A program made the translations under genes and the position numbers. 64,000 bases of DNA from Norana najaformis (lineage: Eukaryota > Annelida > Clitellata > Crassiclitellata > Hormogastridae): positions 22,616,488 to 22,680,487 of the forward strand of contig OZ029917.1 of assembly GCA_964023275.1 (NCBI GenBank), written 5' to 3'. Shown here one piece after another: positions 1-64,000 of this stretch. Positions within the stretch are counted from its first letter, which is position 1. Each line of letters starts with the position of its first letter. Under the pieces are notes generated by a model. The model saw only the letters and a list, made by a program, of their open reading frames with translations. It ran no database searches and was not told the DNA's origin.

Positions 1-245
1 ACTACTGATTGCATCATCGTCATCATCTTCATCATCATCATATTCAACAAAAAAACAACATATTCGTCATCATCATCATACTTAAGCTTATCGTCATTAT
101 TATCCATCATCCTCAGCAGCAGCATCATCACCATCGCCATCACCACCACCATCATCATCATCATCATTATCATCATCATCAGCAACAACAACACAATCCT
201 CCTCGTCGTCGTCATGACTGCTATTGGTTGTGTCATCGTTGATTC
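1..245. repeat. (CAT/ATC)n trinucleotide tract
   Basis: Imperfect CAT/ATC/CAG trinucleotides run from the window edge. Reading frames through it give only His-, Asp- or Gln-rich strings, so no gene is called. Confidence 0.9.
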
Positions 246-2224
246 TGTCATTACATTGGTTCTTATTTGTTGCAATGCAAACGCACCGGAATGAAACTGA
301 AAGCAATTGGTTCTGTTTTATTTGGATACATATTAACGGTAGATGCTTACGACAGATATCTGGAAAAGCACAAAACAAAGTCCAGATGTAGAAGGTCGGT
401 TGTTTTATTAATTCCAAGGAAGCCCAATTTTGATCAGCCTCAAAATCCCAGATTTGAACTGAGGTGCACTCCGACTGACACTGGCAGCGATCTAAGTAGC
501 GCTGTTCGGCAAAAGAGTTGACAAACCAGAGCTATAGCTAAGGATGAGGGCCAGAGATGCGGCCACCCCGGGCGGCACTGTCCAAGGGGTGGTAAAGAGG
601 GCAGCCAAATGAAAAATTTTACAGACATTTTATCTACTGCATCCAAATTTCAATGGTGATCGGTGAAAGTGAACACAAAAAAGACAATGAGAGCCCATTT
701 CCGAAAATCAAAAGATTGCCCCGACGAAAAATTTAGACTCCATTGGCTTATAATGTGCACATATTGTGCAGTAAACCTAGTGAATTTCAACTCAGAAGTT
801 GAACTGATTTCGTCTCCCTCTGTCTCTGTGTGTCTGTATGTCTCTCTTTCTCTAAAAGTTCCTGCAGCCAGTATTATACATTTAAGCGTATCGTCCACCA
901 ATGCCAAAGTAGCCCCTCTCTCCTCTCAATCCGCAACCACTCTTTCCCCATCCCTTTCCCCAGATAAATACTTCATGTCTTCCTGGGTTAAGAAAGAAGA
1001 AAATCTATCTGTCGGCGAGTAATTTACTCCTGTTATAGTTTTCAGGCCCAAAGCATCAGGTTTTAGTTCAAGGCCTGAGGTCCTAAGACCTCATGAGAAG
1101 TTCATCGAGGCGGCGGCATAGGCAAGTGCCACTGAGTCATAAAGTCAATAGGTATTTGTAAAGTTTGATATCAGATTTTAGTAATTTCTGCTCATCACTT
1201 TATGCGTATCGCTTGTCTGTATCAAAAATGAAGCAACAGAACTAAGCTAAGTTTAGATTAGGAAAATGAGAATGAAGTAGCCTCTTCGATCAATTTTGAT
1301 GGAGATCAAAAATCTCAAAGATACAAAGACTTTGCAGCTATCACGATTAGAAAAGTTTTGTTGTGAGTTTTGGTCTCATAATATAAAATGTCATCGTTTA
1401 ATGTTCAACATATGAAGTGTTTCTAAATTGCTTTCATTCGTTAAAATTTAAAATTTCTACTGGAGAGGGTGATTTCCATCTTTCGCCCAGGGCGCCAAAT
1501 TACCTAGCAACGCCGTTGTAACAAATCATAATATTATAACGCTATATAGTGACTTCAAGCTACGACCCCTATCCCAAATCCCGACGGTTTCTTTCCTTCA
1601 AGTAGGACTTTCCAGACAGTGTTGATATATAATGAGCACTTAAGTTGTTATTTAACTAGTAATAATTATCAAACTTTGTACCTCAAAGTGAACTAGGCAG
1701 AATCGTTCCATCGCTGGCAAATCATGTATACGGTATCAATCTTAAGAAATTATAGCGCTACATAATCATGGGCACAGCGAAGAGGCAGGAGGACAGTTGC
1801 CCCGGGCGCAGGGCTGGAGGAAACTGAGGGCAAAAAGTTATACTCTAAATACGGAGCGGTAAAAAGGCAGCATGATATTCGCAAAATTATTGCCAAGCTT
1901 GGATTTCCCCGGCCAGGTGCATAAGTAAGTTACAGTTTCAAATCGTAGCTCCGCATCAAAGCCTCGAGTAAATTAATGGCAAATAAGGAGCATGAGACAA
2001 ACATGTTTATGTTGCTCGTATACAGCATGTTTAGTCAGTCGGTGAGTAGCCAACTCAGACTGACATCTAGCAGATCAGTAGTGACTGAAATCCAGTTGAT
2101 CTCTGACACCATAGCAGAATAGGTCTGTAGTGAGAAAGGCGAAAGATGCCAAACAACAAATAATGAAGATGGGCCAACGCAGCAGCCGAGTGTCGAATGT
2201 CCAACGTGTCTGTCTGTATTACAG
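246..2224. other. Intergenic, no gene recognised
   Basis: Open frames here are short and not protein-like. Two places, near 555-600 and 1785-1880, share a GCCCCGGGCG-type core followed by a GGTAAAAAGG-like stretch, so they may be two copies of one unnamed dispersed repeat. Nothing else recognised. Confidence 0.4.
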
Positions 2225-2400
2225 CGACGAGTTCTTAAATTGTTGCCAAAAATTTGCATGCACTGAAACTTGTTTTGTTCAATTAAAATTTAATATCCTA
2301 AAAATTAACTCCATTAATAGGCTTCAAATTTCTGTACTTATGTAACGCTACCAACATGAACTGTTGCCCTCAGTTTTTGCTGGCTACTTCCTAAACATTT
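2225..2400 (+). pseudogene. Non-LTR RT C-terminal relic (short copy)
   Basis: This stretch aligns by eye with 37816-37985 in the larger RT fragment. Both contain a TTGTTGCCAAAA start, a TTGTTTTGTTAA-like stretch and a block around TTCAAATTTCTGTACTTATG. Translation reads as the connection region after RT, with stops. It is a heavily decayed copy of the same retrotransposon family and has no function of its own. Confidence 0.6.
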
Positions 2401-3183
2401 CTGATCGTCACCTTTTCCCTTCCCTTCCCAGTTAAAAATGGCAATCCAAAAGCATTTTAGGCTCTTTTAAAGTGGGGGGCATGGCTTTATGGCCTGTGTA
2501 CCTCTTTGCCAACACCTTAGGCACACATTTGAATTGCCCTAAAATCAGTGTCGTCGAAAGTGGCCCACAGAAATCATAAAGTAAGAACTGCTATGATAAT
2601 ACTGCTAAAGAAAAAAGAGCAAAACACAAACATTAAAGCCAAAGAGTCGGAAAATGTGTGAAAACGGGCGAAAGGACAAAGAAGCTGAGAAGACAAGAAA
2701 AAAGCAAGCGAGAAGTCAAGAAAATCTGAAAAGCCAGGGAAACAGATCGAGAAAAAGGCGAATGACAAAATAGGTTTTTTCACCAAACAACACCTCGACC
2801 ACGATCAAATTAGTCCTTCATCTTTGTCAGATTCTGTGTTCACCAGTGCCTATAGTAGATCCAGAAAGGTTACAATCAGACAAAATACGAGCATTACCTA
2901 GATACAAAGTGATTTGACCATATTTTTGTGCGGCGTGTGTTTATGTGTAGCCCATGTCTATAGAGAATTGAATTTGATTTGCATGAGTTTAGTGGAAGGA
3001 AGGGCGTGGCTTGTGGGCAGCTGTACTGCTGTTCTGGCTTGTTAATTTGTTCGCAGGGAAAGAGACAGATTGTCAATTAATAGAAGAAAACATCTGAATG
3101 CTATTCAATGCAGGTTGAAATTACTGTCACTGGAAGTCGAATTAAAGGCACGGAGAGATTTTCTAAATGACAGAAAGCAGAGG
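2401..3183. other. Intergenic, no gene recognised
   Basis: No motif-bearing frame or recognised repeat. The open frame on the minus strand near 2574-2786 is low-complexity Phe/Ser-rich sequence opposite an A/G-rich strand. Confidence 0.4.
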
Positions 3184-3515
3184 ACTACACGAAGACATAC
3201 ACAGACGCGCGGTGTAATAAAGATACAGAGAGAGAGACAGAGAGAGGCATGTACTGCTGTAATACTGAGATACAAGCAGGGACTCACAGAAAAAACAGAC
3301 CAACGAATAGAGACAGACAGACAGACAGACAAACAAACAGACAACGGAATGAGAAAAATGAACAGGATGAATTTGAAGAGAGAGAGAGAGACAGACAGAC
3401 AGACAAAAAATCAGAGACAGAGACAGAGAAAGAGAAACTGATTAACAGTAAGAGAGTGACAGAGAGAGATAAAGAGACAGGACGGAGGAGAGAAAGTGAG
3501 TTAGAGAGAGAGGAT
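3184..3515. repeat. AGAC/AGAG purine-rich low-complexity tract
   Basis: Degenerate AGAC, ACAGAG and AGAGAG repeats. Both strands stay open only because of composition (Arg/Gln/Thr one way, Ser/Leu/Cys the other). Confidence 0.85.
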
Positions 3516-4016
3516 TGAAGAAACGAAAAGCCATAGATTCAGGTGCATCACTGATCGCGTGATTTTTGCGTTAGCCTCATAGCCTGCATATAATCCATGG
3601 CTCATGAAATCCGGTTTATAAGCGCTGTTATATCTGGAAAAAGAATCGTTGTAATATACACTCCAACGAAACTTTGTGTGTAGTCAGAAATAAAAATCAT
3701 GTGAGTGTTAATGGATCTGCAAACAAGGGCATAAAATTGTGAAAATTGGGTCTACACCGACGGCTATTCATAGAAGATGTCAGTGGAAGATGGTTATGGA
3801 TGATGTTCAGTCGTTAAAGTCTAAAATTAGACGACGCGGCGTCCGAAATAAACGTTTCGCTGAAAAACAATATGTTAATCACGAATAAAGCCTGTACTAC
3901 ATGGCAAGCGCTTAGCTACATACAAGCATGTTAGCCTAAACAAACATGGCCTACATGCATAAAGAAGAGTAATATAGCTATGCCCGTAATCATGCTTGTT
4001 CTTTTACTTCGTTTTT

Positions 4017-4100
4017 TGGGATTTGGATTTTGTAGAGCTTCTTTTTGGATTTGGATTTTGTAGAGCTTCTTCGTGGATTTGGATTTTGAAGAGCTTGTTT
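4017..4100 (+). repeat. 28-bp tandem repeat, three copies
   Basis: Three consecutive units of the form GGATTTGGATTTTGTAGAGC plus a TTCTT-type end, nearly identical. A small local tandem duplication in otherwise unremarkable sequence (3516-4339). Confidence 0.85.
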
Positions 4101-4339
4101 TAAGTAAAAATGTTAAAGAATGTCGTTTTTAATAATTATTTTCTCCAGATTAGTCAAGGTCGTTATTTGAGAACATTGGAGCAGTTGGATGCCTTTCCTA
4201 ATGCCAAGTTCAGAACATAGGGGCAGACAATATAAACGAGAACATAATAAGGCTTGGACTAAACATGAGAACATCCCTGAATTTGGCCAAGGATCGAAGA
4301 GAACAGAGATAATTTATTGATACAAACGGCGGGCGAAAG

Positions 4340-4363
4340 GAACTGCTGCTGCCTGTGCTGCTA

Positions 4364-4446
<83 letters not shown>
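4340..4446. repeat. (CTG)n-(ATG)n compound trinucleotide repeat
   Basis: CTG/CTA units change abruptly to about 19 near-perfect GAT units. The minus-strand frame is a poly-Ser then poly-Ile string and is not a gene. Confidence 0.9.
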
Positions 4447-4599
4447 AAAACCGCAATGCAAGACTGGAAATTACCCATTAATGAGCTAGTCTAACATGAC
4501 TGCAACCATCATAAAAAAGATACCAAGCAAATTATTAAATTATTGAATGATGACTCCAAACCTACTAAGACGGAAGTCAACGTTCCCGAACAGACCAAT

Positions 4600-4695
4600 A
4601 ACCGAACCTGAGTTTATCTGCCTTTCGATTCTGTTTTGAGTGAGGGCTTGTGAATAAGCTGGTTCTGTAGCTAACGATTACGATAGTCAAGTGAC
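4600..4695 (+). repeat. Retrotransposon 3'-tail family C, copy 1
   Basis: The segment carries GTGAATAAGCTGGTT followed by a GATTACG tail. The same arrangement is seen reversed at 19135-19265 and forward at 56840-56937, where it follows RT C-terminal sequence. I infer a truncated 3' UTR of an L2/CR1-like element. Confidence 0.65.
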
Positions 4696-4984
4696 TCGAG
4701 TCTGTCCATTGTTACATTACGTACATCTACCTGTCAGATAGAAGATCCAAGTTCATTTGTATAAAAATATAAATTAACTAGCCTTCAGCTGTAGGCCTGA
4801 ATTTAAACAATAACAAAACGCTGAGTGCTAACAATGAAATAAATCTTCACGGGAGTCTTGGACTCGATCTCCGAGGCCAAAAATCTCGCTCTCGTCTCGG
4901 AGTCCCTAGGTCTTGATTTTGGTTTCGTCTCGGACTACTAGGCAAACGTCTCGGTCTCGAAATAGGACTTCTCGGGTCTCGTCT

Positions 4985-5090
4985 AGGTCTCGATACCAAT
5001 CTAATCTAATCTAATGACTTCTATAGCGCCGTTATCTTAATGCTCAAGGCATCATTGATGATCGCTTCGAGTAAAATCATAATTAAAATC
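4985..5090 (-). repeat. Retrotransposon 3'-tail family B, copy 1
   Basis: Reverse orientation. TCTAATCTAATC is followed by ACTTCTATAGCGCCGTTATC and a CATTGATGATCGCTTC block. It is the complement of the tails at 18593-18716 and 21525-21621. Just upstream (4850-4985) is a degenerate CTCG/TCTCGG-rich stretch of unknown origin. Confidence 0.7.
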
Positions 5091-5411
5091 ATAATCCATT
5101 GGAGAATCCATGTCGAATTCCTACAGGTCAGAAGTTAGGCTACGGTGGGTACGCAAGTTAGAAGAGATATGTCTTAAGTTTAGACCTGAATGACATCACA
5201 GAATTAGAAGGCCATGCTTTTGTCCTTTTTGACCTTGAAAATACAATTTTTGTGCGTGAATTTTCTGGATGGGCTAAAAGCATAAGAAGCGAACAATAGT
5301 CCAACTGAAGGTATGTGAATGTGGAAGGGATGACTTTGGAACAGCATGAAAACTGGCGGTGACGAGCAAAACAGGTCATAAGACATTTATGAAATTCAGT
5401 GACTTGCAGCA

Positions 5412-5484
5412 GTCGGTCGGTCGGTCGGTCGGTCGGTCGGTCGGTCGGTCGGTCGGTCGGTCGGTCGGTCGGTCGGTCGGTCGG
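5412..5484. repeat. (GGTC)n perfect tetranucleotide microsatellite
   Basis: About 18 uninterrupted GGTC units. Frames give Arg-Ser-Val-Gly or Pro-Thr-Asp-Arg periodic peptides only. The high CpG content of the unit is unusual among the AT-rich microsatellites here. Confidence 0.95.
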
Positions 5485-6362
5485 ACAACAGAAAAAGGTC
5501 GTCGATGTCTTAGGCAGCATAAAATGCAACCTTGACTCACTCATGATTCGCCCGTCAGTGTCCCATTCTCAAGACCATGCAGAAGCAGTGGCATATCTTA
5601 TTATGTCCACAGATGAATAAATATACAAGAACATAGAGCGATATTTGATGATATAATGTTAGAAATTTTGCCATTTTACGGTCAAATTACTGGCAGCATT
5701 GTAGACAGGAAAAAATAGTAGACCGTTAAAAAGGTGGACCGTAATTTTTACGTGATGTGATCATATCCCTTTCGTTCCCAATGACTCCAAATGGAGTCAT
5801 CAGAGTAATCTGTTGTTTTTTACAATTATTTCAAAAACAAGTACGGGCCTAGCCAAGATTAATTTCTGATCAACATACATATTAAAACACGTGCCAAGAA
5901 GCTTGCGAACTCTTACAGATCAACTCTTCGTACGTTTCCAATGCGCTACCCACACGTACAGCAACCTAGAGCACAATAAATTGTACATCGTAAAACCAAT
6001 GCGAAGAAAAACGTTTTTTGCCGTTGCTTCGTAGTCGCTCGAATGTCTTTTGCATACAGAGTTGTTTATTTCGCTCTGTGTAGATTTCCCATTCTCTGAT
6101 CACTAGACAGCTTGATGTTTTTATTATTTTATTATGCTCGCGGAAGCCACATTCATATGGCTCTATATGTGGCCTGTAGACTCTCTTGCCATTGCAATTA
6201 ATGACCAGCCGCTTTACTGGAGATAAGACGGCGATCAGAAGACAGTAAAAACCCGTCGCTAGGCGGCTGCTGGAGTGAGGCTTACGACTGAAATTACATT
6301 AATTTGGTCAGCAGAGACTTTCCTTCTGTCGATCCGCTGCAGTAACTGAACACAGCAAACCT
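5485..6362. other. Intergenic, nothing recognised
   Basis: No protein-like frame and no recognised repeat. Confidence 0.4.
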
Positions 6363-7342
<980 letters not shown>

Positions 7343-7366
7343 ACACACACAAACACACACAAACAC

Positions 7367-7464
<98 letters not shown>

Positions 7465-7466
7465 TG
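7343..7466. repeat. (CA)n-(TA)n compound microsatellite
   Basis: A short ACACAC stretch runs into about 90 bp of TA. Translates to Tyr-Ile repeats on both strands. Confidence 0.95.
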
Positions 7467-7631
7467 GTGGGCAAAATTAGACATCCGACGATATTGCTTC
7501 ATAAATAAACGAAATTTGGACTATAGGTTTCTACTATCCACTAGAACCCTTTGTCGTCTCTGAATCTAAATAAATGAAACCAGGACAGACGCGAGGATGA
7601 CATTGAAACCGTGCCTTTGTAGGTAAGAGCG

Positions 7632-7735
7632 GTGGCATGGTTGCCGAGTGGATAGCGCATCGGCTTTTCACCTCTGCGACCCAGGTTCGCAACCTGGGCC
7701 CACCCTGTGAAGAATTTTGAAGTCCCACGGAAAAA
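7632..7735 (+). mobile_element. tRNA-derived SINE, family 1 copy 1
   Basis: The head GGTTGCCGAGTGGATAGCG resembles a pol III A box. The B-box region GGTTCGCAACC sits in a perfect 5-bp T-arm stem (CCAGG/CCTGG). The anticodon arm GGCTTTTCACC looks tRNA-Glu/Lys-like, but acceptor pairing is not intact, so this is a SINE head rather than a working tRNA. A relative lies at 14527-14615. Confidence 0.7.
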
Positions 7736-8944
7736 ACTAGTAGGCATTATACTTGGCCATCTTCCTTTGGCTTGCATTTTGCTTAACATCAATATCAGTT
7801 TCATCGACGACTCTTGACTGACCTGAACTTGTCGGGTGTCATTGAGATCTTACCATCCAAACAAAGGTATGTTTTCTTGTATGGACCAATTGAAGCGTGC
7901 TCTAACCGATCGCCGATGCAGTTTGCCATGAAGGCTACCGAATGGGAGACGGAACCATATTTACTAGACGACGGTCGGACGAAAAGGCTGCATGTGGTAG
8001 GACAGGCTGTGTTTTCGTTGCCATAGCGATCCAAGCGCAGGTAATGACCTGAAGGTTGTTTGGCCTCCACTGTAATTAAACGACTGACAGTCGGAATGAA
8101 CATCGAGGGTTCGCAGCCCCAGAGGAGCGATGGAGACGGATGAGTGGATGGATAGAAGGGAAAAGGAACTGAAGCTTGCGGCTATGTGGCAGGCAAAATA
8201 TGAGCCGTTAATCGGATATGTATGCATTTGCGAAGCAAAGAGTATAACTTCATTTAGCGATGACTTCGCTACCAACAAATCTAACACGACTAATCTGTTT
8301 CTCTTGTGTCTTCTGCTTTTCTGACCTGTTTTAATATAAATGTAAATCTACGAGGCTTCTGTGTCACGCAAAGCTGCGTCAGGGAGATAGCTTTTTCACT
8401 GACGCTACAACTAATCAAATACGCAACAGCCAGGTTCGTTAATCAGTTTCGATGTCAGGTAAGAATTCGGAGGAGTCAAGCCTGGTACAAAAGTGGTGTT
8501 ACGGTGGAAATCGTTGGTGATAGTGGTTATGGGATGGCACTGAATTGGAAGCAGTATAGGATAGTTTGAAAATTCGGTTTTCGTCCTGCAGCTGTCGTTG
8601 TGATGCCAGTCTTTTGCAAGCGAGCATTTATCTAGAATACTCGACATCACGCTGAGAGGAGAAGGGCATCGCTATTGCCGCCCCGTCTCCGTCTGTATTG
8701 TCTTGTAAATATTTACTTTGAGTAAATGCATTTCCAGACTGCTGGTCTGCATGAGCTCTGTTAGCACCTAACGGGATTAGAAGCTGTGGATTTCTTTGCA
8801 ATTTAAAAGTAGGCTATTGAAAAAGTTCCAAGACTCAGTTATGTGTAAATCAATATGAAAACACAGAGTTTAGTGTATACTGGACTGAAGTGAAATTCTT
8901 TTTGGGAAGAGTCGATCATTAGCTTAATATTATATAAAAGTATG
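7736..8944. other. Intergenic, nothing recognised
   Basis: Frames of about 100 codons occur (minus 7801-8103, minus 7964-8287) but they overlap one another in different frames and show no family motif. Confidence 0.35.
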
Positions 8945-9166
8945 GGACGCGGTGGTGTAGTGATATGGTCTGTGCCTCGTAACAGGGGGGTCGAGGGTTC
9001 GAATCTGCCTCAAGCCACTGCGTAGCGACCTTGGACAAGTTGCTCACCCACAATTCTCTGTGAAGAAGGCAACGAAAACCACCCGGCTTATTACGTTTCC
9101 AGGTGGCATAAGACCAGTGGACCTGCCTTTGGACAGAGAACTCATCATCATCATCATCATCACTGC
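8945..9166 (+). mobile_element. tRNA-derived SINE, Thr-like head
   Basis: GTGGTGTAGTGATATGG resembles an A box, CTCGTAACAGG an anticodon arm with CGT, and GGTTCGAATCT a B box. About 120 bp of unrelated body follows, ending in a short (ATC)n run at 9143-9162. That is the layout of a tRNA-derived SINE with a simple-repeat tail. Confidence 0.7.
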
Positions 9167-9994
9167 ATAAAAATAAAGGTTCGTTGGCAAAATACTTTCA
9201 GTTCAAACTGTTAGAAATTCAATTAAATGAAATATAGGTAACTATAAATGAAAGTCATTTTCTCAAGTTTGTCCAAATGTATTTTAATGGGCTTAACTAA
9301 AACTAATTTAAGTTACAAACAACTTTTTAAAAATCATACAGGCCTCGATTTTCAGTGGTTGAGCACATGATGCATAAGCACTTCATCGCTTAGGCGCCTA
9401 ATTGTGCTTTGTGAAGACTTGGCTTGTGTTACTCAGTGGTTGAAGATGGGTTTTAAAAGGAGTCCATGGTGATTTGTGTCCATATATAAGCCAATATATA
9501 TGAATTATTGCAACCGGAGCTGATATGATGACATTCGGACGTGTCAACTACGTGACGCCGGGCTGCGTCAACTACATTACAAGGGCATGTCAGTGTCACG
9601 ATGGATAACAACACTTCAAGTGCAGCAGAACGTTATCAACATATTGATCAGCTGTGGGGTGCAGCGAACCGAGTCACGCGGACTGTGAAGGATTGCTAAA
9701 CATCATGCTTTAGTTTGCTTAAATCAATTTTATGCCATCGCGGCGGAATTTAACAATTTTGCAATTATAGCAACCAGAGCGGGTTTAATTGGTGATGGTT
9801 TAATTGGGAAGTCAAACTTATGAGAAAATGACAGCGTTATCTGAAAGTTATGATTGAATAAGAGTATTTGAATGAAATGATTGCGAACCAGAACGAATTA
9901 TCAAGAAATCCACAGTGAAACCTTTGTTTCGTGTTGGAAAGTAATCAATCATCATCATCATCATCATCATCAGATCATCATCATCTTTATTTGG
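9167..9994. other. Intergenic, nothing recognised
   Basis: AT-rich sequence ending in a short (ATC)n run near 9950-9985. No gene-like frame. Confidence 0.4.
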
Positions 9995-10655
9995 GGCGTG
10001 CTTCTCTCTGGAACGTTGCCTTTTCCACTACGCGCAACCACCCGTCTCTATTCTGGGCTCGTCTCTAGGCCGCATGTAACCCGAAGTTCAGTGGGCGCAG
10101 GTCAGCTTTCCTCCTGTTCTTGTCGCAGCTCGCGATGTGTCCACACAGCCGGAACCTCCTTGTTTTAATCATCTCTGAGACTAAGACGTGCATTGACACG
10201 TACCATGTAGGGAATGCGCAGTATCTTCCTAAGGCAACGCGGCTGGAAGGCGTCGAGCTTCGTCTCCAGATCTTTGGTAAGCAACCAGATAGTAGACCAT
10301 ACAGGAGGACTGGCAGTAGATATGCCTTGAACAGACGGAGTTAATTATTATTGTTATTGTTCCATATTTCTCGTTGTAGGCTGCTTACACAATCCCGGGT
10401 TATGGCTATGCGTCGCCGAACCTCAGATTCACTCCCGCCATCAGCCTCGACATGGAAACCCAGGTAGGATAACCCATAAACCACCTCCGCCTAGTTTCCT
10501 GCCACCCGCACATGATCTGATATTGGGCATTGGTTCACTGTAGTCTGGATTTTGTTTTGGGTCATCTGATCTCAAGTCCGAATGTATGCTCTTCCTAGTC
10601 CATTACCCTTCCAATATTTCAAGAAATGCCAAGAACGGTGACTAACTACATTACG
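9995..10655 (-). pseudogene. Non-LTR retrotransposon RT thumb/C-terminus, decayed
   Basis: Read on the minus strand in broken frames, this gives in order a LGLEIRxPKTK-like segment, an AEVVYGxSYLG segment, EVRRRIAITR, FKAYLLPVLLYG, a LDAFQPRCLRKI-like segment, and a RRFRLCGHIASCDKNRR segment ending near 9995. These follow the order of the RT thumb and connection region in I/Nimb/CR1-type elements. Several frameshifts, stops and an inserted (TTA)n stretch near 10350 show it is dead. It abuts the endonuclease-side remnant at 10660-11292. The two may be one element with a large internal deletion, or two insertions. Confidence 0.7.
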
Positions 10656-10659
10656 GTTA

Positions 10660-11292
10660 AAATTGATGTTGCCAATAATAACTATTTCAGAAGAGGAGGA
10701 AATCAAACATTCAGGTAGTGACCGAATTTCATTTAGAAAATCAGTCAAAGAAAGGGGACAAGGGATAATATATATTCACAAGGAATGCCTGCTTGTTTAC
10801 AGAAATGAGAGTAGCAGCCAGGAGCAAGCTTCCCACCTTTACCACTGCGCCGAGCCTCGTTCATAATAGAAAAGGTTGTGGAGATAGGTCAGAAATGAAT
10901 GCTGGTGTGTCACTAAGTTGAAGCCGGGTCTCAGTACAAGCAAGTCCATGCAAGAAATGCTCGCAAAGAAAATTATGTAGGGCCACGGCTTCTTTTTGAA
11001 TGGAATAAATGTTTTATTAACCTCTATACAAACTTCAAAGTCTAACTGGTCCAGGATTTGTTTCCACATCATCGATCAAAAGAAGAAACACAAGGAAATA
11101 CATAGATAAATATAACCCATGACGTGTAGCCGAAGATGTTCTACATGGTGGTCGTTGAGGTGGTGGTGCAGACGTTCTACATGGTGGTGGTTGAGATGGT
11201 GGTGCAGACGTTCTACATGGTGGTAGTTGAGGTGGTGCTGCAGATGTTCTACAAGGTGGCGGTGGTGGTGGTGCTGCGGGTGCTAACTGCAT
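10660..11292 (-). mobile_element. Non-LTR retrotransposon 5' end with 2A motif and endonuclease relic
   Basis: The open frame from 11292 to 11035 starts with a proline-rich CRTSAPP repeat, then a hydrophobic stretch MYFLVFLLLI, then DDVETNPGP. Residues D75-P82 (11070-11047) match the 2A ribosome-skipping consensus D-V/I-E-x-N-P-G-P exactly. Downstream, in shifted frames, come a TETRLQLSDTPAFISDLSP-like segment and an EIVIIGNINF segment. Those correspond to the LTETWL and VGDFN motifs of the APE endonuclease, the latter with D changed to N. N-terminal 2A sequences are known in sea urchin STR-type and other invertebrate CR1/L2 elements. The coding sequence is frameshifted and inactive, but the 2A peptide is intact. 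Confidence 0.75.
11132..11275 (-). repeat. 36-bp codon-phased minisatellite, four units
   Basis: The GTTCTACATGGTGG-type landmark recurs at 11138, 11174, 11210 and 11246, exactly 36 bp apart. Thirty-six is a multiple of three, so on the minus strand each unit encodes a 12-residue repeat of the type CRTSAPPPQRPP inside the leader of the 2A-bearing element. Confidence 0.9.
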
Positions 11293-11939
11293 GCTTGTGC
11301 ACTTAATAAAGTGAGGGCCTGTACCTTTAAAAAGCCAAAAAATGTGAAGACGCTAAAAAGGAATAAAATGAATGGACAGCCTGCTGGTTATTCGTAGCGA
11401 ACAATAAATAGACTGACTGGTAAACAATCGACTAATTAGTTGCATCCACGACCAGAAAAAGAACACCATGGCTACGATATTCCAGGTGTTTACGCTATCA
11501 ACTGATAGTCATTTGACTCCGGTTTTCCCCTTCGTCCTCCAGGCCTCTCCCTCCTTTTCCTACCCATCCTCTGCCTCTGGCCCTCTTAATCCGACTGTTT
11601 GCGTACTTTGTTTTATGGCTGAGTGGCGGAATATGGCTTCCTTGATCAGACAGACGGAGGGTCGAGAAGGCGCTATGCGACTTCGTGAGAAATTGGTTGT
11701 CAAGATGCAAATTGAAAATTCAAGACGGTCGGGATAATACCATCCGTTGTTATATAACAGCAGTTAACTAGAATGTACATGCAAGGTATATATGATGTAT
11801 ACTCAAGTTATATACGCGTGATGTTGGAAAATGAATATCTGTAAAAGAGATCCACAGACTGTAGGCTTATGAGTTATCAATATATTTTAGAATTACGGCG
11901 ACGGCGGCTTCCTTCAACCTCCGCCATTGATTGCCTTTG
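11293..11939. other. Intergenic, nothing recognised
   Basis: An 89-codon plus-strand frame (11468-11737) shows no family motif. Confidence 0.35.
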
Positions 11940-12058
11940 CATATCATCATCATCATCGTCATCATCATCATCATCGTCATCATCATCATCACCACCACCA
12001 CCATCATCATCACCACCACCACCATCATCATCACCACCACCACCATCATCAACATCGT
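11940..12058. repeat. (ATC)n/(ACC)n trinucleotide tract
   Basis: ATC units with alternating ACC blocks. The long frames on both strands here (poly-Ser, poly-His, poly-Met/Val, poly-Asp/Gly) are composition artefacts. Confidence 0.95.
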
Positions 12059-12091
12059 CATCAGTTCCTGACGCCAACCATTTGTAATTGT

Positions 12092-12330
12092 AATCATGAA
12101 TTTGTATAGCGACTCTGAAAGAGAAACTAATCAGAAGCGCTCTCTGCGCTGGCCTTAACGATGTTAAATGTCATTAAGAATGAAACATTCAGCCAGCCAT
12201 CCAATGCTCAGATATTAGAAGAGTCACCAGTGCATATACGCAGAACCCTACCAACAGATTTCCATCTAGATTTGAAAGGTGACAGAATGTTCAGAATCCC
12301 TGAAGCACTTGGTTACAGCATTTGGCGGCT
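12092..12330 (+). repeat. Tail family A, long copy 1
   Basis: TTGTAATTGTAATCATGAAT, TATAGCG and AAGCGCTCT are followed by AATGCTCAGATATTAGAAGA and, later, a GATTTCCATC-type block and ACAGAATGTTCAGAAT. The same order of landmarks occurs at 33840-34012 and 57447-57785. It is probably a retrotransposon 3' UTR or a SINE driven by one. Confidence 0.6.
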
Positions 12331-14088
12331 CTGGCTACGAAACAATTATTCCAACTTTTCGGTCATTTATCGAGTCCAATGCTCCTGATATTTGTGTGCT
12401 TACTAGCCTACATAAGTTATAATACACTAATATGCTGGGCTATCACTGGTTGCCACGATAGTGTAGTCAATTGTTACTGGCGTTATACACACAGCATGAA
12501 AAATAGGAATATTTGGCTTTTTGTAAATCCGAAGCCTTTACACCGATTTAGTTGCAATTTACAATAGATTTGCTCAGATCTCTATCCAGAAAGAGTATAT
12601 TATATAAGTGATCGGGTCACCATTGGGCGAGTGACGCCCACCAAAACCCTATACCAACTTAGGCTGCTAGGCTTTTGACCTTTTAATTTTTCCGACTACT
12701 AGACAGACCTCCCGTGCGACGGCTCATTCAACGCCACCTTAGTCGTAGTTTCTGTGAGAGGGGGCCAGCAGTAAGGTCTGAAAAGTAATGGCGCTTAATA
12801 ATTGTTGCACTGTTGCAAGTGTTTAATTAGCACGCATTGCTAAAACTGTGAAGTTTTAAACACTGATGCACTGTGCTGATTAGTTTGAAATTGGTGCATG
12901 CATTTGATGTAGGTTCTTACACACATACACACATGCCAAAATTTTCAATGTAAATATATAAGCGCTAGGTATCATTAGGGGGTGGAATCTTCCTCTTCAT
13001 AGGTTGAGGCCACCCATCCACTCACTGGAATCTATTTGACTCAGTCATTAGGATTCTGTTCTCAATGCATCCACCCAAAAATTGCATCCCGCCGTTGCTG
13101 CTTTTAAGGATTGCACGTTATAAATTGGCGCTACATGATGTAGTTGTTTCAAGTATTCTATTAATTCAACGATATGATGGAGGGTAAATCCTGAACTTAA
13201 GATGTGAGTTCAGTCGTATCTAATGCAAACGTTGCCTCCTATACACGAATCTGTACTTTCAGATTAATTGCCTCTTTCACAAGAGAAGAAATCAGAAGAA
13301 GAAGGAGTTTGTTTATAAGACAGTGTGCGATGAAGACGGATTCCTTTACACTCGGCCATTCATCATTCTGTGTACACACAAATATATATATATATATACA
13401 TATATATGAACTATATATAATATTCACCGACTATTTTCCTATATATAGGGATATATGCATACAGGTTTTTTATTGCCACAAGCGCATTATCGCTTGTAGG
13501 CTAATCTTCGTGTCGTATATATTCGTGAGTCTCTTGGTTGACAGGGTCTTCGTAAACATTCATTAAAGAAGAAAGATTCGCCAATTTCTTGAGCGAAAGT
13601 GCCCATCATATGTGGGTTAAAGTTTCAAATTTGTTGCTATTTTTCTCCATTTTTCATGAGCGCTACCAATTTCCCAATTCCTCGTATGACATGTATGAAT
13701 GACCTGTATTAGACTACATACTGTACACATTCTTGATGTCGAAAATGGTGTATTTCACGTCTGTTTCTCCATGCATCATATAATTTTATGGGTTTATCTC
13801 CAGTTTCAAAGTTTCGAATTTTAAGCCAAATTTGTATGTTTTGCATACACATTGCAGATTCCCAAATTCTCCGAGAATATCCATTTTCAAAGTCTCATGT
13901 AAGTAGATATATATGTGTGTAGTCGGTAGTGTATTCTGGCAATCTCAAAAAAATTTGCCCATTTCAGAGACACTTCACCCTGCTAAAATGCTAACCACGA
14001 TCGAAAAGAATGGTTTTCGACTAGTGACGGAATAGAGGCGAAGAAAGTCCACGAGGATCCTGTCATAGGCTGCGACATGTAGGCCTTT
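12331..14088. other. Intergenic, nothing recognised
   Basis: AT-rich with a short TA stretch near 13380-13450. The longest frames (12322-12567, 13204-13566) lack recognisable motifs. Confidence 0.35.
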
Positions 14089-14125
14089 GAATGAATGAAT
14101 GAATGAATGAATGAATGAATGAATG
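14089..14125. repeat. (GAAT)n microsatellite
   Basis: About nine GAAT units. Confidence 0.9.
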
Positions 14126-14526
14126 ATGCTTCTATAAGGGGAAAATAATTGGATGTTGGGGCGGAGTATGTGGCTGCAGGATGGCTGATGTCTTTTCGCA
14201 AATGATGTATTGGTTGCGTTGTTTTGGTCAGCGTGAAGCTGTAGGCCTAAATGTTGCCTTCAGAGGGGTATGCCATACAGTGTTCTCGTTTGACAAGGTT
14301 CTAAATACTTCTCTCTGGCATCCATTCATGACCATCATTGACCTCTGATCTTCAACCTCTGAATGCTAAGGTCTTTGTCCCTAGTCTGTAATGTACAATG
14401 GGATCGAGGAAAGATCAGACTAGGATGTACTGAACTCATTTATAGTAGCACTGGTTCTCTGTAACATGTATTTCTCAGTGAATATCTTGGTGATTTGTTG
14501 ATTTAAAATAACAAAACGTTAAGATA

Positions 14527-14615
14527 TACCCACCGAGGTGGCATGGCGGCCTAGAAGATAAAGCGTCGGCTTTTCACCTCTGCGATCTGGGTTGCAATCC
14601 CGGGTCATCAAATGC
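14527..14615 (+). mobile_element. tRNA-derived SINE, family 1 copy 2
   Basis: It shares GGCATGG and CGGCTTTTCACCTCTGCGA with the SINE at 7632-7735 and has a degraded B box GGTTGCAATCC. The head is more decayed than the first copy, so it is an older insertion. Confidence 0.65.
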
Positions 14616-14894
14616 AATCTAGTGCAGATGGCATTGTGGAAATTGCAAGACCTCGGTGGCCATCGTCTTAAATGCGAGTGCCGTTGTAAACCTATGCACA
14701 TTAACTCAGAGGAAAATGAGGTCCAGACTGTAGGGCCTACATGGAAGCGTTTACGTTGAAAGTTTCGCGTTTTACACACGATCTACAACAATGGCGATTT
14801 GAAATAGAGGTCACGATGGTAAGGATATGATGATCCTTCTATGCTAACTGTTGTGCGTGAAAAATTCAGTATGAGTCGCACAGTTAAATCCACA

Positions 14895-14990
14895 GTCTAA
14901 TCAAACCTCATCGCTTCTAAAGTGCCGTTGTCATAATGCGCAAGGTATCAATCGATGGTCGCTTCTAATTAAACCGTAGTCAAGTCACAA
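14895..14990 (-). repeat. Tail family B, copy 2
   Basis: CGCTTCTAAAGTGCCGTTGT followed by ATCGATGGTCGCTTC, the reverse complement of the family B core. No coding sequence is attached. Confidence 0.65.
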
Positions 14991-15799
14991 TTCTTTCGTG
15001 AAGAAAAGGCTAAATCCGTTGTCAGAGAAACGCGCCACTCTCTTCTGTACCTCCTATGAACGCATATCGATGCACTGGCTAACACCCGTGTAGGAGTAGA
15101 GTTCTTTGGTCGAGAATTTTAGTATTCCGGGGCCACTAAGAGCAGACACCTGATCGATAGAGTGATCCGTGGTCTCAAGCATCCGCTACCAGCTCAATGC
15201 TTAGTCATCTAGTAGCTTCTGAAGCACGCGCGACCACAGCAACCGCGCAACGACACAGAGAATTAAAGTTTACAGGCCCCGCATCATGCCAATCGCCAAG
15301 GGTCAGTCTGAGAACGATCTTACTTTGTTTCGTTAGCCAGAGAAGTTCTCTTGATATTTTAACCTCAGGTCAGTTTAGAAAATAGTCCATTCATTCGTAT
15401 GGCGCTAGCAGCTGTGTTATTGAGTTGTCAGGTTTTGCCCTCAGGTTTTGCAAACAAGAAAACAATCAACTGATATATAAAACCTTATTCGTCAACCAGG
15501 ATGCAACAGCGAGTTAGAAGAAGCTTAATGAATCGGTAGATGCACCTAATCTAACCATTGTCTGATCTACTGAGGGGCAATTTCCATTGCCTTTGTTCTT
15601 AACCTTCGAAAGCATGTTCTAGATAAACAAAAAGAATTACGTCCAGACATCTAAGAATCATTGAGGATGGCATCGATTTTAAAGAAATAACTATTCGTAA
15701 TGTTCTTCAAACATGAAGTGGACATTCCTTTGCATGACTGTTATTAACTCTAACCTAATCTAATTTCTTACAATCTAATAGCTGCCTGGCTCGACAATT
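14991..15799. other. Intergenic, nothing recognised
   Basis: No motif-bearing frame. Confidence 0.35.
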
Positions 15800-17090
15800 G
15801 TATTGTATTGTATTTGATAACTTATGTAGCGCTTCTTACAGAACAAACTACTCAAAGGCGCTTCCAGCATGAGAGCCCCTGGGAAATAAGAACGTCTCTA
15901 AACAACGAGCTGACTGAGCTCTATCAACAACAGTGACCCTTGCACGAAGCGAAAGCGGAAGTTCATTCCATAGAGACGGGCCAACAACAGTAAAAGCCCT
16001 CTGCTGAGCAAGGGAGGACTTAACACGAGGAACAAATAGATCCAGACGATCTAGCGAACGTAAAGGGTGGGATGAGGTACTAGAATGTGGTGGCCGAATA
16101 AGATCACAAAGATATTTTGGCGCCTGGCCCATGCGAGCTCTAATTATCAGTGACAGTAGTTTAAACTGAATACGAGATTGGATAGGGAGCCAATGAAGTT
16201 GCTGAATGATGTAATCAGAGATATCAGAGAAACGAGGAAAACGTGACATTAACGTGGCCGCAGAATTTGGTACTGATTGAAGGGAAGACAGCCGATACTT
16301 AGGCAAACCAGCAAGTACAGAGTTGCAGTAGTCAATGCGACAGCATATCATGGCATGAATCATAGTAGTAAAGACAGAGGAAGAAATAGAACGACGAACA
16401 ACTCTTAAGCGCCTTAATTGGTAGTAACAAGACCGAGTCAAACTAGAGACATGGTTTGCGAAGGTAAGGTTACAGTCAAGTATAACGCCCAGGTTACGAA
16501 CACTAGACGAAAACATAAAATAGGGGAAAGCTTCAGATAAGCAAGAGTAGTCAATCTGAGCGAGACGTTATTTAGAACCAAACCAGATCAACTGAGTCTT
16601 AGCAGGATTAAGGCGAAGACGATTGCAGGACATCCAATGTTGAATATCATGAGTCAGGGCATCAATCTTACCAACAAGAGCAAGCTGCGCAGACGGAGGT
16701 TCCTGAACAAAAGCCTGGACATCATCAGCGTACAAATGACCAACCGCCAAGTGTTTAGAAAAGAGGGAAGGGATATCAGCAGTATACAAAATGTATAAAA
16801 AAGGCCAAGGATCGAGCCCTGGGGAACGCCAATATCAACTTTAATTCAGGATGTACAGAAGTCCCCAAGAATAACCATCTGTGTTCGACCGCTAAGATAA
16901 GAATGAAACCAGTGAAGAGGAGTACCATGGAGGCCAAAAGATAGCTCAAGACGGCGTAACAAAATATTATGATCAACCGTGTCAAAGGCAGCGGAGACAT
17001 GGATCGTCAACATAAAACGGAGCACTGCTACTTGAAATTGAAAGGCCGGCGCATATATCACACACTTAATAACAATAAGAAGACTTAAAT
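15800..17090 (-). pseudogene. L2/CR1-like non-LTR retrotransposon RT, 5'-truncated and frameshifted
   Basis: On the minus strand, in order: AAFDTVDHNILLRRL with a HWFHSYLSGRTQ segment (about 16990-16860), HLYADDVQAF with the catalytic YADD at 16732-16721, RLRLNPAKTQLIWFG, then a 222-codon open stretch (16516-15848) with RNLGVILD, RIDYCNSVLAGLP, LHWLPIQSRIQFK and GPSLWNELPLSLR. This is the classic palm-thumb-tail order of L2/CR1/Jockey-type RT. The 3' end carries a repeat that reads TCAAATACAATACAATAC on the minus strand. At least two frameshifts separate the blocks and the N-terminal endonuclease half is missing. It is among the better-preserved RT fragments in the window. Confidence 0.9.
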
Positions 17091-17529
17091 TGCTTCTCAC
17101 TGTTGCTTTTTGAATACCCTCTGCTTTGTCGGTAAACGGTGGAAACTTACGCCTGCTTGTTACATAAACTAATGCTGATTGTTGCCGGAGTCAACTTAGG
17201 CTTATAGCACATAACAACCGTGTATTGAAAACAGCATCGTTTTTAAAGCATTCGTAGAAGACGACAATTTCAAAGCAGCCATTTAACAATACCGGTTAAT
17301 TCTGCCATATTGTAACTATACTTAGTACACTATCAAATTACATTCGCAGCGCATCAGTTGTCGGTCTTCATACAATGAGGCTCGATTATATTTGGGCTTA
17401 TTTTGTCAAAGAGAAGAGTCTGGATTTTTAAAGACTAGTTCTGTAAATACTCTTATACCAACAAAAGGGTGCTGGCATTTAAGCAATAACCAGTGTAATA
17501 CCGATCACTTCTTGATAACTGTCGAAATG

Positions 17530-17995
17530 TTTAATAGCTGTCCAAAGTTACCTCAAGTGTTTTGACAGTGTCTGATAGAAGAGCAGCAATACCAGAAATG
17601 TCAATGGTGGAATGAACAGGGAAAGGATGCAGCCGTTGGCCCGAGACAAACGTGATCGTCTCAGATTTGTCTGTGTTTGTGGCCAAACCACTGAATGAGA
17701 ACCATGCATGCACAGAAAAGAGACACTCTCAAAGTTGCATGGCTGATCAGTGGGTGACAGAGCAATGTAAGGCTGATTATCTGCTGTAACTGAACTCCAA
17801 AGTGGTTGGCTATGCGGCTGAAGTGAAGATTGTAAACAATACGGGGCCAAGACAGATTCCTGTGAGATACGAGCTGTGTAGAAAGAATAATCAGACTGAG
17901 GAGTGAGCAGTAGCAATACTCACTTGCTGAGACCGATTGCAAAGATAAGAAGTTAACCAGTTTAAAACCGTCCCAGACACACCAGATCTCACATT
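17530..17995 (-). pseudogene. Non-LTR RT palm fragment
   Basis: The minus strand reads TVLNWLTSYLCNRSQQVS, then RISQESVLAPY, then a TADNQPYIALSPTD segment in the place of the YADD box (an Asp is lost), then WFSFSGLATNTDKSETITF and VKTLEVTLD. The order matches RT domains 4-7 of a CR1/L2-type element. It is a separate insertion from 15800-17090, as it repeats the same part of RT. Confidence 0.8.
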
Positions 17996-18529
17996 TCTTT
18001 TGACTGTTGAACTTTAGCTGAGTATTTGCTACAAGATGGGGATTCAGAGGCGGTGGCCTGAGGGGTATCTCGTCTGGCAGCAGTGGGCAGTGGCTTGAGG
18101 GTATTCCTATACTTTATATACATAAACATATATACGCATATATATACAGACACATATATACGTTGAATATACATTATACATATACATCATATATGCATTA
18201 TATATACACAATTACATATGCATATATATTACTGGGTGGGGATCTGGTCCAGGGCCTGTATATTCCCTACTACTTGTAAGTATGCATGGATGTGTGTTTG
18301 TGTGTTGTACCACTTTGGTTGCAAAGTTCTTGTCACATGGCTTTATTCTTGAAATATCAGCAACAGCTTTAAGACAGTTCAAGTGTTAATCCAATTCCAA
18401 GCGTTCGAACGAAAATTCTGGAATATTTATCTTCTTTGCAGAAGTTTTGGGCCTAGGCCTATACTAACAATCAGAATTGTGAATAAAAAAAATTGTTGGT
18501 GAGGGAGCATGTCCGAAGAGGACTTGCCA
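17996..18529. other. Intergenic with TA/CATA-rich stretch
   Basis: Degenerate TATACA sequence at 18115-18230. Otherwise nothing recognised. Confidence 0.5.
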
Positions 18530-18725
18530 CATCCTGACGATATTACTTTGCACCTATTGGAATTCAACCAAGCTTCTCCAACAGTTCATGATTTTTGACC
18601 ACGATTTTGACTTGAAGCGACCATCGACTGATGCCTTGGCCATTATGATAACGGTGCTATAGAAGTCTTTAGATTAGATTAGTTTTGTAACGGCGCTATA
18701 GAAGTCTTTAGATTAGATTAGTTTT
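18530..18725 (+). repeat. Tail family B, copy 3, with duplicated end
   Basis: TTTTGACTTGAAGCGACCAT, CGACTGATGCC and GGTGCTATAGAAGTC lead to a TTTAGATTAGATTAG end. The last ~40 bp (GGCGCTATAGAAGTCTTTAG and its TTAGATTAG end) are present twice in tandem (about 18645-18683 and 18684-18725). Confidence 0.8.
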
Positions 18726-18744
18726 GCACCCGCCAGCACACCTG

Positions 18745-19125
18745 TCCTCAAGACGCCCAATTTGATTGGGGACATGACAGCTATTTCGGTATGGAGGGAC
18801 AAGTGGGTAACAGCGAATGTGAATAACCACTCCCTCGTGGTCTGTCTTCCAGGCCTCACCTTGCCTCGACGACTCTGATCTACGCTTAACCGATTTCGGA
18901 CGGGTTAGGGCTGCTGTGCATACAACCTCGTCAAATTGGTTCAAGCCACCTATCCTTCGCAAATTGGGTCAAGCCAACTGTCCTTCGTACGGCTGTGACG
19001 CACGGCAGATAATGGCACACATTGTCGATGTTTGTCCTCAAACACTCTTCAGTGGCAGACTATTGGCTCTTCATCTCGCTAGTGATGACGCTTGCAACTG
19101 GCTGGGCACGAACTACATGCGCTAG
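18745..19125 (+). pseudogene. Non-LTR retrotransposon C-terminal (zinc-ribbon-like) fragment
   Basis: In broken plus-strand frames: VWRDKW, then NNHSLV, a LPRRL-STLNRFRTG-like segment, SNWFKPPILRKLGQANCPSY, and CDARQIMAHIVDVCPQTLFS, ending about 19125. The order 'NHSLV - LPR..W..LNRFRTG - W - C.CG..QTM.HI...CP' is typical of the C-terminal tail downstream of RT in a common invertebrate retrotransposon group. Stops and frame changes show it is a relic. It directly follows the family B tail. Confidence 0.75.
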
Positions 19126-19134
19126 AAAAAGAAT

Positions 19135-19265
19135 TTCCAAATCGTAATCGTAATCTCAAGATTTCTACAGCGCCCAACGAAAGCTAAGTCGCGGAAACCA
19201 GCTTATTCACAGGCGCTCAGTCAGAACAAAATCGATAGGCAAAAGGGTTCGGTTCCAGGTCAAGA
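19135..19265 (-). repeat. Tail family C, copy 2
   Basis: AATCGTAATCGTAATCTCAA on the plus strand, then TTTCTACAGCGCCC and CCAGCTTATTCACAGGCGCT, complementary to the copies at 4600 and 56840. Confidence 0.7.
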
Positions 19266-20034
19266 TCCAGGAGTCGGGCAGTCAGACAGTCGGACGGCTA
19301 CGGTGGAAGGTGTTTGAAATTGAAGCGAGAAGAGAGATATGGGGAAGAGGAAGAATCAGGATAAGATTTTTGGCCACATCAATGTGATCCGTGTAGAAAT
19401 CGCATGCAGATCGCCTTGTACACATGAGACACCACACTTTCTAAATCTGTGTCGATAGTTGCTTAGCACAGGCTGACGTCCTGCCGCACATGAACAGCGG
19501 AAATGAATTGCACCGGAAGAGATTCTCCAGCCAGAAAGTGAAACAGGCTAAAGGATGCAGAGGGACAAGTAAACGAACGAGTAGAGAGACATGTGCAGGT
19601 GATAATGATGAATGTTCGCTAAGAAATAGATGAGGAGGCAGAGAGGCGGAAGGAGAAAAATAAAGAAAGAGTGGTTGAGATTAAAAAGGAGAGATGAAAA
19701 GCGTATGAAGACGATGAAGATGGATTCGAAGAAAACTGATTTGGAGTGGTGGAGAGAAGGTAAGACAAAATGATACACAGATACTCTGTATCGGCCCCTG
19801 TCTCTGTTCTTCTCTCCTTCTCCTTCTCTTTCTCTCTACATTCAACACATTTAAAGGCAGACTGATAACATAGAAAATGAACGAGACGGATGAAAATCTA
19901 CATTTGGTTTTGTCGACATGACAGATCGTTTTTAATGTATGCCATGAATCACAACGCAAGACGTTTTCGGACAAGTGAAAAGGCGCCTTCTGAATAAACG
20001 GCCTTTTAAAAATGTGCCTTAGACATTATTCCTA
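19266..20034. other. Intergenic, nothing recognised
   Basis: A/G-rich stretch at 19550-19760 gives Phe/Leu/Ser-rich minus-strand frames without motifs. Confidence 0.4.
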
Positions 20035-21630
20035 CCGCCCTTTTAAAAGAATGCTTCGATATCTTGGACCTAATCATCTCATCCTGTGTGAACTTCTCTC
20101 TTGCTGAAGACTGCTTCTCCACCAGTTTTGCTCACGTCATGGTTTATCCTATTATTAGAAAACCATCTCTTTCTCTTGATGATCTATCAAACTATCGCCC
20201 CATCTCTACTCTAAATTTTATTATTAAAATTTTTTAAAAAGTAGTTGCTAATCGTATGAGCTGTCTCACCTCTTGTCCCACAATCTGTACCTTATTTTCC
20301 AATCTGCCTATGGCAAATACCATTCCACTGAAGCTGCACTACTTACCATTCACAAACACATCATTAGCTCCACGGATAAAGGAAAAGTAACTGCTCTCGT
20401 TTCTCCTTGACCTATCTGCTGCGTTTGATATCACTGATCATGATATACTCCTTCACCGTCTTGAACACGGTTCGCTCTGTCTGGTTCCGCTCTCAGTTGG
20501 TTTGCATCTCAAGTACTCAGTCAGTTCGTATAAATCTACTCACTTCTGCCTACGACTCCTCACTCAGTCTACGGACATATGGCATGTTAACAAATGCTTT
20601 ACTTACTTAATTACTCACTTCTGCGCCCAGTGTTCTGAATTGCGGTGTTTCACAAGGTTCTGTATTAGGCTCAGTCCTGTTTACATTATATACCACTCTA
20701 CTCGATTCACAACTTACCGATAGCTCTCTTGACTAGCATTTGTATCCTGATGATACCTAACTCTTCCTGGGTACAAGCCAAGAACTTCGTAAATTTGATT
20801 GCCTCAGTCTGTTCATTTGGGTGGCTTACTTATTAACCGCACTGAATCCTCATGCAGTTTGGGCGCGGTGTTTGATTCCACCATGTCATTTTCTAACCAT
20901 ATTCAGGTTATATGCAGGTCAGCTCAATTTCACATACGGGATATTCGTAGAATCAGATCTATTTTGTCTCAGACGTTCTTAATCCAATTGGCTAATGCAT
21001 TGATTTCCAGCAGACTTGACTATTGTAGCTCAATTTTTATTGGTATCACTAAGGGAGATCTGCAAAAATTAAAAATTGTTCAAAACTCTCTCTCCAGAGC
21101 CATAACAAAGACTCCTAAATATCACCATATTAAGCCAATATTACTTCCTTGCACTGGCTGCCCATTGAGCAAAGAATTCATTTAAAATTTGCCTTGTATT
21201 TTACAAAGTACTAAACTTAAATCAGTCGACCTATCTACGTCCATATTCACCCCTCACACAAATAGATATTGCGCTCGATCAGAGCACACTCTGATTCTTG
21301 CTGTGTATCCCGTATCCGAACAGTGTTTGGCACTCGGCCTTCTCGGTAGATGGTTCAAAGCTTTGGAATTCACTGCCACCAGTTCAGTTCACTTTTTTTT
21401 AATTCTTCGATGTCATTCAGGTCTAAACTAAAGACTCGTCTATTCCGACTTGGTTACCCCCGTAGCCTGCATGGCTTCTGGTTTCTCTGACCTATCGGAA
21501 TTCGACCTAGCTTCTCCAACGGATTATGACTTTGACTGCGATTTTGACTTGAAGCGATCATCGACTGATGCCTAGGGTATTGCGATAACGGCGCTATAGA
21601 AGTCTTTAGACTAGATTGATAGATTGAGAT
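20035..21630 (+). pseudogene. Non-LTR retrotransposon RT plus 3' UTR (tail family B)
   Basis: Plus strand, multiple frames: LSNYRPISTLNFIIKIF, DLSAAFDITDHDILLHRLEH, a GSVLGSVLFTLYTT segment, a YPDDT box at 20743-20754 (Ala to Pro in YADD), SLGAVFDSTMSFSNHIQ, and SRLDYCSSIFIGITKGDLQK with QNSLSRAITKTPKYHHI (within 20799-21185). The 3' UTR at 21525-21621 has TTTTGACTTGAAGCGATCAT and GGCGCTATAGAAGTCTTTAG, and so ties tail family B to this RT type. About five stops or frameshifts make it inactive. Confidence 0.85.
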
Positions 21631-23186
21631 TATAAGCCTTGCTACCGCACAACACCGTGTAGGCCTATTCATTTAACTCTGTTGAATGTCATGCATAATG
21701 GTGTACAGTTGTAGTACACATAACGAAGAATAAATAGTGAAGTACTGGCGAAACAGTATGAGAAATTTAAGAGGTGAGGTGATGTAACCGTTCAACTACT
21801 GCACGCTTCTACGAATAATTGTCTTCAGATGCATCAGTCTGTCACCGAATATGTCCGCTAAAGTATAAAGCTTAGAGCAGCAATTTATCCATATGATGTA
21901 TATCATTAAACGTGAGTATAATCTGCAATGATATCTGACTGCATGATTCTGTAGTTGTATATACATGTCGGATAAAAAATCCAGCGGCGTCGAGTTTGCC
22001 TCTGCGCTGGTGTCCAGTGGCTGAAGTCGTCAGCGAGTCAAGCCATTAATTATAATATACAATGATTTAATGACAGGATTTAATGACAGATGAGCTTCAA
22101 CAGGATATAGCCCGATTTAGTACAGCAAGAGGCTTCATTCGATTCCCCTCTGCTCCTTTGAAGAACTAGACAAGCTTAGTCATATTTTTTTTATTAAGCC
22201 CAGAACAAAACGCGTGTAACAGGGCATATATATATATAAGAACTGAACATTAGGCCTACATATTAATACATGTAATTTATATGTATATGCTAGCAATCGT
22301 AAGTCCACATTTATATAGCGCCTCTTTAAAAACTGCGTAAAAGTGCCACCTACTTGGTGAAACAAGACTATCGAGTAGATTTGACCACTGAGCAGTCTGT
22401 TCCAGAATGCGGGCCGACCGCAACGAGGCGACCATGCTGCATTGAAGGACTGCAGCACGGGCAACAATCAGATATGTATATTATATATATGTACATAATT
22501 GCATATAAAATATCTATGCAACCACAAGTACTGCAGGAGGAGGAACAACCAGATATGTATGTATGTATATTATATATATGGATGCATAATAGCATATAAA
22601 ATATCTATGCAAGCACATGTGTGTGTCTGTATGCATAAGTCAGTTAGCGGAGACCGATGAATATAGGCTTTGCTATTTCGTCGATTTTATTGTCACAACC
22701 TTGTGGTTAGCGGGGCCCTTGACTTTTGAGTATCACTTCACAGGCACCGACAACTCAAGCAGAAGTTAGAAGCTCACCTCTGTCATTAGGTCCATTAGTC
22801 GTCGAAACTCATAAACAATCGAGGGAGTGGAAACAGCGGGAACCAGGATTTACTCCATCGGCCCAAGAACAGCTAATACTGGGCTTTACCTTCTGGTCCA
22901 ATAGAGTCGAGCATCAAAGAACGAGGGCGCAGAACTAATCTAAGGACCTCAATCGGGGCCGTTTTCCAACATACACGTCCTCTTCCAGCGATTTATAAAG
23001 GGATCGCTGGCTACCAAAGAGGATTTCACTTCTCCAGATGACACATGGCTACTACACATTTGATTGTTGGCTACACCAAAAGGCATTGTTTTAGTCGTCG
23101 TCTTCATGGTGCTCATTTATCGTCGTAATCATCGTCGTCGTCGTCATGATCATCATCAAGCACATGCACTGTCAGACTGCTATCGC
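21631..23186. other. Intergenic; one tail family A core
   Basis: A family A core (TTTATATAGCGCCTCTTTAA, then AAAGTGCCACCTACTTGG) lies at 22311-22352. Two near-identical ~60-bp stretches ending GCATATAAAATATCTATGCA occur around 22480-22520 and 22550-22615. No gene seen. Confidence 0.5.
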
Positions 23187-23950
23187 GCTAGACTTTCACC
23201 TAGGCCCTATAGAACGTCCTTTCACCTAGGCTCTATAGAACATCCTCTCATCTAGGCCCTATAGAACATCCTCTCATCTAGGCCCTGTAGAACGTCCTTT
23301 CACTTAGGCCCTGTAGAACGTCCTTTCACTTAGGCCCTGTAGAACATTCTTTCACTTAGGCCCTGTAGAACATCCTTTTACTTAGGCCCTGTAGAACATC
23401 CTTTCACTTAGGCTCTATAGAACATCCTCTCATCTAGGCCCTATAGAACATCCTCTCATCTAGGCCCTGTAGAACGTCCTTTCACCTAGGCCCTATAGAA
23501 CATCCTTTCACTTAGGCCCTGTAGAACATTCTTTCACTTAGGCCCTGTAGACCATCCTTTCACTTAGGCTCTATAGAACATCCCCTCATCTAGGCCCTAT
23601 AGAACATCCTCTCATCTAGGCCCTGTAGAACGTCCTTTCACCTAGGCCCTATAGAACATCCTTTCACTTAGGCCCTGTAGACCATCCTTTCACTTAGGCT
23701 CTATAGAACATCCCCTCATCTAGGCCCTATAGAACATCCTCTCATCTAGGCCCTGTAGAACGTCCTTTCACCTAGGCCCTATAGAACATCCTTTCACTTA
23801 GGCCCTGTAGAACATTCTTTCACTTAGGCCCTGTAGACCATCCTTTCACTTAGGCTCTATAGAACATCCTCTCATCTAGGCCCTGTAGAACATCCTTTCA
23901 CCTAGGCCTTATAGAACATCCTTTCACCTAGGCCCTATGGAACATCCTGG
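23187..23950. repeat. 26-bp minisatellite, about 29 units
   Basis: The unit core is TAGGCCCTATAGAACATCC plus a CTTTCAC or TCTCATC joint. The GGCC landmark falls at 23203 and every 26 bp to 23931. Variants (CCCTAT/CCCTGT/CTCTAT, AACATCC/AACGTCC/ACCATCC) are ordered rather than random: the GGCTCTAT variant falls at 23411, 23567, 23697 and 23853, spaced 6, 5 and 6 units apart. Confidence 0.95.
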
Positions 23951-24897
23951 GATTGAATCCCACTTCGATATAGGAAAATGATAAACTGATAATCCTTAGT
24001 CACAAAGATCCAAGCAACGGTTGTCTTTGAGCAGGATTGTAGTAGCTGTTGTCGTGTTTGCGTTTCAGGCGAAGATCATTAAACTCTAGAGCATGTCTTT
24101 GAGGCAGAGTTGCTCAAACTCTGACCTTAGAACTGTTGTCAATATATGCAAGTACTAAATAAGCGATTACCTTAATTGCATCTAACTTAACTTCCCTTGG
24201 AATGCGCCTACAAATGTCTGAGCTGCTGAATAATTGAGCACCGCTAAGCTACGCACATTGTGGCCAGTATACGATTCGTTCAGAAACTGTTTGGACAACA
24301 AGCTTCAATCTTATTACCTACTTGGAAACGTAGATTTTGTTTTCCATCATGCTTCAATTTATAATAGACTGCCTCCAAGTCTATTAAATAAGTCGACTGA
24401 ATCGACAGTTAATAAATTAGCTAATTAATTTCAGCAGCGATCGTTATCCGGGTGGCCGAATTTGGATTAAGGCATGCAAGCAAGACGTCTGAGAGCACGA
24501 AAGGTGTGAAGAGAAGTTTCTTCTACATTAGAATTAGTTTAGGTAAGCCTTACAACTGCACGGATGTCATATAAAAATGCAATTTTTGCGCAATTTAGTT
24601 TTCGTTAACATCCAGGTATAATTTGTTCCACAATTAAGTTTGCACACACCGGCATATAAGGCAAGCAGTCGAATCTCACCCATAGACTTTGATTTATTGT
24701 CGCCTTTAAATATTATGAGCAAATATACACATATGTACATTTCAGTTGCGAAGGGATCTAAGGTTACTCGGATTCATGACTGGAGTGATTTTCATGGTTT
24801 CTCTTCGACGCTTCATCTGGTCGTCGTCGGTCGTAGCTCTTTTCGTTCCAGCAGTTTATCAAGTGCCGCCTGAGGCCGAGCGAATGTTTTGCCAGCC
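23951..24897. other. Intergenic; possible RT end near 24350
   Basis: The plus-strand frame 24234-24428 ends in a HASIYNRLPPSLLNKSTEST-like string that faintly resembles the GPSVWNSLPPSLR motif near the C-terminus of CR1/L2 RT. Too short to be sure. Confidence 0.3.
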
Positions 24898-25240
24898 GCC
24901 AACGACGACGACGACGATGATGATGATGACGATGATGATGACGATAATTCTGTTTGCGCTGCCGTTACCCATTAACGGATCGCGTTTCAAGGAAGCTCCA
25001 AGAAGTCATTGGCTCACAACTGCTGCGGATGCTGCTAATGACGGTGACGATAACGACGACGAAGATGATTATGACGATAATGATTATGACGATAGTGATT
25101 CTGAGTATTGATGCTGGTTATGAGGATGATGCTGATGATGATGATGATTGCGATGAATTCATGAAAATGATAATGATGATGAATTCACGAAGGAGGTGGT
25201 GATGATAGTGACTTCATGAAGGAGGTGATGATGATGGTGT
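24898..25240. repeat. Degenerate (GAC/GAT)n trinucleotide region
   Basis: Runs of GACGACGATGATGAT are interspersed with non-repeat sequence. GAATTCATGAA/GAATTCACGAAGGAGG is partly duplicated near 25155-25230. Frames are Asp/Met-rich artefacts. Confidence 0.8.
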
Positions 25241-26719
25241 TGATGAAGAATATGTTGGGCAGGATGGAATGAATGCTGTGTGGTGGTTATAATGCGACAG
25301 GATTAGTCAGCTTAGGTTAGGATTTGGCTGGAATTACTGACCTGATTGAATTGGCTCAGGTATTATGAATAATGGCTGACTATAGTTTTATCGTATAACA
25401 ATGGACAAGGCTGGGCAAAGCAAACTACATTTGGCCATACTTAAGAAGCAGACCGTCTAAAACCAACAATTTATAGACAGATTGTAATATTTCCAAGTTG
25501 TTCTTACACACGTCACTGCATGCAGCACAACAAGAATAACCACACAACAGGACAACTTTAAAGACAGAGGCAGAAACAGACACATAAATAGAGACAGAAC
25601 CAATCAGAGACACGCAAAGAAGACAGAGCGAGAGAAACTGGAAAGACAGATGTTAGATAAGCGGTCAGACAGACAAATGTGCAGTCAGACAGACAGACAG
25701 GCAGGCAGACAGACAGATAGGTTGAGAAAGGCACAGACAGACTGTGATAAAGAGAGATTCAAGTGCATGTATACAAACAGGCAGACAGACATAGACAGAA
25801 AAATATAATAGAAGAAGCAGATTAACGGAAGCCGTCTCTTAGCCAACGACTCAGACCCTAGAAGACACGAATTCGTTTCTGGCAAGAGACAGCACATCTC
25901 TCTCTGCTGAGTCCAATTGCGGGCTATATATGAAGTAGACCATGGAAAGCATTTCACGTCAACACAGTCCATTTGTCGGCATGACATTTCCTTGAAAAGA
26001 AATCATGCGTGAAGCCAAGATACTCGGTTACCATAGCAACCAATAAGCCTGTAATACATTCCGCACGGTGTATACAGCCTACTGCACATTTCAACGTAAA
26101 CGCCAACAATGCACCATGGTGACATTGTGACATATTTATACAAAATCGATCTATCTACAGCTTATGTAAATCTATAACTTATAGGCACATACATATATGC
26201 GTAATAGCGTATATATATATATATATAAGAATATGGTCCTCCAGAAAGCGGCCCATCCACGTTCATTCCCAAAATGCGATTATTCTTTGTTGAACGCATC
26301 CATGCTTTCGTGCAATAACCGTCGTCAGAGGAACCATTTCGTCCTAAGCGCCAGGCACTCAATCCACACTGCACTCACACTGACCTGTATTCTATGATAA
26401 TATATGTTGTGTATAAAATGAGGATAAACTGCGTCTCGACCTGGCCTTCCTATACTGCCTCGCCTTGTTGACATCATATTATTTATTAGTTTGTGATCTG
26501 ATGTCCATGGACTGTGTGTAGTCTGAAGGTGTCAAGAGGTGCAGGAGCTACGATGTACTGATAATATAATGACGCAGAAGGCTAGTCCGCCAAGTGCCAG
26601 AGGCTTACTACTCAGAATCAGCAATTAATGGTTGTTGTGTAGACCTATCTTACTCATTTGGCCGAGTTCTACGTGTGTGCGAGAGCATGCTGATGCTGAT
26701 GACTTTCCAGTTTTCTGAG
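25241..26719. other. Intergenic with AGAC-rich tract
   Basis: An AGACAGAC/GGCAGACAG tract lies at about 25620-25800 and a short TA run at 26210-26226. No gene-like frame. Confidence 0.5.
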
Positions 26720-27360
26720 GTGTCGACGATCTTTGTAGTTGTCAGTGGTCGGGCATCTAACCATCGATTGCCCAATTTATAGCGTAGCGTTAACTCGAGA
26801 GAAAAACACACAGTCCTTGATTTTCTTAATTATAATTAAACGAACAGTTCAATCACTAGAGGACTTGAATCGTCACAGTTTCTGAACGCACTAACCTATC
26901 AACGACACTTGCAACTCAAACTTTCAACTTAGCACACGACAGACCATTTCTACAAAATCTTCGCTCTAAAGTGCTTTTAACAATGCATTTGCGTCAGCTT
27001 ATATAAGCCCTTTACCGCCAAGATGGCAGACAGATACAAACTTGTTTAGAAAGCCTCCCACTATTGCGCAATCGTTGGTTTTTCTCAAACCTCCTGACTC
27101 ATCACAACGCAGGCCGCGCAAGCACCCAGGGAATATAATGCGCGTCGGCCAGAATCATTGCTGACGTCAGCACGCCTGCACGCAGGGCACCGCCAGCCAG
27201 TCACACCACCCCAACACGTGTTCCACTCGTGCTACAAGGCGCACCCACTAACCGTTAAGCACGTAATTCGCGCGTGCACAAGCAAATAAATAATCCGGTT
27301 ACTCATGAAAATTTTCTATAAAAATGCGAGCTTAAAACTTGCTGACTAAGTGGCAAAATA
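26720..27360 (-). mobile_element. LTR-like block, copy A
   Basis: It shares ordered blocks with 56030-56430: AGCGTTAACTCGAGA, AAACGAACAGTTCAAT, GTAAGCACGT-like and CGCGTGCACAA stretches, and a TTTAAAACTT-CTGACTAA end. Similarity continues past the TATAGC/TGTAGC boundary (26785 here, 56074 there) into flanking sequence, as expected for an LTR plus the start of an internal region on the minus strand. A TTATATAA box lies near 27000. The orientation is an inference, and no second LTR is seen. Confidence 0.55.
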
Positions 27361-28267
27361 TTACGTTCACACAGCATTATTTGCTGATGAACTTGTTATT
27401 CTTAATGAAATTTAACATCCCTTAGGCTAACGAGTGCAAAGCTTTTGGGAGGTACCTAAAAGTTGCAATATTAATTGTCCAGATACATACCCTGCATACC
27501 TACACACGTCATAAAGTTAAGATTTGAACGAGAATAGTGCAGTGCAGACTTAGAAATCGAGGGCTTTTGTAAAGGTATAGAAAAAAAGCAAGACTCGTCA
27601 CAGTATAATTGTAGAAGCAGATTGTGAGAAGTAAACTGAACGTGTACACACCTGCATTTATGCAGGAAACCCCTCAAAGATGATGGGCTGTAGACCGCAG
27701 ACAAGTAATTAACGCTGAGAACTCGGATTTGATTTCGTGAAGCGCCGGTGAACAAACTAGTCTTCCGGACGAGGGTTTTAGTTGCCTCATACACAAAATA
27801 AATGTAGGCTTAATTTCAATTTTCAGAGTCTTATTTTAGAAATGCTCTGAACTGCTTTCTGGCAAACGCCCGAGCTGCATGACTATAGGCGACTGTGCTG
27901 TTCTGTGAGCACTGTCTTTTGCCAGCTCCTATGTTATGTTAGCTCTCTATTACAAGAAAGTTTGATGATACTCTTGTATGAAATATGATAGCGCTGGAAG
28001 AGCTGCTCTTTCCCCGCAAATCATTGTGAACTGTGTGCTATAGCCTACTGAGTCACAAGTGACTATATACGAAGAAGAACCGCAGTCAATTCTGACCGTT
28101 TAGAAGCAATCGAGATGGATGATTCTCTGTGGTCTCTGGAGCTGCTATGCTCTTCGACGATATAAGACCAAGCGGCTATAAAACGCTGTGGGTTGACTTG
28201 CAAATATTTAGCCAGATTCTGACATAACTTCGCTGCCTTCTAAATTCAACCGATTCAGGATCCTTTT
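27361..28267. other. Intergenic, nothing recognised
   Basis: The 107-codon minus-strand frame 27471-27794 has no motif I recognise. Confidence 0.35.
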
Positions 28268-28590
28268 CTGTGTGTGTATCGATATGTGTGTGCATGTCTA
28301 TGTGTTTGTGCATATGTGTGTGTATTGTTTATGTGTATGTGTTTGTGCATATGTCTGTATACTGTTTATGTGTATGAGTTTGTGCATATGTCTGTATATT
28401 GTTTATGTGTTTGTGCATATGTGTGTGTATTGTTTATGTGTATGTGTTTGTGCGTATGTCTGTGTTGTTTATATGTATGTGTTTGTGCATATGTCTGTGT
28501 ATTGTTTATATGTATGTGTTTGTGCATATGTCTGTATATTGTTTATGTGTATGTGTTTGTGCATATGGGTGTATATTGTTTAGGTGGATG
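28268..28590. repeat. ~37-bp TG-rich minisatellite
   Basis: Units of the type TTGTTTATGTGTATGTGTTT followed by GTGCATATGTCTGT repeat with a 37-bp period (GTTT landmarks at 28327, 28364, 28401), with some shortened units. They stay open in all three plus frames and create a spurious 176-codon frame. Confidence 0.9.
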
Positions 28591-28799
28591 CATGCGTACT
28601 GTAAAAGAAGCGAATACGTCATTGTGTATAATGTCAATCCGGTTTGCATCCGAGATTAGCAATATAGAGCTGCAAGTGACACATTCTGATAAAGGTGTGT
28701 CTATACGGCCTACTGCGTCTACAGACCTCGACTGGACGCTGATAAAGCAGCCACTTGTGAACGGCATTGGCAAAGAAGAAGTAGAACGAAGCAAGTGTC

Positions 28800-28975
28800 G
28801 CTGACTGCGCGAACAAAGGCAAAGAAACGAGACTTGGTGCGAGATTTCTTCGAAGGCCAACGCTGCAGAACGAACGTGCTCTGTGAGCAAATATCGCTAA
28901 AGGCGGGCGGCGCGTGCACGCGCGCACCGACTTACGCGCGCGCACGGCTTTATTTGCGGACACTCGATGTCTACG
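28800..28975. other. CpG-dense patch
   Basis: Locally rich in CpG, with GCGCGTGCACGCGCGCACCG near 28911. It stands out from the AT-rich surroundings. It could be a promoter-like island or alternating purine-pyrimidine DNA, but I see no gene attached. Confidence 0.4.
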
Positions 28976-29084
28976 ACGGTTATTACCAGACGGTTTTTCA
29001 CAAAAAAAACTGCAATCGAATGTTATAGATGTTGTCGTTCTTCTATCGATAAACGATCTCGCTTTAGCTCCATAGGCAGGTTTA

Positions 29085-29340
29085 GGTGAGTGGTGTCTGG
29101 ATGGATGGGTGTGTGGATCGGGGATAGGTTATGATGGGTGTATGGATTTTTGGTGGTGGGTGGGTTGTGGGTAGTTGGGTTTTCTTAGATAAATGGATTT
29201 TAGGTAGATGGATGTGGGTTGGTTTACGGGTTTTATGTAGGTGGTTCGGTTTTGAGTACTTGGTTTGTGTGGAATATGGATTTTAGGTAGATGGGTGGGT
29301 GTCTTGGGTAGCTGGCTTTGGATGGGCTAATTTTGTGTGG
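29085..29340. repeat. Degenerate GGTTTTAGGTAGATGG-like repeat
   Basis: G/T-rich units with ATGGATTTT, AGGTAGATGG and GTGGGT motifs at irregular 30-40 bp spacing. A decayed minisatellite. Confidence 0.6.
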
Positions 29341-29559
29341 ATGCAGCTGATGTAGTGTAATGTTATATAATTGTAATGTAACTGAACTTATAGATCATGA
29401 TCTAAGCTTGTGTTCCTGACGAACTCTACCGTCGTTTAGGCCTAGGCCTCCTGTGCTCGACTAAATGATGTTAGATTTCATCAGAAACAAGTTCATCTAT
29501 AAACAAATAATGTTTGAATAGTTGGCAAAGTGGCTACACTGGAGAGCTCTCGCACACAA

Positions 29560-29790
29560 GTAGAGCATGGTCAACGGATATCCATCCAAAGTTGGCAGTT
29601 AACACCATTTTCAGACCAATAACGAAAGCCTAACGGTGCATTCTCAACACACGGTTACGCTCGTCGACTGGTACTTGATAGGTTGATGGTAGAAGACGCG
29701 GTAACCGGATATTCCTCCCGCCACCTGGTCTGTGCAGGACAGGCATCGTCAGTATCCGGACGGTTGCATATAGAATGTCCACGTGCTGGA
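29560..29790 (+). repeat. Repeat related to the 3' half of tail family A
   Basis: Resembles 57600-57780: ATCCAAAGTTGGCAGTTAACACC against ATCCAGAGTTGACAATTGATACC-type sequence, then CACACGGTT, then CGCCACCTGGTCTGTGCA against CCCACCCGGTCTATGCA. Confidence 0.55.
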
Positions 29791-30295
29791 CTACTGACGC
29801 CATTTAAAAGACCCATGCTCGTCGTTGCTGACGCAGTAAAGCTCTTGATCCATCATAATAATCTTAAATGTCGCTCTGTCTCATTAAATGTCTTGGGTCG
29901 TGTAGCCGCTCTCTTCGTGCCCACATACAATTGGGGCAATCTGGACAGGGTGAGCAGCGCAGGGACGATCGTTGTTCTCCATTTGAAGGATCGTAAGTTG
30001 TCCAAGCAACGCATTTCATTCATGTAACGATACAAACGGTGACACTCCCACAGTCATGCTGGGGATTGAGCGCATGATATAGCAGAACGGACCAGACATC
30101 GGGCGCCATATCAATTTTCCGACCGCGGTGCCACCACATCTTGGCGAAGAAGTTATTGCATATGACAGAAGAGATTACGTTGATAATCATCAGTCAGAAC
30201 AGCGGCAACGATCGTTCAATGTTGAGAGACGACCGCTCAGTTTTTCCAATTGCAATCAAGCACGTCATAGACACGTCAGAGGTAAACACGTAAAT

Positions 30296-30297
<2 letters not shown>

Positions 30298-30326
<29 letters not shown>

Positions 30327-30395
30327 TATACATATATATATGTCGTATCTATGTGTCATACATATACATATATGGATGAATATATATATATATAT
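30298..30395. repeat. (CA)n and TATA-rich simple repeat
   Basis: About 13 CA units followed by TATACATATATA sequence. Confidence 0.9.
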
Positions 30396-30527
30396 ATGAC
30401 ACGAACATGCGTCGAATGTTTAAGCCGATCGTTAGGGTTTCAGAACGTCAAGATCACTCGTTGACAGTGAGGTTCCTATGGCTTTTTCACTATATGACCA
30501 GACTGTATAAACGGACATCCACGTCAA

Positions 30528-30624
30528 CTCTGTCTGTCTGTCTCTGTCTGTCTCTGTCTGTCTCTGTCTGTCTCTGTCCGTCTATGACTGTCTCTGTCTG
30601 TCTTTGTCTCGGTCTGTTTTTGTC

Positions 30625-30657
<33 letters not shown>

Positions 30658-30665
30658 ATCTCTCT
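30528..30665. repeat. (TCTG/TCTC)n pyrimidine-rich repeat
   Basis: CTGTCTGTCTCTGTCTGTCT units leading directly into the RT fragment that follows. Confidence 0.9.
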
Positions 30666-30669
30666 GCAG

Positions 30670-31240
30670 GTACTGATTTTACGAACTGCTCCAGAGTCGT
30701 TTGGCGATATTTATCACATGACTGCTGTGACCTATGTTCGTTCCTTCATCATGATGCACTTGGACTATTGCAATACAGTCCTTGCAGGCCTGCAGAAGTT
30801 CGAATTCGCCAGCTTCAGTCCGTCCTCAACTGCGCCGCCCGGACCCTCCATGCCAACTTGCAAAAGTTGTCTAACATATTTAAACTTCTTGCGAAAGATG
30901 CTGCATTGGATTCCCACTGAAGAGAAAATTAAATGCAAGGTTCTTCTTATAGGGAGAGCATTGATAGTCGGTTCGGCCCCAGAGAACATAAAATAGTTCC
31001 TTATTCCTATCTCGAACCAACCGGGTCGACAAACAATGAGTTCTGCGGCCGGTGGAGATCTTTGTAGTTCGCGCTACCGTTCAACGGCTCGGGCACACCG
31101 TACTTCTTCGTATATCGGATTATCCTTCTGAAACAATCTACCTAAAAAAATTCGAACTCTTTGGCCCAAAACGGCTAGAGAAACATTCTCGATTTGTTTT
31201 AAGACGCACTTTCTAAGAGATATTAGATAGTCAAGTTGCA
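30670..31240 (+). pseudogene. Non-LTR RT C-terminal fragment
   Basis: Plus strand: MTAVTYVRSFIMMHLDYCNT and VLAGLQKFEFA, then LRKMLHWIPTEEKIKCKVLL, then after a stop a SNQPGRQTMSSAAGGD segment, YIGLSF-NNLPKKIRTLWP and ETFSICFKTHFL. The order SRLDYCN - LHWLP...I..K - W..LP - F...LKTHLF is the standard C-terminal region of L2/CR1 RT. 5'-truncated, with an in-frame stop at 30994-30996. Confidence 0.85.
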
Positions 31241-31269
31241 TCGCTTTTGTGACGTTCTTGAAATGTGTT

Positions 31270-31325
31270 TAAGTATACGTTAACACGCCATTTTCCCATC
31301 GCTACGCGAGGAATCGTAGGTGAAA
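31270..31325 (-). repeat. Dispersed repeat family D, copy 1
   Basis: GTTAACACGCCATTTTCCCATCGCTACGCGAGGAATCGTAGG, seen again at 48605-48680, 52770-52842 and, weaker, 55128-55185. The other copies begin with (TAAG)n on the plus strand. Confidence 0.7.
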
Positions 31326-31854
31326 TCCATGCTTTCATAAAAATGCGCGATTTAAGTGCCTCGATGCAGTTAAATTTTTATATCTTCTTGCCTGTACCGT
31401 ACTGCATTAGACAATAGTTATATTTTGTACGAAAGTTATAACGTGGCCTATTTCTACATAGTTTCTTTTCTTTTTGTATCGAGTTCTTCTTGTCAAGAAT
31501 CTCCTTTATCACCTAAATTCGTACAGTTTCTCCAAAGTATAAATTTCAAGTACATATTAACAAGTCATCACTTTGAAAGCCTAACATAGTCTATATACAG
31601 TCAGAACACGTGTGTATGTATATCAGTTTGGCATATTTATTTCTGCTTGCTTGAACATGTGTCTGAGACAAAAGTATAGTGAAGTGCGCATGTCCACGAA
31701 TGGACGCCTAAGTGGTACGTGTGTTCAAATTATCCTTGAGTCATACACTACAGCGTCATCTACTACAGCCTGATCATTAAAATGCTGACTGATACAAACA
31801 TACGTCTGACAAATACAATGGTACATTCAACAGGCATATACTGTATATAAGTGA
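31326..31854. other. Intergenic, nothing recognised
   Basis: AT-rich, no gene-like frame. Confidence 0.4.
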
Positions 31855-32142
31855 AGTAAAGTATCCCATATCCCACAAGTGAGACGTATGGGAAGCTCTC
31901 ATCTCCTTTTCTTGGCTCTTTAGACGGCAATGGACGAATCTCATGGTCCTAGACACGGAGCCAGTGCATCGCAGGACTTGCCGTTTACTTCCCAGCTTAT
32001 GCCGCTACCAAATTATACTACTTGGTGACCACGGCACGGTGTGACCAAAAACAACTTGCTCTGCAGGGTCGTTACACGGAGTCGAACCAGCAACCGCATG
32101 ATCACTGACCATACCCGTTACCGATAGACCACCGTGCCGAAG
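31855..32142 (-). mobile_element. tRNA-derived SINE, family 2 copy 1
   Basis: The minus strand starts GGCACGGTGGTCTATCGGTA (A-box region) with B box GGTTCGACTCC, then a ~200-bp body and an end that includes GATATGGGATACTTTAC. A full-length relative of the same size and orientation lies at 42404-42690. Confidence 0.8.
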
Positions 32143-32288
32143 TATATATATCCACCTTTATTGCTGTGATATATATAATATTAATCATGTATATAACTTC
32201 AAGCTATAATTACTTATCAGTATATATATAGTGATCATAGTCTTAAAATATATATATTTTATATGCGTATACTATATGTGCATGTCAA

Positions 32289-32495
32289 ATGTACACATAT
32301 ATATTAGATGTTTTGACGTTGGCCAAATGCGATCTGGAAACGCACAATCAAAGACGTCCATTGTGTGAGCTGCTCTCAGCCCTTCAGTGCTTTGTGAAGC
32401 TGAAGATTCCTAAAAAGGCAGGTGATGCACCATTGAAAGATATTGCTGGCTTAATCGTGTCTGAATTGCTTATTCAAATGACTGCGCTACAGTAG
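32289..32495 (+). CDS. Candidate short terminal exon, unknown
   Basis: The frame from about 32316 reads like protein: CDLETHNQRRPLCELLSALQ, then CFVKLKIPKKAGDAPLK and IAGLIVSELLIQMTALQ, ending with TAG immediately followed by TAA. Composition is balanced and not repeat-driven. No upstream exon or start could be linked and I do not recognise the family. It may equally be a TE remnant. Confidence 0.25.
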   Translation: MYTYILDVLTLAKCDLETHNQRRPLCELLSALQCFVKLKIPKKAGDAPLKDIAGLIVSELLIQMTALQ

Positions 32496-32744
32496 TAAGA
32501 TTAGAATTTTGTAAAATACATAGACAATATAAGGAGGCGGAGACAGGTTTTGGTACTGGCGATCGAAAATGTTTTCCTACACACCACCAATTTCCAATTA
32601 AGGTGTCTCGGCAAAACCTATCGCGTTTTGCAGAGCTCGAGAGTGACCTTCAAGGTGGCTGGGTCATGGAGCGCAAGAATCCTGGAATACCATGGCTGCC
32701 TGTCTGGTTGTCTGTCTGTGTCCAAATCTGTTTCTGTTTATCTC

Positions 32745-33345
32745 TATTGTAATTGTAATTGTAACTTGAGATTTATAAAGCGCCTCTTAGAGGATAAACT
32801 CAACAGAGGTGCTTCCGACCCGAAAAAGTAAAATCACTGTTGAACAGTACAGTCTTCAGGCGCCTGCGGAACACTGAGAGGGGGAGAGAAAGGAGCTCAA
32901 GTCGCAATTCTCGAGGGAGACGATTCCAGCAAGTGGGACCAACGTAGGCAAAGCTTCTGGACTGGGCTGCAGCGGTACGCATGCGAGGGACAAACAGGAG
33001 ATCTTGAGTGGCCGAGCGAAGGTTGCTACGGCCCGGCAACGAGGAGACCAAAGTGCAGAAGTCAATGAGGTAAAGGGGAGCAGAGCCAAGAACACAATTG
33101 CGCGTGAGGGAGAGGATCTTAAAGTGGACAAGCTGCTGGACGGGGAGCCAGTGAAGAGTGTCACGAATATAAGGCCATACTTCGGAATGTCCCCTATGAG
33201 ACGAGCAGCAGAGCTGAGCACAGATTGTAGCTTAGCAGTGTTGGCAAGCGATAGGCCGGTAAAGATGGCGTTCCCAAAGTAACCTGGTGCAAATGAGGGC
33301 ATGGACCAGCGTGGAGATAGCGTGAAAGGAAAGAGTATCTATACA
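32745..33345 (-). pseudogene. Non-LTR RT C-terminus with tail family A
   Basis: Minus strand: YFGNAIFTGLSLANTAKLQS, SSAARLIGDIPKYG, then a frameshift to TQDLLFVPRMRTAAAQSRSF, AYVGPTCWNRLPRELR and FRRRLKTVLF near 32830. The 3' UTR holds GATTTATAAAGCGCCTCTTA (plus-strand reading) and ends in (ATTGTA)n at 32746-32765. This copy links the tail family A core to an L2/CR1-type RT. Confidence 0.85.
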
Positions 33346-33718
33346 TAATTTATTAAATACTTTGAGGCATAGGCCTAACTGATATACAAACTGGTCATTC
33401 CGAGCGGTTCATGGCTCATATTTCTATATTACGTATATACATATATATCGCATTTATTGGATTTATCATCGCTTATGAAGATCAAGCCTTCATCTTTCCT
33501 CCAGACGGTCATTTGTTTTAGTGGGCGATTATAGGCAACGAAGATTTCTACCGCTAAGAGCCTCTCACGGCTGATAAAACAGCTATTTGGAACAAGTGGC
33601 AGTGATACGGAGGAGAGGCAGCTTAAGCAGACACGAGAATTAATCGTATCCGTTTAGAAATTATAAACGATTCAGAAATAACGCAGCAGCCAAAATCTAA
33701 TGCTGAATGACATCAATA

Positions 33719-33811
33719 CAGAATATCTGCTGTATAGTGTCGTTGCATTTGAAGATTGAAGTGGTCTTCAGTCTTCAAATGCAACGCCTCTTTACAGCAG
33801 ATATTATTCTG
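33719..33811. ncRNA. Long hairpin (foldback or miRNA-like)
   Basis: The left arm (33719-33761) and right arm (33766-33811) are near-perfect inverted repeats of 43 and 46 nt around a TGGT loop. The TTGCATTTGAAG/CTTCAAATGCAA core is perfect, with a few internal mismatches, a G:U pair and a 3-nt bulge. Arm length resembles a miRNA precursor, but the 4-nt loop is shorter than usual, so a foldback element is equally possible. Transcription is unknown. Confidence 0.6.
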
Positions 33812-33839
33812 TTACTCGGACTTCACAGACGTACATGCT

Positions 33840-34012
33840 ATTGGAATTGTATTGTAATCAGAAATTTGCATAACGCCGCATCAAGATAAACTGATCAGAG
33901 GCGGCGCTCTTTATCCCGGTTTAAATTATGTTAAAGTTCATAAACAACAAAAAATTCATCAGTTAGCAAACAATGCTCAGATAAGATGATTGATGAGCAC
34001 ATTCACTGCATC
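33840..34012 (+). repeat. Tail family A, long copy 2
   Basis: ATTGTATTGTAATCAGAAAT, ATAACGCCGC, GGCGGCGCTCTT and AAACAATGCTCAGATAAGAT in the same order as at 12092-12330. Confidence 0.6.
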
Positions 34013-34271
34013 TGATACTACAAAAATTATTGTTGAATTTATTAAGCACCACTATCTAATGAATAAGCATCAGTCGATGTCGCTGAGCAATTTGTGTGAA
34101 GCACTTGCTCAAGGTCCTTACACACACTAACCGTCTCAGGGAAGGCTTAAACCCTCACACTTCGCGTTGCAATGCGAGCGCTCAAACCAATCGGCTGCTG
34201 TGTCATACAATAACACACAAAAGCCACACGAACTGTATGGCTGTTGGCAATACTGGTTTTCTTTCATTACC

Positions 34272-34512
34272 AGATAGTTGATGCCTGTGAGGTGTCTGGC
34301 CATGTTAATGTTGGCGATCCGCTGGAGGAGGCATTAAGTTTCCAGTAGTGTATCCTGGTCGAGTGGAATGCAACCATCCACTCGAAGTACGGCAGGGAGA
34401 AAGAGGCCGCGCTTCGTCGGACGCTTTTTACCAGCCTCGCAGCTAAAGATGACGACCCATTCACGGTCCAAAACAAGACCACTATGTCAGTCTTCCAGTC
34501 TTACCCAGCCCA
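34272..34512 (+). pseudogene. Candidate pseudo-exon, unknown family
   Basis: An excellent acceptor-like sequence GGTTTTCTTTCATTACCAG ends at 34271. The following frame reads IVDACEVSGHVNVGDPLEEA, then after one in-frame TAG (34348-34350) NATIHSKYGREKEAALRRTL and VQNKTTMSVFQSYPAQ. It is protein-like in composition. The stop, and the lack of a linked upstream exon, suggest a decayed exon or gene fragment. Confidence 0.3.
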
Positions 34513-34550
34513 GTAGCTATTAGAACATAGGCTGCTATTAGTCATATCAT

Positions 34551-35011
34551 TATGATCCATAGGCCGAGAGCCCGTAGGTGTCCACTGCATGCATTGTCAC
34601 TTGTCTCCACAGTTCCAGATCTTGTGCTGTTCTTATCAAGGCGTGCAAGTCTTGCTTACACCAATCCCTTATATCATCTGTCCACTCCCTGTTAGGTCTT
34701 CCTAGTCTCCCATTTCCGTCCATAATTCCCATCATCAAGCTTTTTATTTTTCTACTGTCATCCATCCTGCATATATGTCCAAACAAGAGTAATTTCCTTC
34801 TCATTATTACTTGTATAAGATCTTCTTTTATGCTCAGTCTTCTTCTGACCTCCGTATTTGTTACCTTCATTGTCCAATTCAGATGTAATATTCGTCTATA
34901 GCAGTACATTTCAAATGCTAATATCTTATCTTTATCCGTCTTTTTGATTGTCCATGCCTCACATGCATACAGAGCTGTGCTGAACACACATGTTTTCAAG
35001 ACATTAGTCAT
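34551..35011 (-). mobile_element. I/Nimb-type non-LTR RT C-terminus, open 153-codon frame
   Basis: The uninterrupted minus-strand frame contains LKTCVFSTALYACEAWTIKK, KILAFEMYCYRRILHLNW, RRKLLLFGHICRMDD, and GRLGRPNREWTDDIRDWCKQ. These match the post-RT C-terminal region (LYGCETWTL - FEMWCWRR - LGHI.R - GRPR..W.DD) of endonuclease-RT proteins widespread in invertebrates. The 5' side is cut at about 35015, typical of target-primed reverse transcription. The absence of stops over the whole retained part suggests a relatively recent insertion. Confidence 0.88.
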
Positions 35012-35337
35012 AAGATGCCTCTAAATGCGCTATATACAGTACATGTTCGATTACTATGAATTAAACTGAATGACATCGGATTACAACACCATCGTAACAT
35101 CGCATTTCATTTCATCTGATTACACTATTCTACTGTGTGAGTGGAAAATGCGACCTCTATAACTGTTACTTATATATAATTACGAATTATTCACCGATAC
35201 AAGAAAATTCAATGAATTTTAATATTGACTGTAACGGCTAACGACTTTTTAAATCTTGGATAGCCCATGCAAACTAGCTTTCAGTGACAGGACAAAAAAT
35301 AAAATCTTTACTCCAAAATAAGAATTTTGAGCTAAAT

Positions 35338-36000
35338 GTTTCCTAATAGAATTTCCAGAAAATGGATGGAAACTCGGTGGACTTAAGGCCCTTCTGAGAA
35401 AGACTGATAAAACCGGATCGTCAGGTCGTCAGGCAGGTAGCGGCAGACCACGAACTGCGAGAAGTAACGAAACCATCGAAAAGGTTCAAGATCTTGTTTT
35501 GAGTCAAGAGAACAAACAATAAACTCATCTTACACAGGAAGAAATTGCACGAGAACTGCGCATTTCTCAGAGTTCAATATATGAAAGATCTTGGAATAAA
35601 ATCTTTCAAAACGTGTAAAGCCATTGAACTCACGAAGGCCAAGAAGCAGGTAAGACGAGAGCTCGAGGCTTCTGTTAACATGCTATCCTGCGCATGTGGT
35701 CCATTTCAATTTGTTCACTGATGAAAAATTATTTTTTATTGTCGCTGAACCCTCGAATAGCCAAAATGATTGTATGCTGCTGTCGGAACTCGGAAGAAGA
35801 ACATCCTTAGAAATCGTTTGCTTCGCACCCGCTCGTCTCTCAATCATTCGGTAATGGTTTCGGTCGGTGTGTCTGCACTGGCAGAACATGGATACATTTC
35901 GTGGAACCTTGCGTTAAAATCAACGGTGAATACTACCCGAATGTCCTCCTAATAACGAAGAAGCTCTTACCAGGTACACGAGAAATGTCTGAGTATTTCA
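35338..36000 (+). pseudogene. Tc1/mariner (IS630)-family transposase, decayed
   Basis: Plus strand, shifting frames: NGWKLGGLKALLRKTDKTGS and GSGRPRTARSNETIE (N-terminal DNA-binding region), then LTQEEIARELRISQSSIY (second helix-turn-helix, about 35524-35585), HFNLFTDEKLFF (FTDEK at 35714-35728, carrying the DDE-domain Asp), VGTRKKNILRNRLLRTRS and LNHSVMVSVGVSALAEHG, then VKINGEYYPNVLL. This is the standard linear order of a mariner-like transposase. At least three frame disruptions and an early stop make it inactive. I did not find terminal inverted repeats. Confidence 0.88.
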
Positions 36001-36429
36001 CATGTCTGTCTGCATGCCTTTCCATGTAACAGCAGATTTATAAATTACTGTAAAATATATTTGCAGCTAAAAAATGTCAAGTGTTACAAACAGAAATGCC
36101 ACGTGTAAATAGCAGATATTAATCGCCAATACTTTTAAAATGTCACTGCTATGACAGACTTTGGTAAGTAGTAGGGACTAATGTTTTAAAATTCTTTGCA
36201 TTTTATGTTGATGTTTCTCCCGTGTCGTTCGTAACCTCATTAAAACCAGAGGCCAATTGTTTACTATTGTCATTCTAATTTCGTTAAAATGAAATATTAA
36301 GCACATTCTTTAAAGCCAGCTAGCTATTGAAGCCTGTTTTGCCAGACGGCGTTTTAAAAGCTAGTTTCAAGAGCTGTCTTTCAAATTCGCCATTTAATCT
36401 CGCATATCGTTGTAGGCTATGGGCATGCA
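36001..36429. other. Intergenic, nothing recognised
   Basis: AT-rich, no gene-like frame. Confidence 0.4.
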
Positions 36430-36523
36430 GACAGACAGGTAGATAGCCAGACATGCAGTCAGACAGACATACATGCACTCAGAAAGCCAGACATGCAAGA
36501 ACTGCAGTCAGACAGACAGACAA

Positions 36524-36554
<31 letters not shown>

Positions 36555-36571
36555 AACAGATAGACAGACAA

Positions 36572-36604
<33 letters not shown>

Positions 36605-36607
36605 TAA

Positions 36608-36687
<80 letters not shown>

Positions 36688-36690
36688 TTT
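36430..36690. repeat. (CAGA)n microsatellite with AAACAGA interruptions
   Basis: GACAGACAGACAAACAGACA units, semi-regular. Frames on both strands are Thr/Asp/Arg/Gln or Cys/Leu/Ser/Val repeats. Confidence 0.95.
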
Positions 36691-37145
36691 ATTGATTTTA
36701 TCACAGTTTATTGATTTTATCACTGGTCTATATATCACATGAGCAGAACCATAATTTTTTTGTATTGAACAATTGATTTGCATGTTTTAGTTGTGTTTCT
36801 GGCAAGAATATTTCACCAATGATGAATCACTAAGTGTCGTGGCAGAGTAAAAGAAATGGAAGAGAGGCAATGGCGGAGGAAGGGCCTGCAGCGCCAGAGA
36901 CCCTAACTCATTGTAGGGTGGCTGGGTGGAGAAGGAGAGGGGAAGGAAGGATTGACGTTCCTTGCGTGAGGTCTGATCCGAGGGAGGCTGAAGAGAACCC
37001 GTTATTTTAAACAGGATTTCAGTTGTTCAATTATTCCATGTATATGAATGTGTGTGCATATGTATATGCATATATGTATATGAATGTGCATGTGTATGTA
37101 TGTATATGTATATATGTATATGTATGTGTATATATGTATGTGTAT

Positions 37146-38478
37146 TGGATCTTGATAAGGAAGTTTGAATTTTACAGTGTACGGGGACTTCCATTTTATT
37201 GGTGTAAAAGTTACCTCCATGATAGACCACAGCGAGAGTTGCGTAATGGAAGTCTGTCTAATATCAGATCTATCCGTTATTGAGTACCGCAAGGTTCTTT
37301 TTTAAACCTCTTCTGTTTTTACTAGACATAAATGACCTTCAGAACTCATCTACTTCACTTTATTTTATACTATTTGCTGATGATACGCGTGTTTTCTTAT
37401 CTAATATATTGCTGGATGTTCTGATTGAGTTTGATAATAGTGAACTTGTATCAGTTGCTAACTGGTTTCGTGCAAACAGATTATCTTCGAATTTACACAA
37501 TACTAACTTCATATCATTTCGATCGCACAGGGAGGTAGATCATCCATAAATCTTTGCCAAATTTTTTTATCTACAACCAATTTACTTTACCAGTGAATTT
37601 GTGTAAATTTCTTGGAGTTTATAATGACTCTCACTTAATGTGGAAAGAGCATATATCTCATGTATCAGATAAAATTGCTAAATGCTGTGATACATTATCG
37701 CGTGTTTGCTACATTCAACATATAATTCATTGATTTATCCATTCTTGTCCTATGGGCCTCCAATTATTTATCTCGTCTAAAATGTCCATTAGTTTTTTCA
37801 AAGTCGTATTCTTAGAATTGTTGCCAAAACTTTGCAAGGAAAGGATACTGAAAATTGTTTTGTTAAGCTAAATATCTTAAGGTTAGCCTAATTAATAGAT
37901 TTCAAATTTCTATGTTTATATATCGACATCAGCATAAAATATTGCCATCGGTGTTTGTTGGGCACTTCAAGGCTACCGATCATCATTCATTCTTCACTAG
38001 AACTCAACGAAATTACTATACTACAGTTTCGCTCGCACTAACACTCGATCGCTTAATATTAAATGTACCGGTCCTTCAGTTTGGAATGAGTTACTAGTGC
38101 ACATTCGCATGTTGCCTAATTTGAAATTGTTTAAGAGGCAGGTACCACACTTTTTAAATACATCATTAGACTAAAACTAACAATGGACTGCGAATTGAAT
38201 TGTGTACAGTTGATTGGACTTGTTGTATATAATTATCACTTTCAGTTTCATTTTATGTACAGAGTGTACACTGTTTATTTCAGTTGTTCACGTCTAGAAA
38301 AGTAATCATTTATATTTTGACTGCCAACACACCTTAACCGTGTCAATGGGCCACCGTATTCAAGCGGGACTCGGGTCCTTTTAGGGTTTGCCTTTTGTAT
38401 CCCGGCAAAATGTACATTCTCTGTGAAACCTGATAAGTTGCACTGGGATCAGTAAAAGAGTTGATTGACTGATTCGTA
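37146..38478 (+). pseudogene. Non-LTR retrotransposon RT to 3' end
   Basis: Plus strand: FEFYSVRGLPFYWCKSYLHD, then VPQGSF, an LLDINDLQNS segment, LFADDTRVFLSN (FADD at 37373-37384), NWFRANRLSSNLHNTNFISF, FPSYGPPIIYL-like, QSRILRIVAKTLQGKD and INRFQISMF-like connection sequence to about 38150. The 3' UTR runs to an imperfect TTGATTGACTGATT tail near 38478. Multiple stops make it inactive. A short relative lies at 2225-2400, and 37025-37145 just upstream is a TATG-rich tract. Confidence 0.85.
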
Positions 38479-39660
38479 TGTGTATATGTACATATGTAGA
38501 TGAATGTGTATGTGCATGTATGTAATGTATATATAGATATGCATATGTGTGTGTATGCATATGCTGTGCATGTGTATATGCATGTGTATATGTATATGCA
38601 CATATGTATACGAATGCATGTGTTTGTGTATGTATGTATACGTATGTGGCATGGACTGCGTTTATGAGATATAGTATGGCGGCATTATATTTGCACTTTG
38701 ATGCCCTTGTGTGATTTTCCGATGTTGACGGACGCCCTCTGTTGACTCTGCAGAACATCTGCATCCATCGATGACGTTGATTGCTATGATATCAGATGCA
38801 TCAACGACCGCCATTTAATTATTATTATGCTGCTGCTGCTGCTGCTACTGCCCCCCACACGATCTTCGTCTTCGATTCTATAAAGTTTCGCTTTATTTAG
38901 GTCTATGTTTGTATGTATGTATGTAGGTATGTCGATACTATGCATGTATATATTATGTAGATGTGTATGTATGTATGTGTGTATGTATGTCGATATGTAT
39001 GTATGTATGTATTATGTAGATATGCGTGTATGTATGCATTATGTAGATACGTATGTATGTATTACGTAGATATGTATGTAGGTATGTATGTCGATATGTA
39101 TGCGTGTATGTATTATGTAGATATGTAGGTGTGTATGTAGCATGTATGTGTGTATGCATGTGTTGTATACGCAAGTATGTACGTATACTGTAATGAATAT
39201 ATGTATGCTATGCAAATGTGTATGTATGTATATGTATGTTTGTATATGTATGTATGTATATGTGTATGCATGTACGTAGAAATGTATGTATGTATGTATT
39301 GTGTAGATATGTATGCATATATGTATTATGTACGTATGTATTTTATATATGTATATATGTATTTTTATGCATGTATGTATGTGTGTATGCATGTTTTGTA
39401 TGTACGTATGTACGTATATTGTAATGTATGTATGCTATGTGTGTGCATGCATGTATATGTATATATGTATGTATGCATGCATGTATGTATGCATATATAT
39501 ATTTATGAATGTATGTATGTACGTATGCATTCTTATGTATGTATATATGTACGCCTGTATATATGTATGCATGTATTGTATGTACGTAAGTATGTGCGTT
39601 TGTATGTAATGTATGTATGTATGCTATGTATGTGTGTATGTATGTATATGTGTGTGATGC
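38479..39660. repeat. Long TATG/TGTA-rich tandem region
   Basis: About 1.2 kb dominated by TATGTATGTATA units, broken by ordinary sequence at 38645-38905. It keeps Tyr/Met/Cys/Val frames of up to 188 codons open on the plus strand and Ile/His/Thr frames on the minus strand, all artefacts. Confidence 0.9.
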
Positions 39661-39784
39661 AGTATAGATGTACGCATGCAGGGGTATACACCGTATTACA
39701 CCCGTTTACCCTATGAAGGGCACAACATGGGTTCACAAAGTTTGAGAAAACGTTGATGGGGAAGTAGGAAGGGGGCAACCGTAG

Positions 39785-40425
39785 TCTCGTACACACTTAG
39801 TCACGTGTCCATGTAGTGACGTTGTATTGTATAATCTGTATAGTCACTTTAACACATAGCTTTGAAGGCATGTATGCACGTAGTCTTGTAGTCACATGGT
39901 TAAGTATTCACACAGTCTCGTATTCAAGTGTCTCGCAACCACGTAGTCAAGCACATGCCTAGTCTCGTGGTGTCGTAGTCCCATAGTCTTGTAGTCGTCT
40001 TGTCTCGTAGTCAGTCTAGCTGTAATCAGTAGGCCTATTAGTCGCGTAGTCATGAGTGAACGCGTAGTCTTGTAGTCTCTATTGTCTCGTAGTCGCATAT
40101 TTGGAATTCGCACCCACTATGTCGCGCTTTCTCATTACTACAATATTACAGTCATGTATTCAAAAAAATCTCGTTTAAAGGTCTACGAGACTGCATGCAC
40201 ACAAGTTTATGTGAAGCGGATATATGACTAATAATCAATAGGTCTCATTTAGCTACTGTACACTGATGACATAGAAACACGAAATCTCGTAATCCCGAAA
40301 TCACGGGGGAAAAGAGAATCCGCCACTTTTGTGCATGAGACTTCTCGCAGTCTTGTAGTCATGGATTAAATACGTAGTTTTCAGTCAGGTAGTCCCTATA
40401 ATCTCGTAGTCACATAGTCTGTTAC
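39785..40425. repeat. Degenerate ~10-bp TAGTC minisatellite
   Basis: GTAGTC, CTCGTAGTC, CTTGTAGTC and CATAGTC occur dozens of times at roughly 10-15 bp spacing, densest at 39880-40100 and 40330-40425. Mostly decayed. Confidence 0.75.
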
Positions 40426-40445
40426 ATTTAGGCTACACCTAAATT

Positions 40446-40515
40446 GTAAACTTCTATAGCGCCGTTAGCATAGAGATCAAAGAATCAATCGATGGTGGCA
40501 CAATGGTTTGAACGG
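40446..40515 (-). repeat. Tail family B, copy 4
   Basis: AACTTCTATAGCGCCGTTAG followed by AATCAATCGATGGTGG. Confidence 0.65.
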
Positions 40516-40984
40516 GTGCCAGTCGAAATCCACCAGTCTACAGATACCTGAAGGCAGGATGTGAAGGATAAACAATCCGAAAGATGATAGCCCTGATCTG
40601 AACAACATCAGAGCAGCGTACAGTAACAAATGGTGAATTCCGGACGCCATGAACCAGCAGCCGAGAAAGCCCGCCGATCCAAGACTGGCCTGATTCGGAG
40701 TACAGCAAGAATTGAAGTCTCCCATAATTAACTGAATGGAACACTTATGAGTCAGAGTGCTGAGTGAAGAAGAACGATAGACTGATTTAACAAAATGCTA
40801 TACTTATGACGAAAAACGACACGTTATCGAAAGGTCAAATATCGCCTAAAGCATGCATCTTACCTCTGCAATCGGTCTCAGTAAGTGGACTTTGGTCCTG
40901 TTCGGTCTGATCTTTCTTTCTGTACTGCTAGCGTGACTTTCTGTCTTAATGGACTCAGCTTCTGGATATTGGCCTGATTGAGGT

Positions 40985-41105
40985 TTGGCTTTGGAGGACC
41001 ATCTGTTGATGCTTTGTGCATTAGACACCGGCGCGATAGAAGTCACTAATTAATAATTAATAATAAAAGTTATATAGCGCCTTTTAGGAACCTCGCAATG
41101 GAGCT
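40985..41105 (+). repeat. Tail family B copy next to tail family A core
   Basis: CCATCTGTTGATGC with GGCGCGATAGAAGTCACTAA (family B) ends in (TAATAAT). TATATAGCGCCTTTTAGGAA (family A core) follows immediately at about 41072, so two different 3' tails abut. Confidence 0.6.
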
Positions 41106-41529
41106 GTCTGTCAGTCTGTCTGAAAAGGGAACAATTAAAAACAACAATAATAAAACAACGGTTACTGACGCTGCTAGTGCGTTCCAGAACGTTGAACTAC
41201 ATAAGCTGTAGACCCTCAACTGAGATCTTCAAAGCTTTTCAGAGTCGTATCATGGTCCGAGCAATTACTGGCGCAATCAGGTCTTCGGAGCAGCGCTCAA
41301 GCATTCTTCAGGGTTCAGTGTCATCAGGTCCAACTGCCTCCACTGCATCGGCTAATAACCATTTATTTTGTTACCTCATCTACTTTACACTGATTACGCG
41401 TCTTTTGTCTGACATGAATAGGTTGCTGAAGACCCGTCAAAGTCTCCCAAAAGCTAAACAATTTTACCCGCTGCCCGACTCAACAAATCAATTCTAAGTC
41501 ACACCTCATGTGGATATTCTGTTAAACTG
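41106..41529. other. Intergenic, nothing recognised
   Basis: The plus-strand 106-codon frame 41177-41497 has no recognised motif. Confidence 0.35.
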
Positions 41530-41602
41530 ACCGGCGGACTCCCGGACAGACGGACAGACGGACAGACGGACAGACGGACAGACGGACAGACCGACCAGTG
41601 GA
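41530..41602. repeat. (GGACAGAC)n octanucleotide repeat
   Basis: About eight GGACAGAC units. Confidence 0.9.
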
Positions 41603-42403
41603 GAGACAGATAGACGGATTGGTGGACCGATAATTGTAGCATGCGTCTGTGTGCGTGCATGTATGCGTGCATGTATTTAAGTATGTATGACATAAATAAT
41701 TAAACATACCTTCATACCTACAATGTATGTATGCATTAAGGTATACATATGTATCTTTGTTTGCATATACTGTGTGCATGCATGAATGTATCTATCTATA
41801 TATCTGTATATATCAATGCATCTATACATCTTGACATTTGTGTGGCGCATTTTAAGAGCCTTTTCGTAGATGCGCTATATAACGGACTGATCAGTGGCCT
41901 CCTTGAGCGTTTTCTGTCCTTCGATCCATCGCGAGGACGGACGAACTTGAAAGAAAGACAGAAAAAAGAAACTTCGTCTGATTAATACCGAAGGAAGAAG
42001 ACGCACAAAGAAGAAATCGAAAAATTCATTTAGACATAAAAGTATGTATTACTATACATAGGTCTTCGTAATAACTCTTGGGCTTAAGACGTGTTCGACA
42101 ATTAGAAAAAAGGCTTCTTTTATTTTTGGCTTTTGATTCTTCAACGTGGAATTAGATTAAAAAGACGGCAGTCGCTTCATAATAGGATCTGCTAAGCTTT
42201 CATAGAAGAGCTGCTGAGATTCTGAAAGTCTTATGGCTGAACTTCTCACTCCACAGCCGACTACTACGCTACAGATAAATCTATTGTGTGGCTTTTACAT
42301 ACTTCTAGGCCTGCATGCTGGTAAAAATCCAGCAGCTTCACGCCAAGCTAGAATTGGGGGAACTCTAGACCCAAAGAAAGAATTCATTAACTGTGCTAAT
42401 CCA
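41603..42403. other. Intergenic, TGCATGTA-rich start
   Basis: TATG/TGCA-rich at 41640-41830, then nothing recognised. The CPU-visible frames are motif-free. Confidence 0.35.
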
Positions 42404-42690
42404 GTAAAGTATCACATATCCCATAAATGAGACGTAGGGGAGGAGATCATTTCCTTTTCTTTAAGCCCTTGAGCCGGCAAAGGACGAATACCAAGGTCCT
42501 GAACACGAGGCCGGTGCATCGCAGGACTTGTTTACTTCCCAGCTTATGCCGGTACCAAATTATGCTGCTTGGTGACAGAGACACTGTGTGACCAAAAACG
42601 ACTTGCTCAGGGTCGTCACACGGAGTCGAACCCGCAACCGCATGATCATTGACCAAACACGATACCGATGGACCACAGTGCCGCATACTA
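42404..42690 (-). mobile_element. tRNA-derived SINE, family 2 copy 2
   Basis: Same structure as 31855-32142, with B box GGTTCGACTCC and the shared block GCATCGCAGGACTTG (plus-strand reading), CCCAGCTTATGCC and CCAAATTATGCTGCTTGGTG. Clear but diverged similarity along the full length. Confidence 0.8.
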
Positions 42691-44143
42691 CTAACCCAGT
42701 GGGCCACCACAAATCGTCAAGAGAATCTTTGCCAAGCACGCTGTGATTCAATTAGACAAGAAAATTGAATTTTGTAACGATGTTGATTATTAATTTCTTC
42801 AAGTCTCTCGTTTAAATGCATCGTCAACCTATCCAATGTATGGTTTTATTATACAATATAAAAGCAAGTGTGCACGCAAAATTGTGTACACATCAAAGGA
42901 AGACGACTCAGGTAAAATACCTGGGCTTTATTTCTTTGCTCGCAATAAACTGTCACGTGGTTAGCATAATGCGCAATTTCTATGCTGCTCGTAATAATAG
43001 CTTATGTATGTATGTATGTATGTATGTATGTATGTATGTATAGGGCCTTTTAAGTAACTCATAAAGGCGCTGAATCTGCCATGGGTTATCGGAAGTAATA
43101 GGCCTACTAGGCGTTACCTATTTAAAACTTCATATTATCGTCTAGTGAGAATAATCTATTATGGATTTGATATTCTTTGGAAACTATAGGGACAAATGAC
43201 GTCTGAACTATACATCCCTAATTAGATATGCTGTGGAGCATCAGGCAGCTATTGCTTGCACAGGTCTTCGTCTATCATAGCAGTAGAAGAATATTTTATA
43301 GAAGCTGTGTTGGTTCCCCTTGTCCTTAAGCAAGAAGCAAAAAGCAGCTGCGTCCTCCTGCTATGGCTTACGATGAGGGGTCAAATTCGCACTGAGGTCA
43401 CGGACACGACATCGGATAGCGAAAAACAAGAAGAATAAAACTGGTACCATGTAGGACCAACGACATCTTATGTCACGCTCCTATAATCCTCCAGTCCTAC
43501 TCAGTTTCAAGATGGCCGCCACATTGACTGAGTGGCTTCGCCAAAACTACATGACATTCCCGGCTTATAGGACAGTAAAAAAGCAAACCTAATTGAGAAG
43601 GAGATATGGAAATGATGAGAGCGGGTTCAAGTCAGATATTAGATAAGAGTGGAGAATTATGGCTGTAAAAAAGAACTGCTACTGTGCCGTTCTGAGCCTC
43701 AATGGATTCATTAGTTGTTTTCATATCGGGCCAACAATCGCTATAACTCCAAGCGACGTGTCCCAAAGCGGTTAATCCCGGGTCGTGTCCAATTATGACT
43801 GAAGAGATAGGCAGCCAAATTACTGTCAATTCCACGGTATTTATTAGACTTGGACCGGTCGAAGGACTTCACCTTGAACCCAGAACGCTTACAGTTAGGC
43901 CCTATATCAATTTGAAGATATTTCTTGATGAGAAATCCAAGCGTAGCCAATAGTCTATTTGATTTGTCTGCGTATTTACATCAGAGCAACAAAGTCAAAA
44001 CATGTGACGGTAGACCACAGAAAAGTGACATAGTTATATTAAAACTATTTTAAATTGTAAATGCCCTACGGCTTATGCATGCGTATCTTCTCTTCTGGTT
44101 ACGTGACAGAGTGTTGACACGTTGCACCAAATAACTCAGAACT
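42691..44143. other. Intergenic; (TATG)n and a tail family A core
   Basis: (TATG)n lies at 43005-43040, leading into a family A-like core TATAGGGCCTTTTAAG to 43080. A ~50-bp sequence at 44090-44140 (TTCTGGTTACGTGACAG, GTGTTGACACG) recurs at 45550-45600. Confidence 0.5.
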
Positions 44144-44144
44144 G

Positions 44145-44179
<35 letters not shown>

Positions 44180-44198
44180 TATATATATATATATAGAT

Positions 44199-44297
<99 letters not shown>

Positions 44298-44306
44298 TAG
44301 ATAGAT

Positions 44307-44375
<69 letters not shown>
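44144..44375. repeat. (AT)n with periodic (GATA)n patches
   Basis: About 230 bp of TA dinucleotide with GATAGATAGATA blocks near 44200, 44295-44310 and 44355-44372. Confidence 0.95.
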
Positions 44376-46984
44376 TTGTTTTAGAGCCTTTTGTCTTGTA
44401 AGAAACATTTTTTTTTGAATGTCTGTATCCTGTTTGGACTTCAACTTAAGGATCCCTTCAACCTGTTCTAAGCCCAACATCCACGTCTACAGGAACTACT
44501 CTCTCAATTATGATACTCTCTCAAGTTTGATACATTTTAAGTTTCTAATTACCGACCGTACCTTAAATAGGCCTGAAGAGTCTAAGTGAGTGAGATGCGA
44601 ATGAAGCAGGGTGACAGACTGGTTTCTGATTAGACAACTTTTATGTTCTACCGAAATCACTTTTTACAGTTATTTCCCGTTTGCAGTTTGTAATATAAAT
44701 ATAATGTGTCTCCTGATTGCATCGAAGATGTTGACGTTCAGCCCTTTCTACGCAATAAATGTCTGACTTGAAAGTCGATTTCAAACCAGACTTAGAATAT
44801 CCTTGGCAAGCAGGACAAGCTCGTCATTAAGAAATCAATAAGAACTGACAGAAAAACCATTTCGACCCTAAGTCGACTGTTTAATAGAGTCATACAGAGG
44901 TCAGGATAATTCCTAAAGAGACATAAAAAAGTCATGTGACGCAGATAAAAACTCCGCATAAAGTGATTTATTAAATTTTTATGCTGTGATGTAATTTTTA
45001 TTTATGTCCAAAGCAACATGCTTTTGCGACGATCGTCTTGAATTTTGTGTGGGAACCAAAAGTGTTTATTGCACGATTCAGTCATACAGTAAACCATGTG
45101 TAAGGCGTAGTGGCCGCTTTCTTGTCTGTCAGATTTTGTTTCTGAACTCAGTATAAATTTATAGATTGATAAATATTACAAAAATTAAAAATATCGGCTC
45201 GTTATCTATTACAACAAAAAATGTTCAAACTGGTAGGCTACTAATAGTTCGGAGACTTTGAGGAAAAGAGTAGAACATTAGTAAACGTAAAAAACATTAG
45301 TGCAAGAACATTAAAAGAACAATGTTACTAAAGGTAAAAAATGCAGACATGGTAACAAATGGCGATAACTGCAGTAGTTGTAATTAGTCTAGTTTTTGTT
45401 CGTTTGTTGTCTTAAAGTTTTTTCCTGTGTTTCTTGCTAAAATAATTAGTGTGTAGTGTTCTTTTCTGTTAATATTGAGTGATTTTGTTCGGCCTACACT
45501 GTTAGCCACTCACTTTTTAGAAATTACCTACCTTCTCAGCTTGCACCTTCTTTTCTGGTTACGTGACAGGGTGTTGACACGCTGCTCTAAATAACTTCTG
45601 TTCGTTTAGAATCATCCTTCGCTTTTAAATGGTTAATATCCAGGTCTTCATTTTTGCAGCAGTCGCAAGTATAACGTGCCTGATGTCGTAAGAGTTTAAA
45701 GCTTTCATCAAGGCCTCCGCAAGTGGCTATTTGGCCAAAGGTCTAGTTAAGCTAATGACCTGCTTGGCTTTATGTACTGTGTGCAATATAAAGCCAACCA
45801 GTCAGCAATGTTTTCTATCTGGAGAGTACTTTAACTCGTTAGAATTAAAATAGCTTCAGTTTTTTCGCTACTGATATTTTTCTCATCTTTCGCTAATTCC
45901 TTCTATCGATGGCATTTTAAAAACTGTCTTGTCTAAAGAGTCTTCTCGATTCACTTATATCGAATTATCTCTCGATGTCTATTGAATTAGGCTATATGAC
46001 TTACACAGCCGTATTTTCACTTTAATAATCAGCCTTTAACACAACTTTTAAATAACAAATTGCTAATAATTCAATAGATCCATTCTTCACTTAGCAGCTA
46101 CTTTCTTTTGTCTGGTACCGACAACAGACTGATGTGATCAGGATGTACAGTAGAAGTGTCTTATTTTGTAAAACTTTCTTCAGTTAGAGCCATCTCATAA
46201 CGTGCATGAATATGATAACGGCGTCGGTATAAGATTGCAATTTACAGCCCGTTTCCCACAGCAGATCCGTGCCGATTCTCTTCCGCATTCGTCTACTCAC
46301 TTTCCAAATCCGTTTGCTCTCTTCAGCGTCGCTGTAGACGGCCGAGTGTCCGTCTGTAGATGGAGGAAGAGACGACCAGAAGACGCTGATGGCTTTCCTC
46401 CTCTCAACCGACGACCAACTGACGATACAGATCAGCGAAGGATATAGATCTACGGAAGCCGTATTTCGTCGTCATGGAACGCAATCGACCAGCGACTGAT
46501 TCTGCGCTCGTGTGTATGGACTATGCTACTACTACTACTATTGCTACCACTTCCACTACTGCTTGGGTAGGTATACGACGGCGGTGGCCAAATACGAAGG
46601 CAGTCGACTGCGCTGCGGCAGCCAGGCTTATATGTCACGTGGCAGCTGCAGAAGCAATCGCTTGCGCAATTGCAAAGCATCTCCGATTGCACAACGAATA
46701 TACATGGAGGATGTCAGACCTACTTGTGCGCAATATCTTATACGGTATATGTAAGAGTAGTCCTTATATATGACGAAAATTAAAAGCGATACAATGTTAA
46801 GTCTGACCCCTCAAAATGTTCCTTTGATAAAGAAACATTATGTGCAAATTTTGAACAAACAAATTAATATTTACATGTAGCTCAACGACGTCAGACTCTA
46901 GCCATATAGTATACATGATTGGAGTAAAAAATGCCATCAGTTTCATTAAGTCATGCTTGAAATGAAGCTGCAATGAAAACTACT
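44376..46984. other. Intergenic, no gene supported
   Basis: AT-rich to 46200. Between 46200 and 46760 are 80-99 codon frames in several phases, none with a motif. It contains the second copy of the TTCTGGTTACGTGACAG repeat (45550-45600). Confidence 0.35.
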
Positions 46985-47430
46985 GTTCAATAGTCTCAAG
47001 CCACTACAGAATAGTCTTTAAAATCAAACTATACACTTCATGGTTTTTAAGTAGCGTTGATTTTCTCCCATCGGGAAAGTTTTCCAGACTCTGTTCGATA
47101 ACGTGAAGCGCATACTGCAACTGTTCTTCACTCTTGAAGCGCCCTGTCTGTGCCGTGTCTTGGATCATGGCGACACCTCGCTATGCATGATCGTTGGTGA
47201 CTGGTAGTGTGCTGACGATTGCCTCTGCAGCCTTGAAGTCATCCCTACTGTTTCATGTATCAGGGTCTTCGCTCGGAATCCAACCGGCATGCCCAGCGTT
47301 ACAAAAACATTTCTGCTCCGCTTTGTCACGAAATCAACAAGAGTCTTCTGCTGTACCATCGCCAAGTTCACCTCTGCCCGTTTCATTGGGTCGTTAACTT
47401 CTTCTTTTCTCCCTAGTTGGTAACCCAATA
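46985..47430 (-). pseudogene. TE-like protein fragment with TND-A-RGV-IQD motif
   Basis: On the minus strand a frame reads NDPMKRAEVNLAMVQQKTLV and DFVTKRSRNVF, then shifts to DDFKAAEAIVSTLPVTNDHA, an in-frame TAG, RGVAMIQDTAQTGRFKSEEQ, LQYALHVIEQSLENFPDGRK and STLLKN, stopping near 47000. The string 'VTND.AERGV.LIQD ... EEQ.Q..L.VVE..R..FP' recurs in uncharacterised multicopy invertebrate proteins that I suspect are transposon-derived. One stop and one frameshift make this copy a pseudogene. The catalytic function is unknown to me. Confidence 0.5.
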
Positions 47431-48138
47431 TATAATATATCGTAACACATATATGCCGACTGGAATATGGAAACGAGCCGTAATATACCTAAAAAACAAC
47501 AAGACATCGTAAAAAATTTCTCATTCTGTTTAGATATGATATATGACTAGATACACAATTCTAGGCCTGCATCTATACTTACATATAAATATATACCTTA
47601 CACGCGTAGACTGTATTTGACAGAAGCACAACTTGTTTATCTAGAAGGTTAAAGGACGAAGGAAATATTTTCGTTCGTCTAAATGTGAAAGACGATCGAG
47701 AGAATGATCGATTAGATTTCAGTCTACGACAACGCTCCACTGTATAAGTTCTAGCTGGATTTTATTTGTTTATTTTTCTGGTTTGGTTTATTTGTCTGTG
47801 TTTTGTTTGTACATCGCGTTAAAGGACTTCCTGAGATGATGGTGACGCAATGCAGACCGTGTAGACTCCGTGAAGTCGTGAGAAATCGAATGATTTGCGG
47901 TCATTCATAGTTTCATGTAAATTAATGCTAATGCTTGCTTTCATTTATCATGTAATAATAATTCTAATAATAACAATTTAAAAAATATGACAGGGCATCG
48001 ATCTTAACTAGGCAAGTAGCTGCCGTTCCTACTCTCCAGAAATTTTCTAAATCCCGCGCGAGTTAGATAATCTCTACTGGGATCTCCAAGTGCCTTAGGG
48101 AAAATAATAACAGGCCTAATTATATTAATAATGATGAT
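47431..48138. other. Intergenic, nothing recognised
   Basis: AT-rich, no gene-like frame. Confidence 0.4.
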
Positions 48139-48352
48139 GATGACGACGACGACGATGGTTATAGTAGTAGTAGTAGCAGCAGCAACAGCAGCAGTAGAAG
48201 TAGTGGTAGTGCTAGTAGTGGTAGTACTGGTAGTAGTGGTAGTACTGGTAGTAGAAGTGGTAGTAGATTGGTAGTGGTAGAAGTGGTAGTAATGGTAGTG
48301 GTAGTAGCAGTAGTAGTGGTAGTGGTAGTAGTAGTAGTAGTAATAATAATAC
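48139..48352. repeat. (GTA/GTG/CAG)n trinucleotide tract
   Basis: Mixed AGTAGTAGT, GGTAGTGGTAGT and AGCAGCAACAGC units. The 195-codon minus frame through it is Thr/Tyr-rich from the repeat. Confidence 0.9.
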
Positions 48353-48604
48353 CACCAAGCACGTATCAGAGCAGTTTCTGCCTCACATGCTGGCGATTGG
48401 TTGTACGTGTTACCAATAACAGCTTGTGGCTTGAGACTTAATGACGAGGCATCTAGAATTGCTGTTGGCCTCAGTCTTGGTACCAGTCTCTGTGAACCAC
48501 ACGTGTGCATTATTGGCTCTTTGGTTACTGCTGACCGCCCACACGGACTATCTTGCAGCCTATGCCCTGGTAGCATGGCTCGGCATGTCATCTTAAATTA
48601 AGTA

Positions 48605-48680
48605 AGTAAGGCATTAATAAGTAAGTAAGACATTTGTTAACACGCCATGTGACCATCGGCTGAGCGAGGAATTGTAGGCG
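48605..48680 (-). repeat. Dispersed repeat family D, copy 2
   Basis: (TAAG)n, then GTTAACACGCCATGTGACCA, then TCGGCTGAGCGAGGAATTGT and AGGCG. It ends 20 bp before a retrotransposon C-terminal fragment. Confidence 0.75.
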
Positions 48681-49120
48681 TTACTTGATTTGGCGAAGTC
48701 TGGTCCGCGCTGGCTACCCTTCCATCAAGGAACTGGTTGGCCTCTCTAGAACTGATGGCAAGAGACCAGACGGGCTTACACTGATCCCATGGACCGTGGG
48801 ACGAAGTCACATTTGGGACGCTACTGTGACAGATATTTCAGCCGTTTCCTATTCACCAAATACCTCGATAACGTCGGGTGCTGCAGCTAAGCAGGCAGCT
48901 AATCTCAAAAATGCTAAATACAGCCAACTACTTGCCACTTACCACTTTTGTCTCTCTGGCCTTCGAAACCCTCCGTCCTATAGGTAATGCTGGTCTGGCC
49001 TTGGGACATAGCCTCCGTAATATCTCTGGAGTTGCAAGAGAAACGACATATCTTTTTCAACGGTTGGCATTGACAATTGCTTTCCGCAGCAGATTCTGCG
49101 TGCCAAAACTAGACGATTAG
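48681..49120 (+). pseudogene. Retrotransposon C-terminal domain fragment
   Basis: Plus strand: ELVGLSRTDGKRPDGLTLIP, then SHIWDATVTDISAVSY, AAAKQAANLKNAKYSQLLAT, a frame change near 48950, VSLAFETLRPIGNAG, LRNISGVARETTYLFQRLAL. This matches the order 'GLSR.DGKRPDGLTL.PW..G....WD.TV...A.SY ... A..KY..L...Y.F.P.A.ETLG......... R....SGE.RE..FL.QR.S' found at the C-terminus of a common group of invertebrate RT polyproteins. The upstream RT is absent and one frameshift is present. Confidence 0.8.
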
Positions 49121-49194
49121 CGGTCGTTCCAGACATTGTTCTTCCCCAGCAAGTTTCTAAATCACGAGAAATCATATGTAACTCGGGGAAAACT

Positions 49195-49300
49195 AATAAC
49201 AATAAAAGTAGCAGCAGCACTGTAGCAGTACAGGTAGCAGTACAAGTAGCAGCAGCAGCAGCAATAATGATAGTACAAATTGGGCTCCACACGTAATAAT
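49195..49300. repeat. (AGC/GTA/TAA)n trinucleotide stretch
   Basis: AGTAGCAGCAGCACTGTAGC-like repeat followed by AATAATACTAATAA. Confidence 0.85.
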
Positions 49301-49636
49301 AATACTAATAAAACTAATAGAAATAAGTTACCAACAGATGCATGTATGTGTTTGCATATGTGTGCATGTATTGATGTTGTAGCAGGGAGGAGTGAAGAAG
49401 TGATTACTTTCGACTCTGACTGAGACCCAGATGCACATGGGAGAAGGTAATAGATCAACGTCCATTTGCTACATTTCCCAGAGCCAGACTTGAGACTTTG
49501 GCCTAAATTTGTGCAAAACACGCCTCAACGACTATCTGTGCCTCATGCTTAAGTAAAATATTCGCGATCACCCATACGCAACACACAACCTTCACGGCCG
49601 TCATTGCTATAATATATAAGCAATTCTGTATGTATA

Positions 49637-49860
49637 TTATAGGAATTGTCTAGTGGTTAGCGTGCTGGACTATTAACAGGGACGGGGTTCAAATCCCCGC
49701 CAGGTCAGAAAGATGTTTCCAGATACAGTTTCACTTGCGCCTCCCAGCAAATTCGGTTATGAAAATGAGTACACTGACCGTACACCGTCGGTGGTCAGAT
49801 CAGCATAAGGAAGTCGCTAACACTTCGCACTCAAGGCTGCTTCTCGGAGCTAGCTGAAAG
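49637..49860 (+). mobile_element. tRNA-derived SINE, third head type
   Basis: GTCTAGTGGTTAGCGTGCTG (A box) and GGGGTTCAAATCCCC (B box in a perfect T-arm stem) followed by about 140 bp of unrelated body. The acceptor stem does not pair, so it is a SINE or tRNA relic. Confidence 0.65.
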
Positions 49861-49904
49861 AACTGCTCGTCTCTTCTTTTCATATACTATAACCATGGAG
49901 AGCT

Positions 49905-50362
49905 GGAGGTAGGGTTTCCAATGCTCATCCAATGCACGCATCAGGTCTACGAGATGTTGCGATCTGGTCTCAGATTTCTGTTGTTCCAGGCTCTCCGTCG
50001 CTCAGAGAGAATCTGAAAAGACGACAGTGGGGCGTATATTAGCGCTGGCGGCCCATTCTACTGCCCTCTGTATGGCCATCATTTCTGCCGCCAGGACTGA
50101 TGAGCCGTCGCTCATCCGGTAGCTTCCATGGTGGTTAAAAGACGGCACATAGAAGGAACATGATAGTTTACCTATAGTGCTCTTCAACCCATCTGTATAG
50201 ACAGCCACTTGCCCCTTGTAAGTTTGGATGTGCCTTTTCTGCCACAGCTCTCGTTCTAGGAAGGTTGTCTGTGAGTCTGACTCCTGAGGGTTGTACCCGT
50301 ACCCTATGATGGACGGGTAAATTTGCCAGGGTGGTTTAGTAGAGCAGATGAGACCTGCCGTC
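49905..50362 (-). pseudogene. Retrotransposon RNase H domain
   Basis: The minus strand reads GLICSTKPPWQIYPSIIGYG, ESDSQTTFLERELWQKRHIQ, VAVYTDGLKSTIGKLSCSFY, SDGSSVLAAEMMAIQRAVEW and PTVVFSDSL, then a stop (50002-50004), after which other frames continue (ESLEQQKSETRSQHLVDLMR-like). The Asp of YTDG, the Glu of AAEMMAI and the Asp of FSDS are the D-E-D of the RNase H active site. This domain lies after RT in I/R-type non-LTR elements. No upstream RT remains. Confidence 0.82.
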
Positions 50363-50499
50363 GGTTGTGAGTGGAGAAGACCGATGAGTCATTGGTTGTT
50401 AGATCCAGAAAGAGCACGTCCCAGACTAACAGAAGCTATTTATGAAGAGTATCCACAGAGGTCTCACTACCTTAACTCCGCCACTTCCTTGTTTGGAGG

Positions 50500-50570
50500 T
50501 AGTCTCAGTCCCAAGCCTGGATAAAGGAGGAGGGCGACGGAAACGGCCTTTGATGCCATAAGCTGTAGTT
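50500..50570 (+). repeat. Shared TE segment, inverted relative of 62556-62640
   Basis: GTCCCAAGCCTGGATAAAGG, AGGAGGG, then ACGGCCTTTGATGCCATAAG. The reverse complement of the same string occurs at 62562-62625. Likely an untranslated part of a non-LTR element. Confidence 0.7.
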
Positions 50571-52139
50571 AAACTGAGGAACTACTACTACTACTAAGTC
50601 TCACTACCCGACTTATTCCTCTGTATTCATCCATCTTCTTCAGGAAACTACACTAGGTCTATTTAATCTACCCTTCAATCAGGTCAGTCTACCTTACCTG
50701 CATATTTAGTTAAACTAATTAACCTGGGAGGCCTTGAATTTACATTGCATATTAGTCAGATGTACGTACGATGCACAAGGCATCAACAAGCAGGACTGGA
50801 ATTACCCTCCTCTATTGCCATTGCCTTAAGAACATAACGTCACATTACTTAAGAATACAGGTTATCAACCCCAAACCCCTTCCATTGTTTCATAAGTTCA
50901 GAGCTCGGGTGAGCATCAGGGAACAAGAACTTAAGTACTTTGTCCCTTCCAATATATCACTTATATAATGCCTACAGTAGGACCGGCGTCTCTAGTTTCA
51001 CAGTTGCGCACACCACATATATATATTATGTATATATATATATTATATATATATATATTATATAGTACAACTATTGGCAGAGTATTCCCAGTGCTTGCTT
51101 GAGAGGGCTCGATAAGAGACCGTTTGATGTGCAGAAGCGAGGCGCCTGCAGATCACATAGCAGCTCAAGATAGAGATCGTCGAGATCGCTGGTTCTTGAC
51201 TAAAGAGTCAACTCATTCGGAGCTATAGCGACCAGTGAGACGCGTCCAATCAAGTTAAACTCAATAGCCATTGTTACTTACTCGCATATGGTCGGGTATA
51301 AAAATTTTGCTAAGTTGGCTACTGCATGTCCTGCGGAATCATTCCCGCTTGAACAATGCCTACCAGTGCAAAACAAAATCAGAAGAACTAAAATCATCCA
51401 CGAAGGGGGACTTAAACAGAGTTGGGCGTATATTCCCTCTGTCGCTATATAAATTGTTATATATATATATACATATATGAATATGCAATTACCCTATAAT
51501 ATCGTAACTTTACGATTTGTTTATATGCCTAGGTGTATGTGTGTCTGTTTGTGTGTACGAATCGCTGTGTCTGTTGACGATCGAGCTAGCAAATTAAGGG
51601 CTTACTTGTATGCACAAAAGACTGCATAAATCTACCTATTCTGCGCTGTATATACAGATATTCTTGGGTGTGAGGTTACATATTCTTATAGGTTGCTTAG
51701 GGATATGGAATAATAATCCATATCAGCTTTCGGTTAAAACTTTTCATTTCCTGAGCTATTTACAAGAGTAACATGACTCGCATAGAAACAATACCTCGAC
51801 TTCAGGCGGCGACAAAACCAGCGAAAACAGCCTCTTAATTTAAGAAGAAATCCACCAATCATCGGTGACAAAGACTGCTCAAAATGAAGCAAAACTACTC
51901 AGAAGAACTAAACAAATCATCCACCTAGAGAGATTTAAACACGATTTCCCGAAAGACACTGGGAAGAAAAACAGTCACGCAGGGCTAAAACCAAAATCTA
52001 GTCTGAATCAAACAACACCTTTTATAAGGTCGGCTTTCCCGCCATAATGTACAGAAGTCGTACAACTTACAACAACTCAACCCACTTTGTTCTATCCTAT
52101 ACGCCTACGCCGTATGTAACAATATGTATTATGCATATA
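50571..52139. other. Intergenic with TATA repeats
   Basis: (TA)-rich at 51016-51064 and 51458-51478. No gene-like frame with a motif. Confidence 0.4.
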
Positions 52140-52242
52140 TATATATATATATACATGGTACAGGGCATCCTATAATGCTTTATTTTATATGTGTGTGTGC
52201 GTGTGTGTGCGTGCGTGTGTGCGTGCGTGTGTGTGTGTGTGT
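52140..52242. repeat. (TA)n and (GT)n/(GCGT)n simple repeats
   Basis: A short TA run, then from 52190 about 50 bp of GTGTGTGCGTGC units. Confidence 0.9.
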
Positions 52243-52769
52243 GGTTACCATGTCTTGAATAACATGGCGGTACGTGGTTATTTTTCCGGTCTGTGTCACT
52301 CGAACATGTATGCATACTACTGCAATGTATTTGAATTCAGAGATCTCACAATTATACCCGTCTTCTCAAGTAATGGGCCAATCAGGTGGCTGGCTGATTC
52401 TGGTAGAAGAGAAGAAGGGAGGATAAAGGCAGACGGTTACATACAGAGCCACCGATGCAAGCGCAGGAAAGGATAGCGGCGAATACGGGCACCGAACAAT
52501 GAACGAAGAAGCAACCGTGAAACGTACACAGGATCATTGACTGGCACATAATCAACAAAGGCGCAGCAGACGACATGCCATGCAGCCGACAGATAAAACA
52601 GACAGCAGACAGACAGGCAGCAGACAAAGCAATTGAGACAGAGAATAAGTGGCAGAAGACCAGTTCATCGGCCGCAGAAAGGCAGCCAAGCGGACGTACA
52701 AGACATCCCTAACGTCAACTCTCCCCAGAACGATTCTCCACCACAACGAACCACGGGTTTCTATAGCAA

Positions 52770-52842
52770 TAAGTAAGTAGTAAGACATTTTGTTAACACG
52801 CCATGTGTCCATCGGCTGAGCGAGGAATCGTAGGCGTGGAAA
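52770..52842 (-). repeat. Dispersed repeat family D, copy 3
   Basis: AATAAGTAAGTAGTAAGACA, then GTTAACACGCCATGTGTCCA and TCGGCTGAGCGAGGAATCGT. Nearly identical to copy 2 at 48605. Confidence 0.8.
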
Positions 52843-52917
52843 TTACATTACTTTCTATCGCAGTTGTACAGCAGCCGGCCGATCCATCTGAAATAGGTTG
52901 CTAAACGTTCTTTGCCC

Positions 52918-53002
52918 AATTGAAATCCGATTGAAATCCGATTGAAATGCGATTGAAATGCGATTGAAATGCGATTGAAATCAGATTGAAATCCGATTGA
53001 AA
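52918..53002. repeat. 11-bp minisatellite, about eight units
   Basis: Units GATTGAAATCC, GATTGAAATGC and GATTGAAATCA in direct array. Confidence 0.95.
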
Positions 53003-54564
53003 ACCGTTCTCTTTGATAATCAACTTGTGCAGTGAAAGGTCAATGCGGACTTGCCTTATGTATGCTTTCGTAGGTTATTGCTACAGTTGTGTATTTAAAT
53101 GCCTGCAGTTTGAGGCTGATGCAGCTGATGATAATATCGGATGAAGAGGTATCTTTAGGTTCTCCGTGCTGTCGTTAAGATGCTAACATTCGGAATAGTT
53201 TATAATTGGACGTCGTGGGAGAATAGCCTCAAGGAGACGGAGGAATGCAATGCCGTTGATCAAAGAGACATGCAGTTATAAAGACACGTTTATTTAGCAG
53301 ACACAGCACACACATGCAGACATAATATGACAGTCATTGAGCAAGATAAAAGAAACCATGGAAGCAGGCTTAAGCAAACGCACGCATACAGCAGACGCTA
53401 TGATCGATTTTGTTCTCTCCATTGGCTGTTTTAATGCTTGTGTTTGTGTTTGTGTGCGTATGTACAGTATGGGGCTGTGTTTCATTTCACACGAACAAAA
53501 CAGATCCATTAAATGCTTGGATTGAACTTGTCAGATTACCATTGATCGTACCACACACCAACGTGCTAGCCTAAGCTACCTATATACACAACTTGTACTC
53601 TCAAAGCAATGTCTCAAGCATCAGACAATTGTGCGACGAGAACGTTCGCAGACTTGCAGACTATCTGGTGTCAAAGCAAATAATTGTCGTCTACTGCGAG
53701 ACACTGCTGAAATTACTACGATAGCCTCAGAAAGGACGAGGTATATGCACCAAAAGTCACAATAGTGGCTGGTCATAGGTTACCGCGATTGTTCTCCATT
53801 GTAACCAGACAATGACTAGTTGGTGTCACTGAGCGTGTTGACTACAATAGTGTCTACGGTTTCCAGTCACTTCTTGTGAGTGTTGCGAACCAGAAAGGCA
53901 ATGCCTCCAACTGCTACTCAACACTTTCATTAGGATATAGTAATGAACAATCGGCCCCGCTGTGAACTCTGTTATTTACCATCACAAAGTTAGCTGTACA
54001 TTTGTGCAGATATCCAGGTAAAATTACACAGCTTACATAATTATGAAAATTGCACAACGTGATATAATTCACTGTGCATCTACATTATAGTCTGTAACAC
54101 ACATATAGATACAGGTCTGCATATGAATGCAGACATACACGTTACAGCAACGTTTCTCCGTAAAAACGAAATCGTAGCCTATGCTGCAATGTATGCTCAC
54201 TGTGTATACATTACATGCAAAGTTTATAGCCGACTGCATGCTTTCGTTATGTCTATGTAAACTAAATGCAGACTGAGACGATTGTCACTATCAGAATATA
54301 TAGAGAATCTGTATATCTATAGTTTAGATGAGTGGCACTGACTGTCGGAATATATATATATATATAAGCAGTGATGGGCACTAACTAGTTTGAAAACAGC
54401 TTAACTGCAACTACATTTTTAATTACTTTGATGTAGTGTAACTAGTAGTCAGTAACTAGTTTCACAAAAGTAGATAACTACTTTTCAAACAACTCTTATA
54501 GCTACTTTTGCTCAATAATATAATGGGAACTAAGTTACTGGATAACAGCTCAGTTTCCACCGCA
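53003..54564. other. Intergenic, nothing recognised
   Basis: AT-rich. No motif-bearing frame. Confidence 0.4.
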
Positions 54565-54625
54565 TAAAGTGGTGGTGGTGGTGGTGGTGATGATGGTGGT
54601 AGTGGTGGTGGTGGTGGTGGTAGCC
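54565..54625. repeat. (GGT)n trinucleotide repeat
   Basis: GTGGTGGTGGTGGTG units with GATGAT interruption, read as poly-Pro on the minus strand. Confidence 0.9.
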
Positions 54626-55689
54626 TTTTATTAATGAAAGACAGACGCTTACATTCAAAATACACAGTTGACGTAGTTAACTTTTCTATCAGTCACGAAA
54701 AATCCACAACAGCTATTGTGAACACATATGACTCTCACTTCATGATGGTAAACATACGTTTCGAAGAACGGTAAGTTCATCTACAGTCTACTGATGATTG
54801 CAAAGATGACGCCAAATTTGAAGTATAATGTCCAATGTTAGATGATTCCTTCCGACAGTAATGCCTCAATGTTCTTGGTCACAGATAATATTTATAAGAC
54901 GATTTATAGAGCGCCGTAGTCCGGCCGAGACCGAAAGATGATGTGCTGATGAGATGCTGGCATTCCAAATCGTAGGTTTTCGGATGAAGAACGTAGAAAT
55001 CACGGGTCGCTCGTTGTTAGTTCATCTAAAACATGGCGGTTACCACGCGGTGAAGTAAGTGTGGATGATATCAACAAAAACCAGTAAAATTCGCGCAGCT
55101 GAATCAGTTTGCACAACAGAATTAAATAAGTAAGTAAGTAATGACTTTGGTAACATTGACTGAGCAAGAAATCTTAGGCGGACTCTTTCTTAACAAACGG
55201 CTTAAATCCCAACCAAAATGTTTTCTTCGAAATAAAATTGGCGGCAACCGGAAATGCCACCAACGAGATTCCAATATTTGCTGTCTCAGCTACAACATCG
55301 CTTCTATAATGGACTGGGTAGGAGGTTTTTCTACTGGCTTCCTCTCAGGTTTGCTGCGTCACCAACTTCCGCTGATTCCTCAGTTATTCACTCTTTCGAC
55401 AGTGCATCTGATAATGTCTATCAACTCCAATGTATTGTTAGCTCAGCCGACTAGCCATACTTAATTAGGACCTGCCTAAGCCGCTCTGTACTAGCTTCTT
55501 AATTCCTGCCGATTTTTCTGCCGACAATCGTTCCACCTTACTTGCTTAAGCAAATCTGGCATTGATAATTTTTGTAGGGTAAGCAGAAAATCAATCCGTC
55601 ACACCCTGCACGAAAAGAGCACGTCAGTGCAAAAGCTAATCAAGTTATTAAGATATTCGTAAAATACAGTATGTGTATATTTACCTATC
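54626..55689. other. Intergenic; weak tail A and D relatives
   Basis: A TTATAGAGCGCCG core lies near 54903. (AAGT)n followed by a weak family D relative lies at 55128-55185. The 107-codon plus frame 55141-55464 has no motif and overlaps the repeat. Confidence 0.4.
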
Positions 55690-56073
55690 TTGTCTTTTTC
55701 CGGATCTGCTCTTCTTCGGCTACTCCAAGTGGACTTGGCTTCCTCCGCGAACTTCTTCCTTGTTCTTGACGACGGATCTTCCGATTAGTCAAATCGAATC
55801 GATAATCACCGATCGAACTTGTGTTCTGGAAAAGTTGGCCGTCAAGTACCACCGTAGACACTTGTCGAATTTCGAACCTCAGTCCTTCGATCGCTTCGCT
55901 TGCGTCGTTGGCTGAAAACGTCCACCAGCGTCGGATTCTTCCGTTAATTTTCGTCCACCAGTCTCTTCGTGAACCAGAGATAGACGAATCCTACCGAACT
56001 GGTCACTAGTTGTATGTCGATGACCTTCCGAAGTCTCAATCAGTCAGGCTTCGAACTGTCAACTCGCCCGATA
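55690..56073 (-). pseudogene. Gag-like open frame internal to LTR element, unidentified
   Basis: From about 55999 the minus strand stays open for roughly 100 codons without an ATG: WWTKINGRIRRWWTFSANDA, then EAIEGLRFEIRQVSTVVLDG, then a basic end RRQEQGRSSRRKPSPLG, with the stop near 55690. It begins about 75 bp inside the proposed LTR boundary at 56074, where gag would sit. I recognise no family. It may start with a spliced or frameshifted 5' part. Confidence 0.4.
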
Positions 56074-56413
56074 TGTAGCACAGCGTTAACTCGAGAAGTT
56101 AGTCTTTGTTTTTTGTATGTAAAAGCAAATAAACGAACAGTTCAATGACAACATCGTTTCCCGCGCGAGCATCCATGTGATAAATTGCGCGCCAGCCAAC
56201 GTTAAACCACTCCCAGCACGCGTTCGATGCGTAGCCGTTAGATGCATCTAACAGTCAGACGCACTTGATCAATGCATGGTAGATTGGCGCATCCAGTAAC
56301 CGTAAGCACGTGATGAACGCGTGCACAAACAAGTCAACAACCCGATGACTCATCGGTAGGATATCATGAAAAATTCCAATATAATAGCGCGTTTAAAACT
56401 TACTGACTAATCA
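56074..56413 (-). mobile_element. LTR-like block, copy B
   Basis: About 340 bp related in ordered blocks to 26785-27360. Bounded by TG...CA on the minus strand (TGATTAGTCAGTAAG at the start, GCTGTGCTACA at the end). It lacks the TATA-containing middle part of copy A. Similarity between the two copies extends beyond the CA end, consistent with LTR followed by an internal region. No canonical tRNA primer site was seen, so the LTR call is provisional. Confidence 0.5.
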
Positions 56414-56439
56414 GCGTAATATTGCTTTCCCTAACCTAT

Positions 56440-56937
56440 AACTCTCTCTAATTTTCCCAACCTACTTATCTTCTCAGACTGTTAACCATCCAATCGGACC
56501 GCTCTACTCGCTCACCCTCTTACCTCACTCTTGCCCGCCCCTCTGTAACTGCTCATCTTAAGTTCTCTAACCGATCCATACACTACACTGCGCCTCGACG
56601 ATGGAGTGATCTCTTTCATAAATTTCGAAAATTCTGTGCTTCCTTATCCATTCCGTCGTTCACTCTGTCTATTACTTCTCATGTATTCCATTCAAAAACT
56701 GGTCTCACCTTTCAAGAAATTCCACCATAATCAGTCGTCCCATTTCTCTCAGCTTAAACACAACCCACCATGTAGCCTCCTGTCCCCTCTTCTCTCTGGC
56801 AACCGGACTTTGTTCTTGACATGGCATCTTTGGATAACCCCATGGACTTGAGGCAGCGCTCGTGAATAAGCTGATGCTCTGCGCTTAGCTTTTAAGTAGC
56901 AGTTTAGAAATTTCGAGTTTACGATTACGGTTACAGT
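56440..56937 (+). pseudogene. Non-LTR RT C-terminus with tail family C
   Basis: Plus strand: LARPSVTAHLKFSNRSIHYT, APRRWSDLF, SITSHVFHSKTGLTF, then stops. It resembles the 'TLARPPV..HLKFSNRSF.Y.AP.LWN.LP ... FHS.LKT.LF' end of L2/CR1-type RT. The 3' UTR contains GCTCGTGAATAAGCTGATGC and a GATTACGGTTACAG end, tying tail family C to this RT type. It lies 27 bp from LTR copy B. Confidence 0.7.
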
Positions 56938-57005
56938 ATGTATGTATGTATGTAGGCCTACGTATATACGTATGCATGTATGTATGCATATATATGTGTG
57001 TATAT
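56938..57005. repeat. (TATG)n tract
   Basis: TATGTATGTATG with a TAGGCCTA interruption, forming the left flank of the solo LTR. Confidence 0.85.
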
Positions 57006-57421
57006 TGTTAGAGTCGGCCCACATGGAAGACCCGGATGTAAGGAGTGACTGAAAGATGAGCCGTCTCTTTGGGGGGCGTAACCTCAGAATCCTTATAAAA
57101 GGGGAAGTTTCTTTCAGTTGACTGAGCTTGGCTAGTTAATATAGGCCAAGTCCTTCGTGGCTCTGTTTCCTGTTAGTCGCCAAGACTCCGTTTTACGAGC
57201 TGATGTAAAGGTCCTCCTTCTGTTGGAGGAACCTGAGAGGTTTTTGTGTTCAACTTGTTCGCTGATGTGAAGACTTCGACTTTTGGCTTCAAAACAGCCG
57301 TCGACGTTCTGTCTGATGTCAGGTATTTTGTTTATGTGCTATAACCTCTTGCAAGTGTAAATATACATTTTATCTCAACCGAAGAGAGTTTATTTCCTTT
57401 TCTTAGGATTAGCATGTAACA
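57006..57421 (+). mobile_element. Solo LTR (Gypsy-like size and ends)
   Basis: 416 bp bounded by TGTTA and TAACA, a perfect 5-bp inverted terminal pair of TG...CA type. A TATAAAA box lies at 57094-57100. The flanks carry ATAT on both sides (57002-57005 and 57422-57425), a possible 4-bp target duplication, though the site itself is TA-rich. No internal region or second LTR is present, so it is read as a solo LTR left by recombination. Confidence 0.7.
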
Positions 57422-57446
57422 ATATATATACTTATGTATGTAGACA

Positions 57447-57785
57447 CTTAATATAGCGCCTTTTAGGTACCTCACAAAAGTGCTACCTACGGTAGCCCAA
57501 GTGGTGTTAAGTTTCATTAAAATAAAAAGTTATGAGTAAGCGAACAATGCTTAGATAACTAGAAAAGTCATCTCGGGCGTGCTCGGCGAATACTCAAGAG
57601 TCAAGTCCGTAGATTTTCATCCAGAGTTGACAATTGATACCATGTTCAGAGTTCGAGGATGACGAACAATGAGAGCCCACAAAGTCCGCCGCACACGGTT
57701 GCCTCACCAGAACGCCTTCAATCTCAGATGGTAAAAAACACAGCATATAGACATCTCTCGGCCCACCCGGTCTATGCAAACTAAG
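57447..57785 (+). repeat. Tail family A, long copy 3
   Basis: TTAATATAGCGCCTTTTAGG and CACAAAAGTGCTACCTAC, then AGCGAACAATGCTTAGATAA, then GATTTTCATCCAGAGTTGAC. It lies downstream of the ankyrin-cGLR gene, beyond its proposed poly(A) site. Confidence 0.65.
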
Positions 57786-57810
57786 CTGAGCCTATCAAAA
57801 TTAGTCGAGG

Positions 57811-57816
57811 TTTATT
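57811..57816 (-). terminator. Candidate poly(A) signal of the ankyrin-cGLR gene
   Basis: AATAAA on the minus strand, 373 nt beyond the stop at 58189 and 230 nt beyond the stop at 58046. It is a good AATAAA in the expected place and direction. Cleavage site not determined. Confidence 0.5.
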
Positions 57817-58045
57817 CTACTGAGAATGTTTGACCATGGCTAGGCTTAAAAGGATTATTGAACGATGCTTAGAAAGCGTTGCTTCTTCCATCTTGAGGGC
57901 TGAGACAGCGAACGAACGACACCGACTCACAATGACAAATCGCAACAAACTGTCAGATCATTTAATCTTTTTTACGATGATGATGATCGATGGTCATGAT
58001 GATGTTGTGCTGATAAGGAGTTTTGAGTGACATTGCTATCGAGCT

Positions 58046-58285
58046 TCAATTCTTTAGTGCGACAAGCAACGTCCGTATCAGTTCTTCTCGTATCAAGCCT
58101 TCCTCTGAAAGTGGTTTCGGATTTGGAAATCGAAACTCAAAGTCTGTTAGTGGATCGCACGTGAACCAGTAAACAAAGTACGACCTCATTATTTCATGAA
58201 AAACCGACATAGGAGTCGAATCTTTAGCTCTTGCTTCATATCTTGCCATTTCCTCGACGTCCCTTTCGTTCCGACAACCAGCCCC
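58046..58285 (-). other. Alternative C-terminal reading frame of the ankyrin-cGLR gene
   Basis: A second minus-strand frame is open from 58438 to the TGA at 58046. Beyond the homopolymers CCCC (58282-58285) and AAAA (58287-58290) it reads like protein: GCRNERDVEEMARYEARAKD, then STPMSVFHEIMRSYFVYWFT and PKPLSEEGLIREELIRTLL. The main frame over the same bases reads TKGTSRKWQDMKQELKI and stops at 58189. A one-base indel in either homopolymer, in the genome or the assembly, would move translation from one to the other. I cannot tell which end is real. Confidence 0.45.
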
Positions 58286-61200
58286 GAAAAGTTGCAGATG
58301 CGTTGTTTTAGAATTTGGCGGTAATGTTTCATCTGTAGCGAACGGATAAAAGGCAGATGAAATGTTGGCATAAAGTAGCACGGAATGTGGTCCTCGAGAC
58401 TGAACTGCAGGAAACATAGTAGTATTATTCGTTCCCACACACGTAGATCTCGTGCATTAATCCTTTTGGAGGTAAGGTTTATGTCACCTGCGGCCTCGAT
58501 GCAGTAGAGGAGAGCCGTCTTGAGAGCGTATGATTGTTGTGATTCGCCAACAATCTGCTTCGCAACCATGTAAGCTGCCTTGGCAATCGGCTGACTGTCT
58601 GCGATCAACCGACTTTCCGCTGGTCCGAAGGAGATCCGTGCAGTGGCAGAAATGGAGAACGGAACCCAGGGATATTTTCTGTGCGGACACTCAATCACCA
58701 GGTTGCAACCACCTTCGGCTTTGTATGCAAGTCTGACATTCTGCAACGCGTCTTCGGGCCACCAGCCATCGACGTGAAAACACGGCACAATGTCGACTGA
58801 TATCTTTCGAAAGATGTGCCTACCTTCTATGGCCTTGTTCAGTATTAGTTTCAAATTCCGGCAAATTGTACCCGGATTAATTAAGTAGAACTGCCACACT
58901 TCTGTGACATCTAGCCGGAAGATCGGTTCGTTTACCCAGAAGTTTGTCTGACTTAAGACGTCTAGGAGAGTCAGGCAGAACTCTCGACTCACGTCGTAAG
59001 TCTTAAGAATGCCGTCTCTGTCAAAGAATTCATCGACACTTTCATCCGTTCTGCCACTTTCTTCGGCTCGAGCATAAATACATGTTTTCCTTTCTCTGGA
59101 TCGCTCATATCTCCAGTCTTTTAGTGAAGAACCACCTCTGTCATCATAGAAATAATCTTTCTTTAGACCTTCATTTCTTGCATATACGAGATCCTTACTG
59201 TCTTTCAGTCGTCTCCGCTTTCAGATAAACGAACCCTTTAGGAACAACTGGCGATGCAGCAACGTAGCACAGTTTGCTGAACTTCGTTAGAACGATATCG
59301 AAGTCGAATTCATCCGGGCAGTGTGTCTTCGTTTCTTCTAAGGCGCTTCCTATTAGTACCGATTTGCCTTCGAACCTCGGATCCTGCTTTCCGATTGCGA
59401 ACAGTAATCGGTCTATGAAACGACAGATTTCCTGGCGGATCCCTATGTCATGCAACGTCGCGATACGCGTAATCACACTCACTCCAGATCTTCCATACGG
59501 CCTCCTGGGCGCAGAAGTTTGATTCGAACGAGTGCAGAACGTTTTTTTGCATTGGCCCAGCAAGGAAGACGATTGCGAATAGCCGATAATGCCTCTGAGC
59601 AGAAGCCTTACGGGTTCTTTGAAGTATTTCTGGAGTTTGCCAAATCGTTCTGTTTTGAAAGTTTTCATTATCTGTGCACTTTCTCTGTCGGTCTGTCTCA
59701 TCTGCATCATCTCACTCGGTTCCAGGCCATCGGAGTCTCTGACCCGTTCATTTTTGGTGTGCTGCAAAAGCAAATCGTAAACATTTATCGTCTTTGCATA
59801 GTGCAGCGGTATTCGTCCGTATCTATCTGTCGCATTGCAATCTGACCCAGCTTCCAGAAAGTATCTAACTTTACCGACGAGTCCAACTTCAGCGGCATAG
59901 TGTAACGGAATTCCACCACAATCGTCGGGAGTGTTGACCAAATCTCGCAGCTGGATCTTGTCGTTGGGCTTAATTCGTTTGGCTAACTGCATTAGGCTTT
60001 GTTTGTCAGTAACGTTGAAGTGCTTGTTGCAGTATGTATGCAGCGGAGTTCTTCCGCGCTTGTCTTTGACCAGAAAAAACTCCACCTTAAAAGTCTCCGA
60101 CGCTAAAATATGTTTAAGATTAGCAGCGGTAGTTAAGTGCAGCGGCGTATGACCAAACCTATTTTGAACCGTCAAGTCCCCTCCGTTCCTGAGTCGAAAG
60201 TCTACCATGGACCCTGTCCTTGTGCAGACCGTCAAAGCTTTACAGGCGACCGCATAGTGTAGGCGAGTATTGTTCAGAAAGTCGATCGGATGGTTGGATT
60301 CTTGGGGGCTGCTCCATCCGCAGATTCTTCCAATTCGTGCGCTCAGCTTCCGCTGCAGTGGAAGCCTGGACAGCAACGCTTCCCAGTAATACATTGAACT
60401 CGTCAGTGTCCCGCACGCAACCCTTTGCAGATCGGCTCCGCGCTGCACGAGAAAGTCAACTGCGTCCTTATGACGAGTGTTGCGCCCAACACGAGACATT
60501 ACGATATGTAAAGGAGTCTGGCCTATACTGTCCTGGGCATTTATGTCGGCACCTCCATCAAGCAGTAGTTGCATGATCTGCAAGTTTACAGGATTGTTGT
60601 TCGCAACATGGTGAAGTGGAGTCCTACCATAGAAGTTTAAGGCGTTTACGTTAGCGCATCCACTCTTGATCAGCAACTCAACAACTTTGAAATGGTTGCT
60701 ATATGCGGACTTTTTCCCTTCTGGCCTCTGCCCGATAACGGCATCGTGTAACGCGGTGTTACCAAGATTGTCGTAGGCATCAACGCTGGCTCCGCTCGTT
60801 ATCAGCTTTTCCACGATTGCGCTGTAGCCCCACTGGGCTGCGAATGTCAGAGCAGTTCCTCCATTTCTGTGGAGACATTTCGCATCGATGTCTGAGTTAC
60901 CATGATTGAGCAGCGCAGCAACAGAGTCAATGCTGTTGTTCACAGATGCTTTCATAAGTGGAGTGAATGCGGTATGTTCCATTTTGCGTATATTTGCACC
61001 TCCCTGTAGCAGCATCTTTATCGCATGTTCACGGTTATGACAAGCAGCATAGTGCAACGGTGTTACTCCGTAGGCATCTTGCACGTTGACGTCGGTGTCG
61101 GCATGATCCAAGAGAAGTTTGATGATATCACAGAACCCCTTCTCAGCTGCAATGTGCAGACCTACAAAGCCAGCCTTTGGGTTCGTTATATTCACTTTTG

Positions 61201-61633
61201 CCCCAGCGTTTAGGAGACATCTATCCAATTCACTCGTGTTGTTGATGATCGCAGTGATTAGTGGCGCCTTCTGGTGAACGTCGACCATATCGATGTCAGC
61301 TTCACGGTCTATGAGTAATTCGACAATCGAAGAGTGACCTTTGGCTGTCCCAAGATGCAGAGCAGTTCTTCCTTCGTTATCCCTGGCATCAACATCTACC
61401 TTGGTCGTGTGTGCCAGTAGCGCCGACACTGCGCTGTCGTGTCCTCTTTCCGATGCCAGCATCAGTGGAGTCCTTCCATTCGACGAACGTACACTGACTG
61501 ATGCTCCCTGCCTCAGCAGTCCAGCAACGGTCTCATGGTCGCCTACGAATGCAGCCCAGTGCAACGGCGTCCAGGTGTGTTCGTCCGCATCTCCACCAGA
61601 CCCTGCGGTGGATTGAAGAGCACGATCATCCAT
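58189..61633 (-). CDS. Ankyrin-repeat cGAS-like receptor (cGLR), Mab-21/cGAS nucleotidyltransferase
   Basis: Predicted intracellular sensor that makes a cyclic dinucleotide-type messenger. CDS joins 61633-59199 and 59137-58189 (1127 residues; stop in 58189-58191). About 16 ankyrin repeats span residues 20-636 (GRTPLH-type starts near 53, 88, 188, 336, 371, 494, 527, 573, 606), broken by a non-ankyrin stretch at 409-453. The enzyme domain starts near 660: G762-S763, then E775-F-D777 exactly 12 residues after S763, as in human cGAS (S213, E225, D227). D927 in KISVDIV matches cGAS D319; RISFGPAE (R979, S981, E986) and SYALKTA (Y1015, K1018) match RLSFSHIE and SYHVKTA. No Cys/His cluster replaces the vertebrate zinc ribbon, as in other invertebrate cGLRs. 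Start: GCGATGG context with an in-frame upstream TGA. Fold and active site are well supported; ligand and product are inference. Confidence 0.9.
59138..59198 (-). other. 61-nt intron in the ankyrin-cGLR gene
   Basis: Without splicing, the first frame ends at TAA (59195-59197) while the nucleotidyltransferase continues in the next frame. The donor CA|GTAAGG and acceptor TATGATGACAG|A remove 61 nt in phase 2, and the joined CDS (2435 + 949 nt) is exactly divisible by three. A TCTAAAG branch-point-like sequence lies about 25 nt before the acceptor. A second acceptor TTCTTTGACAG|A (exon from 59017) has the same phase and would skip 40 more residues. A frameshift mutation is the alternative explanation. 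Confidence 0.7.
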
Positions 61634-61708
61634 CGCTATTCCATTGTGCTCGCATAAAGTAACAATGTTGCTTGGATATGCTTCAGAGCTTCACGCGATC
61701 AGACTTTC
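61634..61708 (-). promoter_or_regulatory. 5' UTR exon segment with strong splice acceptor
   Basis: On the minus strand, GGTTTTATTTCTGTCTTACAG ends at 61709, a near-ideal pyrimidine tract and acceptor. The exon then has 75 nt before the ATG, with an in-frame TGA six codons in. This implies at least one upstream non-coding exon, not located in 61.7-64 kb. Minus-strand donor-like GTAAGC near 62152 and GTAAGG near 61836 are possible but unproven partners. Confidence 0.65.
61636..61655 (-). promoter_or_regulatory. Two short upstream ORFs before the cGLR start
   Basis: uORF1 starts at 61655 (ATGCGA) and ends with TGA at 61628-61626, overlapping the main ATG in another frame (9 residues, MRAQWNSDG). 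uORF2 is the two-codon ATG-GAA-TAG at 61644-61636, ending two nt before the main ATG at 61633. Such uORFs usually reduce translation of the main frame; that is an inference here. Confidence 0.6.
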
Positions 61709-61709
61709 C

Positions 61710-62400
61710 TGTAAGACAGAAATAAAACCAATTATCTGTGTGATTATAAGCAACTTAATCGTGTGGCATACCGATTACAACATTGGCCTGCAGTAAACTC
61801 ATCTCAGAGATCTAGACTCACCCTCCCCTTACTACTCCACGCCTCCCTCTAGTGGTAAATGGATCAGCTTGCATCACAAAATCACACCCCTCCAACTCGT
61901 TTACGGAGTTGCTTGATGCATCTGTACAAATAGTGCATAACTTGTTGTGGTAGATCGATCGTAAGCTGTCTTATGGAAGTTTAAGCCTACACACGGTAGG
62001 CCTAAATAAGTTGTGGCTTGTGGTTGGAAACCTTGGGGAAAGACAGCACTGAATAGTATAGGGATATCTCAAAATTAGTCAGTTTCCATAATAAGGTAAA
62101 TATTCTGAACTAATGAGGGAGAATATTCCCACTTAGTCGCTTACCCATACTTATGTGCCTTCAAATACTGTTTAGGCCTAATACAGTTATCCAAACTGTT
62201 AAACTGAAAAATTTAGGATCTTGCAATACGTTGTGAAACTATAATAGATTGTAAATTGTTCTGTTCTTCTCCCACGAATGTTATATCTAACTTTGACCTG
62301 CTGATAAAGATAAGGCCTCTTTTACTCCTGCAGCATCCATCCAACCTCACGCTGTGTCGCTGTTTATTTTAGTTTTATTTTAAGCCTGAATACCCTCGAT
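61710..62400. other. Upstream region of the cGLR gene, no gene recognised
   Basis: Probably intron or 5' flank of the minus-strand gene. No clear TATA box or first exon could be assigned. Confidence 0.4.
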
Positions 62401-62760
62401 ATAGGTATATTTTTTGAGAAGGCATGGTCCTCACAAGCAAGGGTGATCTTCATAAAGAGGCATGGTCCCCAAAGGGACGTGTGGTTTCTTCAAGGAGACA
62501 TGGTCTCCGGCTCTCCGCCAACAAACGTGATCCCCATGAAGTAGTAGTTCCAAGGTTTAACGACATCTTATGGCATCAAAGGCCGTTGACGTCACCCTCC
62601 TCCTTTATCCAGGCTTGGGACCGACACCACTCGAACATGGCAATGGCGGAGTTTCCCCATAAAGAAACGCCGTTCCCACATAAATGAGTGGCTCTCATAA
62701 TGAAGCATGGTTCCCACATGAAGGCGTGTTCTACTTCGTACCCCTAAGTGGGTTTTTAAC
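62401..62760. repeat. Degenerate GGCATGGT repeat with inserted TE segment
   Basis: GGCATGGTCC, GGCATGGTCCCC, GACATGGTCTCC and AGCATGGTTCCC recur at 30-60 bp with CATAAA/CACATGAA spacers. The TE-derived segment at 62556-62640 (inverted relative of 50500-50570) interrupts it. Confidence 0.6.
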
Positions 62761-64000
62761 GGTCTGTTTTATTTCGCCCCGAAGTGTCCTACACTTCAAA
62801 AAGCACGCAGACCAGTTTAATTATAAAAACGTGCATCAAGTGATTACTTAATTCAGTGTTTCAAAAACCATCGGTCACGATCATAAGTGGATCGCAGATT
62901 GAGATTCGGCCGAAATGGATCGCCTTTAGGCCCACCTACGTCCTGAATTCATTTGTGCCCAACAGCTGTTCAGTTGAATGTTAAACCTTGCCTATTCAAC
63001 TTCGCAAAAAATCTCGCGGTCGTTCTCACCTGTTGAAGTGTTGGTAATCTTCAGAAATCGTCCAAAAGACGAATCAACTCAGCTGTAATTTCACGTGTGT
63101 CTGCTTGTCTGCAAAACTTGTTTTATTTCGAACCAACAGCAATGTACGCCTCAGATGCGACTGAGTTGAGTAAGCGCAAAAGAATGTCTTTAGGTGTACT
63201 GGACAAAAGACAACACAAAACACCCACTTTACGGTCGGATTCGTTTGACTGAACGTAGACCAAAGTTTATCAATAGGCCTAATTTATCTACAGGCCTGGG
63301 TTCTTAGCCCTTAATTGACTTAACAGCAAGCCCAGAAGTTAAAATTCACGGGTAGGCTAAGGCAAGGTTTAGCAACGAGGCAGGGCAGCCTAACCAAACA
63401 GAAGAGACCCTGGCCAGAATGACCCGGGGGAGTCAGGGAAAGGTGGAGAAGGGGAAGAGAAAAAAGTCTGTCGTGGGACCCCAACGAACCGAGGTCGGCT
63501 CAGAATGGCGGCAGCTCCCAGCTCTGGAGCCCCGGACACTACAGGCGTTATAGAAGCTAATCGGCCACCCGGTGATAATACAACTTTGCCTCTTCCCCTC
63601 CAATGTCTTCCTCCCTGTGGCGCAGCTCTAGGTTGAGTAACAAGGCTCGCATGTACTATTGTAATACGGTAAAATCGATTTTCGGGGTAGGCTCGCGAGT
63701 CCGGCCAATAGAGATTCGAATTTCCACCCGAAGAAGGAAAAACTGGATCTTACAGCCTCCAGAGCCTCACAAAAGCACGACAAATCCCGAGGCGGTTGAT
63801 TACCGGTCTTCACAGTCTTACGGGTGTTTATGTGATATGGGGTTAAAATTGCAGACTTGAGGCCTACGCTGAAGAGCAGACACGGCAGTAGCAATTCAAG
63901 AGCTGGAACCACCTTTCCTGCAGATTGCATGGGTTGACATAGAATTGTCTATTTCAAGTGATGCATCCGGAATCGAACCGAATTCGAGCAGAACTGAAAG
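62761..64000. other. Intergenic, no gene supported
   Basis: Frames at 63603-63860 (+) and 63628-63930 (-) lie opposite each other without motifs. 63420-63540 is G-rich and may be part of a TE leader, but I cannot prove it. Confidence 0.35.

Follow-up and report, generated by a model that had tools for sequence, protein, structure and literature searches.

Does the minus strand of the window, by which we mean the whole 64,000-nt stretch of DNA analysed here (C5:22616488-22680487 of a 608-Mb assembly of 17 contigs), encode a working enzyme? From 61633 to about 58046 it carries an ankyrin array fused to a Mab-21/cGAS-like nucleotidyltransferase (NTase) domain, and an earlier note on this DNA had taken that NTase to be intact, spaced as in cGAS and enzymatically competent. 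The fusion is real. The locus as a whole we read, with a probability of roughly three in four, as a solitary member, broken in frame and probably pseudogenised, of a family that has expanded in this genome. Sequence shows the fusion and its four frame changes and, elsewhere in the genome, paralogues with unbroken frames and STING-like genes; judged from their sequences, the family members are mostly encoded in single long open frames, with the ankyrin array fused to a Mab-21/cGAS-like NTase as here.

Paralogue profile and frame control

A profile hidden Markov model (HMM) was built from 24 same-genome paralogue ORFs, selected for presence of the NTase motif, and was run on the window's three frames. 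The frame control comprised 28 paralogue loci, aligned at a frame-change penalty of 12 bits with each locus excluded from its own profile. Two loci with no motif-bearing ORF of at least 480 aa (L021 and L025) and two in which the motif is missing (L035 and L036) were kept out of the 24-ORF profile and of alignment A1; the frame control included all four, and the Pfam scan of 26 ORFs took in L035 and L036. Outside the control lay L001-L008, L039-L046 and L051-L072; the handles L009 and L010 denote the window itself, and L047-L050 stand in for L011-L014.

The locus and its domains

ORF 1 (stop to stop, 59195-61690, 831 aa) has an ATG at 61633, ends at a TAA (59197-59195) and contains the ankyrin array, a linker and the first part of the NTase. 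The array, whose outer limits are approximate, spans 59714-61585 with 16 TPLH-type repeat cores, the first at residue 22 and the last at residue 608; a motif scan found 14 of these, and TPLMKAS and TALTFAA were added by eye from the translation. All 16 repeats share one frame. A local ankyrin HMM gave 14 matches, some of them weak, every one in the ORF 1 frame, and the read-through protein matched Pfam Ank at E 2.4e-73. The Pfam Mab-21 NTase model (PF03281) scored 29.2 bits on the spliced NTase and 25.9 bits on the read-through protein, both above the curated cut-off of 24.1. The earlier note's description of about 16 ankyrin repeats joined to a Mab-21/cGAS domain is confirmed.

The NTase middle and C-terminal part lie in ORF 2 (58189-59220), in a different frame from ORF 1, so that no single frame covers the enzyme. 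The GS motif (G762 and S763, 59345-59350) and the first catalytic acids, E775 and D777 of EFD (59303-59311), both numbered on the spliced translation, are in ORF 1; the third acid, D927 (58794-58792), is in ORF 2 together with RISF...E and SYALKTA. These residues stand where the earlier note had placed them, with one silent proviso. Removal of a 61-nt GT-AG segment (59198-59138) gives a protein of 1127 aa with exactly the E775, D777 and D927 numbering, and the note's protein therefore depends on this splice, which it did not mention. Without the splice, translation ends about eight residues past the frame change near 59218, upstream of D927.

By itself ORF 2 reaches 16.8 bits with the Mab-21 model, below the cut-off, and as sole query it had no match in a PDB search; with the spliced NTase as query, cGAS was the only match (E 0.099). 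An Rfam search gave nothing at gathering scores, and ten other window ORFs had no Pfam match at E 0.01. By eye, ORF pieces at 15848-21185, 32800-35020 and 50002-50388 resemble retrotransposon reverse transcriptase or RNase H, and those of them that were tried had no Pfam match at E 0.01.

Frame changes in the linker and enzyme

The HMM meets the window copy in successive pieces. Frame 0 holds the end of the ankyrin half and the NTase as far as its FVYL strand (175.9 bits), frame 1 the NTase middle (296.9 bits, ORF 2), and frame 2 a conserved pre-NTase segment, AVWKIWSECDYAYRD (7.6 bits, E 1.3e-04); frame 0 returns for a family-conserved C-terminal tail (MRSYFVYW...PNPKPL, 58067-58190; 10.1 bits, E 2.2e-05). 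This tail lies beyond the end of the protein in the earlier note, in the frame of ORF 1 and within an open frame at 58456-58046.

Frame-aware alignment at penalties of 9, 12 and 15 bits places four frame changes in the linker-enzyme half, near 59505, 59450, 59218 and 58190. Changes 1 and 2 bound a family-conserved segment at 59450-59505, EAVWKIWSECDYAYRDV, whose frame differs from that of the flanking ORF 1; change 3 is just upstream of the 61-nt segment, and change 4 precedes the tail. At 6 bits two additional changes appear, near 58098 and 58088; at 20 bits change 4 drops out; at 25 and 30 bits changes 1 and 2 are gone as well and the one near 59218 alone remains. No in-frame stop was called in the aligned path at penalties from 9 to 30.

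In its +2 frame the segment 59504-59450 resembles paralogue linkers, the observed sum of scores being reached by 0 of 300 shuffles and the best score by 14 of 300; in the ORF 1 frame there is no match (56 and 230 of 300), these shuffle tests being several on one data set and uncorrected. Codon-usage scoring favours the +2 frame around 59600-59450. It does not favour the frame assigned to the tail (58190-58067), which counts against change 4.

In the control, 23 of the 28 paralogue loci had no frame event, although for many of the controls the profile contains closer relatives than it does for the window copy; events occurred in L021, L022, L025, L031 and L038. The divergent L047, L049, L050, L016 and L019 were among those without one. 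The window copy's description as intact does not survive these results, and neither one frame nor a supported splice joins its GS motif, three acids, C-terminal bundle and tail.

Candidate introns

For change 1, a 107-nt candidate (59611-59505, GTAAGG...CAG) fits in phase, but the frame it enters hits a TGA before the NTase, so the gene is not rescued. In none of the three frames does the peptide inside this candidate show clear homology (best scores reached by 297, 67 and 60 of 300 shuffles). For change 2, the sole candidate from a script search (59480-59400) would delete the conserved YAYRD, as would a 40-nt GTGAGT...AG segment found by eye (59482-59443). Four candidates for change 4, with GTTCGC or GTCGAG donors, were rejected as poor. 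Introns thus do not appear to rescue the gene, since changes 2 and 4 lack a usable candidate and the 61-nt segment addresses only one change. Two peptides at 59220-59040, KDLVYARNE and RKTCIYARAEE, look like variants of a single L047 loop, which hints at an internal duplication.

Relatives in the same genome

The spliced NTase had 96 matches in the same genome, as had been proposed as a search for paralogues. Merging those within 3 kb of one another leaves 48 loci, of which contig C17 carries 36 and C11 carries 11, the window copy being alone on C5. In 32 of the 47 related loci one uninterrupted frame runs for 900 aa or more, taking lengths as given by the search tool, the domain scan having covered part of them. 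Of 26 paralogue ORFs scanned, most of which are truncated where the locus ends, each of the two models, Ank and Mab-21, matches 24 at E 0.01. The best-scoring relative besides the window itself is L047 on C17, at 45% identity.

The search for STING, also proposed earlier, was likewise productive. Twelve STING_LBD matches exceed the cut-off; we interpret them as six pairs of exons, five of them on C3 (48.636-48.746 Mb) and one on C17 (6.05 Mb), with gaps of about 394-2619 nt between the exon matches, by subtraction. Mab-21 matches over the cut-off number at least 150, all 150 of the scored candidates (of 247 at first look) passing; many are clustered, with open frames of about 700 or 950 aa (C1, C2, C8 and others).

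Active site and classification

The 24 paralogue NTases, selected as they were for motif presence, are invariant in the G, the S and acids 2 and 3; acid 1 is E in 15 of them and D in the other 9. GS is preceded by I in 12, V in 10, T in 1 and M in 1, and acids 2 and 3 are 124-151 residues apart. The window copy has I in that position, and its step from D777 to D927 is 150 residues in the spliced reading; in human cGAS the step from D227 to D319 is 92. The cGAS spacing stated in the earlier note is not confirmed. The motif of animal cGLRs in Li et al. 2023 (PMC9980059) is h[QT]GS X8-20 [DE]h[DE]h X50-90 h[DE]h; the window copy departs from it, having neither Q nor T before GS and a step of 150 in place of 50-90, while the catalytic G, S and acids themselves are present. 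Because of the I or V before GS and an acid step longer than in this printed motif, we call the family Mab-21/cGAS-like NTases and do not file it as cGLR under the printed rule; it may nonetheless work in a cGLR-like manner. Over core and bundle the paralogue family aligns with other Mab-21 proteins of the genome, and the window's pieces align to the same profile across different frames.

A structure predicted for L047 (pLDDT 74.0, pTM 0.79) places acids 93 and 95 in the strand 93-100 and acid 229 in the strand 225-237. In L035 (C17:9670286-9671035) and L036 (C17:10089300-10090061), with open frames of 959 and 989 aa, N replaces the second catalytic acid; these may be pseudo-enzymes retained for another role.

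The ankyrin-cGAS-like fusion is of a kind already published. Ankyrin-fused cGLRs are listed in Li et al. 2023 (PMC9980059), along with bivalves having >200 cGLRs; to these the family is alike in joining ankyrin repeats to a cGAS-like NTase and in large cGLR and STING repertoires per genome. It differs in that the window copy is frame-broken, that 22 of the 24 paralogues carry I or V ahead of GS, and that acids 2 and 3 stand farther apart than in the printed motif. The 24-paralogue profile matches cGAS at E 4.9e-08 and cGAS-like receptor 1 at E 6.2e-08 (PDB 7lz3 and 8gjy); the matches cover the region of GS...EFD and, more weakly, the C-terminal part. These solved chains (362 and 376 aa) are without an ankyrin array, unlike the window family. 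A profile-profile comparison aligns the family with 20 Mab-21 proteins encoded elsewhere in this genome (C1, C2, C3, C4, C7, C8 and C10); the alignment spans 264 columns between GS and the C-terminal bundle, with a probability of 98.2 (E 3.5e-14). All 20 of the 20 such ORFs scanned match both Mab-21 and Mab-21_C and none matches an ankyrin model (E 0.01), whereas the 26 ankyrin-family ORFs have no Mab-21_C match. No biochemical study of an ankyrin-fused cGLR was found among titles and abstract openings in the open literature, a scope that leaves most subscription papers outside.

Divergence and constraint

Median dN/dS on C11 is 0.745 for the ankyrin half and 0.46 for the NTase half (28 of 36 pairs, those with dS <1.5 in both halves and >100 ankyrin codons); in the second C17 clade the medians are 0.80 and 0.66 (45 of 55 pairs), the pairs being non-independent and the ankyrin half taking in the linker. 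Single pairs go in the opposite direction, such as L015-L023 (ankyrin 0.77, NTase 0.80) and L028-L032 (0.57, 0.66). The ankyrin half thus tends to diverge faster than the enzyme half in most of the intact paralogue pairs compared. This makes the earlier suggestion that the array reads a protein ligand a reasonable one, the binding itself being conjecture.

The window copy keeps 27 of 29 residues that are invariant in the 24 paralogues; in the same test L047 keeps 29 of 34 and L049 29 of 32. Its end branch is 1.12 without the garbled parts (1.52 with them), against 0.74 for L047 and 0.77 for L049. Since its share of invariant residues is no worse than in these intact divergent relatives, any loss would be recent, and the sequence fits a recent loss.

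Alternative explanations

In favour of a broken window copy are NTase pieces lying in three frames, when 23 of 28 control loci are without events and 32 of 47 related loci are open for at least 900 aa, together with the +2-frame likeness of 59504-59450 to paralogue linkers and the longer end branch. Weighing against this reading are the clean ankyrin frame, the lack of any called stop and the 27 invariant residues kept, as well as the loss of changes 1-2 and 4 at higher penalties, the two additional changes at 6 bits, the codon usage of the tail and the controls' closer relatives in the profile. The absence of called internal stops also speaks for a gene intact in the animal whose frame changes are assembly errors, as does the position of an A7 run near 59545 and of T4/G4 near 58288, each not far from a change (1 and 4, respectively). 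Changes 2 and 3 are at no such run, however, and the eventless control loci come from the same assembly; we regard this explanation as improbable. A working two-exon gene, in which 59198-59138 is spliced out and the 1127-aa protein is made, seems to us a similarly long shot. In its favour, the phase suits the GTAAGG donor and the CAG acceptor, and the Mab-21 match is in one stretch for the 464-aa spliced NTase (29.2 bits) as against two for the 1147-aa read-through (25.9 bits), queries that differ in length. But of 291 arbitrary 193-nt stretches taken from the window, 44 contain a GTRAG...AG pair of right phase and at least 40 nt, and 61 nt is short beside the gaps between the STING exons. The reading frame that runs into the segment (59220-59138) is similar to the coding sequence of L047, its best score being reached by 0 of 300 shuffles, although the sum for the paralogues together (158 of 300) gives no sign of similarity beyond L047; the stretch after the segment also resembles L047 (best 6 of 300, sum 168). 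This likeness inside and after the segment makes homology lean against an intron, short of settling the matter. The unbroken paralogues need no such intron, and changes 1, 2 and 4 would be left unexplained.

A broken copy might still have a use. A truncated product, comprising the ankyrin array and an incomplete NTase, could be expressed and retained to act on the intact enzymes as regulator or decoy: the 831 aa of ORF 1 are uninterrupted and include every detected ankyrin repeat in frame. The best-scoring relative is only 45% identical, and we think this role very unlikely. On the preferred reading, that of a pseudogenised copy, the four frame changes separate the parts of the enzyme, and the earlier expectation of enzymatic competence is not supported; the locus would probably fail to yield a complete enzyme and produce, at most, the ankyrin repeats with a portion of an NTase.

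Meaning for the family

The claim of an intact enzyme at this locus is hereby corrected, and the intact C11 and C17 arrays become the more interesting object. In their unbroken members the ankyrin array would bind a protein or pathogen ligand, which would let the enzyme make a cyclic dinucleotide to be read by STING. Tentatively, and with more doubt than belief, we propose that these arrays are rapidly renewed, ankyrin-gated second-messenger synthases. Their ankyrin halves would diversify to recognise different protein ligands, and a conserved enzyme half would signal to several STING proteins; the window gene would have fallen out of this birth-and-death process. With unbroken ankyrin-cGAS-like arrays and STING-like genes in one genome, this worm offers a direct test ground for ankyrin-mediated protein sensing. 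If the proposal were true, the C11 and C17 arrays would be a cyclic-nucleotide counterpart of NLR arrays, with dozens of single-frame receptors.
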